Origin: Aeoliella mucimassa
GTDB lineage: Bacteria > Planctomycetota > Planctomycetia > Pirellulales > Lacipirellulaceae
Assembly: GCF_007748035.1 (NCBI RefSeq)
Contig: NZ_CP036278.1
Location: 4,712,001-4,776,000 of the forward strand
DNA length: 64,000 bases
Direction of reading: 5' to 3'
Shown: piece by piece, positions 1-64,000 of the stretch
How positions within the stretch are numbered: position 1 is the first letter of the stretch
How the letters are laid out: each line of letters begins with the position of its first letter
The notes under the pieces: generated by a model
Databases searched by the model: none
Told to the model about the DNA's origin: nothing
Seen by the model: the letters and a program-made list of their open reading frames with translations, nothing else
Translations under genes and position numbers: made by a program

Positions 1-721
1 TTCCTGTCGTCCGGCGGTTGTTCCCCCGCAGCAGCACTTCTTGCGACGAACCACGTATCGAACCAGCCGGCAACTCGCGATTCTCCCGCCCGATGACTTC
101 GGCCACCTGCTTGAGGGTCAGCCCGTGCGAGCGAAGGGTGTCTTCTTCGATTTCGATGTCGATCTGGTAATCGCGTGCACCAGTCAGGTCGACTTGCGAG
201 ATCTCGTTATAGAGCAACAGGTCGTTGCGAATACCTTCGGCAATGTCTCGAAGTTCCAATTCGGCCTGGGCTCCCTCTTTGTCTGGGCCAAGCACGCCGA
301 TACGAATGGCCGGCCGCCGCGCGGTCACCAGGCGAATCTCCGGCTCCTCGGCTTCGAGCGGAAAACTCGGTATGCGATCGACCTCGCTACGCACTTCGTC
401 GAGCACGCGATCGGGACTCCGCCCGCCGGTCTCGAGTTCGAGGACCACGCTACCAGAACCTTCAGAGGCCGACGCTGTGACCTTCTTAATACCTTCGAGC
501 GAGCGAACCGCTTCTTCGATCTTCTGGCAGATTCCCTCCTCCACCTCCTGGGGAGCGGCCCCGGGATAGGGCACGCTGATCAGGATCATGTCTAGATCGA
601 ACTCGGGGAACGACTCGCGGCGCAAGCTTGAGAACGAAAAGAACCCGACGACGAACACCGCGATAATCACGATGTTCAGCCCTGGCGAGTTCTCGATGGC
701 CCAACGTACTAGAGATTTCAT
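1..721 (-). CDS. RND-family efflux transporter permease (AcrB-like), N-terminal part, cut by window edge
   Basis: Reading the minus strand from the ATG at 721 gives an open frame to the window edge, about 240 of the roughly 1,000-1,050 residues usual for the family. It begins MKSLVRWAIENSPGLNIV, followed by a first membrane helix and then a periplasmic porter-domain start (SVPYPGAAPQEVEEGI, then EEAVRSLEGIKKVTASASEG), which is characteristic of AcrB/MexB-type proton-driven exporters. The start codon overlaps the stop of the upstream adaptor gene by ATGA, so the two are translationally coupled. With the adaptor, the TetR regulator and the outer-membrane factor at 3028 it forms a tripartite inner-membrane to outer-membrane pump. 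Substrate cannot be deduced. The family call is firm; the C-terminal part is not visible. Confidence 0.9.
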   Translation of the reverse strand, partial: MKSLVRWAIENSPGLNIVIIAVFVVGFFSFSSLRRESFPEFDLDMILISVPYPGAAPQEVEEGICQKIEEAVRSLEGIKKVTASASEGSGSVVLELETGGRSPDRVLDEVRSEVDRIPSFPLEAEEPEIRLVTARRPAIRIGVLGPDKEGAQAELELRDIAEGIRNDLLLYNEISQVDLTGARDYQIDIEIEEDTLRSHGLTLKQVAEVIGRENRELPAGSIRGSSQEVLLRGNNRRTTG

Positions 722-2133
722 GCGTCTTTATGAACCTCAACTCGCTGGCCTTCGCGCGGGGCCGCCATCGGCGAGACAATCACCTGATCTCCCGGCATCG
801 GTCCTCCTTGCGCCCCGTAAATCACCGCTCCCTCTCCGTCGCGACCAGCCAGTCGCACGTTGGTAATCACCAATTCGCCATCACGCACCACCCATACCTT
901 ATTACCAGGCTGCAAACCTTGTTGAGGGATTCGCACCAGGGTGGTGTTGGGAGTCGCCCGCACTCGCACTTCGACAAACATGCCGGTCATAAGCGTTGGC
1001 AACGATCGCCGCGGGGCGTCTTCGACCGCCTGCGAGTCGACTTCCAGGCGAGCCTCGAGCGGGTTCTTCACCTGCACTCGGCAAGGTGCCATACGAGTTT
1101 GTTCGTCGATGCCAGCCGCTTCGTACCGCTGCAGCACGCCATCCCATACATAAGAGGTCGCTCCCAGGTCGTAAACCACTTCGACCGGAGTCGCGGGGAA
1201 ATCAAACGCGCTGACTCCCTCCGCGTCGCCATCCGCGGGATTCGACGACTGCCAAAGCCAGTTCATTTGCGACATATAGAGCTTGCAAGCAACTTCCACC
1301 TGCGAGGTGTCTTGCAACACCACCACAGGCGTGCCTTGCTGCACGTAGCCATCTTGCTCCACCTCGTCGCTTACGACGATACCTTCGATCGGTGCGTAGA
1401 TCTCGCATCGCTTGAGATCGAGTTGGGCTTTGTCGAGATTCACCTGCACCAAATCCCGGACACTCTCCAGGCGGGTGCGTGTCGACTCTAGCTCCTGCAG
1501 GCGGTCACGCTGGGTCTCCAGCGTATTGCGGGCCGACAGCTCGTTGCGGCGGGCGGTATCAACCTCCGCGCCCGACACCGCGCCGGGGTCGTTTACTTCG
1601 GCATAGCGTTTCAGTTCGCGTTGGCGAATCTTCAGGTCTTCCGCGGCCAGCTCAATCTGCGTTTTCGCGTTCTCGACTTGAACTTCGAGTTCCTCCAGCG
1701 TTCCCTTGGCCTGCGTCAGTTCCTGCTGCAGTCGATTGACTTCTAGTTGATAGTTGCGCGAATCAATCCGCAGCAGCAATTGCCCCTGGCGAACCGTGCG
1801 GCCGCCGCGACATTCGTCGGCCTTGTACTCAACGCGTCCGCTCACCTCGGCCGCGATCTCCACCTGGCGGTAAGGCACCACGACGCCATCGACCGAAAAG
1901 GGGATGCCATCGTTTTGCTCCTGAGCAACGGCCACCTCGACAATCGGCACCGGAGCTTCAGGTTCGGCACCGCGGTGGGTCTCTACCTTGCCCATCATCA
2001 AACAGCCCCCGACGCCGGCTGCCAGCAAAGCTATCGACGCAGCGGTTCGGAACAAGATCTCGAACCACCTGCTGGTAGGCGCACTTTTATCGCTGCTGGT
2101 CATCTGAGCAAGGAGCCTTTTGAGAAAGGCCAA
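718..2133 (-). CDS. Efflux RND periplasmic adaptor (membrane fusion protein, HlyD/AcrA type)
   Basis: The 471-residue product has a membrane anchor at about residues 26-47 (AASIALLAAGVGGCLMMG). A biotinyl-lipoyl-like half motif and a long alpha-helical hairpin follow at about 130-260, rich in Glu, Gln and Leu heptads. Beta-barrel and membrane-proximal domains complete the protein. This is the order expected for an AcrA/MexA adaptor linking an RND permease to a TolC-like channel. It is the first gene of a minus-strand operon and its TGA overlaps the ATG of the RND permease gene. Its promoter region is shared with the divergent TetR gene and contains two palindromes (2190-2205, 2241-2256), suggesting autoregulated control. 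An internal cysteine in GGCLMM could be lipidated, but the position more than 40 residues into the protein argues for a simple anchor. Confidence 0.92.
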   Translation of the reverse strand: MAFLKRLLAQMTSSDKSAPTSRWFEILFRTAASIALLAAGVGGCLMMGKVETHRGAEPEAPVPIVEVAVAQEQNDGIPFSVDGVVVPYRQVEIAAEVSGRVEYKADECRGGRTVRQGQLLLRIDSRNYQLEVNRLQQELTQAKGTLEELEVQVENAKTQIELAAEDLKIRQRELKRYAEVNDPGAVSGAEVDTARRNELSARNTLETQRDRLQELESTRTRLESVRDLVQVNLDKAQLDLKRCEIYAPIEGIVVSDEVEQDGYVQQGTPVVVLQDTSQVEVACKLYMSQMNWLWQSSNPADGDAEGVSAFDFPATPVEVVYDLGATSYVWDGVLQRYEAAGIDEQTRMAPCRVQVKNPLEARLEVDSQAVEDAPRRSLPTLMTGMFVEVRVRATPNTTLVRIPQQGLQPGNKVWVVRDGELVITNVRLAGRDGEGAVIYGAQGGPMPGDQVIVSPMAAPREGQRVEVHKDA

Positions 2134-2189
2134 CGTGGTTCCGGGTGGGAGTCGCCTTGACTATTCGACGACCGGCTCTTAGCCTAAAT

Positions 2190-2205
2190 TTAAACAGGCG
2201 TTTAA
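2190..2205. promoter_or_regulatory. Operator palindrome 1 (TTAAAC-N4-GTTTAA)
   Basis: The 16-bp sequence TTAAACAGGCGTTTAA has perfect 6-bp inverted half sites around a 4-bp centre. It lies in the 180-bp gap between the divergent adaptor and TetR genes, and the same half sites recur at 2241-2256. TetR-family dimers typically bind such palindromes. Inference: binding site of the adjacent regulator. Confidence 0.72.
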
Positions 2206-2240
2206 CTGGCAGGGCCTTTGATTACAGCCCTTTCGAGAAA

Positions 2241-2256
2241 TTAAACACCTGTTTAA
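2241..2256. promoter_or_regulatory. Operator palindrome 2 (TTAAAC-N4-GTTTAA)
   Basis: TTAAACACCTGTTTAA repeats the half sites of the 2190 palindrome with a different centre. The two centres are 51 bp apart, close to five helical turns, so two dimers would sit on the same DNA face. It lies just downstream of a candidate minus-strand -10 box at 2261-2266, a position where a bound repressor would block the efflux operon. Confidence 0.72.
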
Positions 2257-2260
2257 TTCC

Positions 2261-2288
2261 ATGGTATCGTCCTTTTTCTGAAGGTCAA
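2261..2288 (-). promoter_or_regulatory. Candidate sigma70-type promoter for the adaptor-permease operon
   Basis: On the minus strand TTGACC (2288-2283) and TACCAT (2266-2261) are separated by 16 bp, resembling -35 and -10 boxes. Operator palindrome 2 lies immediately downstream. This is a sequence match only; planctomycete promoters are not well defined. Confidence 0.4.
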
Positions 2289-2313
2289 TCGAGATTCGCC
2301 CGATTGGTATGAA

Positions 2314-2967
2314 ATGAGCCAGGATTCCCGTCAACGGTTGCTGCAGTCAGCTATCGAGCACTTCGCGGCCAAAGGCTACGAGGGGGCTACGGTGCGGGAT
2401 ATCTGCGAAACCGCTGGGCTCAACGTAAACGCGGTGAAATACTACTTTGAGGACAAACGTACGCTCCATGCCGCGGCGGTGACCGAAGCCCACCACCTGG
2501 CGATGCAGGACAAACCTTTTACCGAAATACCAACCACCGGCACCCCCCAAGAAAAACTCAGGCAATTCATCCATCAAACCATGGGCATTGTCTTTGGGGG
2601 AGAACGCAGGGATCAGCCACATCACTTGCTGCTAGCACGCGAACTGACCGACCCTAGTGAAACGACAGCGCAGTTCTTCAAAACGTTCGTTAAACCGCGA
2701 TTCGACTTTCTCGAGCAAACATTACAGGCTCTTTTACCGAAAGGCTTTCCAGGCACCGAACGTCGGTTGTTAGTGCTCTCCGTCATCGGGCAGTGCATGC
2801 ATTACCGCGTTGGAGCCGAAGTCGACAAGTTCATGTTCCCCACGGGTGAATACGAAAAACTAACGGCCGAACGAGTTGCCGAGCACATCTATCGAGTTAC
2901 CTTGGCTGCCATCGAGGGCTATCAAACAAGTTCACAATCCGAAATCCGGTCAAAGCCCCCGATCTGA
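2314..2967 (+). CDS. TetR/AcrR-family repressor, CecR-like
   Basis: The 217-residue product has an N-terminal helix-turn-helix at about residues 5-52 (RQRLLQSAIEHFAAKGYEG, TVRDICETAGLNVNAVKYYF), the classic TetR DNA-binding fold. The C-terminal half, with LLARELTDPSETTAQFF and a long helix following, resembles the ligand-binding domain of the CecR (YbiH) group; this subgroup call is from memory of the family pattern. The gene is divergent from the adaptor-permease operon and lies 60 bp before the outer-membrane factor gene, so it probably controls both. The two TTAAAC-N4-GTTTAA palindromes in the shared intergenic region are the likely operators. The inducer cannot be predicted. Confidence 0.9.
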   Translation: MSQDSRQRLLQSAIEHFAAKGYEGATVRDICETAGLNVNAVKYYFEDKRTLHAAAVTEAHHLAMQDKPFTEIPTTGTPQEKLRQFIHQTMGIVFGGERRDQPHHLLLARELTDPSETTAQFFKTFVKPRFDFLEQTLQALLPKGFPGTERRLLVLSVIGQCMHYRVGAEVDKFMFPTGEYEKLTAERVAEHIYRVTLAAIEGYQTSSQSEIRSKPPI

Positions 2968-3027
2968 CTGGCGCTAATTTAACCTCGGCCTGCTACCAGC
3001 AGGACGAACGACAAGGATGTCGTTGCT

Positions 3028-4713
3028 ATGCGTCTGTGCGCTCACCTTATTATCTGTACGCTTGCGGCCTGCCTTTCGGGCTGTATCGTAGGGCCCGACT
3101 ACTTTCGCCCTCACACCGAGGTCCCTCAGGAGTGGCGCCCGGACGAAAGCACCACCGCTGAGCTTCAAGCCGAAGCCTGCTGGTGGCTCGGTTTTGGCGA
3201 CTCCACGCTCGACCAACTCATGAGCGAAGCGGTCGACAATAACCTGTCGCTCCGCGAAGCGGCACTTCGCATTGCTCAGGCTCGCTACCAACGCTGCGTC
3301 GTACGCGGCGATCTGTTTCCTCAGTTCGATGGCGAGACGGCCTACAACTTTCAGAAGCAACCCACTACTGGCGGGCTCACCGGCCAGCTCGTGGGCGACG
3401 ACGGCGGCGGTGGTGGCTTCCAGTTCGACGATACCTTCGATCAATACTCCATGGGTCTCAACGGTAGTTGGGAGATCGATATCTTCGGGCGACTCCGTCG
3501 CAACGTGCAAGCCGCCCGAGCCGAAGTGTGCGCCAGCGTCTGGGCGTATCGCGATACCATGGTGCTGATGCTCGCCGAGGTTGCAACAAACTACGTCGAC
3601 GCTCGCGCCTTCCAGCGCCGGCTCGCGATCGCTCAGGAGAATCTCAAAGCTCAGCAGCGGAGCCTGGAGATCACCCAAAAACGATTCGAAGCCGAGCTGA
3701 TCAGCGAACTCGACGTCGCTCAGGCTCGAGCGAATGTCGAAACCACTCGCGCCGAGATTCCTACGCTCGAAATCGGCTACCAACAAGCGGTCAACCGGTT
3801 GAGCGTGTTGCTCGGTCGCGCACCAGGCTATGTCGACGAGCTGCTCTCCGGCAGCCAGCCGATTCCTCAACCGCCAGGCGAAGTTGCAGTCGGCATTCCG
3901 GCCGACCTGCTGCGTCGCCGCCCCGATATTCGCCAAGCCGAGTACACCCTCGTCGCACAAGTCGCTCGCATCGGGGCAGCCAAGGCCGACCTGTTCCCGA
4001 GCTTGTCGCTCACTGGCTCGTTCGGCGTGCAATCGCAACGCGTCAACAACCTGTTTACCGATAACAGCATCTCGGCCAACGTGGGACCCACGCTGCGTTG
4101 GAACCTGCTCAACTTCGGGCGGGTTCGTTGCAACATTCGCTTGCAGGACGCTCTGGCCACCGAGTACGTGGCCGCCTACCAGCGAACCGTGCTCGAAGCA
4201 GCCGAGGAAGTCGACAACGCGTTGATCAACTACACTCGTCAGCAAAAACGTCAGTCCGCGCTCGCCGATAGCGTCGCGGCCCTCGAGCGGGCCGTCGAGC
4301 TTGCGGTTACCCAGTACCAACGCGGCACCGTCGACTTCCAGCGAGTGCTCGACTCGCAGCGGTCGTTGCTCCAAGCCCAGGACCAACTGGCGACCACCGA
4401 AGGGGAAGTAACCGCCTCGCTGATCGAACTCTACCGCGCCCTCGGCGGCGGCTGGGACTGCCCGCAGCAACGTGAACAAATCGTTGCCGTGATCCCACTC
4501 GGCGAGATCGAACTGCCGACCACTCCGGAGCCGGTTCCGACCGATGCTGTGGAAGGGCTCGACGCCCCCCAGCTACCCACCGACCAACCCGAACCAGCCA
4601 ACGCTCCGCTGGAACTCGAAGAGCCAACACTGGAACCCATGCCGGAGCTGGAGAATCCGCTGAAGCTAGACGACGTACTGCTGCTGCCGACCGTTCCGGA
4701 ACCCATCGAGTAG
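3028..4713 (+). CDS. Outer-membrane efflux lipoprotein, NodT/OprM-type TolC family
   Basis: The 561-residue product starts with a lipoprotein signal (LAACLSGC) and the NodT/OprM hallmark that follows it (IVGPDYFRPHTEVPQEW). Two outer-membrane efflux repeats cover about residues 60-470, with conserved stretches such as NVETTRAEIPTLE, GIPADLLRRRPDIRQAE and ARIGAAKADLFPSLSLTGSFG. It would form the trimeric outer-membrane channel for the RND pump encoded on the other side of the TetR gene, and lies 60 bp downstream of that regulator. Unusual is a C-terminal tail of about 75 residues (490-561) rich in Pro and Glu (for example LEPMPELENPL), beyond the end of the family domain. A similar acidic tail occurs on the unrelated outer-membrane factor at 55819. 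Confidence 0.93.
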   Translation: MRLCAHLIICTLAACLSGCIVGPDYFRPHTEVPQEWRPDESTTAELQAEACWWLGFGDSTLDQLMSEAVDNNLSLREAALRIAQARYQRCVVRGDLFPQFDGETAYNFQKQPTTGGLTGQLVGDDGGGGGFQFDDTFDQYSMGLNGSWEIDIFGRLRRNVQAARAEVCASVWAYRDTMVLMLAEVATNYVDARAFQRRLAIAQENLKAQQRSLEITQKRFEAELISELDVAQARANVETTRAEIPTLEIGYQQAVNRLSVLLGRAPGYVDELLSGSQPIPQPPGEVAVGIPADLLRRRPDIRQAEYTLVAQVARIGAAKADLFPSLSLTGSFGVQSQRVNNLFTDNSISANVGPTLRWNLLNFGRVRCNIRLQDALATEYVAAYQRTVLEAAEEVDNALINYTRQQKRQSALADSVAALERAVELAVTQYQRGTVDFQRVLDSQRSLLQAQDQLATTEGEVTASLIELYRALGGGWDCPQQREQIVAVIPLGEIELPTTPEPVPTDAVEGLDAPQLPTDQPEPANAPLELEEPTLEPMPELENPLKLDDVLLLPTVPEPIE

Positions 4714-4791
4714 CCAGCACAGCTCCCGCGCCCAGGCGTGGCTCGATTGGCCTAACCTGTCCCACGATCCTACGCTGCATTTGCACGAGAC

Positions 4792-5341
4792 GAATAGATT
4801 CCCAATTTACCCACCGATGGGAAAATTGAATCCGCGCCCACTCTACAAAACCAGTGGTTTTCGCGTGCGAATAGATTCCCATTTCCCAAAACGCATCGAG
4901 TGGGAATCTATTTTTGCGGTGCGCACTTATCGCAAGTCGTTGGTAGCTATGAAGTTGCATCAACACCTCCACGGAAAGTGCCCAAAATAGATTCCCATGG
5001 GTGGGAAAGTATTTTGGTTGGGAGTTGAGGGATTTCGGATTGGGGATTTCGGAATGCGGAATGTCGTCTTGAAGGAGCTTCCAGCGACTGAAAAATCTAG
5101 CCTATCGCTTACAGCCTAAAGCCCACAGCTTTAACAACCGCGCAGCAGCGAACGCCTACGCAAGGGCCATCGCGGTCAGAGACCGCTCCTACAGTGCGCT
5201 TGTGTGGTAGATATTTCAGTGGATTTAATGTTCACTCGGTTACATCTCTCCATCCTCCAACAACGGACTACTGACCACAAACAACGGACAACACACCACC
5301 TGTCCATTAGAACACCACAGGTGGCCATTTCCCAGCGAAAA
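4792..5341 (+). repeat. Dispersed intergenic mosaic repeat, copy A
   Basis: About 550 bp without a credible gene. It begins GAATAGATTCCCA and ends near CTGTCCATTAGAACACC followed by a GGTGGCCA block. The first half forms several hairpins: AATAGATTCCCA pairs perfectly with TGGGAATCTATT across the segment around 4870-4917, and CCAAAATAGATTCCCA pairs imperfectly with the nearby TGGGAAAGTATTTTGG (about 4982-5016). A G-rich stretch follows, then a short conserved CGCGCAGCAGCGAACGC block. Copies at 7900-8456 and 49279-49712 share order and boundaries but differ in the internal module. In this copy the module contains a GCGGTC-AGA-GACCGC hairpin. Confidence 0.85.
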
Positions 5342-5779
5342 AGGGGACAATGGGAGAAACCGTTTGCCCCGCAGCCGAAGGCGTAGGCTCGCGATGTGGA
5401 CCACGCGAAACACCTGAATTCATTCGCAGAGATCTGTCGGGTATAAGAGCAGAATCGACTGCCGTCGGGCACCGGCAATCGTACCGCCCTAAAACACTCC
5501 ATCCCTTAGGGGTGGACCTCGGGCTCCCTTCAAACATCATCATGTTCTCAGTCGCCCAAAGCCTCGCCACGAGGAGTTCTTCATCGTGGCTTCTTCTGTC
5601 CGGAGAACCTAACTAACAAGGATGGCTGCTACGCGCCATATCTACTTAGAAAAAAGTGGGGGATTTGCTTACTTTTCTTGCTACCTCTGCGAGAAAGTTC
5701 CCCTAAACCAGCAGTGCGTTAGCTTATCTGAAGGGCGGCCTGTTCCAATTCGTCAAATCCGCGATCTGGAGGTACGAGT
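5342..5779. other. Intergenic stretch before the sulfatase gene
   Basis: No credible gene is seen in these 438 bp. The only structure noticed is an imperfect hairpin, CCACGA/TCGTGG, around 5566-5590. GGAGG at about 5768-5772 is the ribosome-binding site of the sulfatase gene. Confidence 0.5.
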
Positions 5780-7357
5780 ATGCGACGCTTACCCGGTTTC
5801 CTGGCTCTTTTGGTTCTCCTGTTTGGCTCGGCGACCTGCCAAGGTGACGACAAGCCGAACATCCTCGTCATCTGGGGCGACGACATCGGCTGGTCAAATG
5901 TCAGTTGCTACGGCAATGGCATCATGGGCTATACGACGCCGAACATCGATAGCATCGCTCGTGGCGGAGTGCTCTTCACTGATCACTACGCCCAGCCATC
6001 CTGCACCGCGGGGCGGTCTGCATTCATCACCGGGCAGTATCCCATTCGTTCGGGCATGACCACCGTTGGACAGCCAGGCGACACCCTCGGGCTGCAAGCG
6101 GAATCGCCCTGCCTGGCTGAGTATCTCAAAAAAGCAGGCTACCGCACCGGCCATTTCGGCAAGAATCACCTGGGCGACCGCAACGAGCATCTTCCGACTG
6201 CCCATGGATTCGATGAGTTCTATGGCAATCTTTACCATCTCAATACTCAGGAAGAAGCCGAGCAACGTGACTACCAAAACTTTGGTGAGAAGTACTCGGG
6301 CAGCCTCGAAGCGTACGAGAAGAAGTTTGGCACTCGTGGTGTGATTCATTCGTTCGCGACCGATACCGACGACCCCACGGAAGACCCTCGTTTTGGAAAG
6401 GTTGGCAAGCAGACGATCGAAGATACCGGCCCGCTGACTCAGGAGCGGATGAAGAACTTCGACGCTGGTGAAGTCATCCCCAAGGCGCTTGGGTTTATCG
6501 AGAAGGCCAAAGAAGCGGACGAACCGTTTTTCGTATGGCTCAACACCACCCGCATGCACCTTTACACTCGCATCGATGACGAGTGGCTCCGCAAGGTGGA
6601 GAAGATCACCAGCGAGAGCGATGTGCATGGGGCGGGCATGCTGCAGCATGATCATGATATCGGCCTTGTGCTGGATGCCTTGAAAGAGATGGGCCTCGAC
6701 GAAAACACGATCATTGTCTACTCCACCGATAATGGTCCTGAACACTCCTCTTGGCCTCACGGCGCGACCACTCCGTTCCGGGGCGAGAAGATGACCACCT
6801 ACGAAGGTGGAGTGCGTGTGCCGTGTGTCGTGAAATGGCCAGGCCACATCCCAGCCGGCACCCGGCTCAACGGCATCCAGGCGCATCAGGACCTGTTCAC
6901 CACGCTGGCCGCTGCGGCCGGCATGGACGACATCGCTACCACGATTCGCGAGGAAGAAAAGCAGTACATCGATGGCGTGAACAATCTCGACTACTGGACA
7001 GGCAAAAGCGATTCGTCGAACCGCGACCACATCTTCTACTACTACGAAAGCAAACTTACTGCTGTGCGGATGGGCCCCTGGAAGTTCCACTTCTCGACCA
7101 AAGAGGACTACTACGCGAACGTGGTGCCGCGCACCGCGCCGCTGGTGTTCAACATCCGGATGGACCCGTACGAAGGCTACGATAGTGCGGACTCCTATGG
7201 CCATTTGATGCAAAAAGTATCGTGGTTGATGCAGCCGATGGGCGAACTCATGCAAGCTCACCTCAAGTCGCTAGCCGAGTACCCACCGGTACAAGGCGGC
7301 AAGTCGTTCGATATGTCGAATGTCGTCGACGAGTTTGTCAAAAAGGCAAAGCAGTAG
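5780..7357 (+). CDS. Secreted sulfatase (arylsulfatase, type I formylglycine-dependent)
   Basis: The 525-residue product has a signal peptide (residues 1 to about 22) and the alkaline-phosphatase-superfamily sulfatase fold. [13 protein letters not shown] carries the metal-binding Asp pair (34-35). [15 protein letters not shown] holds the formylglycine site: Cys75 in C-T-A-G-R, a C-x-A-x-R variant of the usual C-x-P-x-R. STDNGPEH is the distal metal motif. The enzyme hydrolyses sulfate esters in the periplasm or outside; planctomycetes use many such enzymes on sulfated polysaccharides, but the specific substrate is not predictable. It needs a formylglycine-generating enzyme, which is not in this window. 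A GGAGG site 8 bp before the ATG supports the start. The gene stands alone between two repeat-containing intergenic regions. Confidence 0.93.
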
Positions 7358-7410
7358 CGAGTGCATCGCACCACACAGCCAGTCACTGGTTGCTCCTTTC
7401 AGTCGTAGCA

Positions 7411-7439
7411 CCCAAGCGGGCGAAGCTCGCCTTCTTGGG
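7411..7439 (+). terminator. Hairpin downstream of the sulfatase gene, possible terminator
   Basis: CCCAAG (7411-7416) pairs with CTTGGG (7434-7439), and inside it GGCGA (7419-7423) pairs with TCGCC (7427-7431). It lies 54 bp after the sulfatase stop. There is no clear T-run after it, so terminator function is tentative. Nothing else is seen between here and the tRNA gene at 7673. Confidence 0.4.
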
Positions 7440-7672
7440 TTGCTATGGTTGATTTCCGATTGCCAACGGAGTCGGCGAGGCTGCTTGTCCACTTCGCCGA
7501 CTCTGCACGGCGTCTACAGGCGATGCTGCTGGAGAAGCACGTCCGGCAAGAGCGTTGGGCATCCGAAGGCATCTGCCCCATCGGCGAAGCTTGCGCCGGT
7601 GGTCTCGTGTGATGCCCGCTTACGTGAGAGTCGCCGGTGAGTCGACGAGGACTACCGGCGAGATTTATAAAG

Positions 7673-7745
7673 TGGAGCGAAAGGGAGTCGAACCCTCGAC
7701 CTCTGCATTGCGAACGCAGCGCTCTCCCAACTGAGCTACCGCCCC
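7673..7745 (-). tRNA. tRNA-Ala (anticodon CGC)
   Basis: The minus strand folds into a complete 73-nt cloverleaf. The acceptor is GGGGCGG/TCGCTCC with two G-U pairs, the D-arm is GCTCAGTTGGGAGAGC, the anticodon stem is CTGCG/TGCAG around loop TTCGCAA, and the T-arm has GGTTCGACTCC. Anticodon CGC reads GCG alanine codons. The 3' CCA is not encoded. Confidence 0.95.
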
Positions 7746-7899
7746 AGGCGTCTCCGTATTCTATGCTTTTGTTTACGTTGTGCAAGCGAGCCTCCAGGGG
7801 GTTGAGCTTCGGCAGTGAGCGATATGGCTCAGGCAACTCGGCCGCCGTGCGGGGGAGTGAGATGTCCCCTGCCGGGGCGGATGGCTCGGGGTCGTTCGC

Positions 7900-8456
7900 G
7901 AATAGATTCCCAATGTTCCCACCGATGGGAAAATTGAATCGCCGCCCACGCTACAAAACCAGTGGATTTCGCACCCAAATAGATCCCATTTCCCAAAACG
8001 CATCGAGTGGGAATCTATTTTTCCGCTGCGCACTTATCGCAAGTCGTTTACCAGTAACGTGTTGCATCAACACCTCTGTGATAGTTGCCCAAAATAGATT
8101 CCCACCCATGGGAAACTATTTTGAGTTGGGAGTTGGGCAATTTCGGATTGGGGATTTCGGAATGCGGATTGTCATCTTGAGGGAGCTTCCAGCGACTGAA
8201 AGATCTCAGCCTACCGCTTACAGCCTAAAGCCTAGAGCCAATAAAGCTTCCAGCGACGCAGCCCCACCAACGCTTTTCCAACGCGCGCAGCAGCGAACAC
8301 CCACGCCAGCAAACCATCGCCTGCGCGTCGCTAGTCGTTCGAGTTCAAGACAAGCATCACATCGCGATCACCTCCAATCACTAAACAGCCGATAGCCGAT
8401 AGCCAACGATCACCTGTCCATTAGAACACCACTGGTGGCCAATTGCCAATGAAAAG
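7900..8456 (+). repeat. Dispersed intergenic mosaic repeat, copy B
   Basis: Second copy of the element at 4792, same orientation. The first 320 bp are closely similar to copy A, including the AATAGATTCCCA start, the 12-bp hairpin arm TGGGAATCTATT, CGCACTTATCGCAAGTCGT, the second hairpin and GGATTTCGGATTGGGGATTT. The later module differs: it contains GCCTGCGCGTCGCTAG (shared with copy C rather than A) and a short AGCCGATAGCCGATAGCC tandem. It ends with the shared CTGTCCATTAGAACACC block. A GCGATTT-GAG-AAATCGC hairpin follows just outside. Confidence 0.85.
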
Positions 8457-8546
8457 TGTGGCGATTTGAGAAATCGCTTGGGAGGTGGCAGAAGGGGTTG
8501 ATCTGGCAGGCGAGAAGCCCCGATGCATCTGACGGAGGGCGATTCC

Positions 8547-9155
8547 TTATACTCGTGGGCCCCGGAATAAGCAGCCCACTAAAGTTGGGGCGGAAAATAG
8601 TACTATGAGCACGGCTGACGATGGCTCGGGAACTACAAATGAAAACGCAAGATCACCACTTGGGCGGTACTCTTTTAGCTGATCACCGGGGTAGAGTGGG
8701 AACTGCAAACTCCCGCCTTGATATCCGGTCTCGCGACCATCGATGAAGGCTCCGTAGTCGTTGTAGCCTGTAGGCCCTGATCCAAATTGGTTGACTACCA
8801 ACCCATAGTCTTCGTTCAGGGTGAACTCAAACGGATCGTCAAACACTACCGTACGCCAATCAGGGGCATCTATCGGTACATCACTCGCTAGTAACATTCC
8901 ACTGGTAAGAATCTCTGAGTCCAACGTTCCGTCTGGTAGCAGATCGCGAATTTCGACCGTTGTATCCGCAGCGTTGCCATGGCCAAACACCACGAGGCGT
9001 ACCGCCAATATTGTGTCATTCGATTCAGAGACGAACGTCTGCGTTGTACCATCCCCAAAATCGCTCAGCAGATTGAACTGCAGTTGACTCTGTGCAGAAG
9101 CACTTTGAAGAATCGACTGTGATCCAAAAAGGAAGAGAATCAGTAGCCTGAACAT
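8547..9155 (-). CDS. PEP-CTERM-anchored secreted protein of unknown function
   Basis: From the ATG at 9155 the product is 202 residues: signal peptide (MFRLLILFLFGSQSILQSASA), a beta-rich domain of about 150 residues, and a C-terminal sorting signal, VPEPSS followed by a hydrophobic helix and basic end (GPRV). This tripartite tail is the PEP-CTERM signature, normally processed by an exosortase. The middle part (SQLQFNLLSDFGDGTTQTF, FGHGNAADTTVEIRDLLPDG) resembles the choice-of-anchor type domains of such proteins but I assign no function. Upstream in-frame ATGs exist at 9200 and 9227; 9155 is chosen because it places the signal peptide at the N-terminus. No convincing ribosome-binding site is seen for any of them. 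Confidence 0.8.
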   Translation of the reverse strand: MFRLLILFLFGSQSILQSASAQSQLQFNLLSDFGDGTTQTFVSESNDTILAVRLVVFGHGNAADTTVEIRDLLPDGTLDSEILTSGMLLASDVPIDAPDWRTVVFDDPFEFTLNEDYGLVVNQFGSGPTGYNDYGAFIDGRETGYQGGSLQFPLYPGDQLKEYRPSGDLAFSFVVPEPSSAVLIVLFSAPTLVGCLFRGPRV

Positions 9156-9587
9156 GGAGAGATTCCGTAGTCTATCAAGAGGGGTGCAATTACTTGACAT
9201 TCTACTATAGCTGTGACAAGCATGCAAAACATCTTTGCAGTGAACCTCCTATGTAGAAACCACCAAGGTCTGGATTCATGCAGGGTGGCGTGCAGGGGTT
9301 AGGTGCAACAGCTACCGCTTAGTTAAGAGGATGCCTAAGGGTTTCTCGGAGAAGGGGTTGCAGTCGAGACTAGCTGACTCCACTATGCCCCCCTCCTGGG
9401 CAACAGCCATGACAAACGAGGAGAACAAGCAGATGCAAACAGCAAAGCAATGTTTCATCGAGGGTTCCCATGCAACTGATACGTACGAAACACGGATGAT
9501 CCGTACCCATTCTTACCACGAAGCAGAGAACTCTGTCGAGTCATCACCCTCCTTGTATCTTGCAGAAAGGTTGGTATCAATAACCGA

Positions 9588-9775
9588 GCCGTCTTCTGCG
9601 GAGTGAGCGCAGCGAACGTAGCAGAAGACGGCGGCCGCCGGTAGATCGTGCCCTCCTGGGTCCTCACGAGACCGAAATTGTAGCTGGATCGCCGGTCGGC
9701 CGCCTGTCGAAGTAGCCCGAACAGTCGCCGGAGCTGTCTCATCAACAAGCTCGTATAAGCAAGGAAGGGTAACCG
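9588..9775 (+). ncRNA. Candidate IS110 bridge (guide) RNA
   Basis: Directly upstream of the transposase, the plus-strand RNA would fold into a 5' stem-loop (12 perfect pairs, 9588-9599 with 9621-9632). It is followed by a bulged stem of about 16 pairs (9630-9647 with 9687-9704) that closes a 39-nt loop. That loop has a small apical hairpin, GGTC/GACC (9659-9662, 9670-9673), leaving a 5' strand (9648-9658) and a 3' strand (9674-9686). This is the arrangement of the target-binding loop in IS621-type bridge RNAs. A third hairpin, GAGCT/AGCTC (9731-9735, 9748-9752), lies before the gene. A donor-binding loop could not be matched convincingly to the element ends. Confidence 0.6.
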
Positions 9776-10729
9776 ATGGAAAACAGTTTGCAAAGTACTT
9801 GGATTGGGGTTGATGTTGCCAAGCATCATTGGGACGTGGTCGTTGCCGGGCAAACCCAGGTGCATCACTTCCCTGCCGACCAAGAGGGATGCCAGCAACT
9901 TCAGCAGTTTCTCGCTCAGCATCAGGTAACCCATGCCTGCCTCGAAGCGACAGGAGGCTACGAACGAATGTTAGCCGACTTCCTTCGTGAGCAAGGGATC
10001 GTGGTGAGTATCGCCAACCCACGTCAGATTCGCGATTTCGCCCGTACTCAAGGCCAGCTTGCCAAGACCGATCGTCTCGACGCGCTAGTGATCGCTCGTT
10101 ATGCGGTACTGATGCAGCCCAAGAAGACCAAAAAACCCTCGGAAAACGAGCGGAAACTCGGTTCCCTCCGGACACGTCGGCAGCAAGTGAGCGATGCTCT
10201 GACGCGGGAGAAAAACCGGTTGGGTACACAGCACGATGACTTGGTGCGCCAGTCGATTGAAGAAGCCATTGACTTCTACCAACGACAGCTTGAACAGCTC
10301 GATCAACAGATCCAACAGCTATTACAAGCCGACGATCAGTTTCGAGAACGCTCGGCACTGCTGACCTCGGTGCCTGGCGTGGGGGCAACGACGGCCGCAG
10401 CCTTGATCGCTCACTTGCCAGAGCTGGGATCGCTTAATCGTGGCGAGGCGTCACGTCTTGCAGGCCTGGCACCGATTAACCGTGATAGCGGAACCTTGCG
10501 AGGCAAGCGGATGATTGGCGGCGGCCGAGCGGTCGTACGCAAGATGCTCTACATGCCCACTCTCGTCGCGACCAAGCATAACCGAGTCATTCGCGAGCAC
10601 TACCAGCAGCTGCTGCAACGAGGCAAAGCCAAAATGATCGCCCTTACCGCCTGCATGCGAAAACTACTACTGATACTCAATGCCATGATTAAAACAAATT
10701 CCACCTGGAATGACCCCCGGGAGACTTGA
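9776..10729 (+). CDS. IS110-family transposase (DEDD recombinase)
   Basis: The 317-residue product has the N-terminal RuvC-like DEDD domain with D13 (IGVDVAK), E57 (CLEATGGYE), D99 and D102 (KTDRLDA). A helical linker follows (residues about 140-185), then the C-terminal IS116/IS110/IS902 domain (SVPGVGATTAAALIAHLP, ASRLAGLAPINRDSG, RKMLYMPTLVAT) with the catalytic serine at position 238. All catalytic residues are present and length matches IS621-like enzymes, so the protein looks functional. It acts on circular element DNA guided by a structured RNA; a candidate for that RNA lies immediately upstream. An AAGGAAGGG stretch 5 bp before the ATG is a reasonable ribosome-binding site. Confidence 0.95.
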   Translation: MENSLQSTWIGVDVAKHHWDVVVAGQTQVHHFPADQEGCQQLQQFLAQHQVTHACLEATGGYERMLADFLREQGIVVSIANPRQIRDFARTQGQLAKTDRLDALVIARYAVLMQPKKTKKPSENERKLGSLRTRRQQVSDALTREKNRLGTQHDDLVRQSIEEAIDFYQRQLEQLDQQIQQLLQADDQFRERSALLTSVPGVGATTAAALIAHLPELGSLNRGEASRLAGLAPINRDSGTLRGKRMIGGGRAVVRKMLYMPTLVATKHNRVIREHYQQLLQRGKAKMIALTACMRKLLLILNAMIKTNSTWNDPRET

Positions 10730-11050
10730 TTTTCAAGACAGTCGCTACTCCGAACACAACACAGATTGCGGCAGCCGCTGGAGGCGATGGATCGGCTGCG
10801 CAAGTCTTTGCGAGCAGGGTTACCCACCATTCCCCCAAAAAACGGTTGAGCTGGAAGACTATTGTTGAATCGCGTGACCTCGCACGCGTTCGTTATTGCT
10901 CCACTGACTTCCGTTCGAGACTGTTTGTGCCCAGAAGCTTGAGAACTCCGGCGCCCCTCTACAATTGATCCACCGCAGCACCTGTCTTTTCGTGCAAAGC
11001 CACTGGCTGCTGGGCAGCACTGGATGCCTGCTGGTTCTAAGGTCTCAAAC

Positions 11051-11087
11051 AAAAAAACCCCAGGCGACGAAGTGCGCCGCCTGGGGG
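11051..11087 (-). terminator. Rho-independent terminator of the cheW-chemoreceptor unit
   Basis: On the minus strand CCCCAGGCG (11086-11078 arm) pairs perfectly over 9 bp with the arm at 11066-11058, followed by a T7 run (plus strand A7 at 11051-11057). It starts 17 bp after the chemoreceptor stop codon. Confidence 0.85.
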
Positions 11088-11103
11088 AATTGACTCGCAT
11101 CCA

Positions 11104-12714
11104 TTAAAACTCTTCGAACGCGCCGTAGTCGGCTCCCACGCCTACCAGTTCCATGTCGTCTACGTGATCGACCACTGGTGTGCGTTCGATCGGCCTGGTA
11201 ACGGCTGGGCGGGGCTTTCTGCGATGCTCGGAGATGGGGGCTCGCTTTGGCGACTTCGCCGAGACCGTCGCTATAGGCATCGCGGCATCCGTCGGTTCGT
11301 TCTTGCTAAGATTGAACTGCGAGACCACGGTCTGAAGAAGTTGCGATTGGTTCAACAGCGACGATGCCGTGCAACTCATCTCTTCCGTTTGAGAAGCGTT
11401 GTCTTGAGTCACGTGGTCGATCTGCGTGATCGCTTTGTTGATCTGCTCGATACCGGCGGTCTGTTCGCTGCTGGCTGCGGCGATTTCCGCAACGATATCG
11501 GTCACTCGCTTGACGCTCGTCACGATGTCGCTCAGAGTCTCGCCCGACTTGTTGACCAGTTCGGACCCCGCTTTCACTTTGTCGACAGAGTCTTCGATCA
11601 ACCTTTTGATCTCCCGAGCGGCTGTGCCGGAACGTTGGGCCAAGCTGCGAACCTCGTCAGCGACGACGGCAAACCCGCGTCCCTGCTCCCCAGCCCTGGC
11701 GGCTTCGACCGCGGCGTTCAAGGCAAGCAGGTTGGTTTGGAAGGCAATCTCGTCGATCGTGGTAATGATGTCTGCGATCTTGCGAGACGAATCGCTGATT
11801 TCCTGCATCGCTTGCACGGCGTGGGAGACGACTTCGCCCCCCTGCTCGGCCGTTTTTCGCGAGCTATTAGCCAGCTGATTCGCCTGCTCGGCATTGTCGG
11901 CATTCTGCCGCACGGTCGCGGTGATTTGCTCGAGGCTCGCGGCGGTTTCCTCCAAACTCGAAGCCGACTCTTGCGTGCCCGAACTGAGCGTATCCGAAGC
12001 TCCTGAGAGCTGCTGTGCTGCTGAAGCGACCGAAGTGGAGATCGTTTCGACCTTGCGAATGGCACCGCTAAACCAACGCGAAATCCATGCCGCCATCGCC
12101 AAACCAGCGATGCAGTTCACAACGAGCACGATACTGATCACGATCAATGCAGAAGTGTAAGCGGCAATACCCGCACTTGCTTCGGAGTTGCAACCATCGC
12201 GATTGAATGCGAGTACTTCGTTGATGGCGTCTTCTAGATCCATACGAGCTGCAAACAACCCTCCCAACAACAACTCTTTCGCTTGGCTCTTGCCCCCTTC
12301 ATCCAAGAAGGTGATCATCCGATCGCTTTCGCCAAGATACTTAGTTAAGCGACTCCCGATTGCATCAACATTCTTTTGCTCCTCGTCCGACGAGCACAGT
12401 TCGCTCAGTTCTTCATAACTGGCATTCAGTTTCTGGGCACACTCGTCCAGCGCTTTCTTGCACGTGGTGATTTCTTCATCGGTCTCCACCATGCACAGTT
12501 TGAACGTGTAGACCCGATGGTTCGAGGTGTTCGTGCTTAGCAGATTCGCCTGCGCACGAGAGGGAATCCATTTATAAGTCAGTGCTTCTACGTTGGCGTT
12601 GAGTGTCGATAGCTTGGAGATGGCTACCAACCCCATGACAATCATCAGTATCAGCAGCGAGGAGAATGCAGCAAATAGCTTTGCCCCCACGCTTAGTTGT
12701 TTGAACCAGGCCAT
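11104..12714 (-). CDS. Methyl-accepting chemotaxis protein
   Basis: The 536-residue product has a first membrane helix at about 10-32, a four-helix-bundle periplasmic sensor domain (about 35-185) and a second helix at about 188-212 ([20 protein letters not shown]). Adaptation and signalling helices run from about 215 to 480. The hairpin tip is fully conserved ([20 protein letters not shown], then [18 protein letters not shown]), where CheA and CheW bind. The C-terminal 50 residues are a basic, proline-containing tail of unknown role with no CheR pentapeptide. It follows the cheW gene with a 65-bp gap on the same strand and is ended by a strong terminator, so the two are probably co-transcribed. 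Ligand is unknown. Confidence 0.93.
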
Positions 12715-12779
12715 TGAAACAAATACTTTCTGCGTCTATCGACGCGTTTGGTTTATCAAATGATGAATAAGATTTCGCA

Positions 12780-13274
12780 TTAAGCAGCAACGACAGCACA
12801 ATCGAAGTCCTGTTTCTCGAACACTCGCTCCGCATCCAACAGCAGCACGATCCGGTCGTCCATCTTTCCCAAACCAGTAATGCATGACTGTTCTTTTGTG
12901 GACGCCAAGTCGGGGGGAGCGGCAATCGAATCCGTAGCGATGTTCAATACATCCGACACGGTGTCGACGACCAATCCGCCGACTCGCCCATTTACATTCA
13001 CCACGATGATGCAGGTGAATTGGTCGTATGGTTTTTCAGGCATCGAGAAACGAGCGCGCAGATCGATCACAGGAACAACGGTTCCACGAAGGTTAACCAC
13101 TCCGCACAGATAGTGCGGGGCATTGGGAATAGGAGTGACTTTGGTGTGTCCTTTGATCTCCTGGACCCAAAGAATCTCTATTCCGTACTGCTCTTCTTGG
13201 AGCGTGAAAGTTAGATACTGCGTGCTATCGTCTGTGCGGCCCAAACCCTCAATGGGTTGGTATTCTTCAGACAC
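12780..13274 (-). CDS. cheW: Chemotaxis coupling protein CheW
   Basis: CheW domain: TQYLTFTLQEEQYGIEILWVQEI, then NAPHYLCGVVNLRGTVVPVIDLR and a C-terminal half with DTVSDVLNI and GLGKMDDRIVLLLD. It is an SH3-like scaffold that bridges chemoreceptors to the CheA kinase, and it lies directly upstream of a chemoreceptor gene on the same strand. A GTG at 13274 gives a typical N-terminus (MSEEYQPIEGL) with GAGGGG upstream; a second in-frame GTG at 13340 would add 22 residues. I prefer 13274 but cannot exclude the longer form. No CheA, CheY or CheR gene is in the window. Confidence 0.9.
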   Translation of the reverse strand: MSEEYQPIEGLGRTDDSTQYLTFTLQEEQYGIEILWVQEIKGHTKVTPIPNAPHYLCGVVNLRGTVVPVIDLRARFSMPEKPYDQFTCIIVVNVNGRVGGLVVDTVSDVLNIATDSIAAPPDLASTKEQSCITGLGKMDDRIVLLLDAERVFEKQDFDCAVVAA

Positions 13275-13340
13275 GAACAGAGTCCCCTCAATGGTGGCAG
13301 AAAGTGGGCGCAAGAACGGGGATCCAACGCGGCCGTCCAC

Positions 13341-13906
13341 CTACCGGGCCGGGTCGGCATCCAATCGCTCTTTGTCTTGATTCAGAAGTTCCCGCAACCA
13401 ATCGTTGCGGCACAAAACCGTAGGTTTGAATTACCACCCAGTCAATGCGCTTTTGCTAGATGCATTACACTACGACTAAACAGAGCACATCTCCATCAGT
13501 ACTCCCCCCTACACAGAGGGGCACCACCGCTACGCCTGGTCACGACATCCGACACAGTCGTTGTTCACGCCACTCGTGCTCCCCCAGATCGGTGAATTGT
13601 TGATCGATGAGCTTGTGGCGAGGGAAGTTCCGGACACGCCGGGGCGGAGCAGGAACTCTTGGAAGGGTGAGATGAGCAGCCCCCCCGAGAATCAACGTGG
13701 CGACGAGTAAGGGGAATTCGTTATCGAGAAGGTCCGACGATCACGCGCGCTACCCAACCACCCCTTGGATGGGTGGCTTATGACTGCACCACTTCTACCA
13801 CCAGAAGCCGAACGTAGAGATAGAGTGCGCGCAGGCGGTCACCTCATCGCGGCGTCATCCTATTCAGCAGAGCATTAGCATGGCCGGGGCGACGGCTAGC
13901 GCGCGA
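13341..13906. other. Intergenic stretch with no recognised gene
   Basis: About 570 bp upstream of cheW and downstream of the minus-strand TolC-like gene. I see no credible coding frame, no clear terminator and no repeat shared with the rest of the window. Confidence 0.5.
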
Positions 13907-15181
13907 TCATTCTGTCGGTTCGCCCAGCAAGAAACCGTTTAGCAGCTGCACACTGCGGTTCACTTCGCCCAGGCTGCCGAGGTAATCGAGATTCGACTCG
14001 AAGTAGGTTCGCTGCACGGTGAGCAGCTCCAGATAGTTCGACTCGCCCGCCTGATAGCTTTCGCGGGTGAGCGACAGGTTCTCTTCGGCCCGCTGCAGGA
14101 TGCCCCCTCGATACGCATCGGCCTGGGCCTTGGCGGCCGAGTACTGGCGGAGCTTCTCGGCCAACTGGCTGGTGAGCTGCAGCTCGTACGCTTCGAGCCG
14201 GCGCTGCGCGGCGGTCAGCTCGTTGCGAGCCTTGGCGATGCCACCCTGGTTACGATTCCAGATCGGAATCGGCATGCCGACTTGGATGCCAGTCACGGTG
14301 TCTTCGGTCGAGTCGTCGTACTGAACCGACACTTGGGCGCTGACGTCGGAGATTGGCTCGGCACACGCCCGGGCCACGGCCGCCCGCGCCCGCTCGACAT
14401 CCATCATCAACGCAGCCAGCTCGGGACTCCCCTCGAGCAACATTTGCCGCGAGGTATCCCAGTCGTACGCCCAGCCGAGCGATTCGAGATCGGCCTGCAC
14501 GTCGCGACGCGCTGTGGTCGGTTGCCCCATGGCCACGGCCAGCTCGCGCCAGGCAGCGTCGCGATTCGCTTCGGCCTGGCGAAGCTTCACCAGGATGCGA
14601 TCCGATTCAATCTGGGCCTGCAGGACGTCGAGCCGGCGGGCTTCTTTGGCGTCGAACAGGTCGCTCACGGTCTTGGCCGCTTGCTTGCTGACGTCGACCA
14701 GCCCGGTGGTCAGATCGACCTGGCGCTGCGTGAGCAGCACTTTGTACAAGGCAATCCGCACGCGAGTGCGAACGCGCAGCATCTCGGCGGTGAGCTGCTG
14801 CTCGAGCACGTGCACTTGCTGCGAGGCCACCTGACGGTTGAGCTGCAGTTTGTTGCCACGGATAAACTGCTGCCCGACGTACAGACCTTGCTGGCCCGCG
14901 TTGCCTTCGTTGCCGACTTCCGAAGCGGTGTAGCCAGCCGTAGGATTCGGCGCGAGCCCCACCTGCAAGCATTCGCCTCGGGCAGCGCGGATCATGGCCT
15001 GCTGCTCGGCAATGGCCGGGTGCGACGCAATCGCAATCGATTCGGCCTCTTCCAACGTGAGCGGCTGCGGAGCATCGAGCATGGCCGGGGGACCGGACAC
15101 CTCGGTGGGCATTTCGAGCGGTTGCCCCAGAGCATTCGAGGCGATAAGCAAAGCGCATAAAACTGTCAAACAACTGCGCAC
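13907..15181 (-). CDS. TolC-family outer-membrane efflux protein, CzcC-like
   Basis: The 424-residue product has a signal peptide (MRSCLTVLCALLIASNALGQ) and two outer-membrane efflux repeats. Motifs such as LTLEEAESIAIASHPAI, GLAPNPTAGYTASEVG, QFIRGNKLQLNR and GMPIPIWNRNQGGIAKARNE match the CzcC/CusC-like branch of metal-efflux outer-membrane factors. It would be the outer-membrane channel of a tripartite exporter. No adaptor or inner-membrane pump gene is adjacent within the window, so it is an orphan here; metal specificity is suggested only by family resemblance. Confidence 0.9.
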   Translation of the reverse strand: MRSCLTVLCALLIASNALGQPLEMPTEVSGPPAMLDAPQPLTLEEAESIAIASHPAIAEQQAMIRAARGECLQVGLAPNPTAGYTASEVGNEGNAGQQGLYVGQQFIRGNKLQLNRQVASQQVHVLEQQLTAEMLRVRTRVRIALYKVLLTQRQVDLTTGLVDVSKQAAKTVSDLFDAKEARRLDVLQAQIESDRILVKLRQAEANRDAAWRELAVAMGQPTTARRDVQADLESLGWAYDWDTSRQMLLEGSPELAALMMDVERARAAVARACAEPISDVSAQVSVQYDDSTEDTVTGIQVGMPIPIWNRNQGGIAKARNELTAAQRRLEAYELQLTSQLAEKLRQYSAAKAQADAYRGGILQRAEENLSLTRESYQAGESNYLELLTVQRTYFESNLDYLGSLGEVNRSVQLLNGFLLGEPTE

Positions 15182-15596
15182 GGTGTTCCCTCCCTGGAAT
15201 TCGTGGATGCGTGTTACCCCTTTCGGATCGACTGGCTTCCAGAATCAAACAAAGCTCCCTGCGCCCGCATAGGTTGCCAAATGCCAGCTGGTAGATAGCA
15301 TCGGAAAACCGTGAACTTTGGCGGTGTTACCCGCGTATTCGTATCTACCGTACTATTTTAGCTAGCAATCCTCTGGAGCGGCTCAAATCTCGCTGACGCT
15401 CTCCCTAGGGTATTGCACGATACATACCACAGGTGCCATTGCGCACCCGATAACCCTGCGTAACTCCATGCCCCCCGAGAGCCGATGTTTCGGGGGTTCG
15501 TGAACGATTCATAGCTCCGCCGACTGGCTGGGTCGCGCCCAGCCATCCTGCCCCACCAAACACACACACGGCGAATCCACTTCAAGGTGACTAAAC
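15182..15596. other. Divergent intergenic region
   Basis: 415 bp between the divergent CzcC-like gene and the TPR gene, expected to hold both promoters. I see no strong consensus promoter, no palindrome of note and no small gene I can support. Confidence 0.4.
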
Positions 15597-17150
15597 ATGG
15601 CTAAGACGCAATTCCTGCACTTGTCCCGTATCCTGGCAACGATCGCAGCCAGTTTGTTACTGATGAGCACGGTCGCTCAGGCACAGGATGGCTTGCAGGA
15701 CGCCGTGGACTCGGCGATCTCCGAAGGTTACGACGCCTTGGAGCAAGAGAATTACGAAGGGGCCCGTGACGCCTTTACCGAAGCGATTGCTGCTTCAAAC
15801 ATCGACCCACGACCTTACATTGGTCGCGCCCGTGCTTTCGCCGCCCTGGAACTTCCTCAGGACGCGATGAAAGACTTCAAGCAGGCGATGGACTTCACCA
15901 ACGGTTCTTCGGAACAACTGAAGGCCCTGCGAGCCGAAACTCAATACTATCGCGGGTTAATGTACATGGACCTGGGCAACCAGTTCATCGGCACCGCCCT
16001 GCCCGACCTACAAGCCGCTTACGAAGCCGACCGCTCGAACCTTGAGTATTCGTTTGCCCTCGGTAAGGCGTATGCGTTGTCGGCCCAATTCGCGCCTGGT
16101 GCTGCTCAGCAGGCGGAACCATTGCTTACCGAGTACCTGGAAGCAAATCCTGACGACGCTGAAGCGCTTCGCCTGCGCGGCACCGCGTACGCGGGCATGA
16201 GCAAGATCGAGGAAGCCACGGCCGATCTCGAGAAAGCCATTTCGCTTGATCCTGACGATCACTTGAGTTACGTGACGTTGGCGACCATCTACATCGCCGA
16301 CGAAGACTTTGGTCCCGCCATCGATAACTTAGAGACCGCGATCGAAAAGTACGTGCCGGAAGAAGGCATGGAAGACATTCCGTTCGCCCAAGCCTACCTG
16401 ACGCTGGCTTTGGTATACGAAGAAAAAGGCAAAGCGGAAACCGATACCGCAGAAGCCGAAAAGGCTTACCTCGGTAGCATTGAAACTTGCGATACCTTGC
16501 TTGGCCTGCTGCCCGAGACCGAGAACTTCGACGCCACGCGTGCGGCCACTTACTTCCGCCAAGGCGTGAATCATCGGTTGCTCAAAGAGTACGGCAAAGC
16601 GATCAAAGCATTCACCGATGCGATCGACCTGAACCCCGAAATGGGCGAGGCCTATTTTCGTCGCGCGATCTGCTTCGCCAAGATGGGCGAGAACAACCTG
16701 GCACTGCGCGACCTGACCGACACCGAAACCCTCAACTACGGCGACGCCCGCGCTTACCTGTGGGAAGGCATGGTCTACGCCCAGATGGGTGAGTATCGCG
16801 AAGCAATTCGTTCGTACAACAAAGCCATCTCCTATAGCAATCGCTATCTCGATGCGTACCTGAATCGGGCGCACGCTTACTTTCAACTTGGCGATTACGT
16901 TTCGGCGATCGAAAGCTTCAACGAGTGCATCCGCCTGCAACCTTCCGGGGCGGTATACTACTTCAAGCGTGGACTTTGCCAACAGAACCTTGGCGAGAAC
17001 GCCAACGCTATCCAATCGTACACCAATGCCATTCAGGTGGATGAGCAGTACGTGGATGCCTACGATCTGCTGATCCCAGCCCTCGAGCAACAAGGACAGG
17101 CAGAGCTGGCGAATCGCTATCGCGAGAAGCGGGCGAGCATTACCCAGTAG
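15597..17150 (+). CDS. Secreted tetratricopeptide-repeat protein
   Basis: The 517-residue product has a signal peptide ending near AQAQDG (residue 30) and about eleven TPR units over the rest of the chain. Good examples are AYFRRAICFAKMGENNLALRDL, AYLWEGMVYAQMGEYREAIRSY and AYLNRAHAYFQLGDYVSAIESF. TPR arrays form superhelical protein-binding scaffolds; this one acts outside the cytoplasm. No enzymatic domain is present and the partner is unknown. It is followed by the sdh operon after a 250-bp gap, so it is likely a separate transcription unit. Confidence 0.85.
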   Translation: MAKTQFLHLSRILATIAASLLLMSTVAQAQDGLQDAVDSAISEGYDALEQENYEGARDAFTEAIAASNIDPRPYIGRARAFAALELPQDAMKDFKQAMDFTNGSSEQLKALRAETQYYRGLMYMDLGNQFIGTALPDLQAAYEADRSNLEYSFALGKAYALSAQFAPGAAQQAEPLLTEYLEANPDDAEALRLRGTAYAGMSKIEEATADLEKAISLDPDDHLSYVTLATIYIADEDFGPAIDNLETAIEKYVPEEGMEDIPFAQAYLTLALVYEEKGKAETDTAEAEKAYLGSIETCDTLLGLLPETENFDATRAATYFRQGVNHRLLKEYGKAIKAFTDAIDLNPEMGEAYFRRAICFAKMGENNLALRDLTDTETLNYGDARAYLWEGMVYAQMGEYREAIRSYNKAISYSNRYLDAYLNRAHAYFQLGDYVSAIESFNECIRLQPSGAVYYFKRGLCQQNLGENANAIQSYTNAIQVDEQYVDAYDLLIPALEQQGQAELANRYREKRASITQ

Positions 17151-17402
17151 TGCGACAATAAACACTACGGAAGGTTTCAAAAATCGTGGCTAGCAACCCG
17201 CTCGAATCGCGCCGAAACAGGCGCTTCGTATTCGTGCAACTGTCGCTTGGATGAGGCCCCCTCACCTTGCGGCGCGAGCCCTTGGCTCTATACTAGCCTG
17301 TACACGAGTTGTGCTAACTCGCGATCTGGGTAACTCCAAAGCATCGTCTGGCAAAGTTACCTGTCGCGGACACGTCTGGCATTAAACCCACGAGGTGCTA
17401 CG

Positions 17403-18260
17403 GTGGCTGCAACTGAGCCGTCGTTCTTAGTTCGTCACGAATTTCTGATTCGTCGACTTCATTCGCTGACCGGTATCTTCTTCGGCGGCTTCGTTTGTTT
17501 CCATTTATTGGTAAACGCAAGCGTGCTGGGAGGTCCTGGAGCGTTCCAGAACATGGTCCACTTTATCCACATGCCTGGCAGCATCCTGCCGCTCGTGGAA
17601 TGGACCCTGCTCTTCGCGCCGATCTTGTTCCACATGATCGTCGGTCTGGGAATGACCATGGGCATGCTGCCCAATAATAAGAACTACCCCTACGAAGCAA
17701 ACTGGCGGTACACGGTACAACGCATCACCGCGCTCTACCTGTTCTTCTTCATCCTGTACCATGTGTTCCACATGCATGGCTGGTTCCATTTCGACGCCTG
17801 GCTGCACTTGGCCGAGCGATGGGGCGGACACGTCTTCTCGCCCTACAATGCATCGTCTACCTTGAGCATGGCACTTAGCAATACGCTGATCGCCCTGCTC
17901 TACGCCCTCGGCGTGCTGTCGGCTGCCTTCCACTTCTTCAACGGCATCTGGACCGCAGGCATCACCTGGGGTATCTGGACCCGCCCCGAAGCTCAGGCCC
18001 GCGCCTTGAAGGTCTGCCTGGGTGCGTTCGTGGTGCTATCGGTTGTTGGCCTGGGAGCCATCTGGGGTGCCCGCCAAATCGATCCGGTAGAAGCCCTGCA
18101 AGTGGAAGATCGCATGTACGAGGCCAAAGTCGAAGACGGCCTGATTCCTGCGAACGAGCACAAGCGGTACGAAGGCGAGCTGCGGGAGGAAGCGGAAACG
18201 CTGAGCCTTCCGAGCGTGGAAGTGGGCGAGTCGGAACCAACCTCAACGAGCGGAGAGTAA
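17403..18260 (+). CDS. sdhC: Succinate dehydrogenase cytochrome b subunit
   Basis: The 285-residue membrane protein has five predicted helices: GIFFGGFVCFHLLVNASV, VEWTLLFAPILFHMIVGLGM, ALYLFFFILYHVFHMHGW, LSNTLIALLYALGVLSAAFHFF, and a last one near residue 205. Histidines in the helices (HLLVN, FHMIVG, YHVFHMHG, FHFFNG) are candidate haem b ligands. This is the single-subunit, di-haem type found in Bacillus SdhC and Wolinella FrdC. It anchors SdhAB and passes electrons to quinone. A charged C-terminal tail of about 60 residues is longer than usual. Start is GTG at 17403. It is the first gene of sdhCAB, 6 bp before sdhA. Confidence 0.93.
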   Translation: MAATEPSFLVRHEFLIRRLHSLTGIFFGGFVCFHLLVNASVLGGPGAFQNMVHFIHMPGSILPLVEWTLLFAPILFHMIVGLGMTMGMLPNNKNYPYEANWRYTVQRITALYLFFFILYHVFHMHGWFHFDAWLHLAERWGGHVFSPYNASSTLSMALSNTLIALLYALGVLSAAFHFFNGIWTAGITWGIWTRPEAQARALKVCLGAFVVLSVVGLGAIWGARQIDPVEALQVEDRMYEAKVEDGLIPANEHKRYEGELREEAETLSLPSVEVGESEPTSTSGE

Positions 18261-18266
18261 ACCAAA

Positions 18267-20249
18267 ATGGCCAAGCAACGTGTCCTCGTCGTAGGTGGTG
18301 GTCTTGCCGGTCTGGCAGCCGCCATGAAACTTGCCGAGCTGGACATTGCCGTCGACCTGCTTAGCCTGGTGCCGGTAAAACGCTCGCACAGCGCCTGTGC
18401 CCAAGGCGGTATCAACAGTGTGAACGACACCACTCGCCAGCTCGGCGACAGTGAGTATCTGCACTTCGACGATACCGTTTACGGTGGCGACTTCCTGCAG
18501 CATCAGCCGCCAGTGAAGGAAATGGCCGACTGGGCCCCACGGATCATCGACCTGATGGACCGCCTGGGCGTGCCGTTCAACCGCACCGTGGAAGGCTATC
18601 GCGATCAACGCCGGTTCGGTGGTACGCTCTTCAAACGAACCGCTTTTGCCGGGGCGACCACCGGTCAGCAGCTGCTCTACGCCCTGGACGAACAGGTGCG
18701 TCGCTGCCATGCCGAAGGTAAGGTCGAAATCTACGAAGGTTGGGACTACCTGGGACCGATCGTCGACGACGAAGGTCGCTGCCGTGGAGCGACGGCCCAA
18801 AACCTGGTGACCATGGAAATTCGGGCGTTCCCAGCCGACTCGGTGGTGCTTGCCACCGGTGGTTGTGGTTTGCTGTTTGGCCGTAGCACGATGAGCATGG
18901 CCTGCACCGGTAGCGCTGCCAGCCGTAGCGTGCAGTACGGTGCGAAGTACGCCAATGGCGAGTTCATTCAGGTGCATCCCACCGCGATTCCCGGTGCCGA
19001 CAAGCTTCGCTTGATGAGCGAAAGTGCCCGCGGCGAAGGTGGCCGCGTATGGGTTCCACGCACTCCTCAAGACTCGCGTCTTCCCCGCGACATTCCCGAA
19101 GAAGAGCGTTACTACTTCCTCGAAGAGCGGTATCCTAAGTACGGCAACTTGGTGCCTCGCGATATCGCGACCCGCGAGATCTTCAATGTCTGCGTGAATG
19201 AAGGCCTGAGCGTCGAAGGCGACAAGCAGTGCGTCTACCTCGACCTGACCCACATTCCGCGGGAAGAACTCGACCGCAAACTCGGCGGTATCCTTCACAT
19301 CTACGAGAAGTTCCAAGGCGTCGACCCCCGCGACCAGCCGATGAAGATCTTTCCCGCGGTGCACTACTCGATGGGCGGTCTGTGGGCCGACTACGAGCGT
19401 ACCGCTGCGGGTGGATTGAATCCCACGTCGCCGCGTAACCACGTGACCAACATCCCTGGTCTCTACGCCATCGGCGAATGCGATTACCAGTACCACGGCG
19501 GTAACCGCCTGGGTGCCAACTCGCTGCTGTCGTGCATCTTCACCGGCCTGTTTGTCGGCCCCTGCATCGCGACCGACCTCGCCTCGCTGGGTGCTTCGGC
19601 CGGCGATGAGCAGTTCGACTTGCTGATGCGTGCGGAGCGTTCCAAGAAGGAAATGGAACACAAGCAACTGCTCGACCGCCCCGCCGGCGGCGAGAATCCT
19701 TACGTCATCCACCAAGAGCTTGGTCAGGAAATGACCAAGGCCGCCACGGTGGTACGTCGCAACGATCAACTGCAATCCGCGGTCGACAAGATCTACGAAC
19801 TGCACGAACGGGCAAGGAACTGCTCGCTGTCGGACACCGGCACCTGGACCAACCAGAACGTGATGTTCACCAAGAGCTTGCTCGACATGTTCCCGCTGGC
19901 GAAGGCCCTGCTCCAAGGAGCCCTGGCTCGCGACGAATGCCGCGGTGCCCACTACAAGCCCGAGTTCGACATGCCCGGCATCGAGTCGGAAGACCCAGCC
20001 GAGCGTCGTCAACAAGCCGAAGCCTGGTGCGACAAGTTCGACGCCAAGAACAAGAAGTGGCTGAAGTCGACGATTGCCACCTTCGATTCGAAGGGCGATC
20101 CGACACTGAGCTATGAAGATGTCGATACCTCGCTCATTCCGCCCCGTCCACGCCTGTACGGCATCGTCGGTGGCGACATTATCGAACAGGTTTGGAAGGA
20201 ACGCCAGCAAAAAGCCTCGCAAGCCGAACCGGCTGGGGCCTCGAGCTAA
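18267..20249 (+). CDS. sdhA: Succinate dehydrogenase/fumarate reductase flavoprotein subunit
   Basis: The 660-residue product has the FAD dinucleotide-binding motif at the N-terminus (VLVVGGGLAGLAAAMKLAE). The HSACAQGGINS stretch has the histidine that binds FAD covalently, and active-site segments follow (VQYGAKYANGEFIQVHPTAI, SESARGEGGRVW, HYSMGGLW). It oxidises succinate to fumarate in the TCA cycle or catalyses the reverse reaction. It is the middle gene of sdhCAB, and the length is near that of Bacillus-type SdhA plus a longer C-terminal region. The pairing with a di-haem SdhC places it in the menaquinone-linked type, by family knowledge. Confidence 0.96.
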   Translation: MAKQRVLVVGGGLAGLAAAMKLAELDIAVDLLSLVPVKRSHSACAQGGINSVNDTTRQLGDSEYLHFDDTVYGGDFLQHQPPVKEMADWAPRIIDLMDRLGVPFNRTVEGYRDQRRFGGTLFKRTAFAGATTGQQLLYALDEQVRRCHAEGKVEIYEGWDYLGPIVDDEGRCRGATAQNLVTMEIRAFPADSVVLATGGCGLLFGRSTMSMACTGSAASRSVQYGAKYANGEFIQVHPTAIPGADKLRLMSESARGEGGRVWVPRTPQDSRLPRDIPEEERYYFLEERYPKYGNLVPRDIATREIFNVCVNEGLSVEGDKQCVYLDLTHIPREELDRKLGGILHIYEKFQGVDPRDQPMKIFPAVHYSMGGLWADYERTAAGGLNPTSPRNHVTNIPGLYAIGECDYQYHGGNRLGANSLLSCIFTGLFVGPCIATDLASLGASAGDEQFDLLMRAERSKKEMEHKQLLDRPAGGENPYVIHQELGQEMTKAATVVRRNDQLQSAVDKIYELHERARNCSLSDTGTWTNQNVMFTKSLLDMFPLAKALLQGALARDECRGAHYKPEFDMPGIESEDPAERRQQAEAWCDKFDAKNKKWLKSTIATFDSKGDPTLSYEDVDTSLIPPRPRLYGIVGGDIIEQVWKERQQKASQAEPAGASS

Positions 20250-20342
20250 GGTCCGCCCCGATTAAGCTTGGCGGCTACCATACCGCGTCCTACAATTTCC
20301 TATACACGCCCAAGATTACGCCAATTGTCCTGAAGGCTCGCC

Positions 20343-21185
20343 ATGACAGCTTCCGCCACCCAGCGGCAATCATTCGACGTCCGCATTCTCCGCCAGGCCG
20401 GTCCCGGTCAGCAGAGCTACTGGGAAACGTTTCGTATTCCCTACGAGCCCAACCTGAACGTCATTAGCGTGCTGCAAAAAATTGCCACGATGGCTCGCAC
20501 CGCCGAAGGCAAAGAAACCACGCCAGTCGCCTGGGACTGCAACTGCCTGGAAGAAGTCTGCGGCGCCTGCACCATGGTGATCAACGGCCGCGTTCGGCAG
20601 TCGTGCTCGGCCCTGGTCGACCGCTTGCTCGAAGAGCATGATGGCGAAATCGAGCTGCAACCAATGACCAAGTTCCCCGTGGTTCGCGACCTGATGGTCG
20701 ACCGCGGTCGCATGTTCCGTGCTCTGGAACGCGTGAAAGCCTGGGTGCCTGTCGACGATTACTACGATCGCGGTGCAGGTCCCAAGGAATCTCAAGAGTC
20801 GCAAGAACAACGCTATCCCCTGTCGGAATGCATGACTTGCGGTTGCTGCGTGGAAGCCTGCCCCCAATACCTGAAGGTCGAAGCGACTCGCCGTCCAAAC
20901 GAATCGATCGAAGAGCACGAGGCACGCCAGACCGAAGCCGAACAAGGCAAGTTCCTGGGAGCCGCTCCCATCAGCCAGGCGATACTGTTCAACGATCACA
21001 CAACTGGCGGCATGATTTCCGACCAGCGTCTGGAAGCGTTGACCTCGGCCGGCGGCATCCAGGTCTGCGGCAACTCGCAAAACTGCGTGTCGGTCTGCCC
21101 CAAAGAAATCCCGCTGACCACCTCGATCGCTCGTGCCGGCCGCCAGGCTACTTGGTACAGCTTCAAGACAATCTTCGATCGCTAA
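20343..21185 (+). CDS. sdhB: Succinate dehydrogenase/fumarate reductase iron-sulfur subunit
   Basis: The 280-residue product has a plant-type [2Fe-2S] domain with C66, C68, C73, C76 (DCNCLEEVCGAC) and a later Cys. A C-terminal domain carries C163-M-T-C-G-C-C-V-E-A-C for [4Fe-4S] and CGNSQNCVSVCPKEIP for the [3Fe-4S]/[4Fe-4S] pair. It transfers electrons from the SdhA flavin to the SdhC haems. It lies 93 bp after sdhA on the same strand and closes the sdhCAB operon. The fold, motif order and length fit the Bacillus/Wolinella subclass. Confidence 0.95.
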   Translation: MTASATQRQSFDVRILRQAGPGQQSYWETFRIPYEPNLNVISVLQKIATMARTAEGKETTPVAWDCNCLEEVCGACTMVINGRVRQSCSALVDRLLEEHDGEIELQPMTKFPVVRDLMVDRGRMFRALERVKAWVPVDDYYDRGAGPKESQESQEQRYPLSECMTCGCCVEACPQYLKVEATRRPNESIEEHEARQTEAEQGKFLGAAPISQAILFNDHTTGGMISDQRLEALTSAGGIQVCGNSQNCVSVCPKEIPLTTSIARAGRQATWYSFKTIFDR

Positions 21186-21277
21186 GCGACTTTGGTGCGT
21201 ACACTATCGTAGAGCGAGGGCTACTCCGTAGCTTTGACCTAGCCGATAGTGAAAACCACATTTCCCTTAGCGACCGC

Positions 21278-21592
21278 ATGCACGACAGCACCCCCCGGCA
21301 ATCGACCGAGTTGCTCATCGGCAACGAACCACGCCGCACCACGCGACTGCATGTCGCGGTGTCCATTATGGGTGCGGTGCTAGTCTCGCTATTACTGGTG
21401 AACTTGGTCGCGTACGCCTCGCCCGAGACTGCCTCGCAGCTATCGGGAAACTCCAAAGCAAGTAACTACCGCTGCACGACGGGCGGATGCTGCTCGTCCT
21501 TTACCCCGGTCGGCATGCCAGAGTCTTGCTTTCTGGACCCAGCCACCGCACCACCCGCCAGGCCGGTGGACGACACCGCACCTGCTCAGTAG
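21278..21592 (+). CDS. Small single-pass membrane protein with Cys-rich tail, unknown function
   Basis: The 104-residue frame begins with ATG at 21278, in the gap between sdhB and the convergent smc gene. It has a charged N-terminus, one clear membrane helix (VSIMGAVLVSLLLVNLVAYA, about 32-51), a Ser/Asn linker and a short cysteine cluster (YRCTTGGCCSSF), then a proline-rich end. No family is recognised. The TM segment and absence of a competing gene on the other strand support it as coding; no ribosome-binding site is evident. Confidence 0.5.
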   Translation: MHDSTPRQSTELLIGNEPRRTTRLHVAVSIMGAVLVSLLLVNLVAYASPETASQLSGNSKASNYRCTTGGCCSSFTPVGMPESCFLDPATAPPARPVDDTAPAQ

Positions 21593-21623
21593 GTCGCTCG
21601 CGGCGACACCTGCAGGTCTGAGT

Positions 21624-24600
21624 CTAGGCCGCTTTCCGATCCGAAGCGGCCGGTTTAGCAGTCGGCTTAATGAACCCGTCGTCGGTCACGTCGTCGAACC
21701 GTACGGAGACCTGCTTCGAGATACCAGATTCTTGCATCGTGACCCCGTAAATGGTGTCCGCTCCGGTCATCGTCTTCTTCGAGTGACTCACCACCACGAA
21801 CTGCGTCGACGACAGGAAGTCGGACAACACACCAACGAACCTGCCGATGTTCGCTTCGTCGAGCGCGGCGTCGACTTCGTCGAGAATGCAGAACGGGCTC
21901 GGCTTGCTGCGGAACATTGCCAGCAGCAAGGCCACGCAGGTCATGGTCTTCTCGCCACCCGAGAGCAGCGAAATAGTACGCGTGTCTTTGCCAGGCGGGC
22001 AGGCTCGGATCTCGACACCGCATTCCAGCGCGTCGTCCCCTTCGGCATCCTCCAGCAGAATGTCGGCCTCACCGCCACCGAACAGCCGGCGGAACAACTC
22101 CTTGAAGTGCCCGCGAACCGTTTCGACCGTGGAGAGGAACAGCTGACGGCTTTCGCTGTTCAGCTTCGACATCAGCCGCTCCAGGCTGGCCTTGGCTTGC
22201 GACAGGTCGTTGTACTGGGCCGAGATCGACTCGAACCGCGATTCAATCTCTTCCAGTTCTTCTAGCGCATCGACGTTCACCGCTCCGATGCGATGGAGCC
22301 CGTCGCGGATCTGGTTGATCTCTGTCTCGATCTGCTTGCGATCGATCGCGGGCCGCTCGGCGGGAGCCTGTGCAGCCACGGTCGGCAGGTCGATCTCGTA
22401 ATCTTCTTGCAAGCGGTCTACCAAGGCTTGTCGCTGATGTTCGAGCTTGGCCAGGGTGACCTCCAACTGCGATCGGCGGGCTTGCGATTCGTCGATCTGC
22501 CGCCGGGCAGCTTGCAGCTTCTTGTTCAGCTCGTCGCGTTGTTCGCTAATCTCTTTGCGCTTTACTTGGTGCAGTTCTCGCTGCGGCAACAACTCCTGCA
22601 ACTGGGTGTTCAGCTCCGCGAGCTCCGCTTCCAACCGCTCGCGTTCGCCGCCGAGATTCTGGAGCCTGGTCTGCAAGGTTTCCGCATGCTTGCTCAGCTC
22701 CTCCAAAACTTCGCTCGTCGCCCGTCTCTCGGTCGCGTGTTGCAGCGAGGTTCGTAGCATCTCCACTTTGCTTCCCAGCTTGGCCAGTTCGAGCTGCTGC
22801 TGGTTTTCCTTCTCCACCAACTCCTTGCGAACTCGCGAGGCCTCGTCGAGCCGGGCGGAAAAGTCTTCGCGGAGCGTCGCCAGGCGGGCGCACTGCTCTT
22901 CGAGCGTGACAATCGCCGCGCGGGTGCGTTCGATCTCTTGGTCCAACGATTCGGTTTGGGCCGCTTGCGACTCGACAAAGCTCCCAGCCTCTGCGGCTCG
23001 CTTGACGTTCACTTCGCGCTGCGTTTGCAGCACGGCAAGACGTTCGCGAGTCGCTGCCAGATGCTGAATCGCCTGACGATTATTCTCAAACGCGTCGGAG
23101 GATTGCTGCTGAATGCTGGTGATGGTCGCTTCCAGCTCCCGCTGCTGTTTGGCCAACTGATCGACGTCAGTTTTCAGCTCGACCGCTTGGGCTCTCAGCT
23201 GCTCGATGTTTTGCCGACGAGTTAGCGACGTCCGCGCTTCGTCGCGCAGGCCAGCAACGATGGTGCCATCGGCCCCGACTACATCGCCATCGGCGGTCAC
23301 GAAATTCAGTCCGGTCTCCATGCCGCTCAGTCGATGGGCGGTAGCGAGCGAATCGACCAGCCAGGTGCGGCCAAGCAACCGGCGAATCAATGGTTGATAG
23401 GGAGCCTCGCTATCGACAAACTGATCGGCCCGTCCCCACACGCCCGGTTCGTCGGAGAGATCGAGCTGGTCGATAGCAGCCGGAGGCGATCGCCAGTCGA
23501 GCCGCATCATCCTCGCTCCAGGGGGAAGCTCCCCAGCGTGGTCGAGCAGGTTCACCGATGAAGGTACCAGCACGTACTCGGCCAGCGCTCCGAGCGCCGC
23601 CTCGATGATGGGAGCGGTATCGACATCCACGTGCAGCACGTCGGCAACCAACTGCGGACGAATACCGAACGTTTGCGAAACAAACTCTCGCACCTGCTGA
23701 CTCGTCGCTTGCTGCTGACGATCGATCTCGCCGATGAGTTCGATGCGATGCTTGCAGGCGACCAGCTCCGACTCGGCCCGCTGATGTTCGCGACGCACTT
23801 CGTCCAGGCGTCTCTGGCTGGCTGCCAAACGGTCGCGCGACTGAGAGAGCTCCGCTTCACTGGAGTTCGACTCATGCTCTGCGCCAGAGTGCTTGGTGGT
23901 GAGTTCTTCGATCTCCTGATTTAGCTTTTCCAACTGCTCGCGCAAATCGGCCAGCTCGGCAATCAAACGAGCGACTTGCTCCTTCTGAGCTTGCTGTCGA
24001 TCGATGTTCGACTCGAGCTTTTGGCTCATCAAATTGCGGCGATTCTCAGTCGCGGCGTGACGCTCGGCGATGTCCTGAGCTTGAATTTCCAAACGCTCCA
24101 CCAGCGTGGTTTGCTCGTGCAGACGCTGGCTAGTATCGGCCAACACGCGGCTGTTTTCGTCGTAGTCGCTCTCGGCGACTTCCAATTTGGCCGCCAACGA
24201 ATCGCGATCGGCCCCATCCGTGGCCGGCGTCGCTTCGGCCGCGCGGCGCTGCTCTTCGAGCGATTTCAGGTTGGCTTCGAGGTCCTGCTTGCGGCCATCA
24301 AAGCCGTTGAGTGTCGCCTGGCAACTGGCGATGCGTTCGCGAAGCGTGGTAACTTGCTCGTCGCAAGCATCGTAGGCCGCTTGGGCGTTGGCCAGTGACT
24401 CAGCCAGTTTCGGCAACTGGTTATCAGCCTCCTCCATCCACTCTCGACGGGCTGTGTCGTCGGTCTGGAAGTTGCCCAGCTCGCCGGCCACGTTATCGAT
24501 GCGTTCCGATAGCCGAAACCAGTCGGCAATGCCGATCTCGGTGCGGAGCTCCTTGAGTCGCTTCACTCCTTCGCGATAACGCTGCGCCTTACCCGCCTGC

Positions 24601-25223
24601 ATGCGGATGCTTCGCAGCCGACTCTCGACCTCGTCGACGATGTCCGACAGTCGCAGCAGGTTCTGTTCGACTCGCGCTAACCGGCGAGCAGCGTCCTGAC
24701 GTTTGGCGCGAAAGCGACTGATGCCGGCGGCTTCTTCAAAAATCGCCCGGCGATCCCGTGGCGACGCTTGCAGCAGCGCATCGACCTTGCCTTGCTCGAT
24801 GATGCTATAAGCTTCGGTGCCGATACCGGTGCCAGCCAGGAGGTCGCGAATGTCGCGCCGCCGACAGGCCGATCCGTTGATCAGGTACTCCCCTTCCCCG
24901 CTGCGATACACCCGGCGGGTGATCGCCACCTCGCGGCCCAGGCGTTCGCCGCCGTAGTTGCCATCGCGGTTGTCGAGTACCAAAGTGACTTCCGCCATGT
25001 TCAACGGGCTGCGACTGCCAGACCCGTTGAAGATCACGTCGGTCATCTCCGATCCACGTAGGCTTTTGGCACTTTGTGAACCGAGCACCCACTTAATTGA
25101 GTCGACTACGTTCGACTTGCCCGAACCATTCGGCCCCACGACGACCGTAATGCCCTCGTGGAACTCGAATCGCGTCTTGTCCGCGAAGCTCTTAAAGCCA
25201 ACAAGTTCGAGCGCTTTGAGCAT
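21624..25223 (-). CDS. smc: Chromosome segregation ATPase SMC
   Basis: The 1,199-residue product has the full SMC layout. The N-terminal ATPase half carries Walker A (GPNGSGKSNVVDSIKWVLG, near residue 32) and a first coiled coil covers about 170-490. The hinge spans about 510-680 and the second coiled coil 690-1030. The C-terminal half has the ABC signature (LSGGEKTMTCVALLLAMF) and Walker B/D-loop (FCILDEVDAALDEANIGRF). It forms condensin-like dimers that organise and segregate the chromosome, normally with ScpA and ScpB, which are not in this window. It is followed upstream by the FlgI-like gene on the same strand after 60 bp. The length is normal for bacterial SMC. Confidence 0.97.
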   Translation of the reverse strand: MLKALELVGFKSFADKTRFEFHEGITVVVGPNGSGKSNVVDSIKWVLGSQSAKSLRGSEMTDVIFNGSGSRSPLNMAEVTLVLDNRDGNYGGERLGREVAITRRVYRSGEGEYLINGSACRRRDIRDLLAGTGIGTEAYSIIEQGKVDALLQASPRDRRAIFEEAAGISRFRAKRQDAARRLARVEQNLLRLSDIVDEVESRLRSIRMQAGKAQRYREGVKRLKELRTEIGIADWFRLSERIDNVAGELGNFQTDDTARREWMEEADNQLPKLAESLANAQAAYDACDEQVTTLRERIASCQATLNGFDGRKQDLEANLKSLEEQRRAAEATPATDGADRDSLAAKLEVAESDYDENSRVLADTSQRLHEQTTLVERLEIQAQDIAERHAATENRRNLMSQKLESNIDRQQAQKEQVARLIAELADLREQLEKLNQEIEELTTKHSGAEHESNSSEAELSQSRDRLAASQRRLDEVRREHQRAESELVACKHRIELIGEIDRQQQATSQQVREFVSQTFGIRPQLVADVLHVDVDTAPIIEAALGALAEYVLVPSSVNLLDHAGELPPGARMMRLDWRSPPAAIDQLDLSDEPGVWGRADQFVDSEAPYQPLIRRLLGRTWLVDSLATAHRLSGMETGLNFVTADGDVVGADGTIVAGLRDEARTSLTRRQNIEQLRAQAVELKTDVDQLAKQQRELEATITSIQQQSSDAFENNRQAIQHLAATRERLAVLQTQREVNVKRAAEAGSFVESQAAQTESLDQEIERTRAAIVTLEEQCARLATLREDFSARLDEASRVRKELVEKENQQQLELAKLGSKVEMLRTSLQHATERRATSEVLEELSKHAETLQTRLQNLGGERERLEAELAELNTQLQELLPQRELHQVKRKEISEQRDELNKKLQAARRQIDESQARRSQLEVTLAKLEHQRQALVDRLQEDYEIDLPTVAAQAPAERPAIDRKQIETEINQIRDGLHRIGAVNVDALEELEEIESRFESISAQYNDLSQAKASLERLMSKLNSESRQLFLSTVETVRGHFKELFRRLFGGGEADILLEDAEGDDALECGVEIRACPPGKDTRTISLLSGGEKTMTCVALLLAMFRSKPSPFCILDEVDAALDEANIGRFVGVLSDFLSSTQFVVVSHSKKTMTGADTIYGVTMQESGISKQVSVRFDDVTDDGFIKPTAKPAASDRKAA

Positions 25224-25283
25224 CGGAACGGAACATTCGGGAACATAGGTAGCAAAGCGGGACGGTCGCAGGCGTCCAGAAGT

Positions 25284-27047
25284 TTACGACTTGTACTTAA
25301 ACAGATCGGGCAGCGGTGTGGCCAGATCAAAATGCGAGCCTTCTTCGACTTCGCCTTGATCGTCCCCTTCACCATCGCGTTGATATTCGCGACCTGGCTT
25401 GGGCAACGCGTCGACGCGGAGTCGCGAATCGAGAGCACCACACTTCTTGGCGGCTTGCAGCACCTGCACCACGTCGGGGTAAGTGCCTTCGAGTTCGACG
25501 ATGGTGCGAATCAGCTCGTCGATTTCGGGCTCAATCACCCGTCGTTCTGGTTCGCTACCCCGCTTCAAGCGGCTGATGACCAGCTGATTGTTGCGAGTAC
25601 CGTTGACGATAAGCCCCGAACCAGCTTCCACCAACAATGGCAGCTTCAGCGGTGGTTGCTCACCAAACAGTACGATTTCAGGACGCAGGCTGTTGGTCAC
25701 GTGTACCATCGGAGGACCTTGCACGCTGTTCAGGCGGTGGTAGCTAAACGAACCATTCATGTCGAAGCCAGCAATCGCTGGGTCATGAGGATTCATCGCC
25801 CACAGCGAGCGGAAGGCGCCATAACGCGTTTCAGCGCTATCGGCCGACAGCAGGCTATACAGTGCGTTGAATGCTTCGAGATCGTCCATCGCACTCAATG
25901 CAGCCATGGCATTGATGCGGAACGCGGGCTCGTCGCGAGCGACTTGCGCCAGCACTTCCACGGCCGAGGTGTCGTCGAGGTAGGCCAAGGCTTCGGCGGC
26001 GTAGAATCGTACTTCGGTGTCGCTCGAGGCCATGCCTTTTTGCAGTAGTTCGATCGCTTGCGCGTCGCCCAAGGCTTCGAGTTGCAGCGCCGCTTTGGCA
26101 GCGGTAAGCGGGTCGAGTATTTGCTCGGCCAATACTAGCACGCGTTGCTGCTGCTGGTTGCCAGTTTCGTTCACGGCAATACTCTGCAGCACGCGAACGT
26201 AGCGGCCAATGTTGTCTTTGTACCGAGGGTGGACCGAGATCTCGACGTACTCGTCGTTCTTCGGATCTGCAACGCCTCGCTTGTGACCTTCGATTCGAGT
26301 GTGGAAGCGAAGGTTGATACTTTTCGCAAGGCGTGTTGCCATTTGCACCGACTTGTACCGGTCGTCGATCACGAGTCCCATCGGGCGCGACTTCACCGCG
26401 ACACCGCCACCGAGCACACGACCGCGCGTGGCGTAGGGTTCGTCCTCTTCGCCAGTAGCACTGGGGTCGACCAGAATGGCACCCTCGGCAACACCGAGAA
26501 TGTGGCCCGAACGAATCTGCTGACCGAGCACGGCCAGTTCGGTCATGCGCGCCGACAACAACCAACCGCCACGAAGGCTGGTGGTTTCGCTACGTGTGGG
26601 GGTTCGCACTTCGACGTCGAAGCGATCGCCTTCCTGAATGCCGGGACGCAAGAAACCTCGCACGAGCACCAGCGACGTGCTAGTCGACGCGAGCAACTGC
26701 TCCGCATGTTGAATGTTGTGACGGTTGATTTCGGCCATTAACGCTGCCCGCTGAGGAGTGGGAGCGGGATCTTCGCCGGTGCCGTCGAGTCCGGTCACCA
26801 ACGAGATGGCTTCGATCTTCACGTAGTCCATGCCAGAGGGATGCGTGTACTTTCCAACCAGATCGGGCGCTTCGTCCGATAGGTCTTCGAGTGTTTTGGT
26901 TTCCTTCTCACGGCCAGGCAAACCAATGTAACTCATGCAGCCCACCGACATACTGATCCCAAGCAAGCAAACCACCAACAGTGGTTCTGGACCAGAGAAG
27001 ATTCGTTGCGATAAGCGTTCCCGTCGCATCATGCTGGGGTGCTCCAT
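25284..27047 (-). CDS. Lipoprotein with FlgI (flagellar P-ring)-like domain fused to HEAT repeats
   Basis: The 587-residue product has a signal sequence ending in a lipobox-like SMSVGC (Cys37). The next part (about 55-300) resembles FlgI, which forms the flagellar P ring: LVTGLDGTGEDPAPTPQRAA, then LVRGFLRPGIQEGDRFDVEV, SLRGGWLLSA and GHILGVAEGAILVD follow the FlgI order. From about 305 to 430 there are HEAT-like helical repeats (DPLTAAKAALQLEALGDAQA, SDTEVRFYAAEALAYLDDTSA, FRINAMAALSAMDDLEAF). No flagellar gene is nearby. FlgI itself is about 360 residues, secreted and not a lipoprotein, so this may be a repurposed ring or secretin-like envelope component. Alternative start ATGs lie five and six codons in. 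Confidence 0.75.
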   Translation of the reverse strand: MEHPSMMRRERLSQRIFSGPEPLLVVCLLGISMSVGCMSYIGLPGREKETKTLEDLSDEAPDLVGKYTHPSGMDYVKIEAISLVTGLDGTGEDPAPTPQRAALMAEINRHNIQHAEQLLASTSTSLVLVRGFLRPGIQEGDRFDVEVRTPTRSETTSLRGGWLLSARMTELAVLGQQIRSGHILGVAEGAILVDPSATGEEDEPYATRGRVLGGGVAVKSRPMGLVIDDRYKSVQMATRLAKSINLRFHTRIEGHKRGVADPKNDEYVEISVHPRYKDNIGRYVRVLQSIAVNETGNQQQQRVLVLAEQILDPLTAAKAALQLEALGDAQAIELLQKGMASSDTEVRFYAAEALAYLDDTSAVEVLAQVARDEPAFRINAMAALSAMDDLEAFNALYSLLSADSAETRYGAFRSLWAMNPHDPAIAGFDMNGSFSYHRLNSVQGPPMVHVTNSLRPEIVLFGEQPPLKLPLLVEAGSGLIVNGTRNNQLVISRLKRGSEPERRVIEPEIDELIRTIVELEGTYPDVVQVLQAAKKCGALDSRLRVDALPKPGREYQRDGEGDDQGEVEEGSHFDLATPLPDLFKYKS

Positions 27048-27261
27048 CCGGCAACCGTGCCGGCGTAATAAGGATGCTAACTCGTCGAAGCTCGCGTTGC
27101 GCTTCCTGCGCGTAGAACTTCAACGCAAATATAAAATTCGACGGCGGAGATTACCTAGAGTAGAAGATGCGGTCAAGGCGATCCGGCAACTTTGGCAAAG
27201 TATTTGCTCGTGTCTGCTAGCACTTGTGCTCTGAACACGAGCTTCGCACGCCACTGCAATC

Positions 27262-27498
27262 TCACGGAGGATCGTAGCCACCAGGGTTCCAAGGATGACA
27301 GCGGGCGATACGTTTCACTCCCCGCCAACTGCCGCGTAGAGGGCCATACTTGCGGACTGATTGGATGAAATACTCGCTGCAAGTCGGCTGAAACCGACAG
27401 TTTTTGCCTAGCAGTGGGCTAATACCGAGCTGATAGAAACGGACCATGCCGATCAGAATCATCGAAGGCAGCTGTGCTAGCAAGCGAAGAAATTTCAC
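27262..27498 (-). CDS. yidD: Membrane protein insertion efficiency factor YidD
   Basis: The 78-residue product carries the YidD core CRFQPTCSEYFIQSVRKYGP and CHPWNPGGYDPP, with an amphipathic N-terminal helix. YidD sits at the inner membrane and assists YidC-dependent insertion. It overlaps the 3' end of rnpA by 4 bp (ATGA), the common rnpA-yidD pairing. Unlike many bacteria, no yidC gene follows it here. Confidence 0.93.
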   Translation of the reverse strand: MKFLRLLAQLPSMILIGMVRFYQLGISPLLGKNCRFQPTCSEYFIQSVRKYGPLRGSWRGVKRIARCHPWNPGGYDPP

Positions 27499-27896
27499 GA
27501 TCGCTTCCTCTTCGGAGGTCGGCGACTTGTGAGCTTAGCCAACGATTGCTGAAGCTCCTCGAGGGTCGGAACCGCCTTGGCTCGGGGCAAACAAACGAGA
27601 TCGACGTTGGGCAGTTCGTGCTGCGTGAGCCGAAAGGCCTCGCGAAGCAGTCGCTTCCAGCGATTCCGCGCGACCGCGTTGCCCACCTTTCGCGACACCA
27701 CCAATCCCAAGCGAGGATGCTTGCACTCGTTCGGCGCGACATACACCACGAGTCGCTCGTCGGCGCGACTTCGCCGCACGGCAAAGACTCGGTCGAAATC
27801 GTCCTTCTGGAGCAGGCGGTGGGTTTTCGGAAAGGTGTGGGCCAAGGTTTCGCTACGCGAAAAGGTAAAACGTGAGGGTTTAGGAGGCCCACCCAT
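27495..27896 (-). CDS. rnpA: Ribonuclease P protein component
   Basis: The 133-residue product has the family features in order: a FPKTHRLLQKDDFDRVF start of the core fold (residues 22-38), ERLVVYVAP, RLGLVVSRKVGNAVARNRWKRLLRE (the RNR RNA-binding motif) and a final helical part. It binds the RNase P RNA to mature tRNA 5' ends. An N-terminal extension of about 20 residues and a basic C-terminal tail (RRPPKRKRS) are present. It overlaps yidD by 4 bp. There is no rpmH upstream, where it normally lies in bacteria; the neighbour is a large secreted-protein gene. Confidence 0.94.
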   Translation of the reverse strand: MGGPPKPSRFTFSRSETLAHTFPKTHRLLQKDDFDRVFAVRRSRADERLVVYVAPNECKHPRLGLVVSRKVGNAVARNRWKRLLREAFRLTQHELPNVDLVCLPRAKAVPTLEELQQSLAKLTSRRPPKRKRS

Positions 27897-27995
27897 TCTA
27901 AAACGATTGGCCCGCTGCCCGCTACGGAGCCGCTAGCACAGGGAGCCATACCACCTACCAGCAATGGAGCGGAAAGAGACTTCCAAAACAGTGCT

Positions 27996-30725
27996 TTACT
28001 GACGTGGCGGGGCAGTAAACGACTGGTTTGCGGTGCGACGGGGCACCGAAATCGGCCGCACCATCACCGCGTCGATATCGGCCAAAGCTCCCCCCTGCAC
28101 TGCCAGGTGCAGCTGTACGCTGCTCGTCTGATTCACGGTGCGAACCATCCGGAACGGTTGCCATCCCGCGGTGGTCGGCACTCGCAATGCCAGCTCCTGT
28201 CCGCCAAGGGTGTCTTGAATCAACAGTTTGCCGTTTGCCTCGGCCGAGCCCACCACTCGAATCCAACCAGTGATCTCCACGACGCTGCCCGCTTGCAGAG
28301 GAACTCGCGGAGAGGTTACCCATACAACCGACGGAGGATCGTCGTCGCTGGTAAACATGGCCTGACTCGTTGGTTTAGCAACCAACCGCAAGCAGGCGCG
28401 ACCATGCTGGGGATCACGCGGCGAGAACTCCACCGCGGTGTCGTGCTGCGAATCCGCGTAGTCGGTGTGGACCCACCCGGCCGATTGCGTTGAGGCGAGG
28501 TCTTCAAAATCACCGCCGACAAGCAGATTCTGCCCACGAACCAGGCTGGCAAGCGCCGGCTGCAGCGCCTGATGCGTGGGGAGTAGTCGCAGGTCGTACT
28601 CCGTGGGAATACTGGCAAAACCGGTGGTCGCGGTAACGTACTTGAACAGTTGCTGGCGAGCTTCCGCGGTTTGATCGCTGGAGGTTTGGGCCAACTCAAT
28701 CGCATAAGCGTACTTGCGTGAGGCTAGCAGTTGATCGCACTGCTCAAGTCGCTGGCGAACCGCGGCCACGCGCCCAGCGAGGGCCTTCGCCTGCGGGTTG
28801 AGCAACTGTTGCATTACGGTTTCGAGCTCCATGACGTCGGCCATGGCCAGCGTGCGTGCTGCCTGAGCAGCCTGAGGAGCTTCGTTGCCGAGTCGGCGTT
28901 CGATCTGGGCCAAGGTCAGCGAGTCGTCGGTCAACACCACCCAGCGAGGCGAAGCGATACGAGTAAGTGGCACTTGAAAGCCGCCGGTTACTCGCTCGCC
29001 GCGCAGCGGGACCAACCCCGCAGGCGTCAATAAATGGGCTTTGGAGTTCTCCGGCACGCCGGCCACGACGAGCACCGGCGAGGTGCTAGCTGGTTGCTGC
29101 GATGGCGGCTCGCCCGGCAGAAAAACCAGCCGCGAGCGACCGAGCTGCCAGGCAATCGACTTTTGGTTCGAACTTCGTAGTTCAGCGCCGGCGATGCGCT
29201 TGCCGGTAACCAGCCATGGCTCGGCCAGCATGAGCTCGCGATTGAGCAGCCGCAGTTGCTCGCAGAGCCGCCTGGCTTCCGGCGAACTGCTCGCCAGTCG
29301 GCCAGGAGTACGCACCAGCAGCCCGCGATGCCCAGCTGCCATGGTTGCCAGCAGCGCCTGACGGATTTGCCATGGCTCGTGCCACCCCAAGTAGCGGGCG
29401 CTAGGTGCCAGCAGTTCGGCTTGTTCGCGAGCAGCGTCGCTCCACCCCAGCGAAACGGCCACCCACGGAGAGCAGCCAAGCACAGGGGCAAGCTTTTCAA
29501 CGTCGCCAACATTGGCGTCGCCCGCCAAATCGATCTTACGCGGACGGACCAGCACGTCGGTCAGCTGGGCGAAACGTCGGGGACGATCGCTGGCTCCCAC
29601 CACAATTGGCCGCCGCAAGGGATCAGCCCGTCGTACGGCTTCGCACTGCGAAGTCAGTTGATCGAGTGAAAGTGCCGTGTTTTCCAGTCCGAGCGACCAG
29701 GCGAGCACGGTTTGCCAAATCGAATTCGGGGCGATCTCGACCAGTCGATCGAGCTCAGGGGGAGGACAGACCACCCAGAGCTTCGCCTCGCGGGCGGCCC
29801 GCAATTGGGCTTCGGTGGCGGGGCTTGCGAGGTAGACCGTGTTGAATCCCAACTCGGCCAACTCGGAAAACGACTCGCCATGGTACTCAATCGCCCGAGG
29901 TACCAGCGGCTCGCCAGCCACAGAAATGGTAGTGCCGTGCCGGCGGACTTCGACCGGATCGAACGTAATCGGTTCGCTCTGCTGGTTGCCAGGAGCACTA
30001 AGCATGGGGCCATCGTTTTGCGGTGCCGAGAGCAAAGGACCCGCTGCGGCAATGCCAGGCTGCGTGAGCACGCCGACCACCTGCATTTGGTCGACTTCCA
30101 CCAAGGTCTCGCCCGAGCCCCCTGGCACCACAAGCACCACGCGATCGACATAGGCTTCACGGTCGTCGACCTGGACGTTGGGGTTGGTACTCAGGAACCG
30201 GGCCTGGCGCGTAGCCAGTTTGGGCACACTATCGAGCCGTAGTCGCTGCCATTGACCAGCATTGGAGTACCGCTGCCCAACCACGGTGGTTCGCAGCGGC
30301 TGGCCGGTTTCGGAATCAATATTTCGCGGAAAAACCACCTCGGCAGCCAGCTGGACCGCGGCTCGGTTGGAGCGCATTACGACTTCGATCGCCAGTTCGT
30401 CGAGCACCGGCAAGTGCTCGACCTGGTGTTTCAGATGAGCGCCGTAACCCGGAGCGATTGTCATCACCACCCGCTCGACCGACGCTGGTTTCTGCGAATT
30501 CGAGAGCTGCGTGCGGAGCTGAGCTACCTGGCGAACATTGGGAGCCGGCTCGAGCTTCCAGGAGACCATGGGGCCGTCGAAGCCTTCGTCGACCACGACG
30601 TCGGCCGCGTGGAGCCTGGGCCCGCTGAGAATGAGCCCTACGAGAACCGCCAATACCGCGCAGCAGCCAGCCGAGCGGCGAAGCCGCCCGCAACAGGGCA
30701 CTGGCTCGAGCATCGACCAATCCAT
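27996..30725 (-). CDS. Large secreted protein of unknown function, possibly glycoside-hydrolase-like
   Basis: From the ATG at 30725 the product is 909 residues, with a signal sequence (CCAVLAVLVGLILSGPRLHA) around residues 18-41. An in-frame ATG at 30836 would add 37 residues before the signal and is less likely. A beta-rich N-terminal domain (EGFDGPMVSWKLEPAPNVR) is followed by a region whose segment order (GFNTVYLASPATEAQLRAAREAKLWVV, then RYLGWHEPWQIRQALLATMA) looks like a TIM-barrel glycoside hydrolase, though no catalytic motif can be named. The C-terminal 150 residues (ACLRLVAKP, VVEITGWIRVVG, SVQLHLAVQGG) resemble a carbohydrate-binding beta-sandwich. The function is not known; the domain reading is inference. 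Confidence 0.8.
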   Translation of the reverse strand: MDWSMLEPVPCCGRLRRSAGCCAVLAVLVGLILSGPRLHAADVVVDEGFDGPMVSWKLEPAPNVRQVAQLRTQLSNSQKPASVERVVMTIAPGYGAHLKHQVEHLPVLDELAIEVVMRSNRAAVQLAAEVVFPRNIDSETGQPLRTTVVGQRYSNAGQWQRLRLDSVPKLATRQARFLSTNPNVQVDDREAYVDRVVLVVPGGSGETLVEVDQMQVVGVLTQPGIAAAGPLLSAPQNDGPMLSAPGNQQSEPITFDPVEVRRHGTTISVAGEPLVPRAIEYHGESFSELAELGFNTVYLASPATEAQLRAAREAKLWVVCPPPELDRLVEIAPNSIWQTVLAWSLGLENTALSLDQLTSQCEAVRRADPLRRPIVVGASDRPRRFAQLTDVLVRPRKIDLAGDANVGDVEKLAPVLGCSPWVAVSLGWSDAAREQAELLAPSARYLGWHEPWQIRQALLATMAAGHRGLLVRTPGRLASSSPEARRLCEQLRLLNRELMLAEPWLVTGKRIAGAELRSSNQKSIAWQLGRSRLVFLPGEPPSQQPASTSPVLVVAGVPENSKAHLLTPAGLVPLRGERVTGGFQVPLTRIASPRWVVLTDDSLTLAQIERRLGNEAPQAAQAARTLAMADVMELETVMQQLLNPQAKALAGRVAAVRQRLEQCDQLLASRKYAYAIELAQTSSDQTAEARQQLFKYVTATTGFASIPTEYDLRLLPTHQALQPALASLVRGQNLLVGGDFEDLASTQSAGWVHTDYADSQHDTAVEFSPRDPQHGRACLRLVAKPTSQAMFTSDDDPPSVVWVTSPRVPLQAGSVVEITGWIRVVGSAEANGKLLIQDTLGGQELALRVPTTAGWQPFRMVRTVNQTSSVQLHLAVQGGALADIDAVMVRPISVPRRTANQSFTAPPRQ

Positions 30726-31079
30726 ACTCAGTTCTGACGGTGACCGTCGGGCGTTCGGTATCGGGGGCCAGGGGTGGGGCAACTTGCGCGTATGCGCAAT
30801 CCCAAGTGTCCCCGCGCGGTTGCAAAAACGCCACAACGATTTCTAAGGGGCTACATCGACGTAAGTCCAGCTTGTAGCAAGGTTTCCGCCACAACCCCAG
30901 ATCAGTTTGATGCTTTTCTCCATCATCGGCACGAATGTAAGATTGCCGATGCCAACCTGTTGATTGCACGTAAGTTGTTTGTGTATAATCGGTTGCGGGC
31001 GGTCCGAGGGACCGTGGCGATCAGTTGTGGCGCGCGGCATGCATTAGTACCGAGCATCCCCCAACCCTGGAGTTTGAAG
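30726..31079. other. Divergent intergenic region
   Basis: About 350 bp between the divergent secreted-protein gene and the small gene at 31080. It contains AT-richer DNA around 30960-31000 (TTGTTTGTGTATAATCGG, with a TATAAT-like box at about 30982-30987 facing the small gene). No other gene is seen. Confidence 0.45.
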
Positions 31080-31361
31080 ATGCCCGAACTTACGCCGAAT
31101 GCCACCACTGCTAGCGAAGAAGTCCCCGCCGATGTCCGCCAACTTGCGGAGTTCATCCACGGTTTGCCAGATCACTATTCGGAACAGATTCTACCGGTGC
31201 TTGACCGCGTGCTGGAAAGCACCAAGCGTCGTCGTCGGATCCTGACGCTGGTACAAGATGCCTTGGGCCAACTCCGGCTTGATATGAAGTACTTGATGTT
31301 CGACCTCGAGGCCACCCGCCGCGAGCGAGATACATACAAGGAGCAGTTGGAGAACGAATAA
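31080..31361 (+). CDS. Small conserved-looking helical protein, unknown function
   Basis: The 93-residue product starts at the ATG at 31080. A disordered N-terminus (MPELTPNATTASEEV) precedes a predicted all-helical region: LAEFIHGLPDHYSEQILPVL, ESTKRRRRILTLVQDALGQL, and a charged C-terminal helix ending KEQLENE that could be a short coiled coil. No membrane segment or signal peptide. A TATAAT-like box lies about 95 bp upstream. I recognise no family and assign no function; its regular helical heptads and strand context make it likely to be real. Confidence 0.65.
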   Translation: MPELTPNATTASEEVPADVRQLAEFIHGLPDHYSEQILPVLDRVLESTKRRRRILTLVQDALGQLRLDMKYLMFDLEATRRERDTYKEQLENE

Positions 31362-31567
31362 TCACGGAACAGGTGATCAACACGAGCTCGCGGGTAGTCC
31401 CGCGAGCGTAGTGATTGTCCTCCTCGGCAGTTGGTCGTGGGTCCTTTCTAGCGACCGCGACCGATTAGCCACCCCCGATGCGGAAGGGAACTAGGGTATT
31501 CCCTTTTGCGAATGTTTGAGTGACCTTTCAGTGCTAAGCCGCGCGGACGCTGCCCACCCGCACCGCC

Positions 31568-33049
31568 TTGGCAATGGACGAAGATTTTCGCGCTATGTCC
31601 ACCGTTACAACTGCGGATGATCTGGAACGGCGCGCCATGGAGGTGGGCATTCTCGACCATCGCCAATTACAAGTGGTTCGAGGAGAGCTAGGCACCCGTT
31701 CGCCCGACCTGGCTACCATGTCGCAAGAGTTGCTGCGCCGCAACTTACTTACCCAGTACCAGCTCGAACGGTTAGTCAAAGGCTTACAGTCGGGCTTCTT
31801 CTACGGCAAGTACAAGGTGCTGTATTGCGTCGGCGCGGGATCGTTCGCCCGCGTGTTTCGCGCAGTGCACGTCGATACCAACGAGGTGTTTGCCGTAAAG
31901 GTGCTCCGCAACCGGTGCATCACCGAATACGCCGACTCGTTCCGTCGCGAAGGGGAACTCGGCGCTTCGCTGAAACATCCCAACATTGTCCCGATTCACG
32001 AAGTCTATTCCAAACGCGATGTGCACTACATTGTGATGGACTTCATCGAAGGACGGAATCTGCGTGAATTCACTCGGGTGCGTCGCGTGTTTGCGCCGCT
32101 CGAAGCGGCCAAAATCCTCGACGGCATGCTGGCTGGGCTCAACTACGCCTTCCAGCAAGGTGTGTCGCACCGCGACTTGAAGATGTCGAACGTGCTTGTC
32201 TCAAGCGAAGGCGAGTCGAAACTGCTTGACTTCGGTCTGGCGGCGATCGAAAGCGACGTCGCTGGCGATACCGGCGTGAAACGTACCGTGGAGTATGCCG
32301 CCCTCGAGCGCGCAACCGGAGTGCGTAAAGACGATGCCCGTAGCGATATCTTCTTCGCCGGGTGCATTTTCTACCATATGCTAAGTGGTCGCTCGCCGAT
32401 GCCTGAGGGTCGTGATCGGGCAAAGCAGTTGAGTAAAGAAACCTTCCAGAACATTCCTCCCATCGCCAGCGTTGCCCCGAAGGTGCCGCCGACGTTTGCC
32501 AAGGTGATTAACCGGGCGATAGAGTTCGATCCCGAAAAGCGGTATCAGACTCCGCTCGAAATGCTCACCGATCTGAAGATTGCTGCCAAGCGTCTAGCCG
32601 AGCGTGGTGCAACCCAGAGTGTGAAGAACGAACTGGCGAGCAACGAAGGCCATAACGAACAAGGCGAGCCACGCCGGTTGATGGTGGTGGAGTCGAACGT
32701 AAAGATGCAGGACGTACTCCGCAATCTTTTCAAGCAACATGGCTATCGCGTGCTCGTGGCCAGCGATCCCGAGCGGGCGATCGATCGCTTCTACACCGAC
32801 TCCGACGCCGCTGAGGTGGTACTGTTCAGTAGCGGTCATAATGGCCGCGCAACGCTCGAGGCATTCAACCGCTTCGCCACCGAATCTGGCACCCGCGATA
32901 TTCCAGCCATTCTCTTGCTGGATGAGGCACACGCTACGTGGGAGCCAGAAGCCAACGTCAGCGATCACCGATTGACGATCACGATGCCGATCAAGCAGCG
33001 TGAATTGCGTCAGGCAGTTCGCAAAGTGCTAAGCCGACAAGCGGTGTAA
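31568..33049 (+). CDS. Serine/threonine protein kinase with C-terminal receiver-like domain
   Basis: The 493-residue product has an N-terminal helical region (residues 1-75) and a complete Hanks-type kinase domain: glycine loop VGAGSFARVF (88-97), catalytic lysine K111 (FAVKVLRN), HRD loop H201-R-D203 (SHRDLKMSNVL) and DFG at D221 (LLDFGLA). After a linker at about 350-370 comes a response-regulator-like fold to about 490 (RRLMVVESNVKMQDVLRNLF, then PAILLLDEAH, and TMPIKQRELRQAVRKVL). The receiver lacks the acidic pocket (VVES instead of VVDD) and the phospho-acceptor aspartate (VVLFSSGHNG), so it is probably not phosphorylated in the usual way. No transmembrane segment is visible. An alternative start is the ATG at 31595. 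Confidence 0.9.
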   Translation: MAMDEDFRAMSTVTTADDLERRAMEVGILDHRQLQVVRGELGTRSPDLATMSQELLRRNLLTQYQLERLVKGLQSGFFYGKYKVLYCVGAGSFARVFRAVHVDTNEVFAVKVLRNRCITEYADSFRREGELGASLKHPNIVPIHEVYSKRDVHYIVMDFIEGRNLREFTRVRRVFAPLEAAKILDGMLAGLNYAFQQGVSHRDLKMSNVLVSSEGESKLLDFGLAAIESDVAGDTGVKRTVEYAALERATGVRKDDARSDIFFAGCIFYHMLSGRSPMPEGRDRAKQLSKETFQNIPPIASVAPKVPPTFAKVINRAIEFDPEKRYQTPLEMLTDLKIAAKRLAERGATQSVKNELASNEGHNEQGEPRRLMVVESNVKMQDVLRNLFKQHGYRVLVASDPERAIDRFYTDSDAAEVVLFSSGHNGRATLEAFNRFATESGTRDIPAILLLDEAHATWEPEANVSDHRLTITMPIKQRELRQAVRKVLSRQAV

Positions 33050-33143
33050 ACGCCAGTTCGGCCTTTGCAAACCTGCAGCTAGATCTTCGCTGTTTTAGGC
33101 CGGTCGATCGCGTCTGGCTTCAAGCCACGATTCGCGTTTGCGG

Positions 33144-33431
33144 CTACTTTTTCTCGGTAAGCTGCCGATCGGCAACCCAACGCTTTGCCGCACTAATTGC
33201 CTGGCTGGCGGAGGGAAAATCTCGTAAGTAGCCCACTCGCAACTTCTGCGGGCCATAGATGCTTACGTGATAGCGAATCGCGTTAATCGGCGAGTTCGAC
33301 TTCATCGACATCAGCTCAAAGCGGTAACCATCGTGGGTTACTTGATCGTCGTGCTGCACCCCGATGCGGCGGCTTTCGCGGAACTTACCCAAATCTTGCT
33401 TGTGGGAATGCGATCCAAAAAAGAGTGCCAT
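33144..33431 (-). CDS. Small soluble protein of unknown function
   Basis: The 95-residue product has a mixed beta-alpha character (QVTHDGYRFELMS, IRYHVSIYGPQKLRVGYL) and a helical end (SASQAISAAKRWVADRQ). No signal peptide, no membrane segment and no motif I recognise. It lies convergent to the kinase gene with 94 bp between. The clean frame and sensible composition support it moderately. Confidence 0.55.
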   Translation of the reverse strand: MALFFGSHSHKQDLGKFRESRRIGVQHDDQVTHDGYRFELMSMKSNSPINAIRYHVSIYGPQKLRVGYLRDFPSASQAISAAKRWVADRQLTEKK

Positions 33432-33574
33432 GCTGCAGGCCTCGCGATACGAACTCGAAATAAGAGATCAGACTTCAGTATGATCGGCGCGCAGTACCAT
33501 CGCTATTGAATCCCACTGAAATGCGATGCATTGCTAGCATGCGAATGTCGCAACATGCGAGTTGAAGTGATTAT

Positions 33575-34969
33575 TCAAGAGTCACCGTCATGGCGGATTC
33601 GCCAGGCCAATCGCCCCAGCATGCGAAAGTAGAACATACCGGCAATCATGAAGGGAATCGCCGCTAGCGAGATCAATTCAGGCGAGTAGCGATTCAGCAG
33701 CATCACGGTCCCCACAAACAGACCAACCACGATTGCTGATAGCAAGTAAAACTGCAACCAGCTTCCTGCGCTTTTCGTCATACTCCGCAACACGCCTGGC
33801 ATCAGCAGCGACCAGGGAGACAAGGCTTCGAGTGTCGACAGATGGACCACAGGAAAGCAAACCCACATGCTCGCAGCGATGCCAAGCAGTTTGCCAGCCA
33901 CGTCGGCCCCGGAGGCCCACGCGATGAGGTAACCGAGAATACCGGAACTCATTACTCCGATCGCCATGTAGAAAGACTCTCCCATCCAGTCGACCGGATT
34001 ATTGACCGGCCACTCCTCGATGCGGTCATTCCCCTCCGAACTCTCGGTCACCACCTTGATGGCGCAGGCCGAGGCCGAGGCCAGGCCGAGCATGATCATC
34101 GCCGCCGTGGCGACCATAATAGGCAATCCAACCACGGCACCGTAACCGCTAAGAATCATCGGATACACCCACACGGCCACCGTAAAGAAGAAGGCCAGCA
34201 GGATGCCAATCGATAGACAGCGACTCACGACCCCCGGCCCGGTGAGAAAGGCCTTCCAACCAGTGAGCAACGGCCAGGCATTCATCTGGGGTCGGCTCTT
34301 GCGGTTGGTAACAACTCGATTCATCGCGGCCAGCTGCTCTTCTGGCGACAGCGACTCGAAATCCTCGTACCGCGAGTAGATCGGCGGCATCGACGGTGCA
34401 AACGACTCGTCGACTCGTACCTCCTCCACTTCCAGATCGGGCTCGGCGGGGGCTGGCGGGAGCTTTGGCTTAGGTGCTTTCACTACCGTTGCGTGCCCGC
34501 AGTCGGGGCATTCGATCGCTTGGCCAATCATCGCCGGTTCGACGTACTGCAGGGTCTCACACACTTCGCAGCGAACCGGCACTAACGCTTTTTGCTGCTT
34601 CAGCAGTTCAGTTCCCCAAGGCTGCGAGTCGCCATCCCACAACTCGTACTGCTGCCCCAGCATAGCGGCTGGCATTTTCGTAGGCTCTTTCGGCTTGGGG
34701 GCCGGCAACTTGGTCTTCGTGTTGCAGTCGGGACAAGTCAGCAGCTGCCCCACCTGGTCGTGCCGGCCATAGAGTCGGGTGCCGCAGAGTCGGCAATTCA
34801 CCCCCACGAAGGTCGGCCCACTCGGCTTCGACGTCGGCTCGGCGACCGCGTGCACTTCGAACCCCGCCTTGCAATTCGGGCACCGAGCCTGGCGCCCCAC
34901 GTGTCTCAGGTCCACCTTAAACCGCGTACGACAATGCGGGCATTGCGTGGTGATGGTGGAATCGGACAT
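33575..34969 (-). CDS. Multi-pass membrane protein with three N-terminal zinc ribbons
   Basis: From ATG at 34969 (MSDSTITTQCPHC) the product is 464 residues. Three consecutive CxxC-x(n)-CxxC ribbons occur at about 10-38 (CPHC/CPNC), 60-90 (CRLC/CPDC) and 130-165 (CEVC/CPDC), each of the short MJ0042 type common in planctomycetes. A linker follows, then a membrane domain of six to eight helices from about 245 to 455 (ILLAFFFTVAVWVYPMIL, VGLPIMVATAAMIMLGLA, SAIVVGLFVGTVMLLN). The role is unknown; zinc ribbons at the cytoplasmic face could bind a protein or nucleic acid. It is divergent from holB, 114 bp apart. A longer frame to 35134 exists but would invade holB. Confidence 0.8.
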   Translation of the reverse strand: MSDSTITTQCPHCRTRFKVDLRHVGRQARCPNCKAGFEVHAVAEPTSKPSGPTFVGVNCRLCGTRLYGRHDQVGQLLTCPDCNTKTKLPAPKPKEPTKMPAAMLGQQYELWDGDSQPWGTELLKQQKALVPVRCEVCETLQYVEPAMIGQAIECPDCGHATVVKAPKPKLPPAPAEPDLEVEEVRVDESFAPSMPPIYSRYEDFESLSPEEQLAAMNRVVTNRKSRPQMNAWPLLTGWKAFLTGPGVVSRCLSIGILLAFFFTVAVWVYPMILSGYGAVVGLPIMVATAAMIMLGLASASACAIKVVTESSEGNDRIEEWPVNNPVDWMGESFYMAIGVMSSGILGYLIAWASGADVAGKLLGIAASMWVCFPVVHLSTLEALSPWSLLMPGVLRSMTKSAGSWLQFYLLSAIVVGLFVGTVMLLNRYSPELISLAAIPFMIAGMFYFRMLGRLAWRIRHDGDS

Positions 34970-35083
34970 TTTCTTTTCAAACCTCTGGCCAACCAACCAC
35001 CTGCGGGGGGACGCCGAAAGCCGCGGCATCGAGTATAACCAAACACTCTGAGCAGCGTCCAAACACTCCAGAAGTAACCCGTC

Positions 35084-36064
35084 ATGTGGATGAACATCGA
35101 AGGCCACGACCAACTCGCCCAGCGGTTTGCGCACGTGCTAGGGGAAGGACGCCTGGCGAGCACCTATTTGTTTGTCGGACCCGGCGGAATCGGCAAAAGA
35201 TTGTTCGCCCGCCGGTTGGCCGAGTGCCTGTTCTGCTCGCAGTCGATCGATAGCGACCTGACCGCCTGCGGGCAGTGCGAGTCTTGCCGGCTGATGGCGG
35301 CCGGAAATCACCCCGATTTTCTCGAAGTTGGCCTGCTGAAAGACAAACGCTCGCTGCTGCTTGAGCAGTTTATCGGCGACAAAGCGCATCGTCACCAGGA
35401 AGGGCTGTGCCACGACATCTCGCTGCGGCCGTACCTAGCCTCCCGGCGGGTCGCGGTGATCGACAACGCGGATACGTTTAACACCGAAACGGCCAACGCG
35501 TTGCTGAAAACCTTGGAGGAGCCGCCCCCCCATTCGCTGCTCATTCTGATCGGCACCAGCGAGTCGAAACAGTTGCCGACCATTCGCTCGCGGTCGCAGA
35601 TCGTACGGTTTGCACCTCTGCAGCCCGAGGTGGTCGCTCGGTTGCTGCTGGAAACGGGCGAAGTGGATAACCCGCAGGTGGCGACCACCGTATCGGAACT
35701 GGCCGAAGGCAGCCTGGATCAGGCCCGCGCAATGGCCGACGAGCAACTTTGGCAACTGCATACCACGGCCGTGGAGTTGTTGGATCGCCGGGTGCTCGAC
35801 AGCGTGCGGCTGGCAGAGGTGGTTCACGAGTACTCCAACGCGGCTGGCAAAGACGCAGAACCGCGCCGGCAAGCGATGCTCCGCGTACTGGGCCTTGTCG
35901 CCCGACATTACCGCCGACAACTGCGACACGATCCGAACTCCCCTGTCGCACCATACTGGATCGCGAAGATCGATCGCTGCCTGGACGCTGAAATGCACGT
36001 GGTGCGGAACGTGCATCTGCAAACGGTCATTCAAGCATGGGCCGACGACCTGGCTCGCGCGTAG
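35084..36064 (+). CDS. holB: DNA polymerase III delta' subunit
   Basis: The 326-residue product has an AAA+ clamp-loader N-terminus: Walker A (GPGGIGKRLFARRLAE, near residue 28), a zinc-binding cluster (CLFCSQSIDSDLTACGQCESC), a Walker B/sensor region (RRVAVIDNADTFNTETANALL, KTLEEPPPHSLLILI) and a C-terminal helical collar domain. It belongs to the sliding-clamp loader with DnaX and HolA. The SRC motif carrying the arginine finger reads RSRS here, so Arg is kept and Cys is replaced. Length is typical. It stands alone between the zinc-ribbon gene and the hppA promoter region. Confidence 0.9.
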   Translation: MWMNIEGHDQLAQRFAHVLGEGRLASTYLFVGPGGIGKRLFARRLAECLFCSQSIDSDLTACGQCESCRLMAAGNHPDFLEVGLLKDKRSLLLEQFIGDKAHRHQEGLCHDISLRPYLASRRVAVIDNADTFNTETANALLKTLEEPPPHSLLILIGTSESKQLPTIRSRSQIVRFAPLQPEVVARLLLETGEVDNPQVATTVSELAEGSLDQARAMADEQLWQLHTTAVELLDRRVLDSVRLAEVVHEYSNAAGKDAEPRRQAMLRVLGLVARHYRRQLRHDPNSPVAPYWIAKIDRCLDAEMHVVRNVHLQTVIQAWADDLARA

Positions 36065-36113
36065 GGATCAGTAAAGAATTCAACGCAAAACCCCGATTGA
36101 ATCGCCGAATGCA

Positions 36114-36143
36114 TTGACAGCGATTCGAACCCTGCATTAGACT
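36114..36143 (+). promoter_or_regulatory. Candidate sigma70-type promoter of hppA
   Basis: TTGACA (36114-36119) and TAGACT (36138-36143) are separated by 18 bp, a close match to the -35 and a fair one to the -10 consensus. It lies about 220 bp before the hppA start in an otherwise gene-free 297-bp gap. Confidence 0.55.
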
Positions 36144-36361
36144 CCACGGCCAGTTCTTTCAGGCGGGTAAACTCATCACTTCGGGGTCGTTGCACCTTCT
36201 ATCAAGTGTTCGTTTGGGCTTTCAGTTTCCGTAAGGAGCAGTGAAGTTTCGAGCGGGCCACTTGTTGCGCTACACTCATTCGATCTGACGACGCTCCACG
36301 CTATGGATCGCCCTTCCCATTTTGACTTTGTTACGCAGACTGAGCCAAGAGGACCAGCAAC

Positions 36362-38659
36362 ATGGAAGACCCCAGCGTCATTATTTATATCGTGCCCGTC
36401 GTCGCAGTCGCGTCGTTAATCTACGCGATGATCCGGTCGAACTGGGTCAAGCAACAAGACGCTGGCACCGATCGCATGAAGATGATCGGCACCTGGATCT
36501 CCGAGGGAGCGATGGCCTTCCTCTCGCGCGAGTATCGCTCGTTGGCGATCTTCGTGCTCGCGGTCGCGGTGATTCTGGGAGCTTCGAACCAGGCACTCGG
36601 GGCCGAGCACCTGACCAACTGGATGGTTGCCCTGTCGTTTGTACTGGGTGCCTTTTGCTCGGCCTTGGCTGGTTACTTCGGGATGAAGACTGCCACGTTG
36701 GCCAACACCCGCACCGCCTCGGCAGCACGCAGCGGATTGAACTCCGCGCTGCAGGTCGCGTTCACAGGTGGCTCAGTGATGGGGCTGTCGGTCGTAGGGC
36801 TCGCCCTGTTGGGATTGGGAGTCCTCTTCTTCGGCTTCACCCGTGCTTATCCCGAATCGCTGCAGGGTGGAGACCCTACGATGCTGGTGCTGAACCTGCT
36901 GTCAGGCTTCTCGCTCGGGGCGTCGTCGATTGCGTTGTTCGCCCGCGTCGGTGGAGGCATCTTCACCAAAGCGGCCGACGTTGGTGCCGACCTAGTGGGT
37001 AAAGTGGAAGCCGGCATTCCCGAAGATCATCCCCTGAACCCTGCAACCATCGCCGACAACGTGGGCGATAACGTCGGCGACGTCGCCGGCATGGGTGCCG
37101 ACCTGTTCGAGTCGTACGTCGGTGCGATTCTGTCGGCCATGATCCTGGGAGTCGCCTGGTACGACGGGCTCGAAGCGGTCCGCCCCGGCAGCGGAATGAA
37201 CGCGGTGTACCTGCCATTGGTGGTTGCGGTCATCGGAGCCGTTGCGTCGATCATCGCCTGCTTCTTTGTCCGCACCAGCGAAGGAGGCGATCCCCAGCAG
37301 GGACTCAACCGCGGCATGTACGTCGCTGGCGGTCTGCTGTTGATTGGCACCATCGCCGCGCTCTACTACGGCATCGGCAACGGAGTGGAGGTGCGCGACA
37401 TCTTCACTGACGAAATACTCCGCTACGGATGGATCGATGTGACCGTCGCAGTGCTGGCGGGCCTGGGTGCGGGGGCTGGCGTCGGCATGATCACCGAGCA
37501 TTACACCGCCTGCAATCGCTCGCCGGTGGAGAGTATCGTCTACGCGTCGCGTACCGGCCATGCGACCACTATCATCCAAGGCGTAGCTGTCGGCATGAAC
37601 TCGACCACGGCTCCGATTCTGGTGATCGGCGCGGCGATCCTCGTCGCGTATCAGTTTGCCGGGCTCTATGGCATCGCCCTGGCGGCAGTCGGTATGCTCT
37701 CGCCGCTCGCGATACAACTGGCGACTGACGCTTACGGGCCGATTGCCGACAACGCGGGCGGCATCGCCGAGATGTCGCACTTGGGCCGCGAAGTGCGCAG
37801 CCGCACCGACAAGCTCGATGCAGTGGGCAACACCACGGCCGCCATCGGCAAGGGCTTTGCGATTGGCTCGGCCGCCTTGACCGCGCTGAGCCTGACAGCG
37901 GCCTTTATGACCAAGATGCATGGCACCGTGGAGATCAACGCGGTGCATCCTCAGGTTCTGGTTGGCCTACTGGTCGGCTGCATGCTTCCCTTCCGCTTCT
38001 CGGCCATGGCCATGGTAGCGGTCGGTAATGCTGCTCAGGACATGATACAGGAAGTCCGGCGACAGTTCCGCGACATCCCCGAACTCCGCCCCGCACTCGA
38101 CGCTGCCCAACGAGCCGAAAGCGAGGAGCGGGATCCCTCGGCGGAAGAAGCAGCGTTGATCGCAGCCGCCGACGGCAAGGCCGAGTACGCCCACTGCGTA
38201 GAGATCGCCACCGGTGCAGCCATCAAGCAAATGATCGCTCCTGGACTGCTGGCGGTGATCGTGCCGATTCTGGTCGGCTTCTACTCGCCGAACATGCTTG
38301 GCGGGCTGCTAGTAGGGGTGACCGTATCGGGCGTCTGTTTGGCGATCTTCCAGGCCAACTCTGGCGGGGCCTGGGATAACGCGAAGAAGCAGACCAAGGA
38401 CGAAGGCCAAGGCAAATGGGGGGCCGACTACGAAGAGATGCACAAGGCCACCGTGACTGGCGACACGGTGGGCGACCCGTTTAAAGACACCTCGGGGCCA
38501 TCGATCAATATTCTGATCAAGCTCATTAGCGTGGTCGCAATGATTATCGCCCCCATGCTGTATGCGGTACACAAGGACCGAACCACCGACGGCAGTAGCG
38601 TGTCTAACAATACAAACACCCAGGCTCCGGCCGCGGCAACTGCCCCTGCGGAGGAATAA
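36362..38659 (+). CDS. hppA: Membrane-bound ion-translocating pyrophosphatase
   Basis: The 765-residue protein has about 16 membrane helices. The M-PPase catalytic motifs are present: [54 protein letters not shown] and AWDNAKKQ. It couples pyrophosphate hydrolysis to proton or sodium pumping at the cytoplasmic membrane. The [18 protein letters not shown] stretch has alanine where the potassium-independent class has lysine, which places it in the potassium-dependent group by family knowledge. Which ion is pumped cannot be read with confidence. A second paralogue follows after a tRNA gene. AGAGGA lies about 10 bp before the ATG. Confidence 0.95.
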
Positions 38660-38679
38660 TTCTTCGCGGAATGGCAAAA

Positions 38680-38718
38680 CGCCCGAGATTTGCTGGACTT
38701 TTCAGCGAGGCTTGGGCG
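38680..38718 (+). other. Hairpin between hppA and tRNA-Ser
   Basis: CGCCCGAG (38680-38687) pairs with CTTGGGCG (38711-38718) through one G-U, enclosing a second stem GCTG/CAGC. It starts 21 bp after the hppA stop. There is no U-tract, so it may be a processing or attenuator-like structure rather than a terminator. Confidence 0.4.
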
Positions 38719-38769
38719 ACGTAAAATAGATACTCGTGGCGACATTCGTGCTGCCGCGAAAAAGAAGCT

Positions 38770-38858
38770 GGAGAGGTGGCTGAGTGGTCGAAAGCACCGG
38801 TTTGCTAAATCGGCGTACGGGTCAAACTGTACCGCAGGTTCGAATCCTGTCCTCTCCG
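38770..38858 (+). tRNA. tRNA-Ser (anticodon GCT)
   Basis: An 89-nt cloverleaf with long variable arm: acceptor GGAGAGG/CCTCTCC with discriminator G, anticodon stem CCGGT/ATCGG around TTGCTAA, and T-arm CAGGTTCGAATCCTG. Anticodon GCT reads AGC/AGU. The 3' CCA is not encoded. Confidence 0.96.
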
Positions 38859-38867
38859 CTCCATGAA

Positions 38868-38906
38868 CCCTCGCCTATCTGTTGGTCGGATAGGTGAGGG
38901 TTTTTT
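38868..38906 (+). terminator. Rho-independent terminator of tRNA-Ser
   Basis: CCCTCGCCTATC (38868-38879) pairs with GATAGGTGAGGG (38889-38900) over 12 positions with one G-U, followed by TTTTTT (38901-38906). It begins 10 bp after the tRNA. Confidence 0.9.
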
Positions 38907-39378
38907 GTGCGCACTCCGGTAACCTGCCCTCGATTCAAGGCCGTGTCCGGTCGAGTTGCCAGTACAGGTGAGTAGCCGATGGTTTATAGCTTTCGCCCGA
39001 CACATACTGCCCCAGTTGGGGGCTCAGAGCCGCCATTTTTCTCCGATTTGTTGGAAGTGCATCCCTAATAAATGGTACTCAAGAAGCGCCCTCAAGCGGC
39101 TTCGGCCATTCGTCCTACCATGTGTCAAGTGCCGAAGCCAGCACGCCAGCATGTGCCCAATCGCACAGCGTGCACAGTTGGCGATTCGATTTGTACCGCT
39201 TTTTCGCACACTCTGTGCGGACGATCTCTGGCACATGAATTGCATTAGGCGTTTCGCGAGTCTGTGTTCTTTCGCGAACCGACTCGGATCTTCTACTCCT
39301 ATCTTGGCTCGCCAAGTGTCGGACTCGTGATTCGACCCTGACGCTGCCTGATTTGTTTAACACAGAGGTTGTTCCATC
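38907..39378. other. Intergenic region before the second pyrophosphatase
   Basis: About 470 bp in which I find no credible gene and no repeat seen elsewhere in the window. It should contain the promoter of the second pyrophosphatase gene, but no clear consensus boxes are seen. Confidence 0.4.
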
Positions 39379-41940
39379 ATGGAGTGCCACACCCTTGCCA
39401 ACTTGACTAGCAGTTGGCACCAATCGATTGGTCTTCTGGCTGCCGAGCCTATTGCGACAGGCGAAGCGGCCACTCGTACGTTGCCACTCTGGTGGCACAT
39501 CACCTGGATCTGTGCCGCGGTCGCGCTGGTTAGCGCGTACGTGTTCTATCGCTGGATCGTCCAGCAGAGCGAAGGCAACGATCGCATGAAGGAGATCGCC
39601 CAGTACGTGCGTGAGGGAGCTTATGCTTACCTCAAACGTCAGTACCGCGTGGTCACCGTGTTCTTTATCGCCGTGTCGGCCATTCTCGCCTTCATGGCTT
39701 TTGGCTTGCACGTGCAGCACCAGCTGGTTCCGTTCGCATTCATCACAGGTGGCTTCTTCTCGGGCCTGGCCGGGTTCTTCGGGATGAAGACCGCGACGAT
39801 GGCCTCGGGCCGCACCGCCCAAGGGGCGAGCGAATCGCTCGACCGCGGTTTGAAGGTCGCCTTCCGGGCAGGCTCGGTGATGGGCCTCACGGTTGTTGGT
39901 CTGGCGATGCTCGACATCAGCTTGTGGTTTGCTTACCTCTATAAGTTCCATCACGTCGTCTTTGGCGGCGAGCCGATGACGCTCGAGACCATTACCGTGG
40001 TCATGCTCTGCTTCGGCATGGGTGCCTCGTCGCAAGCGTTGTTCGCTCGCGTCGGTGGCGGCATCTACACCAAGGCGGCCGACGTTGGTGCCGACCTGGT
40101 GGGCAAGGTGGAAGCCGGTATTCCGGAGGACGATCCTCGCAACCCTGCGACGATTGCCGATAACGTGGGCGACAACGTCGGCGACGTCGCCGGCATGGGT
40201 GCCGACCTGTACGAGTCGTACGCCGGCTCGATTCTAGCCACGATGGCTCTCGGTGTCGCGGCGGTTAGCTTCGGTGGTCTGCCTGAAGGCTTTACCGACG
40301 AACTCTCGGCCAAAATGGCGTTTCTGAGTGCCCCAATGGTGCTCAGCGCCCTCGGCATTCTGCTGTCGCTGGCCGGCATCTTCCTGGTTTCGACCAAGGA
40401 AGGAGCCAGCATGAAAGAACTGATGTGGGCCCTTAACAAAGGCATCTGGGGTTCGAGTGCGTTGGTGATCGTGGTCGCTGCGATCGTGCTGCCGATGTTG
40501 CTTCCCTCCGCTATCGCGTGGGGTGTAGTCGGCGCGGTGGCCATCGGCTTGATCGTCGGTCTCACCATCGGTTACGGAACCGAATACTACACCAGTGCTG
40601 AATACAAACCAACGCAAAGCATCGCCGATCAAGCGGTGTCGGGCACCGGTCCTTTGGTGATCGACGGTGTCGCGGTTGGTTTGATGTCGACTTGGATTCC
40701 CATCGCCGCGGTCTGCATCGGCATGCTGATGTCGTTCGCCTTGTGCGATGGCTTCGATAACCTGGCGATGGGTCTCTACGGGGTTGGTATGGCCTCGGTC
40801 GGTATGCTCTCGACCCTCGGCATCACCCTGGCGACCGACGCTTATGGCCCGATCGCCGACAACGCGGGTGGTAACGCCGAAATGTCGGGCTTGCCGCCTG
40901 AAGTTCGCAACCGCACCGACGCCCTCGACTCGCTTGGTAATACCACCGCTGCGGTCGGTAAAGGCTTTGCCATTGGCTCGGCCGCTCTCACGTCGCTGGC
41001 GTTGCTGGCCGCGTACGTGGAAGAGGTTCGCGTCGGCCTGCATCGCGAAGCGGCCGCCGTGTACGAGGTAGTGGATGGCGAGGCGTACAACGTCGAGGAT
41101 CTTGGCTACGGCAAGTACGGTATCTTCCTGCCGGGTGCCGACCAAGGCCATCAAGAGTCCTACACCATCAGTGCCTTCGAGAGCAACGAAGACTACGCGG
41201 TCGAAGTTATGGTGGATGAAGAACCGGTCCATCTGGTGGTGAATCACCAAGGTGGTGCGACCAAGATCGAGACCGAGGACGCAACACTGCTGGCGCTGCA
41301 GAGTGCACCTTCGGCAGGACTCACCGACTTTATGAGCTACTACGACGTTACGCTGATGAATCCCAAAGTGTTGGTCGGCACCTTCTGCGGTGTGCTCATG
41401 GTGTTCGTGTTCGGAGCCATGACGATGAAAGCGGTCGGCCGGGCTGCGATGGCGATGGTCGAAGAAGTTCGGCGGCAATTCCGCGAGAAGGCCGGCATCA
41501 TGCAAGGCACCGAAACACCCGACTACGCTCGCTGCGTGGCCATTTCGACCGCAGGTGCTCAGCGCGAGATGCTGCGACCTTCGATGCTCGCGGTACTGGC
41601 TCCTGTGGCCATCGGCCTGCTGCTCGGCGTGAGCGGCGTGATGGGTCTGCTCGTCGGCGGCCTGTGTGCCGGGTTTGCGATGGCCGTGTTCATGGCCAAC
41701 GCGGGTGGTGCCTGGGACAACGCGAAGAAGTTGATCGAGACTGGTAAGAATGGTGGTAAAGGCTCCGACGCCCATAAGGCGGCTGTGGTCGGCGACACCG
41801 TGGGCGATCCGTTCAAGGACACCACCGGCCCGTCGCTCAACATTCTGATCAAGCTGATGAACATGGTGAGCATCGTGTTCGCTGGTTTGGTCGTGAAGTT
41901 CGCCCCAGTCATTGCTGCTTATCTTGGCATGGGCCAGTAG
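39379..41940 (+). CDS. hppA: Membrane-bound pyrophosphatase paralogue with an inserted domain
   Basis: The 853-residue product has all catalytic motifs of the M-PPase family ([79 protein letters not shown]). The NTTAA sequence again indicates the potassium-dependent class. Compared with the paralogue at 36362 it has a longer N-terminus (about 30 residues) and an insert of about 105 residues, roughly 550-655, between the helix after GNTTAA and the next one. Since GNTTAA faces the cytoplasm, the insert is predicted to be extracytoplasmic. It contains YEVVDGEAYNVEDLGYGKYG and a Glu/Asp-rich stretch. The gene is followed by a small gene at 41980 after 39 bp. Confidence 0.93.
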   Translation: MECHTLANLTSSWHQSIGLLAAEPIATGEAATRTLPLWWHITWICAAVALVSAYVFYRWIVQQSEGNDRMKEIAQYVREGAYAYLKRQYRVVTVFFIAVSAILAFMAFGLHVQHQLVPFAFITGGFFSGLAGFFGMKTATMASGRTAQGASESLDRGLKVAFRAGSVMGLTVVGLAMLDISLWFAYLYKFHHVVFGGEPMTLETITVVMLCFGMGASSQALFARVGGGIYTKAADVGADLVGKVEAGIPEDDPRNPATIADNVGDNVGDVAGMGADLYESYAGSILATMALGVAAVSFGGLPEGFTDELSAKMAFLSAPMVLSALGILLSLAGIFLVSTKEGASMKELMWALNKGIWGSSALVIVVAAIVLPMLLPSAIAWGVVGAVAIGLIVGLTIGYGTEYYTSAEYKPTQSIADQAVSGTGPLVIDGVAVGLMSTWIPIAAVCIGMLMSFALCDGFDNLAMGLYGVGMASVGMLSTLGITLATDAYGPIADNAGGNAEMSGLPPEVRNRTDALDSLGNTTAAVGKGFAIGSAALTSLALLAAYVEEVRVGLHREAAAVYEVVDGEAYNVEDLGYGKYGIFLPGADQGHQESYTISAFESNEDYAVEVMVDEEPVHLVVNHQGGATKIETEDATLLALQSAPSAGLTDFMSYYDVTLMNPKVLVGTFCGVLMVFVFGAMTMKAVGRAAMAMVEEVRRQFREKAGIMQGTETPDYARCVAISTAGAQREMLRPSMLAVLAPVAIGLLLGVSGVMGLLVGGLCAGFAMAVFMANAGGAWDNAKKLIETGKNGGKGSDAHKAAVVGDTVGDPFKDTTGPSLNILIKLMNMVSIVFAGLVVKFAPVIAAYLGMGQ

Positions 41941-41979
41941 GTCAGCATTTCCCCTATTCAATATCGCTTGGAGTTTTGC

Positions 41980-42747
41980 ATGGATACTCATCTCTATCTG
42001 ATGTGCTACCAGACCGAAGCGTTAATCGCCTCGCAGCTGGAAGCAACGGACTTTGGCTCTTACATGGCGATCGGTACCCAGAAGAAGACCTTTGGCAACA
42101 CAGCCTTCTTCGAAATCGACGCAACCCAGTGCCTGAATGAATTCGGGGTTAGCTCGCTCGAAGAGCTTTGCAAGCCTCATTCCGATGGCTCGCCGAAACG
42201 CAGTAAGTACCTTAGCGTTTACCGGGTGCTCGAGCGGGTGCCGCTCAGTGCGTTTGGGAAACTGCACCTGGTGACCCGCGACGGGCGGGTGCTGTCGCTC
42301 GAAGGCCAAACCCTCGAACCAGGGGCCAACGTCGCTGGCGACGGCCCCTATATGTACGCCGAGCTCTGCCCGCTCACTCCGCGGGTGGTCTCGCAATTGA
42401 ATCCGTATGACTTCTGCCAGAAGCTCACCGACCAGTCGGTGCAGGTGAGCGTGCCGAAGCTCTTCTTCGCCCACACGCAACTCAAAATCAAGGACGATAG
42501 CCTGGCAAGTTACTTGCCTTATCGGAATCCTGAACATGTGGTTGCTTGCGTCCGTGAAGTTCAGGATCGCACCCAGAAGCCGAGCAAGACGGTCGATCGC
42601 AACCCGCCGTTGATGGCCTTCTATCGCACCGTCGATAGCGGCTTCTATCTCGGCGGCAGCGAAGGCGTAAAGTTCTATCCCTTCCCCGACACGAAGACGC
42701 TCGACGCCGAGCACCATCGCTGGTGGCGATCGGCTTCCATGGGATAA
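41980..42747 (+). CDS. Soluble protein of unknown function co-oriented with a pyrophosphatase
   Basis: The 255-residue product begins MDTHLYLMCYQTEALIAS; GGAG 6 bp upstream supports ATG 41980 over a possible TTG at 41968. No signal peptide or membrane helix. Residues 30-60 are beta-like (YMAIGTQKKTFGNTAFFEI). The rest is a mixed alpha-beta fold with a conserved-looking QLNPYDFCQKL and a C-terminal DSGFYLGGSEGVKFYPFP. No family is recognised. It lies 39 bp after the second pyrophosphatase on the same strand and before a strong terminator, so the two form an operon. Confidence 0.75.
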   Translation: MDTHLYLMCYQTEALIASQLEATDFGSYMAIGTQKKTFGNTAFFEIDATQCLNEFGVSSLEELCKPHSDGSPKRSKYLSVYRVLERVPLSAFGKLHLVTRDGRVLSLEGQTLEPGANVAGDGPYMYAELCPLTPRVVSQLNPYDFCQKLTDQSVQVSVPKLFFAHTQLKIKDDSLASYLPYRNPEHVVACVREVQDRTQKPSKTVDRNPPLMAFYRTVDSGFYLGGSEGVKFYPFPDTKTLDAEHHRWWRSASMG

Positions 42748-42778
42748 ACCCAAGTAGTCTATTCAGGCGACCTCCCAG

Positions 42779-42823
42779 AAGGTTGCAGCGGGCAGAAGGG
42801 AATCGCTCGCTGCAACCTTTTTT
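42779..42823 (+). terminator. Rho-independent terminator
   Basis: GGTTGCAGCG (42781-42790) pairs perfectly with CGCTGCAACC (42808-42817), followed by T6 (42818-42823). It starts 33 bp after the stop of the gene at 41980 and ends the pyrophosphatase transcription unit. Confidence 0.92.
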
Positions 42824-43075
42824 CGTCGACTCTCGGCTTCGACAGGGGGGGGGAGAATGGCCTCGTTTTCGCGCACCAGCAGCTCGTCGCCCCCGCTAGC
42901 CTGCCAGGGTGCCATGACGAGTAAGAGCCTTTCCCGCTGACCTCTGCCGCGGGAGTGTTAAGAAGAAATGAAGATCCCCCGCGCAATAGGTGCGGGTTAC
43001 TGCTAATATGGAGGTTCTTGGTTCGACCAGCTTGGTCAACGGAATGTAAGAAGAGCGTGTATAGAGGCGGCACCC

Positions 43076-46000
43076 ATGCGTAAGCGGCTCAAGTTCGAGG
43101 CCTTAGAGCCTCGTGAACTCCTGGCGGCGGATTTGATCATCACCGAGTTTCTGGCCTCGAACGATGGCATTCTCGAAGATGGCGACGGCGATCCTTTCGA
43201 TTGGATCGAGATCTACAATCACGGCGACGAGAGTGTCGATCTGCAGGGCTACCACCTGACAGATAACTACGACAATCTCAGCAAGTGGAGCTTTCCTACG
43301 AGTGCTGTGCTGGATCCCAATGAGTTCCTGGTGGTGTTTGCCAGCGGCAACGACTCCCTCGATTCCGCCGGCAATTTCCACACTAACTTTTCGCTATCCG
43401 ACGATGGAGAGTACCTTGCGCTAGTCGACCCTAGCGGCTCGGTACTTTCCGCGTATGGTTCGGCCACGACCGACTACGGCCCGCAAGACACCAACATTTC
43501 GTACGGGGTGGGCTTCCTTACCGAAACATCGATCTTGGTTACTCCCGAGAGTACCGTTCAATACCTGAGACCAAGCAATGGTCTCGTCGATGGCATCTGG
43601 ATGATGCCAGATTTCGACGACTCGACTTGGCAAACGGGTACTGCCAGTTTGGGCTACGAACTATCGGGTAGCAACTATGCCAGTGCTGGTTTGCTCGACA
43701 CGGTTCTCCCTGCCGGCACGCGTTCGGCCTACGTGCGGATTCCTTTCCAGGTCGACGATCCTTCGACCCTGCTCACGACGCTGCAGATGAAGTACGACGA
43801 TGGGTTCATCGCGTACATCAATGGCACTCGGGTCGCGAGCGCATCGGCGCCGGAGACTCTGAATTACCTTTCGACAGCAACCGGCTCGCACGATGATAGC
43901 CAGGCGGTACAGTTTGTCGACTTCAACATCGCTTCCTATACGGATCTACTGCATGAAGGAGAGAACCTGCTGGCGATTCACATGCTGAATAGATCGGCCA
44001 GTAGTTCCGACATGCTGGCTGCGATTCAGATGCCAGCGTTGTTGGGCGATCCGATCGACCTTCAAGATGTCGGGCAGCTAACTTATCCAACGCCGGGACA
44101 ACCGAACACTCCCTTGCTGGCCTCGGATGTAATCTTCTCGCAAACCGGCGGGGTGTATTCCGAAGAGATCATGCTGGCACTTAGCACCAGCGATAGCAGT
44201 GAGACCATTCGCTACACCATCGACGGTTCGGATCCCACCGAAGCCTCGTACCTGTATACCGGTCCGTTCTCAATGAACCGAAGCCGACAGATTCGGGCGC
44301 GTTCGTTCGGGGCGAACGGAGAGTTAGGGCAAGTTCGAGCCGAATCGTATACCTTCGCAGTTACCAGCGCGTCTTCGTTTAATTCGGATCTGCCGATTAT
44401 CGTGCTCGAGAACTGGGGCGGTGGTACTCCTGGCACCACCGATTTCGAAACGGCCGCGTTGAATTTGTACGAAGTCGATCCGGCCACCGGACGAGCGAGC
44501 TTCGACAGTGCTCCCACGCTGAGCACCTTGATCGGACAACACCGTCGCGGCAAGAGCACCGCAGGCAATGCGAAAACCAATCTTCGCGTCGAACTACGCG
44601 ACGAAACCGGCGAAGACAAAGAAGTGTCGTTGCTTGGTATGCCTTCGGAGTCCGATTGGATTCTGTACGCCCCATTCACGTTCGATCGGGCGATGCTCCG
44701 CAATACCTTGTACTACGATCTGAGCCGGCAACTTGGCAAATGGGCCCCGCGCATCCGCTTTGTCGAAGTCTACGCCAACTTTGAAGGGGGCTACCTATCT
44801 TCCGATCAATACATGGGCGTGTACGTGTTGATGGAGAACGTGAAGCGCGATGGCGACCGCGTTGACATCGATGAACTGACTCCTACGCAAAACAGCGGGT
44901 CGGCCATTACCGGTGGCTACATGGTGGTGTCCGACACCCCCGACTCCGACACGCCCGGTGCGGCCACCTGGAGGACCGATCGCAATAACCCCACGCTAAA
45001 CGATGCGATCTTCATTAACGAAGAACCTGAGTACGAAGACCTGTCGCCAGAGCAGATCGACTACATTCGCGGATACATTCAAGACTTTGAAGACGCCTTG
45101 TACGGGCCGAATTCCACCGATCCCGAACTTGGCTACGAAGCCTACTTCGAGGTTGATACCTCGATCGACCATCACATTCTGCGACTACTCTCCAAAGAGC
45201 CCGACTCGTTGCGTTTGAGTACCTACCTGACGAAAGAACGCGATGGCAAACTCGCCTTTGGTCCGGTTTGGGACTTTGATCGCTCCTCGGGCCCCGATAA
45301 CGACGCTCGGGCAGCGGATCCCCAAGGCTGGTACTTGCCTGATGTCGATTTCTTTGAGTCCGACTGGTGGGGCGAACTGTTCGACGATCCCGACTTCGCC
45401 CAACGTTGGGTCGACCGCTGGCAAGAACTTCGCAGCAATGTGCTGAGCGACGAGAATCTGCTGGCGACCATCAACGGGCAGGCGGCGCAGATTGCCGAAG
45501 CCCAGGCCCGCAATTTTGTGCGTTGGTCGGGCTACGTCGTGCCGAACAGTGGACCTTACGCCGACCCAGCGCTCACTGGCTGGGAAGGCGAAGTGAGTCA
45601 TCTCGCGAACTGGGTCGTCGCGCGGGCGAACTGGGTCGACAAACAGTTGATGATGATGCCAGCGGTTTCGATCCCGGCCGGCAATGTTCCGGAAGGGCAA
45701 ACCATCACGCTGCAAGCCGATTCGCAAGACACTAGCATCTATTACACCCTCGATGGCAGCGACCCCCGCGACGAAGGGGGGGCACTTTCCCCCTCGGCCA
45801 TCCTTTACACTGGCCCGATTACCGTGAACGGTACCCTGCAGCTCAACGCCCGCAGCTATGCGAATCCGCTGGGCAAACCATTGAGCAGTAGTTACTACCT
45901 GCCTTACTACTCGCCTTCGAATATTCTTGACGGCGACGAGAATACGCAGCATATCAATCTAGGCGGCGCCGGCTCCGGCCTGATCATCACGCCGGAGTAT

Positions 46001-47692
46001 GGCCTCTCCGTGGTGCAGAGCTTCGTGATCAACACGGTTTCTTCGTTGTACGGAAGCTATCCCACGAATTGGATATTGTACGGCACGAATAATTCGATCA
46101 ACAGCACCGATAATAGTACTGGTACCGGTGAACAATGGACCTTGATCGACTCCGGCAGCCTTCAGGCCCCAGGACGGTCGTACACGTCCGAAGCAATCAC
46201 TGTGGATAACACCTCCACCGCGTATTCCTCTTACAAGCTAGTGTTTTCCACCGTTGCTAACAGCAGTGACTTTGGGATTAGCGACCTGAGCTTCTATCAG
46301 ACTCCCGATGGCACAGGCACTCCAGTCCTGTCGCCCAACGATCAAGTACTGGCCATCCACTCGGCTAATAGCCAAATGGTCGCGGTGAACACCGGCTGGA
46401 GCAGTTTGGTTTCGAACGTCTACTCCGCGGCCATGCCGGCCGACGCGACAAACCTGCGGATTAGCGAGCTGCACTACCATCCTGCCGAACCAAACGCGGC
46501 CGAACTACAGCTGGCTCCAGGTACCGAAGACAACAACTACGAGTTCCTCGAGTTAACCAACACGAGCGGCCACACCATTAGCCTGACCGGCGTGCAGATC
46601 TCTGGCGGCATTACCTACGATTTCAGCACCAGCAGCGTGCTCACGCTCGCGCCGGGCGAGTCGGTCGTGGTGGTCGAAAACCTCACCGCGTTCCATGCCC
46701 GCTATGGTGAGTCGATCTTGGTTGCTGGGGTGTACGATGGCAAGCTCAGCAATGGCGGCGAGCAGATCACCGTAACCGATATTTACGGTCAGACAATTGT
46801 CGACTTCACCTACAGCGACGATGCTCCCTGGCCTGACAGCGTGGATGGCGATGGACCTTCGCTCGAAGTGACCGATCCCTTCGGCGACTACAGCTTCGCT
46901 GGCAACTGGCATGTAAGTGCCTCGACCGGTGGCACACCAGGTGAGTTCTTCACGGTGTCTGGCGACTTCGATCGCAATGGCATCGTCGACATGGACGATT
47001 ACCAACTTTGGAAGTCGACGTATGGTTCCACCACCATCCTGGCGGCCGATGGCAATCAAGATGGCACCGTGAGCCTGGCCGACTACACCGTTTGGCGCGA
47101 CAACCTGGGAGCCACCGTGGCGGCCCTCGCCCAATTGGCGGGCGTCACCGACTCGGCCCCCACCCCCGCAACCGAAACGGTACCGGGAACTACGCTTGGC
47201 GACACCTCGACAGCAGCTGCCGAGACTGCGTCGGCAGACTCCAGCGTACTGGTTGTTTCGACGAACTCCGCCGAGTCCGAAAGCAGTGCTGCGGTAGATG
47301 CTGCGATGGCGATTGCCGACGAATCGGAGCCAACCACCGTTTCGAATAGTAGCCAACAACAGAAACTGGCTGCCTCGCCGCTGGCGACTTCGCTCGATCG
47401 CTCATTGCACCAATCGGCCAAGCCGCTGCGCCGCACCCACTTCGACGCGACCCCCGACCAGTTGCCGACCCCCGCGCTCGATCACCTGCACCTCGTCGAT
47501 CGAGTGTTGGGCGAACTCGAGCAGAAGGACTGGCTCGACAAGTCGGCCAGTAAAGGGCAACTCCCCCGCCCGCACCAGGCGCCTGCTTCGTTGGCTGACA
47601 GCACGTTAGCCGAGAGCTCGCTGGCCAGCAGCAATAGTCTGGCACAGCAGGTATTCACGCAAACGCAGCGGCAAGCCCGCCGCGGACGCTAA
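43076..47692 (+). CDS. Giant secreted CotH-kinase / lamin-tail / dockerin protein
   Basis: The 1,538-residue product starts with the planctomycete sorting signature (KFEALEPRELLAAD). In order I read: a lamin-tail domain at about 18-130 (ITEFLASNDGILEDGDGDPF), a beta-sandwich at about 170-330, a chitobiase-C-like domain at about 355-425 (YTIDGSDPTEASYLYTGPF), and a CotH-type atypical kinase at about 485-770 (HRRGKSTAG, with the active-site-like GPVWDFDRSSG near 729). Then come a second chitobiase-C-like domain (YTLDGSDPRDEGG), a discoidin-like segment, a second lamin-tail domain and a type I dockerin-like pair (DFDRNGIVDMDDYQLWK, DGNQDGTVSLADYTVWR, about 1300-1350). A Ser/Thr/Ala-rich tail ends RQARRGR. 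The likely location is the cell surface. Domain limits are approximate. Confidence 0.88.
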   Translation: MRKRLKFEALEPRELLAADLIITEFLASNDGILEDGDGDPFDWIEIYNHGDESVDLQGYHLTDNYDNLSKWSFPTSAVLDPNEFLVVFASGNDSLDSAGNFHTNFSLSDDGEYLALVDPSGSVLSAYGSATTDYGPQDTNISYGVGFLTETSILVTPESTVQYLRPSNGLVDGIWMMPDFDDSTWQTGTASLGYELSGSNYASAGLLDTVLPAGTRSAYVRIPFQVDDPSTLLTTLQMKYDDGFIAYINGTRVASASAPETLNYLSTATGSHDDSQAVQFVDFNIASYTDLLHEGENLLAIHMLNRSASSSDMLAAIQMPALLGDPIDLQDVGQLTYPTPGQPNTPLLASDVIFSQTGGVYSEEIMLALSTSDSSETIRYTIDGSDPTEASYLYTGPFSMNRSRQIRARSFGANGELGQVRAESYTFAVTSASSFNSDLPIIVLENWGGGTPGTTDFETAALNLYEVDPATGRASFDSAPTLSTLIGQHRRGKSTAGNAKTNLRVELRDETGEDKEVSLLGMPSESDWILYAPFTFDRAMLRNTLYYDLSRQLGKWAPRIRFVEVYANFEGGYLSSDQYMGVYVLMENVKRDGDRVDIDELTPTQNSGSAITGGYMVVSDTPDSDTPGAATWRTDRNNPTLNDAIFINEEPEYEDLSPEQIDYIRGYIQDFEDALYGPNSTDPELGYEAYFEVDTSIDHHILRLLSKEPDSLRLSTYLTKERDGKLAFGPVWDFDRSSGPDNDARAADPQGWYLPDVDFFESDWWGELFDDPDFAQRWVDRWQELRSNVLSDENLLATINGQAAQIAEAQARNFVRWSGYVVPNSGPYADPALTGWEGEVSHLANWVVARANWVDKQLMMMPAVSIPAGNVPEGQTITLQADSQDTSIYYTLDGSDPRDEGGALSPSAILYTGPITVNGTLQLNARSYANPLGKPLSSSYYLPYYSPSNILDGDENTQHINLGGAGSGLIITPEYGLSVVQSFVINTVSSLYGSYPTNWILYGTNNSINSTDNSTGTGEQWTLIDSGSLQAPGRSYTSEAITVDNTSTAYSSYKLVFSTVANSSDFGISDLSFYQTPDGTGTPVLSPNDQVLAIHSANSQMVAVNTGWSSLVSNVYSAAMPADATNLRISELHYHPAEPNAAELQLAPGTEDNNYEFLELTNTSGHTISLTGVQISGGITYDFSTSSVLTLAPGESVVVVENLTAFHARYGESILVAGVYDGKLSNGGEQITVTDIYGQTIVDFTYSDDAPWPDSVDGDGPSLEVTDPFGDYSFAGNWHVSASTGGTPGEFFTVSGDFDRNGIVDMDDYQLWKSTYGSTTILAADGNQDGTVSLADYTVWRDNLGATVAALAQLAGVTDSAPTPATETVPGTTLGDTSTAAAETASADSSVLVVSTNSAESESSAAVDAAMAIADESEPTTVSNSSQQQKLAASPLATSLDRSLHQSAKPLRRTHFDATPDQLPTPALDHLHLVDRVLGELEQKDWLDKSASKGQLPRPHQAPASLADSTLAESSLASSNSLAQQVFTQTQRQARRGR

Positions 47693-47739
47693 CCCACTGC
47701 GGGCGACCGGTTCGCAACTCGCCTCCAGCAACCGCACAT

Positions 47740-47748
47740 TCCTTCGCA
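47740..47748. repeat. Left target-site duplication of the ISKra4 element
   Basis: TCCTTCGCA immediately before the left inverted repeat. The identical 9-mer occurs immediately after the right end at 49259-49267, a direct duplication created by insertion. Confidence 0.92.
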
Positions 47749-49258
47749 GTGTAAGCGTCACAATTGTGGGCAGTTTGCTTAAGCTGCGTACTTTTGCCAG
47801 TAGTCTTCCCAGCAGCCGCGTTGGCTGAGGTAGAGGGCGCGGAGGTGGCACACGGCGTTTGAGCCGTGCTGGCTCCAGCGCATGCCGCTTTGCTTCAAGC
47901 GCCCCGCCACGACGGTTTTGCACGCGCTCTCGACCGGGCCGCTGCCGATCTGCCAGCCGTGGGCCACGTAGCGGGGGTAGTTCATCTTGTGCTGGTGGTT
48001 TTGGAAGTATCGCAGGCAGGTCGTATAAGCTTCGCGTTGAGCGGAAGACCAGTTGGTCTTCTCCAGCGACTGCAACATCCACACGATGCTCAAGCCTCCT
48101 TGGTGCTTCAGCCGGTGACACCACGATGCCAACTGAGCAGTGCGATGCTCCTCGTCGTCCGGATAGAGCGACTGGCTTAATTCCACCAGGTACTCACTCG
48201 CGTGCCAGAAGTCGAGGATCCGCTCCGCACGCGGGAAGTGCACTCGCAAGAACTCTTCTAAACCAGCACCGCCATCCGAGATCGCGATCTGCTGCTCTGC
48301 CTCGTCCCACCCAACCGCGGCGGCTTGGCGACGCAGTTGCCGCCCAAGTTCCGGGAGTTCATAAAACCCCGATAAATACCGCACCGAATGCGGGTCGGGC
48401 GAGCGAGCATCCTGCTCGCTGTTTATGTTGTAAATCATGCCGACGTACGCCATGCGGCCCTCGGCCTGCGCGCCACGAGGGCCTTGCTGTCGCACGCCTG
48501 TGGCGTCGAGACTCACGTACGCGCACGTCTTGCCATGCGCATCGCGTTGCCAGGCGAACGGCTCTGTGTTGCCAAACGTCTCGCCTTCGGCGAGTAACGT
48601 TTGGAGACGCTCGCCAGCGTCTTCGGTGACTCGTTCGACGGTCGACTCGCTGACTTTCAGTCCACACAGTTTACGAAGTGTCACTTCGCTCGACTGAGCG
48701 AAGCTCGTTTGCACGCCGGCGATGCTCACCACCTGGGCCGCGGCCGGACTAAACTTTCGCTTGCCGAGTCCCAACGTTTTGTCCCGCGGAAACAATCCGT
48801 GACGGCACCGGCGGCAGTGGTAGTAGTGACGCCTCACTTGCAGTGGGCCGAGCAGGCTATCGACCCACCGCGAGCGAACGTTCACGCAGCGGGCGTCGCC
48901 ATTGCAGGTCGGGCAGACGCAGCTAGCTTTCTCGTACCCGTCCCTTTTTTTGTCGCTCGTTGGCGACTGTTTCCAAGGCCTTGGCTCCGAGTGCATGCAC
49001 TCGGTCGCGGAGGTCGAACTCCGTCTGCCCAAACAGATTCGAGTCGTCCTTGCCAGCGAGCGCCTTCGCGATCCGCCGGCGTTCCTGCTCGAAGCAATCT
49101 CCCAGCAGCTCGTAAACTCGCTGCTCCTCTTCGTTTAGCTCGATTGGCTCACGCGGCGAATAGGCCATGATCATCTCCTGGCGTGTGGCAAAATAGGAAG
49201 AGTCACCCGGCACAATATATTAGAACCGATTTCATGCCTACTTTCGAGACGCTTACAC
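47749..49258 (-). mobile_element. ISKra4-family insertion sequence, complete ends, 1,510 bp
   Basis: The terminal inverted repeats are at 47749-47772 (GTGTAAGCGTCACAATTGTG then GGCA) and, read on the minus strand, 49258-49235 (GTGTAAGCGTCTCGAAAGTA then GGCA), about 19 of 24 positions identical. The flanks carry a perfect 9-bp target duplication. The transposase gene fills the element on the minus strand. The left end is 57 bp after the giant CotH gene's stop and the right end abuts repeat copy C. Intact ends and duplication point to a fairly recent insertion. Confidence 0.93.
47779..49168 (-). pseudogene. ISKra4-family transposase split by a +1 frame change at an A7 run
   Basis: Two overlapping frames encode one transposase. 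The first starts at ATG 49168 (MAYSPREPIELNEEEQRVYEL) with AGGAG 6 bp upstream and ends at 48923. The second runs to 47779 and carries the zinc-like segment (CVCPTCNGDARC), the DDE-type positions (SLDATGVR, ISDGGAGLEE) and the signature GSGPVESACK with RLKQSGMRW. Both share an A7 run (plus strand T7 at 48945-48951), after which the second frame continues the same protein (KKRDGYEKAS). Together they give about 475 residues, the normal size. It is either a broken copy (one extra A) or expressed by slippage at the run. Confidence 0.85.
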
Positions 49259-49267
49259 TCCTTCGCA
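49259..49267. repeat. Right target-site duplication of the ISKra4 element
   Basis: TCCTTCGCA directly after the right inverted repeat, identical to the copy at 47740-47748. Confidence 0.92.
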
Positions 49268-49278
49268 ATTCCCGCGAC

Positions 49279-49712
49279 TTTTCACTGGGAATTGGCCACC
49301 ACCGGTGTTCTAATGGACAGTCACTGATGGCTGTCGGCCTTCAGCTATCGGCTGTCGGTTTTTAAAACGAAAGGAGGGTGTGCTCGGATGTGATGCTTGC
49401 GGTGAGATCGAACAACTAGCGACGCGCAGGCGAATGGTTGCTTGCGCGGGCGTTCGCTGCTGCGCGGTTGTCAAAGCTGTAGGCACTAAGCTGAAAGCGG
49501 TAGGCTAGATGTTTCTCACTCCCAAATCCCCCGGCCCCTCGCCCCTGAACCCTGGCCCCTCCCAAAATACTTTCCCATGGGTGGGAATCTATTTTGGGCT
49601 CTTTTAGCGGAGGTGTTGCTGCAACTCACTACTATCACACGACTTGCGATAGATTCCCACCACGAAAATAGATTCCCATAGAATCGTATTTCCCAGTTTT
49701 GGGAATCTATTC
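49279..49712 (-). repeat. Dispersed intergenic mosaic repeat, copy C (inverted)
   Basis: Read on the minus strand from 49712 it starts GAATAGATTCCCA, has the same hairpin arms, ATCGCAAGTCGT and GTTGCA-CAACACCTCCG, and CCCAAAATAGATTCCCA followed by CCCATGGGAAAGTATTTTGG. A run of G-tracts follows (49540-49580 region), then CGCGCAGCAGCGAACGCC, the GCCTGCGCGTCGCTAG module also seen in copy B, and finally CTGTCCATTAGAACACC. It is shorter than A and B mainly because the first hairpin region is condensed. The far end is adjacent to, and probably cut by, the ISKra4 insertion. Confidence 0.83.
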
Positions 49713-49745
49713 ACGATGATCGTCGCGGCCAGACGAAGCGGGCGA

Positions 49746-52700
49746 CTACAGACTCGACGCCAGGAATCGACGTTTGCTCAGCGTCGGTGGCAGTTCGCCG
49801 AAGTTGTAAGCGGTAGCTTCGACGCCCGATCCGATGGTGATATTCGAGATATCGTCGTCGGCCACGCTGCCGCCGGCCGAGCCCGCGGTGTCCTGCCCAT
49901 CGGGATAGAACGCCGGATCGGTTTCGGTTACCTGATACGTGCCAGGCAGCAAGCTACTGAACTGGTAGCGACCATTGCTATCGGTGGTAGTCGTTTGATT
50001 GACAGCCGCCGAGGTGAAGTCGATTCCGGTCAGCGTGATCGTCACCCCCGCGATAGGAGCCTCGCCCGGATCGAAGACACCATCGTTATCGGAGTCGACA
50101 TAGACGTAACCTTCGATCGAAGAGGTCTCGACCGCCACGGTGGACGAGGCCGCCGCGGTGTTGTTCGCCGAGTTCGATTCGGACTCGGTCGCAGTGACCG
50201 TCGCGGTGTTGGTGATGGTACCAATGAAGTCGTTATCAATGGTTACCGAGACAATCACCTGCGTGCTCGCTCCTGAAGCAAGCGTGCCGAGGTTGTAAGT
50301 GAGCACTCCGCCGACGTTAGTGTCGGGCGATGGAGTCGAGCTACCAGCGTTGAACGTAACGTCGTCCGGCAACGTGTCGGTCAGCACCACGTTGGTTGCA
50401 GTCGATGGACCATTGTTGGTGACATCGATGGTGTAGACCACCGTGTCGCCCGGCGCGACGTCGGCATCGGCATCGTCGTCGACCTTGGTTACTTGGAGGT
50501 CGATGAGTTCCTCGACGCTGGTGGCCGCGGTGTCGCTGTTGTTCGACGTGTTCGACTCGTTGGCCGCAGCGACACTGGCCGTGTTGGTGAGCGTTCCGGT
50601 GGCGTCGTTATCGACCGCCACGATGATGGTCACCGTGGCCGAGGCTCCCGGTGCCAGATCGCCGAGGTCGGCGGTCACAGTACCCGAGCTGTGCGACACG
50701 GTACCAGTGCCAGAATCGCTGCTGCCGGAAGTGAAGGTGACATCCGCTGGAAGCGTATCGGTGAAAGCGAGACTGTAAGCGTTCGACGGTCCGTTGTTGG
50801 TAACTACCGCTGTGTAGGTGAGAGTGCTGCCAGGCGACACGGCCGCCATGTCGACATCCTTCGTAATCGTGAGGTCAAACCCATAGAAACCAAAGTCAAC
50901 AGCCAGATTCGTATTCGCATCCGCATCGCCATCGGTGGTCGGCTCGGCATCGCCTACCAGCGTGATCGCCTGGGTAACAACGCCGAACGTCGAGAGGGCG
51001 TAGCCATTGTCGTCGTCGTCGACATTATCGTCGGCATCGGGAGCGACTCCGCCCGACTCGTTGCCGGTGGACGAAACCAGACCTTCGAGCGGCTCACCGC
51101 TATCGAACAACGATTCAGCGATCCGCAAGATGTAATCGCCGGGGGTAAGGTCCTCGAACAGGTAGTTGCCCAACGAGTCGGTGGTGTCCGTTGCGAGGAG
51201 TACGTCCGCTCCGTCGCTGTAAGTAAAGATATCGGTGAAATCGGTTTCGCTGTTGTCGCGAAGGGCTTGGAATACAGCATCCAAGTCGATCGGGGTGTCG
51301 TCGGCGGAACCATCGTCGGTGCCGATGGTAATCGTGAGTGTATTGCCAACCAGCGTTGCAGTAGAACCAGAAACCGGCAATGCGTTATTTTCGGCAAACG
51401 CAACAGTCAGATTATTGCCGCTGGCTCCGACAAACGCACTTGTTCCGTTGAACACAAACGTGCCAGTTGGAGTCGAACCGAACCCGTTGAATGTAGCAGT
51501 CGCATCGGTCTCTGCGGTATCAATTGCAAACGCGGATCCGCCTGTCACACTGCCTGCAATCGCGGCTTGGTTGAGTGTGAGATCCAGATCGGCCGTCGCG
51601 GGCGACAAGGTCGAGGCACCGCTATCGCCACCTGCGAGCGTAGGGGCTACGCCGGGAGGCGAGTCGCTGGCTTCGACATACGAGGTACCCAACGCGGTAA
51701 AGCCAGCGGCAGAGTTCGTGGCATCGAAACTCGCCGTGAAACCGCTGATACTGCTGATCGCATCGACGATATCTTGAGCAGTGACCGTGCCAGTGATGTT
51801 GATATCGATGCTGCTACCACCAACATTAAGTACGGCGGTTACCGTATCAGTGGAGCCTCCCCCTTCGGTGACGTTGATGCTGTAGCCATTGTAGGTTTCG
51901 ATATTGTCGTCGGTGGTGATATCGATGGCCAAAGTGCCGACCGCCCCGGCCTCGGTTCCACCGGTGATATTCACCACGTTGGCAATCGAAGCGTTGTCGC
52001 CTTGCGTCATATCGAGCACAAGGCTTCCAGAGCTGAAGGATGCGTCGGAGATCTCGCTGATGTTTGCGTTGATCACAGCAGCGACCGAATCCAGGTCGCC
52101 AACGTAGTCTTGCCCAATCGTCACCGTGTAGCCGCTGGAAGCATCCCCCGTAATGACAATGCTCGACCCTACCCCACTCGCAAAACTGATATCGAAATTC
52201 TCGCCACCTGTGGTGGTCGCCGAAAAAGTGGAGGCTACGTCGGTCTGGGTATCCGCTCCCCCACTAAATGTAATGGTCGCTCCGCTGTCTGTAGCAGGAT
52301 CGTAGTGGCCAGAGACATCGCCGGGCGTGTAGTCGCCGCTGCTATCAGTATCCTCATACAGCGACACAACCACGTCTTCGATGCCGGTTTCGCCGGGGTC
52401 GAGGACTCCATCGTTGTCGAAGTCGGCGAATACCTGATCGCCGATGCTCATGCGATTCAGTACCGAGAAGTCGGCCGTCTTGGTGGTGTATCCCATGACG
52501 CCCACGACTTCGATGCGGGCGTCGAGTCCGTTGATCGAAGGATCGCGGAAATCGAGTTCGACCTCGATAGCGGTGACATCCGTGAAGTCGATACCGGTGC
52601 CGAGCACATTTTCGGTAAACGCGGTGAACGGAATGACAATCTGCTCGTCGGCATCCCCGTCGATCAGGCCATCCTGATCCTGGATGCTCACCGTGGCTTC

Positions 52701-53465
52701 GGCCGAATTGCCACTGCCGCTGGTCAGGCGAACCGTGACCTCGGCGCCCGGTTTCGAATCGGCACTCACATTCAGCAGCATGCCGAAGTTGTTGCCGCTG
52801 TCGGAGAAATCGAGACTCAACCCGTTTTCGTCGACCGCGTCGCCATCTCCATCCGCTCCGTCCCAGGAGACGCGGGCGATGCCTTCGGTACCGCTGCTCG
52901 ACTCGAGGCTCAGGATGTTGCTTCCACCGAACTGCGAGGTGAGGCTCACGTTACCCACAGTGGTAGCTTCGACATACAGGTCGCGCACTCCGCCATCGGT
53001 GGCGTTCGCCCCATCGGCCGACGACGCATCGGTGGTGCCGGTGTCGCTACCGGATCGCGAAGCGGTAATCGTCTGGACGGTGCTGAAGTCGTCGATCGTC
53101 AGCCCGGTAGCTCCCATCGCTTCGCTAGCATTGAAGCTGATGGTTTGCAGGTCGCCGCCGGAGAGCACCTGCTGCCCGGAGGTCGGGGTAATCTGAACGA
53201 AGTAGGTCCCCTCGGTCAGTCCGGTGAAGGTGTAGTTGCCGCTAGCATCGGTAGTGGTCGAGTCGACCTGGGCGTCGGTTGCCGCACCGTCGAACAGGCC
53301 GTTCGCGTTGCCATCGCGATAGAGCGTGACCGGCAAGGCCGCCACGACGACATCGTTGGCCGTATTGCTATCGTTCTGCAGATCGTTAAGCACGGTGCCG
53401 CTAATTTGGCCCAAGTCGGAGGCCAGCAGTCGGCGGTCTTCCAAACGCTCGATGTGCAAGTTCAT
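49746..53465 (-). CDS. Giant SdrD/DUF11-type secreted surface protein
   Basis: The 1,239-residue product begins with the planctomycete signature IERLEDRRLLASD. Several Cna-B/SdrD-type beta-sandwich repeats follow (GTVLNDLQNDSNTANDVV, IGDQVFADFDNDGVLDPGE, IEGYVYVDSDNDGVFDPGE, each with DNDG-like calcium-binding segments). The centre has a 500-residue Thr/Ser/Gly-rich, beta-helical-looking region. Near the C-terminus are two DUF11 repeats (ITKDVDMAAVSPGSTLTYT, VTKVDDDADADVAPGDTV). The protein ends LSKRRFLASSL, which echoes the N-terminal RRLLASD. A role in adhesion or surface structure is inferred from the repeat families. The antisense strand also has a very long open frame, an artefact of codon bias. 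Confidence 0.87.
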   Translation of the reverse strand: MNLHIERLEDRRLLASDLGQISGTVLNDLQNDSNTANDVVVAALPVTLYRDGNANGLFDGAATDAQVDSTTTDASGNYTFTGLTEGTYFVQITPTSGQQVLSGGDLQTISFNASEAMGATGLTIDDFSTVQTITASRSGSDTGTTDASSADGANATDGGVRDLYVEATTVGNVSLTSQFGGSNILSLESSSGTEGIARVSWDGADGDGDAVDENGLSLDFSDSGNNFGMLLNVSADSKPGAEVTVRLTSGSGNSAEATVSIQDQDGLIDGDADEQIVIPFTAFTENVLGTGIDFTDVTAIEVELDFRDPSINGLDARIEVVGVMGYTTKTADFSVLNRMSIGDQVFADFDNDGVLDPGETGIEDVVVSLYEDTDSSGDYTPGDVSGHYDPATDSGATITFSGGADTQTDVASTFSATTTGGENFDISFASGVGSSIVITGDASSGYTVTIGQDYVGDLDSVAAVINANISEISDASFSSGSLVLDMTQGDNASIANVVNITGGTEAGAVGTLAIDITTDDNIETYNGYSINVTEGGGSTDTVTAVLNVGGSSIDINITGTVTAQDIVDAISSISGFTASFDATNSAAGFTALGTSYVEASDSPPGVAPTLAGGDSGASTLSPATADLDLTLNQAAIAGSVTGGSAFAIDTAETDATATFNGFGSTPTGTFVFNGTSAFVGASGNNLTVAFAENNALPVSGSTATLVGNTLTITIGTDDGSADDTPIDLDAVFQALRDNSETDFTDIFTYSDGADVLLATDTTDSLGNYLFEDLTPGDYILRIAESLFDSGEPLEGLVSSTGNESGGVAPDADDNVDDDDNGYALSTFGVVTQAITLVGDAEPTTDGDADANTNLAVDFGFYGFDLTITKDVDMAAVSPGSTLTYTAVVTNNGPSNAYSLAFTDTLPADVTFTSGSSDSGTGTVSHSSGTVTADLGDLAPGASATVTIIVAVDNDATGTLTNTASVAAANESNTSNNSDTAATSVEELIDLQVTKVDDDADADVAPGDTVVYTIDVTNNGPSTATNVVLTDTLPDDVTFNAGSSTPSPDTNVGGVLTYNLGTLASGASTQVIVSVTIDNDFIGTITNTATVTATESESNSANNTAAASSTVAVETSSIEGYVYVDSDNDGVFDPGEAPIAGVTITLTGIDFTSAAVNQTTTTDSNGRYQFSSLLPGTYQVTETDPAFYPDGQDTAGSAGGSVADDDISNITIGSGVEATAYNFGELPPTLSKRRFLASSL

Positions 53466-53685
53466 CTTGGCGAACTCTCAGAGGATTTCAAGGATAAGTC
53501 GACGGAGCGACAGCGCGCGGGGGACAAGTGCTGGCAGTCTGCTAGCGCGCATGTCGTTCGCGCTGGCAAATTACTGCACGCTTACCTTATCGCCAAATGC
53601 GCCCTGGTTAGGCCAATCGAACTCGTCGCAACCTGTGAACTTAGAGCATCGCAGCGAAGAGAAACACCTGCGAATCAGGTGCAGT

Positions 53686-55551
53686 TTAGAAGCGGTAGTC
53701 GAGTCCTACATTCAGTCCATGTGCTAGCAGTGGGCTGTCGTGCCACTCGAATCGTGGGCGGCTGGCACCCTCGACTGGCGGCGTTACCGGAGGCAGAAGA
53801 TTCGGATTTACATCGAGGTCGATGTGCTCGCCGGGCCGGGCCACGTTGCCCCAGTAAAGCAACGTGTAACCGACAGTCGCCTGCAGACGCGGGGTTATTT
53901 TGTAACCCAGCTTGGCTCCGATTTCGGGAATCGCCGAGAAGACATCCCGCTTGTAGGTACCAATGTTGCTTTGCAGTGCTAGCAAGCCACCTTCTTCGGT
54001 GTACGAGTTGGTTCCGTCGCTCACGGTGGTTTGCCCAGCCACGTTCACCCGCTGGTGCGTGTTACCGAGAGCCACTTTGCTAAGCAGCGAGAGTGTCCAT
54101 TTTTGCGATTCCCATTCCCAGATAAAACCAAGGTCGCCGCCATGAAACTCGTTGGACGTATCGAATCGATCGTAAAGATCGAACGTCCCAGGGCTGGCGG
54201 TGAGCAAGGAGTTAAGGTTTTCTCGTACGAGAATCCGCTCGTCGAGCGACAGATAACGATAACCGCCGATGAAGTCGATGCGCGACACACACGACGGCGA
54301 AACCACCGGCATGCAAGGATTGCAACTGGTGCAGGTGCCACCGATCTCTTTGCAGCAGATTGCTTTCCGCAAACGCAGTCCGGCTCCATTAAATTCGCTG
54401 TTGGCATAGACCGAAACGGTTCCTTCCACCACATTGGGGAACGACACCAACTCGGCATCTTCGGCCGCGACCAGCGGATCGCCGACACCATCGATGGGAG
54501 CCATGTTAAAGAACGGGCGGGCCAGGATCGGCGAGCCGCCGGAGCCGGTTGCTCCAAAGCCCACCGAGTCGGTCTCGAAGAAGAAGGCATCCCCTTCGAG
54601 GGCGATGTCCTGATAGTCGTTGAACCAAGTGCCCAACGTGAACTTCATGCCGTTGCGACTACCGTCGAGAATGTCGCCACCGCCGAACAGCACTTGGGTG
54701 CCCGGCTCGCCGAGCACGCCCGCGTCGGCCTGGGCGGTACCATTGGGGCTCGTCGTCACCAGCGGCGGAGCATACATCCCGTCGAACCACCACAGCAACC
54801 ACTCGGCACTACCGTAGAACTGACCACGTGCGCCGCGACCACAACTGGGGCCAAAGCTGGTTTGGGGCATCAAGTAATAAGGGCCGCAGGTTTGGCAGCC
54901 GTCGTAACTGTTTACCATGCCGCCTATCGAGGGACCGATGTACTGCCCTCCATTGCAGTTCGGACAATTGGTGGAAACGGTTCCGTAATCATCGATCACG
55001 ACCGGAGCAACCTGGGCAGTGCGGAGCGTCGGACTATTTGCTTGCAAAGGCTTCACCGCTTGTTGGTGCTCAGCTTGCTGCACCGGATAAGCGGAGGTTG
55101 GCTGCATCGATGGCAGCAATAACTGTGTTGCCAGCAAGGTGTCGCCGGTATCGCTACGCACCGCGACGCGCTCGCCGACGTAAGATTGCAGGTCGATGCC
55201 GCCGTTCTGTTCGACATAACGCTGGACGGTTCCGTACTGGTCGGCCAACGCAAACTCAGGCGTACCATCGCTAGTGTTTGGATTGCGAATCAAAATCGCT
55301 TGCTGCATCGCCCCCGTGCCCGGATTAGCGGGCGTCGGCATCAGAGTTGGAGCAGGCGCATGGTACGCGGCCGGTTGCACCGACTCGGCGGCCAATTGTT
55401 CCAGCGAACGAATCGGTTGTGCATTGCGTTGCGGCGACCATTGCAGTGGCTGGGCCTCGGCTGGCATCAGCGAAACACCACACAGCACGACCGCTGCAGC
55501 CATGCAGTTAGCAAGTTGAATTCGAACGTTGAATCGGGGCGACGATTCCAT
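53686..55551 (-). CDS. BBP7-family outer-membrane beta-barrel protein
   Basis: The 621-residue product has an N-terminal signal (ANCMAAAVVLCGVSLMPAEA) and a Gln/Pro/Ala-rich linker of about 170 residues. A Cys-containing segment follows (STNCPNCNGG, GCQTCGPYY), then the barrel domain starting at about 245 (GQFYGSAEWLLWWFDGMYAPPLVTT). It ends in an aromatic terminal strand (GLNVGLDYRF), typical for BamA-dependent insertion. The barrel matches the planctomycete-specific BBP7 (DUF1551) family, function unknown. GGGAG 7 bp before the ATG at 55551 supports the start. It is divergent from the export operon starting at 55819. A GGTCTC/GAGACC hairpin lies in its leader (55569-55584). Confidence 0.88.
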   Translation of the reverse strand: MESSPRFNVRIQLANCMAAAVVLCGVSLMPAEAQPLQWSPQRNAQPIRSLEQLAAESVQPAAYHAPAPTLMPTPANPGTGAMQQAILIRNPNTSDGTPEFALADQYGTVQRYVEQNGGIDLQSYVGERVAVRSDTGDTLLATQLLLPSMQPTSAYPVQQAEHQQAVKPLQANSPTLRTAQVAPVVIDDYGTVSTNCPNCNGGQYIGPSIGGMVNSYDGCQTCGPYYLMPQTSFGPSCGRGARGQFYGSAEWLLWWFDGMYAPPLVTTSPNGTAQADAGVLGEPGTQVLFGGGDILDGSRNGMKFTLGTWFNDYQDIALEGDAFFFETDSVGFGATGSGGSPILARPFFNMAPIDGVGDPLVAAEDAELVSFPNVVEGTVSVYANSEFNGAGLRLRKAICCKEIGGTCTSCNPCMPVVSPSCVSRIDFIGGYRYLSLDERILVRENLNSLLTASPGTFDLYDRFDTSNEFHGGDLGFIWEWESQKWTLSLLSKVALGNTHQRVNVAGQTTVSDGTNSYTEEGGLLALQSNIGTYKRDVFSAIPEIGAKLGYKITPRLQATVGYTLLYWGNVARPGEHIDLDVNPNLLPPVTPPVEGASRPRFEWHDSPLLAHGLNVGLDYRF

Positions 55552-55818
55552 GAAATAGCTCCCAATCCGGTCTCTCGCGAGACCCTCCTACGAAGGCCCG
55601 CATGAGCAAAGCAGATAAGCGTGTTGAATGAAAAGTCCGTACGAAAAGTTAGCGAGCAGGCTTGTATCAAAAGCAGGTAGAAGCTGCAACGTCAGACCGC
55701 AAAATCGGCACAATCGTTAAAGTCGGCACGGTTCCCAGGACGAACCAACGGATGAAGTCCGTACTTAGAGCTGGAGTGCTAGCACCCGTTATTAATCGTT
55801 AGCGAGCTTGGAATACGT

Positions 55819-58539
55819 ATGCTGTCCCGCTTGGCATCCCTGACATTGCTAGTCGTGCTGACTCTCGTTGGCACCGGCTGCAGTTCCACTTTTTACCGTC
55901 GTCAAGCCGATCAGGAAGCCAATTGCCTGGTCGACGAGAAGGCGATTCCGGCCGAAGGTGTCCCTGGCGAATACCGTATCGATCTTGACCCTCGCTCTCG
56001 CATGTTCGATCCGTTCGATCCCGATTGCGAACCGATGCCGCCGGACGATCCCACGTCGGCCCGGTATCTGGAGTGCGTCGATGGTAAGCGAGGATCCTCC
56101 GACTGGCGGAAGCTGCCGAAAACGTCGTTCGTCGACAACCCAACCTGGCAGGACTACCTGCCGCGCGATGAAGCAGGTAAGATCGCGCTCGATCAGAAAG
56201 CGGCCATGGAGCTGGCCTTGGTGCATTCCACCGACTACCAGCGACAACTCGAAAACCTCTACCTCTCCGCGCTCGACGTGACCTTCGAGCGATTTCGATT
56301 CGACACCCAGTTTTTTGGTGGCTCGCAAATCGTCTACCAAAACGATGGTTCCGCCCGCGGTGGCGAAAGCACCCTGCATGTCGCCCCTTCGAGCGCGGCC
56401 GCTGGCCCTAGCATTAGCGGCAATCGTTTCCGTGCAGAAACGCTCACCGCCACCGGCGGCGAGTTTGTCGTTGGTTTTGCTAACTCACTCGTCTGGCAGT
56501 TCTCCGGATCGGATAACTACAACGGATCGTCGCTTATCGACTTCAGTCTGGTTCAGCCCTTGCTGCGTGCAGGAGGTCGGACCGTGGTGCTCGAACGTTT
56601 GACGATTGCCGAACGAGCCTTGCTGGCGAACGTGCGAATCATGGAACGCTACCGCCGTGGCTTCTACGTCGAGACCATCACCGGGCGAAGCGCGGGCTCT
56701 GGACCGTCGCGTCGTGGTGGTGTGTTTGGTGGGGCCGGCCTCGAAGGCTTTAGCGGCGTCGGTTCCGGCGGCTTTGGCTCGGTCGGCGGCGGTGGTGGTG
56801 GAGTTACTGGCGGTGCCGGTGCCGCCCAGGCGGGTGGCTTCGTCGGTCTTCTGCAAGATCAGCAGCAACTTCGCAACCAACGAGCCAACGTCGCAGCGTT
56901 GCGAGCAAGTGTCGCTCAGCTGGAAGCTACGTTCGAAGCTGGGCGGATCGACCGTTTCCAGGTCGATTTGGCCCGTCAGGCACTATTCAACGCTCAAAGC
57001 GTGCTGCTACAGCAAGAAAACGGCTATAAAGCGTCGCTCGAGTCGTTCCAAACCGATCTTGGCCTGCCCCCTGAGTTAGAGGTGGTGATCAACGATCCCT
57101 ATCTCGATCGCTTCAACTTGCTTGATCCTGAGCTGGAAACTCTGAAGCAAGACATCGCGATTGTGCTCGACACCCTGCGTACCCGACGAGAAGAACGTCG
57201 CGAGGCCATCGAGGCGAACCGCCCGGTAGCGGGCAACATCGAGCAGGATGTCGAAGCCGTGGTGGTTGCGTTCGCAGACCTGTCGCAAGCCATCACCACG
57301 CGCATTGCCGAGGTCGACGCCGACTTCGTGAAGCTCGACGAAGTGCTCCCTCAGCGTCGTGAGTCGCTGGAACAGTTGATCTCGCGCACCGAAGTCATCC
57401 AGGCAGAAATCGATACGTCGCTGCTAAGTGTCTCTCGACTCGATGATTACATTGCCGGTCGACGCGAAGAAATGGAACGCCTGCGAGCCACGCTCACCGA
57501 AACGCAGGAGCAAATGACGGGATTTGCTCAGAATCCACCGGGGGATCTGGATGCCCGACTGAATAAGACCATCGAGCTCCTGAGCGTGGCTTCCAGCGAA
57601 CTGCTTGAACTGTCGCTGCTGCAAGCCAGCGTGCGACTCGAAAGCGTTACGATCGATCCAATTGAGATCCAGCCAGAGCAAGCCTTGGCCATTGCCAGCG
57701 CGTATCGGCGCGACTGGAAGAACGCCCGTGCAAGCTTGGTGGACTCCTGGCGACTGCTGAAGTTTAACGCCAACGACCTGGAGAGCGACGTGAGTCTGGT
57801 GTTCAACGGCGATATCGGCAACGTAGGTCAGAATCCGTTCAACATCCAGGACGACAACAGTTCGCTACAGGTTGGCCTGTCTGTCGATGCTCCCATCACC
57901 CGACTGGCCGAACGCAACGTCTACCGGCAGTCGCTTATCGAATACCAACAAGCCCGTCGGGGATACTATCAGTACCGCGATGGCATTTACCTCGGCCTGC
58001 GTAACACCCTCCGCCAACTGCGGTTAGACGAAGTGAACCTGGAACTCCGCCGCGCCGCGGTGCAGCTGGCGATTTCGCAGGTCGATCTGACGCAACTGCG
58101 GCTAAGCGAACCTCCGCAACCGGGCGAGACGGCCGAATTTGGCAATACCACCGCTCGCGACTTGGTGCAGTCGCTCTCGGATCTGCTGAACGTCCAGAAC
58201 GACTTCCTTAGCGTGTGGGTCGACTACTCGGTGCAACAAATGTCGCTTGAGTTCGACCTAGGCATCATGGAAGTCGACTCGCAGGGCATGCGAGTCGATA
58301 TAGGAGTTCCCTATACGGAATATTTGAATAACTTGCCGGTCTACCCAAGCGATCTGTATCCCGGCATGGGAGGGGCTCCTTCTGACGAAACCCAGGATGC
58401 GATGGAAGTACTGCCGACCGCCGCACCGTTGCTGCGGGACGCAGATATCGAGGCCGAGCCGATGCCAGCGGAGCCGATCGAGGTGCCAACGCTGGAAGAA
58501 ATGCCGATACTCGAGCAGCCCGCCGAGATTGAACCCTAA
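55819..58539 (+). CDS. TolC-family outer-membrane protein of a MacAB-like exporter
   Basis: The 906-residue product begins with a lipoprotein-like signal (LTLLVVLTLVGTGC). Efflux-type coiled-coil repeats occupy about 110-240 and 345-840, far longer than the usual 450-500 residues. A glycine-rich insertion lies at about 295-340 (VFGGAGLEGFSGVGSGGFGS and more), and a separate long alpha-helical segment with Glu/Arg-rich heptads at about 440-600 appears to extend the tunnel. The C-terminus is acidic and proline-rich (EAEPMPAEPIEVPTLEEMP). It is the first gene before an adaptor, an ATPase and a permease on the same strand, so it should be the outer-membrane channel of that system. TolC family membership is clear, the insertions are unusual. 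Confidence 0.85.
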   Translation: MLSRLASLTLLVVLTLVGTGCSSTFYRRQADQEANCLVDEKAIPAEGVPGEYRIDLDPRSRMFDPFDPDCEPMPPDDPTSARYLECVDGKRGSSDWRKLPKTSFVDNPTWQDYLPRDEAGKIALDQKAAMELALVHSTDYQRQLENLYLSALDVTFERFRFDTQFFGGSQIVYQNDGSARGGESTLHVAPSSAAAGPSISGNRFRAETLTATGGEFVVGFANSLVWQFSGSDNYNGSSLIDFSLVQPLLRAGGRTVVLERLTIAERALLANVRIMERYRRGFYVETITGRSAGSGPSRRGGVFGGAGLEGFSGVGSGGFGSVGGGGGGVTGGAGAAQAGGFVGLLQDQQQLRNQRANVAALRASVAQLEATFEAGRIDRFQVDLARQALFNAQSVLLQQENGYKASLESFQTDLGLPPELEVVINDPYLDRFNLLDPELETLKQDIAIVLDTLRTRREERREAIEANRPVAGNIEQDVEAVVVAFADLSQAITTRIAEVDADFVKLDEVLPQRRESLEQLISRTEVIQAEIDTSLLSVSRLDDYIAGRREEMERLRATLTETQEQMTGFAQNPPGDLDARLNKTIELLSVASSELLELSLLQASVRLESVTIDPIEIQPEQALAIASAYRRDWKNARASLVDSWRLLKFNANDLESDVSLVFNGDIGNVGQNPFNIQDDNSSLQVGLSVDAPITRLAERNVYRQSLIEYQQARRGYYQYRDGIYLGLRNTLRQLRLDEVNLELRRAAVQLAISQVDLTQLRLSEPPQPGETAEFGNTTARDLVQSLSDLLNVQNDFLSVWVDYSVQQMSLEFDLGIMEVDSQGMRVDIGVPYTEYLNNLPVYPSDLYPGMGGAPSDETQDAMEVLPTAAPLLRDADIEAEPMPAEPIEVPTLEEMPILEQPAEIEP

Positions 58540-58544
58540 AAAAA

Positions 58545-58575
58545 CGAGGAATCCGCGGTCTCGTTCCTCCTTTTC
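58545..58575 (+). terminator. Weak terminator-like hairpin after the outer-membrane gene
   Basis: GAGGAA (58546-58551) pairs with TTCCTC (58564-58569), followed by CTTTT. It is 6 bp after the stop codon. With short arms and few T residues it may give partial termination before the adaptor gene. Confidence 0.45.
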
Positions 58576-58679
58576 GGGGTTACATCCAGTAGGGGAGGCT
58601 TGTGCCTGCAAGTCGCCAAATGCCGGTGTACGATGCTTTCGTACCAAGAAGTTCTTCTGGCGACGAGCGGCCAATTGCC

Positions 58680-58685
58680 TATAAT
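58680..58685 (+). promoter_or_regulatory. Candidate -10 box before the adaptor gene
   Basis: A perfect TATAAT lies 44 bp before the adaptor ATG, but the matching -35 region is poor. If used, it would give the adaptor-ATPase-permease genes their own promoter after the weak terminator. Confidence 0.35.
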
Positions 58686-58728
58686 AGAATCCCCTTCCTC
58701 ATATTCCCTCCTGCAAGGCGGCCCTGCC

Positions 58729-60330
58729 ATGTCTGTTCCAATGCTCCGAACGCCCCGTCATGGACTCGTTCAGGTTCTACTGCTCGCAGTTCTGGCTATT
58801 GCCGCGGTGGTAGGTGGCATTTACTGGTACCGCTCTTCTGGCGATAACGGCTCGGCCGATCATTTGGTGCTCCACGATGTGGAACGTAGCGACTTTGTGC
58901 TTTCGATCACCGAGCGTGGTGAACTGGAAGCGGCCGGCGTCACCGAGATTCGCTCGGAAGTCAAAACTCAAAACCAGCCTGGTCTGGCCATTCTCCGCGT
59001 GGTGCCTGAAGGTACTCACGTGAAAGCGGGCGACTTTCTGCTGGAACTCGACTCATCGGCCCTCGAAGCCGAACAAACCACGCAGCAGAATGCGGTAAAT
59101 CTGGCGGAAGCCACCGTGGTGGAAACTCGCAACCTGTACGAAACCGCCCTGATTGCTAAGCAGGAATACATTGAGGGTACGTACATCCAAGAGCGTCAGG
59201 TGATCGAGAGCGAAGTATTCGTTGCCGAAGAGAACTTGAACCGCGCCCGCGAGTACTACCAGTTCAGCAAGAAACTGGCCGCGAAAGGTCACATTAACGA
59301 ACTGCAGCTAGAGGCCGACAAGTTTGCCGTTGATAAATCGGTGAAAGAACTCGATGCCGCCAAAACCAAGCTGACTGTTCTCGACAACTACACTAAACCG
59401 AAGATGGTGAAGCAGCTGGATAGCGACATCGTCATTACCGAAGCCAAATGGGGTTCGGCAAAGAAGAGCTACGAGCTCGAACTGGCGAAACTGCAGGAAG
59501 TGGAAGACCTGATCGCCAAATGCACGATCTACGCCCCGAAAGATGGCGTCGTGATCTACAACAACGATGTCGATCGTCATGGCAACGAAGACTGGATTGT
59601 CGAAGAAGGGGCCGAGGTGCGTGAGCGTCAGGTCGTGTTCCGGCTTCCCGATTCTTCCGCCATGCGAGTGGAACTTAAGATCAACGAAGCCTTGGTGCAA
59701 TACGTCAAACAGGGCATGCCTGCGACGATTGTTCCCATCGGTCTCGACGGCCTCGAACTCCACGGCAGCGTCACCACGGTGAATCGCTACGCGGAACCGG
59801 GTGGCTGGATGCGTGCCGACGTGAAAGAGTACAAGGCTTTTGTTTCCATCGACGAAGAAGTGCCGGGCTTGCGTTCGGGCATGACTGCTTCGGTGACCGT
59901 GAAATGCGACTACATTCCCGATGTGCTGATGGTGCCGGTTCAGGCAATTCATCCCCACGGTAGTGACTACTACTGCTTGGTCCGCTCTGGAAATAAATGG
60001 GAAGCCCGCAAAGTGAAGTGCGGTCCGACCAATAGCGAGTACTTTGTCGTCGAGGACGGCCTGGAAGCAGGTGAAAAAGTTTCGATGAATCCGCGTGAGT
60101 ACATCGCTGCGGTCGACCTGCCTGATCTCCCCAAGCAAGCTCCCAAAGTAAGAGACGATATGCCAATTCCGCCTGGACCTCCAGGCCCAAGCACCCCGGT
60201 CGCCTCGGCCGACGAACCTGGTCCTACGCAGCCCGATTCGGCTCCTCAAGCTACGCCAGCTAACACGACGACGTCGACTAGTACGACCTCGGAGACCGAA
60301 ACTACCTCGGAGCAAAACACCGCTATCTAG
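58729..60330 (+). CDS. Periplasmic adaptor subunit of ABC-type efflux pump (HlyD/MacA-like)
   Basis: From ATG 58729 (MSVPMLRTPRHG) the product is 533 residues. A membrane anchor at about 10-30 (VLLLAVLAIAAVVGGIYWY) is followed by a biotinyl-lipoyl half, a hairpin of coiled coil (about 110-265, NAVNLAEATVVETRNLYETA and VDKSVKELDAAKTKLTVLD), the second lipoyl half (CTIYAPKDGVVIYNNDV) and beta-barrel domains to about 460. The last 70 residues are Pro/Thr/Ser-rich (PIPPGPPGPSTP), probably disordered. It links the ABC permease at 61089 with the outer-membrane protein at 55819. Longer frames start upstream, but this ATG puts the anchor at the N-terminus. Confidence 0.9.
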   Translation: MSVPMLRTPRHGLVQVLLLAVLAIAAVVGGIYWYRSSGDNGSADHLVLHDVERSDFVLSITERGELEAAGVTEIRSEVKTQNQPGLAILRVVPEGTHVKAGDFLLELDSSALEAEQTTQQNAVNLAEATVVETRNLYETALIAKQEYIEGTYIQERQVIESEVFVAEENLNRAREYYQFSKKLAAKGHINELQLEADKFAVDKSVKELDAAKTKLTVLDNYTKPKMVKQLDSDIVITEAKWGSAKKSYELELAKLQEVEDLIAKCTIYAPKDGVVIYNNDVDRHGNEDWIVEEGAEVRERQVVFRLPDSSAMRVELKINEALVQYVKQGMPATIVPIGLDGLELHGSVTTVNRYAEPGGWMRADVKEYKAFVSIDEEVPGLRSGMTASVTVKCDYIPDVLMVPVQAIHPHGSDYYCLVRSGNKWEARKVKCGPTNSEYFVVEDGLEAGEKVSMNPREYIAAVDLPDLPKQAPKVRDDMPIPPGPPGPSTPVASADEPGPTQPDSAPQATPANTTTSTSTTSETETTSEQNTAI

Positions 60331-60378
60331 CGGCCTTTTTCGATTCCCCGTCTGACGCCTTCTGCCCTGACCGCCTCG

Positions 60379-61092
60379 ATGCCCACCTCCCGGACTGCTA
60401 ACGGTACGCTCGCCGCTAGTATTCACGACCTGCACAAGCAATACGTCCTCGGTGGCGAGACCGTGCATGCGCTGCGAGGCGTCTCGTTCGACGTGCCGGA
60501 GGGAGATTACGTTTCGATCATGGGCCCATCGGGCTCAGGCAAGAGTACCCTGCTGAACCTGCTGGGATGTCTCGATACGCCGACCAGTGGCAACTTTTTT
60601 CTCGGCGACCTCGACGTTGCCAAAATCGACGATGACCAGCGAGCCGAAGTCCGTTCGACATTGATCGGCTTTGTTTTCCAGTCGTTCTACCTTCTGCCAG
60701 CCCTCACAGTGGTGGAGAACATCGAAGTTCCACTGCTTTACAGCGGTCGGCTCACCAAGGAGTCGCGCGAGCGGGCAATTAGCCTAGCCGAGCAAGTGGG
60801 ACTTGGCTCGCGTCTGGAGCATCGCCCTACACAACTTTCCGGTGGTCAGCAACAACGCGTGGCAATCGCCCGCAGCCTGGTAAATGACCCAAGGTTCTTG
60901 CTGGCGGACGAACCAACAGGCAACCTCGACTCGAGCACCACGGCTGAGATTCTCGCCTTGCTCGATGCATTGAACCGCGAGGGGCGAACCATTTTAATGG
61001 TCACCCACGAACCAGAAGTCGCCGACCACACGAAACGCAAAATTGTGCTTCGCGACGGCCAGGTACAGATTGACGAGAGGTTGCGCGGATGA
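60379..61092 (+). CDS. ABC transporter ATP-binding protein, MacB/LolD type
   Basis: The 237-residue product has all ABC ATPase motifs: Walker A (GPSGSGKSTLLNLLG), Q-loop (GFVFQSFYLLPALTVVEN), signature (LSGGQQQRVAIARSL), Walker B (FLLADEPTGNLDS) and H-loop (VTHEPE). It energises the type VII (MacB/LolCDE-like mechanotransmission) class of ABC transporters. It overlaps the permease gene by 4 bp (ATGA). The operon order adaptor-ATPase-permease, preceded by an outer-membrane gene, is that of macrolide/peptide-type exporters, but substrate cannot be predicted. Confidence 0.94.
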   Translation: MPTSRTANGTLAASIHDLHKQYVLGGETVHALRGVSFDVPEGDYVSIMGPSGSGKSTLLNLLGCLDTPTSGNFFLGDLDVAKIDDDQRAEVRSTLIGFVFQSFYLLPALTVVENIEVPLLYSGRLTKESRERAISLAEQVGLGSRLEHRPTQLSGGQQQRVAIARSLVNDPRFLLADEPTGNLDSSTTAEILALLDALNREGRTILMVTHEPEVADHTKRKIVLRDGQVQIDERLRG

Positions 61093-62405
61093 TTGCCTGG
61101 CTGCGTGCAATTCGACTCAGCATCAAAGAACTGCTGCTCCACCCATTGCGTTCGTCGCTCACGGTGCTCGGTATTTTCATCGGTGTTGCCAGTGTAATTT
61201 GGCTCCTGGCCATCGGCGAAGGAATCGGCCGCAAGGCGGAAGAACAGATCGTCGACCTCGGAGCCCGAAACATCATCCTGCGAACGGTAAAGCCATCGGG
61301 CGGGCAGGAAGGGGGCCGGCTGTACGGAATCACTCGCGACGACCTGCAGCGGCTTACCAACACACTGTCGGATGACCTAGATCGCATTGTCCCCGTCCGG
61401 GCGATTACGCAAAGCTTTGGGCGCGGTTCCCGCGAACTCGAAGGCCGACTGGTGGGAACTACTGCCGGATACCTGGAAGTGATGCGGATGGAAATGGAGG
61501 AGGGGGGGCGGTTTTTCACCCCCAACGACGGTAAAGAGGAACGCAACTACTGCGTGCTCGGGCCCCAGGCTCGTGCTGAACTCATCCCGTTTGGCGACGC
61601 AGTTGGCCAGAAAGTCCGCATTGGCGAGGAGTTCTACGAAGTCATCGGGGTGATGAAAAACAAGACTTCGCACAGTTCCGATAACAAGTCGCTGAAGCCC
61701 GAGGATGTTTCCAAGGACATCTACATCCCCATCGAAACCTTTTGGCGTCGCATCGGCGACATGATCGTAATCCGCGCTCGTGGGCTCTTCCAGCAAGACA
61801 TCGTAGAGATAAGTCAGGTTGTGCTGGAGGTGACCAGTCAGGACAAAGTGCTCGACATGGCCCAGGTGGTGGAGACCACCATCGCCAAAGAGCACACGAT
61901 GCCCGACTACTCCATGACCGTACCGCTGGAACTACTGGAGCAAGCCCGTACTACTCGGCTGCTGTTCATTGTATTCTTGGGGATGATCGCGGCTATTTCG
62001 CTGGTAGTCGGTGGTATCGGCATCATGAACATTATGCTGGCCACGGTCACCGAGCGGACCCGCGAAATCGGCATCCGTCGGGCGTTGGGAGCAAAACGTC
62101 GCGACATTACCCGGCAGTTTCTAATCGAATCGGTCGTGCTGTCGGCCGTGGGAGGTCTGCTAGGCATCGCGGCTGGTCTTACCTGCCCGCTGCTGGCTGG
62201 GCCGCTGCGCAGCTCGCTGCTGTACCTGTTTCCATCGCAGATGTCCGCCTTGCCCGAGGAAATCCGCGACGTCGAACCGCTGCTGGTCGGCTGGTCGATT
62301 CCGCTGTCGTTGATCATTGCCGTGGTAGTCGGCGTGGTGTTTGGAGTCTATCCAGCGATGAAAGCGGCCAAATTGGACCCGATCGAAGCCCTCCGACGGG
62401 AATAA
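61089..62405 (+). CDS. ABC transporter permease, MacB/FtsX type
   Basis: The 438-residue product has an N-terminal helix (about 20-40, LTVLGIFIGVASVIWLLAI) and a periplasmic MacB-like core domain at about 45-290. Three C-terminal helices form the FtsX domain (LLFIVFLGMIAAISLVVGGI, VVLSAVGGLLGIAAGLTC, LSLIIAVVVGVVFGVYPA). TERTREIGIRRALGAKRRDI, the coupling-helix motif, lies before the second helix of this group. It forms the inner-membrane dimer of the exporter and is not fused to its ATPase, in contrast with E. coli MacB. Its start overlaps the ATPase stop by ATGA. Confidence 0.93.
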   Translation: MIAWLRAIRLSIKELLLHPLRSSLTVLGIFIGVASVIWLLAIGEGIGRKAEEQIVDLGARNIILRTVKPSGGQEGGRLYGITRDDLQRLTNTLSDDLDRIVPVRAITQSFGRGSRELEGRLVGTTAGYLEVMRMEMEEGGRFFTPNDGKEERNYCVLGPQARAELIPFGDAVGQKVRIGEEFYEVIGVMKNKTSHSSDNKSLKPEDVSKDIYIPIETFWRRIGDMIVIRARGLFQQDIVEISQVVLEVTSQDKVLDMAQVVETTIAKEHTMPDYSMTVPLELLEQARTTRLLFIVFLGMIAAISLVVGGIGIMNIMLATVTERTREIGIRRALGAKRRDITRQFLIESVVLSAVGGLLGIAAGLTCPLLAGPLRSSLLYLFPSQMSALPEEIRDVEPLLVGWSIPLSLIIAVVVGVVFGVYPAMKAAKLDPIEALRRE

Positions 62406-62442
62406 TGCTGGCTGCCCCCTGGATGCCTGGCCAGACGCTTGT

Positions 62443-62448
62443 TATACT
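62443..62448 (+). promoter_or_regulatory. Candidate -10 box of rpmG
   Basis: TATACT, one mismatch from the consensus -10, lies 42 bp before the rpmG ATG and after the permease stop. The corresponding -35 region is weak. Confidence 0.4.
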
Positions 62449-62489
62449 GCCGGGCTAGCGAAATTTAGCTCATTTCGAGGAATCTGGTC

Positions 62490-62669
62490 ATGGCCAAGAA
62501 GAGTGGTGGCAAACGTAAAAAGAAGGTTGAAGTTGTATTCCTGGTCTGTGAAGAGACCGGCGATTACAACTACACGGTCCGCCGTAAGGTGGGTGGCGAG
62601 AAGCTAAAACTGAAGAAGTTTTGCCCGCGCCTGCAACGCCACACATTGCATAACGAAAAGAAGAAGTAA
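62490..62669 (+). CDS. rpmG: 50S ribosomal protein L33
   Basis: The 59-residue, strongly basic product has the L33 pattern: [20 protein letters not shown] in the first half and [19 protein letters not shown] at the end. L33 sits near the ribosomal E-site. The zinc-binding form has two CxxC pairs; here only C20 and C44 remain (CEETG, CPRLQ), so the protein resembles the zinc-free type. The gene lies 84 bp after the ABC permease and just before recJ. Confidence 0.92.
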
Positions 62670-62762
62670 CATTGCGAACCATTGGTTTGCTGTCGCGGCA
62701 GGCAATCTATGCGCCGGTCGCACTGGCTTCTGGTTGGTGATGTTTCTCCCATTTCTTCTTCG

Positions 62763-64000
62763 ATGACCAAGCTCTGGCGCATTGCGAACTACGATTCGGC
62801 GCTGGTAGAACGTCTCGCGATCGCAGCGAATGTCCCTCCGGTCGTTGCGCAACTGCTGATCGGCCGTGGCATCGATAGCCCCAAAGTGGCCCAGCGGTTC
62901 CTCGACGCCAAGCTGACCGATCTTCGCGATCCCGATCAGCTGCCCGGCGTCCCCCATGCGGCCGAGATGATTTTCGCCGCTGCGAAGGCCAAGAAACGCA
63001 TCGTCATCTACGGCGATTACGACGCCGACGGCATGACAGCCACTGCGATTCTGATGCGGTGCCTGCGGCTGCTCCACGCCAACGTGGAGTTCTATGTTCC
63101 TCACCGGCTTGAGCAAGGCTACGGGCTGAACTGCCAGTCGCTCGACGAGTTGCACTCGGCCGGCACCGACATGGTGATCACCGTCGACAACGGCATCGCC
63201 AGCCTCAAAGAGGCCGACCACACAAAGCAACTCGGCATCGACCTGGTGGTGACCGACCACCATCAAATGGCTTCGCGACTGCCGGAAGCCGTGGCGATCG
63301 TCCACCCTCAACTCCCAGGCTACGATTACCCGTTCCCTGGCCTGTGCGGCGCAGCAGTCGCTTTCAAACTCGCCTGGGCGCTCTGCCAGCTCGCTTCTGG
63401 CGAGAAGCGGGTGAAGCCCGCCATGCGTGAGTTTCTGCTACAGGCGACGGGACTGGCTGCGATTGGTACCGTTGCGGATGTGGTTCCGCTGGTCGACGAG
63501 AACCGAGTGCTGGTGCTTCACGGGCTCAAGGCTCTGTCGGCGACACCCACTGTCGGTGTCGCTGCCATGGTGCGGGCGAACGAGCTAGATAAGAAACCAG
63601 CCCTGGCGAGCGACGACATTGGGTTCACCATCGCCCCCCGCCTGAACGCGGCCGGACGACTGGGACAAGCTGAACTGGCCGTAGAACTACTGACGACCGA
63701 CGATCCTCAACGGGCTGCCGAGCTGGCCGAGTTCGTCAACGAGTTGAACCTGGAGCGACAATCGCTCGAACGCAGCGTGCTGCTCGCCGCCCGTAAGCAG
63801 GCCAAGAACCGCTTTAATCCTCAAGAGGATTCCGCCTTGGTGCTGGCCGATCATGGCTGGCATGCCGGGGTGATCGGCATTGTCGCAGGCAAACTCGTCG
63901 AACAATTCCATCGCCCAGTCGTGCTAATCTCGCAGGACAAGCTGGGCATAAAACCAGGAACCGGGTCAGGGCGTAGTGTTCCGGGATTCGACTTGCATCG
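62763..64000 (+). CDS. recJ: Single-stranded-DNA-specific exonuclease RecJ, N-terminal part, cut by window edge
   Basis: An open frame starts at ATG 62763 (MTKLWRIANYDSALVERL) and runs off the window, about 412 residues of the usual 560-600. It has the DHH-phosphoesterase motifs: GDYDADGMTATAIL, MVITVDNGI, VVTDHHQM and HPQLPGYDYPF, then GLAAIGTVADVVPL and NAAGRLG. RecJ is the 5'-3' exonuclease in recombinational repair. The ATG has no strong ribosome-binding site; another ATG at 62740 is out of frame. Confidence 0.93.
   Translation, partial: MTKLWRIANYDSALVERLAIAANVPPVVAQLLIGRGIDSPKVAQRFLDAKLTDLRDPDQLPGVPHAAEMIFAAAKAKKRIVIYGDYDADGMTATAILMRCLRLLHANVEFYVPHRLEQGYGLNCQSLDELHSAGTDMVITVDNGIASLKEADHTKQLGIDLVVTDHHQMASRLPEAVAIVHPQLPGYDYPFPGLCGAAVAFKLAWALCQLASGEKRVKPAMREFLLQATGLAAIGTVADVVPLVDENRVLVLHGLKALSATPTVGVAAMVRANELDKKPALASDDIGFTIAPRLNAAGRLGQAELAVELLTTDDPQRAAELAEFVNELNLERQSLERSVLLAARKQAKNRFNPQEDSALVLADHGWHAGVIGIVAGKLVEQFHRPVVLISQDKLGIKPGTGSGRSVPGFDLH

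What the first reader, a model, noticed from the sequence alone, without database searches (positions are those of the whole stretch)
9388..10966. IS110 element with a bridge-RNA-like fold whose internal loop matches both insertion flanks
Seen: upstream of the transposase, a bulged stem of about 16 pairs (9630-9647 with 9687-9704) closes a loop with an apical hairpin (9659-9673). The 5' loop strand contains CCCTCCT (9651-9657), identical to flank DNA ending at 9397. The 3' strand contains AATTGTAG (9676-9683), complementary to CTACAATT at 10959-10966. Known: in IS621-type bridge RNAs the target loop has a left guide on the 5' strand and a right guide on the 3' strand, meeting at a CT core. Inference: the uninterrupted target read CCCTC-CT-ACAATT. 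I could not match a donor-binding loop to the inferred ends, so the end positions remain open.
Basis: partly seen in the sequence, partly recalled or inferred. Interest (0 to 1): 0.75.

Follow-up and report, generated by a model that had tools for sequence, protein, structure and literature searches.

The report
IS110 jumping gene with RNA guide

Summary
Three near-identical copies elsewhere in the chromosome put the element at window 9554-10746 (1,193 bp), with CT cores at 9552-9553 and 10745-10746. The left guide CCCTCCT (9651-9657) matches the true left flank at 9547-9553; the CCCTCCT at 9391-9397 and the CTACAATT at 10959-10966 are coincidences. The true right flank pairs with only the last four guide bases (CTAC). 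A sister element (82% identical transposase, five copies in the same chromosome) keeps the RNA scaffold but has other guide bases, which match its own different target. Unoccupied copies of both targets exist. In 24 related elements left guides fit their own flanks better than in any of 20,000 shuffles; right guides do so in 18. Three of the four window-type copies sit in a REP-like hairpin, two copies of which flank a REP-associated transposase gene. Mechanism and natural retargeting are already published: a clean new member of a known kind.

The parts
9547..9553 (+). true left target flank CCCTC plus CT core (9552-9553)
   Evidence: window copy differs from the other copies just upstream; L010-L012 read GAGCCCTCCT, the window ATCACCCTCCT
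9554..10746 (+). IS110-family insertion sequence, 1,193 bp, counted from after the left CT to the end of the right CT
   Evidence: 3 further near-identical copies with other flanks; same join at unoccupied repeats
9588..9632 (+). bridge RNA 5' stem-loop
   Evidence: 12 pairs, 6 with changes on both sides in 6 elements, 100% of cells paired
9633..9701 (+). bridge RNA target-binding stem and internal loop
   Evidence: fold; closing helix 98.7% of cells paired in 6 elements; the 9 own-genome model hits are the 9 IS copies
9649..9657 (+). left target guide TGCCCTCCT (core guide 9656-9657)
   Evidence: 7 of 9 match to the window flank, 8 of 9 to three other copies; shuffle test on 24 elements
9680..9683 (+). 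right target guide GTAG (core guide 9682-9683); longer 3' strand 9674-9683 GAAATTGTAG
   Evidence: pairs with CTAC at 9 of 9 own-genome right junctions; shuffle test on 18 elements
9721..9728 (+). left donor guide ACAGTCGC
   Evidence: identical to the right end 10738-10745
9759..9763 (+). right donor guide GCAAG, overlapping the Shine-Dalgarno-like AAGGAAGGG
   Evidence: pairs with CTTGT 9552-9556 (4 Watson-Crick, 1 G-U), read by eye; GCAAGG in 6 of 6 aligned elements
9776..10729 (+). IS110 recombinase, 317 aa
   Evidence: PF01548 1.6e-26, PF02371 1.2e-15; NF033542 1.2e-63; IS621 8wt6 2.6e-42
10738..10746 (+). right end: left-donor sequence ACAGTCG plus CT core (10745-10746)
10747..10748 (+). 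right target AC next to the core; first flank bases after the element
   Evidence: CTAC in 9 of 9 own-genome copies
9391..9397 (+).
10959..10966 (+).

Best explanation
An IS110-family, IS110-group (IS621-like) insertion sequence in the chromosome of a probable planctomycete. Its left end encodes a bridge RNA: 5' stem-loop, target loop, donor loop. The target loop pairs with (G)CCCTC-CT on the bottom strand and CT-AC on the top strand of the insertion site. The donor loop pairs with ACAGTCG-CT and CT-TGT of the circularised element. The 317-aa DEDD recombinase then exchanges strands at the two CT cores and inserts the circle without loss of target bases. In three of its four copies the target is a REP-like hairpin, GGGCTC-GGA-GAGCCCTC-CT-ACA. 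Shown here: ends, scaffold conservation, guide-flank covariation, unoccupied sites. Inferred from published IS621 work: RNA expression from a promoter rebuilt across the circle junction (TTGATT-17-TATCTT), RNA binding, strand exchange.
For: Four copies with different flanks: left junction CCCTC-CT in 4 of 4, right CT-AC in 4 of 4. Sister element, 5 of 5 copies: guide CCCACCCT = flank CCCACCCT, scaffold kept. Guide strands differ more than the rest of stem-loop plus target loop: 7 of 20 versus 4 of 97, p 3.3e-4. Unoccupied targets: 5 sites within 2 mismatches for the window element (2 exact), control 0; 29 hits for the sister's target, 5 of them its occupied junctions, control 0; clean filled/empty comparison. 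Family genomes: G029 4 of 4 left flanks and 6 of 6 right ends fit; G014 right junction GATGTCCC in 7 of 7, left guide exact in 4 of 7, loop read by eye. Shuffle tests: left 158 versus mean 122.9, 0 of 20,000; right 104 versus 48.8, 0 of 20,000. Base-pair covariation: 0 of 500 shuffles for four of five measures, 1 of 500 for the fifth. IS621 as solved relative.
Against: The longer right guide AATT is not used at the nine own-genome copies: the window flank pairs with CTAC only, L010-L012 with CTACA. The window copy has only 7 of 9 left-guide matches and is not in a REP-like hairpin. In 7 of 24 elements the own left guide did no better than most others (L217, L125, L133, L192, L142, L178, L162). 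G020 matches 6 of 9. The RNA model finds nothing in G014, and 42 of 80 named loci gave no hit even at E 1. The donor stem folded differently, and the right donor guide fit is short. No empty site of this very locus was found in the 39 genomes, own included. Rfam gave no match. No RNA data.
Confidence: 0.95

Rival explanations
1. One reading: element ends at about 9396 and 10960, target CCCTC-CT-ACAATT at this locus.
For: Both strings are really present.
Against: The copies elsewhere match only 9547-10748 of the 9388-10966 query; both string matches are at about chance level.
Confidence: 0.01
2. Target choice is made by the protein; the loop resemblance to the flank is coincidence, and the hairpins only regulate the transposase mRNA.
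For: The right donor guide overlaps the presumed ribosome-binding site, and a regulatory 5' structure is described for ISPpu9 (PMC8450116; title and start of abstract in the listing only).
Against: Guides change together with the flank on a near-constant scaffold and across related elements. A regulatory side role is not excluded.
Confidence: 0.03
3. The copies arose by duplication of larger segments, so that shared flanks reflect common descent rather than site choice.
For: Among the sister's copies, L014 and L015 share nearly all of the flank shown, and L013 shares their right flank. How far the flanks are shared beyond the stretch printed was not measured.
Against: Flanks of the window copy, L010, L011 and L012 differ beyond the repeat; L016 and L017 have other right flanks; unoccupied repeats show the same join.
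Confidence: 0.04

Closest known systems
IS621 and its bridge RNA (E. coli, IS110 group)
   Same: Recombinase homologous over residues 8-310; RNA in the left end upstream of the gene; two guide loops; CT core; 9-nt left and 4-nt right target guides; REP targets (PMC11208160, passages seen)
   Different: Other host, other guide bases and other repeat sequence
ISCro4 (PDB 9t56)
   Same: Homologous IS110 recombinase, 4.3e-40
   Different: Not compared at RNA or target level here
seekRNA of ISEc21 (IS110 type) and IS1111-type elements
   Same: Non-coding RNA with matches to both target strands; natural redirection between relatives reported (PMC11187229, passages seen)
   Different: In the IS1111 type the RNA is usually downstream of the gene; here it is upstream
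REP / REP-associated tyrosine transposase (RAYT) modules
   Same: Two copies of the target hairpin flank a gene scoring over the cut-off of NF047646; IS insertion into REPs is known (PMC1525189, title and start of abstract)
   Different: The IS does not encode the RAYT; the repeat is only its landing site

Membership tests
IS110 family | DEDD RuvC-like N-terminal domain and Transposase_20 C-terminal domain | tested here: met
IS110 family | conserved acidic residues and C-terminal serine | tested here: met
   D13, E57, D99, D102, S238 invariant in 7 of 7 aligned proteins and aligned with IS621; that these are the catalytic ones is partly recalled
IS110 group (IS621 type) | long non-coding left end with RNA upstream of the gene, short right end | tested here: met
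   222 nt from the left core to the start codon; 17 nt from the stop codon to the end of the right core
IS110 group (IS621 type) | 5' stem-loop followed by a stem with a target-binding internal loop | tested here: met
IS110 group (IS621 type) | second stem with a donor-binding internal loop | tested here: inconclusive
   guide sequences present, but folds pair this part differently
IS110 group (IS621 type) | left and right target guides match the insertion site around a CT core | tested here: met
IS110 group (IS621 type) | donor guides match the element's own ends | tested here: met
   left donor guide 8 of 8; right donor guide 5 pairs incl. one G-U
IS110 group (IS621 type) | insertion without loss of target bases | tested here: met
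   filled versus unoccupied repeats; paralogous sites, not the same locus
IS110 group (IS621 type) | RNA is expressed and bound by the recombinase; element moves | not testable with these tools
   no RNA or activity data
IS1111 group | long non-coding region downstream of the gene | tested here: not met
   right non-coding end is 17 nt
IS1111 group | subterminal inverted repeats of 11-13 bp | not tested
   no inverted-repeat search was run on the ends

The most novel reading that the evidence does not exclude
Two sister IS110 lineages in one chromosome have retargeted their bridge RNAs to two different host repeat families, one of them a RAYT-borne REP. The window lineage's full guide (GCCCTC-CT-ACAATTT, 15 bases) is an exact match to the unoccupied REP beside that RAYT gene, so the bridge RNA may be tracking REP/RAYT evolution as a safe-landing strategy.
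Probability: 0.3. Interest if true: 0.45.

Novelty: new member of a known kind. Interest (0 to 1): 0.3.

Why it matters
It is an independent test of bridge-RNA targeting: one chromosome holds two sister elements with nearly the same RNA scaffold, different guides and different, partly unoccupied targets. That is a natural reprogramming experiment. It also ties an IS110 landing site to a REP/RAYT module. The principles are already in print (PMC11208160, PMC11187229, PMC1525189), so the gain is confirmation and a usable natural pair, not a new mechanism.

Tried and rejected
Empty site of this exact locus: a search of 39 genomes (own included) with 9228-9546 found the own copy and one 44-base hit in G008, so nothing to compare. 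Rfam: no match at E up to 1 for 8500-11800. First scan of genome contigs with the single protein: 52 stretches matched a pattern, none confirmed; the second, with alignment A2, kept the best 80 of 538. Solitary bridge RNAs or MITE-like forms: not seen. In the own genome the model hits the nine IS copies and nothing else, with 150 of 1,797 first-look candidates scored; the three extra partial hits in G029 lie at contig ends. The short transposase tails L061-L064 in G029 are contig ends too; L065 is a tail inside a contig and was read only for its right end. G014 empty sites for GCTGGNTGTCCC: 10 hits against 7 in the control, uninformative. The base-difference lists that one search printed for reverse-strand copies are meaningless because those copies were not turned; one search repeated the comparison with all copies in one direction. 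Structure prediction and fold search were not run, since sequence homology to a solved IS621 was enough.

Full report
What is there. The transposase at 9776-10729 (317 aa) is an IS110 recombinase (PF01548 1.6e-26, PF02371 1.2e-15; NF033542 1.2e-63), homologous over residues 8-310 to IS621 of PDB entry 8wt6 (2.6e-42) and to ISCro4 of 9t56 (4.3e-40). D13, E57, D99, D102 and S238 are invariant in 7 of 7 aligned relatives.

Ends. The window lies in a single-contig genome of 6,608,792 bases. That contig holds three more copies of window 9547-10748, two of them on the minus strand, with 0, 4 and 6 single-base differences over 1,202 bp. The window copy's flanks differ from those of the other three on both sides. 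Five copies of a sister element, identical to each other over 1,196 bp, are present too; it matches at 82% in DNA and its protein is 82% identical. Reading the junctions around a shared CT, the window element is 9554-10746, 1,193 bp, with cores at 9552-9553 and 10745-10746; the sister is 1,190 bp.

Guides. The 5' strand of the target loop reads TGCCCTCCT (9649-9657). The window flank is CACCCTCCT (7 of 9 match) and the three other copies have AGCCCTCCT (8 of 9). The sister's loop reads TCCCACCCT and its five flanks read ACCCACCCT (8 of 9). At the right, CT-AC follows in 9 of 9 copies and pairs with GTAG (9680-9683), the four-base right guide known from IS621 (PMC11208160, passages). The longer stretch AATT of the window's right strand is not matched by the window flank (CTACTCCG) and by only one more base in L010-L012 (CTACAGC). 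The sister's longer right strand likewise matches CTAC only.

Scaffold against guides. Between the window element and its sister, 7 of 20 guide-strand positions differ against 4 of 97 other positions of the stem-loop and target loop (Fisher p 3.3e-4); with the donor part included the figures are 7 of 20 against 14 of 158 (p 0.0034). In six elements from five genomes the structure that I drew has 97.9% of cells paired. The 5' stem has six pairs with changes on both sides; no shuffle of 500 reached four of the five measures, and one reached the fifth. The target-loop closing stem is kept in 98.7% of cells but has no pair with changes on both sides, so its support is conservation, not covariation. 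The apical hairpin is 84.2% paired; G027 and G020 carry gaps there in the alignment. The donor stem is not settled: pair it differently.

Wider test. A covariance model of stem-loop plus target loop finds the 9 IS copies and nothing else in the own genome (150 of 1,797 first-look candidates scored). Among 43 family genomes, own included, 7 have hits; G014 has none. In 80 named relatives (the best 80 of 538) there were 42 matches at E up to 1 in 38 loci, 41 of the 42 on the coding strand upstream of the transposase; 42 loci had none. One search covered 90 sources (79 of those 80, without L123, which is the G027 contig, plus 11 others) and kept 37 matches at E up to 0.01. Of these 24 entered the left-guide test; the 13 dropped were three contig-end copies of G029, four further copies of L125, three with too little upstream sequence and three whose match lacks the loop. 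The summed longest match of own guide to own upstream region was 158, against a mean of 122.9 and a maximum of 145 in 20,000 reassignments of guides. In 15 of 24 the match runs to the core and is followed by TGTA or a close variant. In 7 of 24 the own guide did no better than most others. For the right guide 27 elements were examined (the 24 and the three short ones) and 18 had the anchor ACAGYCR downstream, the other 9 were left out; the summed match was 104 against a mean of 48.8 and a maximum of 80 in 20,000. Nine of the 18 match seven right-guide bases; the window element, its sister, G029, L143 and L125 match four.

Family examples. G029: 4 of 4 left flanks CGCACC-CT and 6 of 6 right ends followed by CTAC, one of the six (L065) being a remnant inside a contig. 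G027, G022 and G020, one full copy each: left-guide matches 8, 9 and 6 of 9, right matches 6, 5 (the contig ends there) and 7. G014, with its loop read by eye because the model does not hit it: GATGTCCC at the right in 7 of 7 copies; left guide GCTGGGTA exact in 4 of 7, one mismatch in 1, two in 1, left end missing in 1.

Targets. Three of the four window-type copies sit in a hairpin repeat GGGCTC-GGA-GAGCCC followed by TC-CT-ACA; the window copy does not. Five unoccupied sites lie within two mismatches, control 0. A looser pattern gave 25 hits, control 0: the same 5 unoccupied, 3 occupied, 1 degenerate, and 16 of a second hairpin class ATCGCGGTC(A/G)GAGACCGCTCCTACA. That class has 6 of 9 left-guide matches, and none of the four window-type copies lies in it. 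One of those 16 is in the window at 5169-5193. Two of the first-class hairpins, in opposite orientation, flank a gene of 179 aa that scores 109 bits against the REP-associated tyrosine transposase model NF047646 (cut-off 80). One of the two holds IS copy L011; the other is unoccupied and reads GCCCTC-CT-ACAATTT, an exact 15-base match to both guide strands of the window RNA. By my own estimate a perfect 14-base match would be expected about 0.05 times in this genome by chance, so this is suggestive only. The sister's target gave 29 hits within two mismatches, 5 of them its own occupied junctions, control 0.

How it most likely works. By analogy with IS621 (PMC11208160, passages), the element excises as a circle. 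The joined right and left ends form a promoter-like TTGATT-17-TATCTT, which would drive the bridge RNA. The RNA-recombinase complex then pairs its target loop with (G)CCCTC-CT-AC and its donor loop with the circle junction, and exchanges strands at CT. The ends, the scaffold and the guide-flank correspondence are shown here; transcription, binding and recombination are inferred.

Known or new. The RNA, guide rules, CT core and REP targets are published (PMC11208160), as is natural redirection between close relatives (PMC11187229, passages) and IS insertion into REPs (PMC1525189, title and start of abstract). One search for papers with Planctomycetes, IS110 and REP together listed three, none on this by its title; I saw only that listing and claim no absence beyond it. 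This is a new member of a known kind.

Noticed in passing
L019 about 895-1530 (G000:C1 about 4939002-4939637): A REP-associated tyrosine transposase gene (L019 933-1472, minus strand; NF047646, 109 bits) is flanked by two inverted REP-like hairpins; one is occupied by IS110 copy L011, the other is an exact unoccupied match to the window RNA's full guide.
   Followed up: partly
window 5169-5193 and 15 further places in G000: A second hairpin repeat class ATCGCGGTC(A/G)GAGACCGCTCCTACA shares the right half of the target but not the left, and none of the four window-type copies lies in it.
   Followed up: partly
L053-L059 (G014): Seven copies of a more distant relative appear to use a non-CT core: by my reading GT (5) or AT (1) at the six readable left junctions and AT at all seven right junctions, with guide bases that allow G-U wobble for either.
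   Followed up: partly
elements: Right-guide match length differs by element: seven bases in L072, L216, L132, L133, L192, L141, L138, L137 and L181, only four in the window element, its sister, L060, L143 and L125.
   Followed up: no
window 9759-9769: The right donor guide GCAAG overlaps the presumed ribosome-binding site of the recombinase, so RNA use and translation might interfere.
   Followed up: no
G000: Five places with the same score (34.4 bits, 30% identity over residues 40-308) and one weaker place suggest a second, distant IS110-type element in the chromosome; their sequences were not compared.
   Followed up: no
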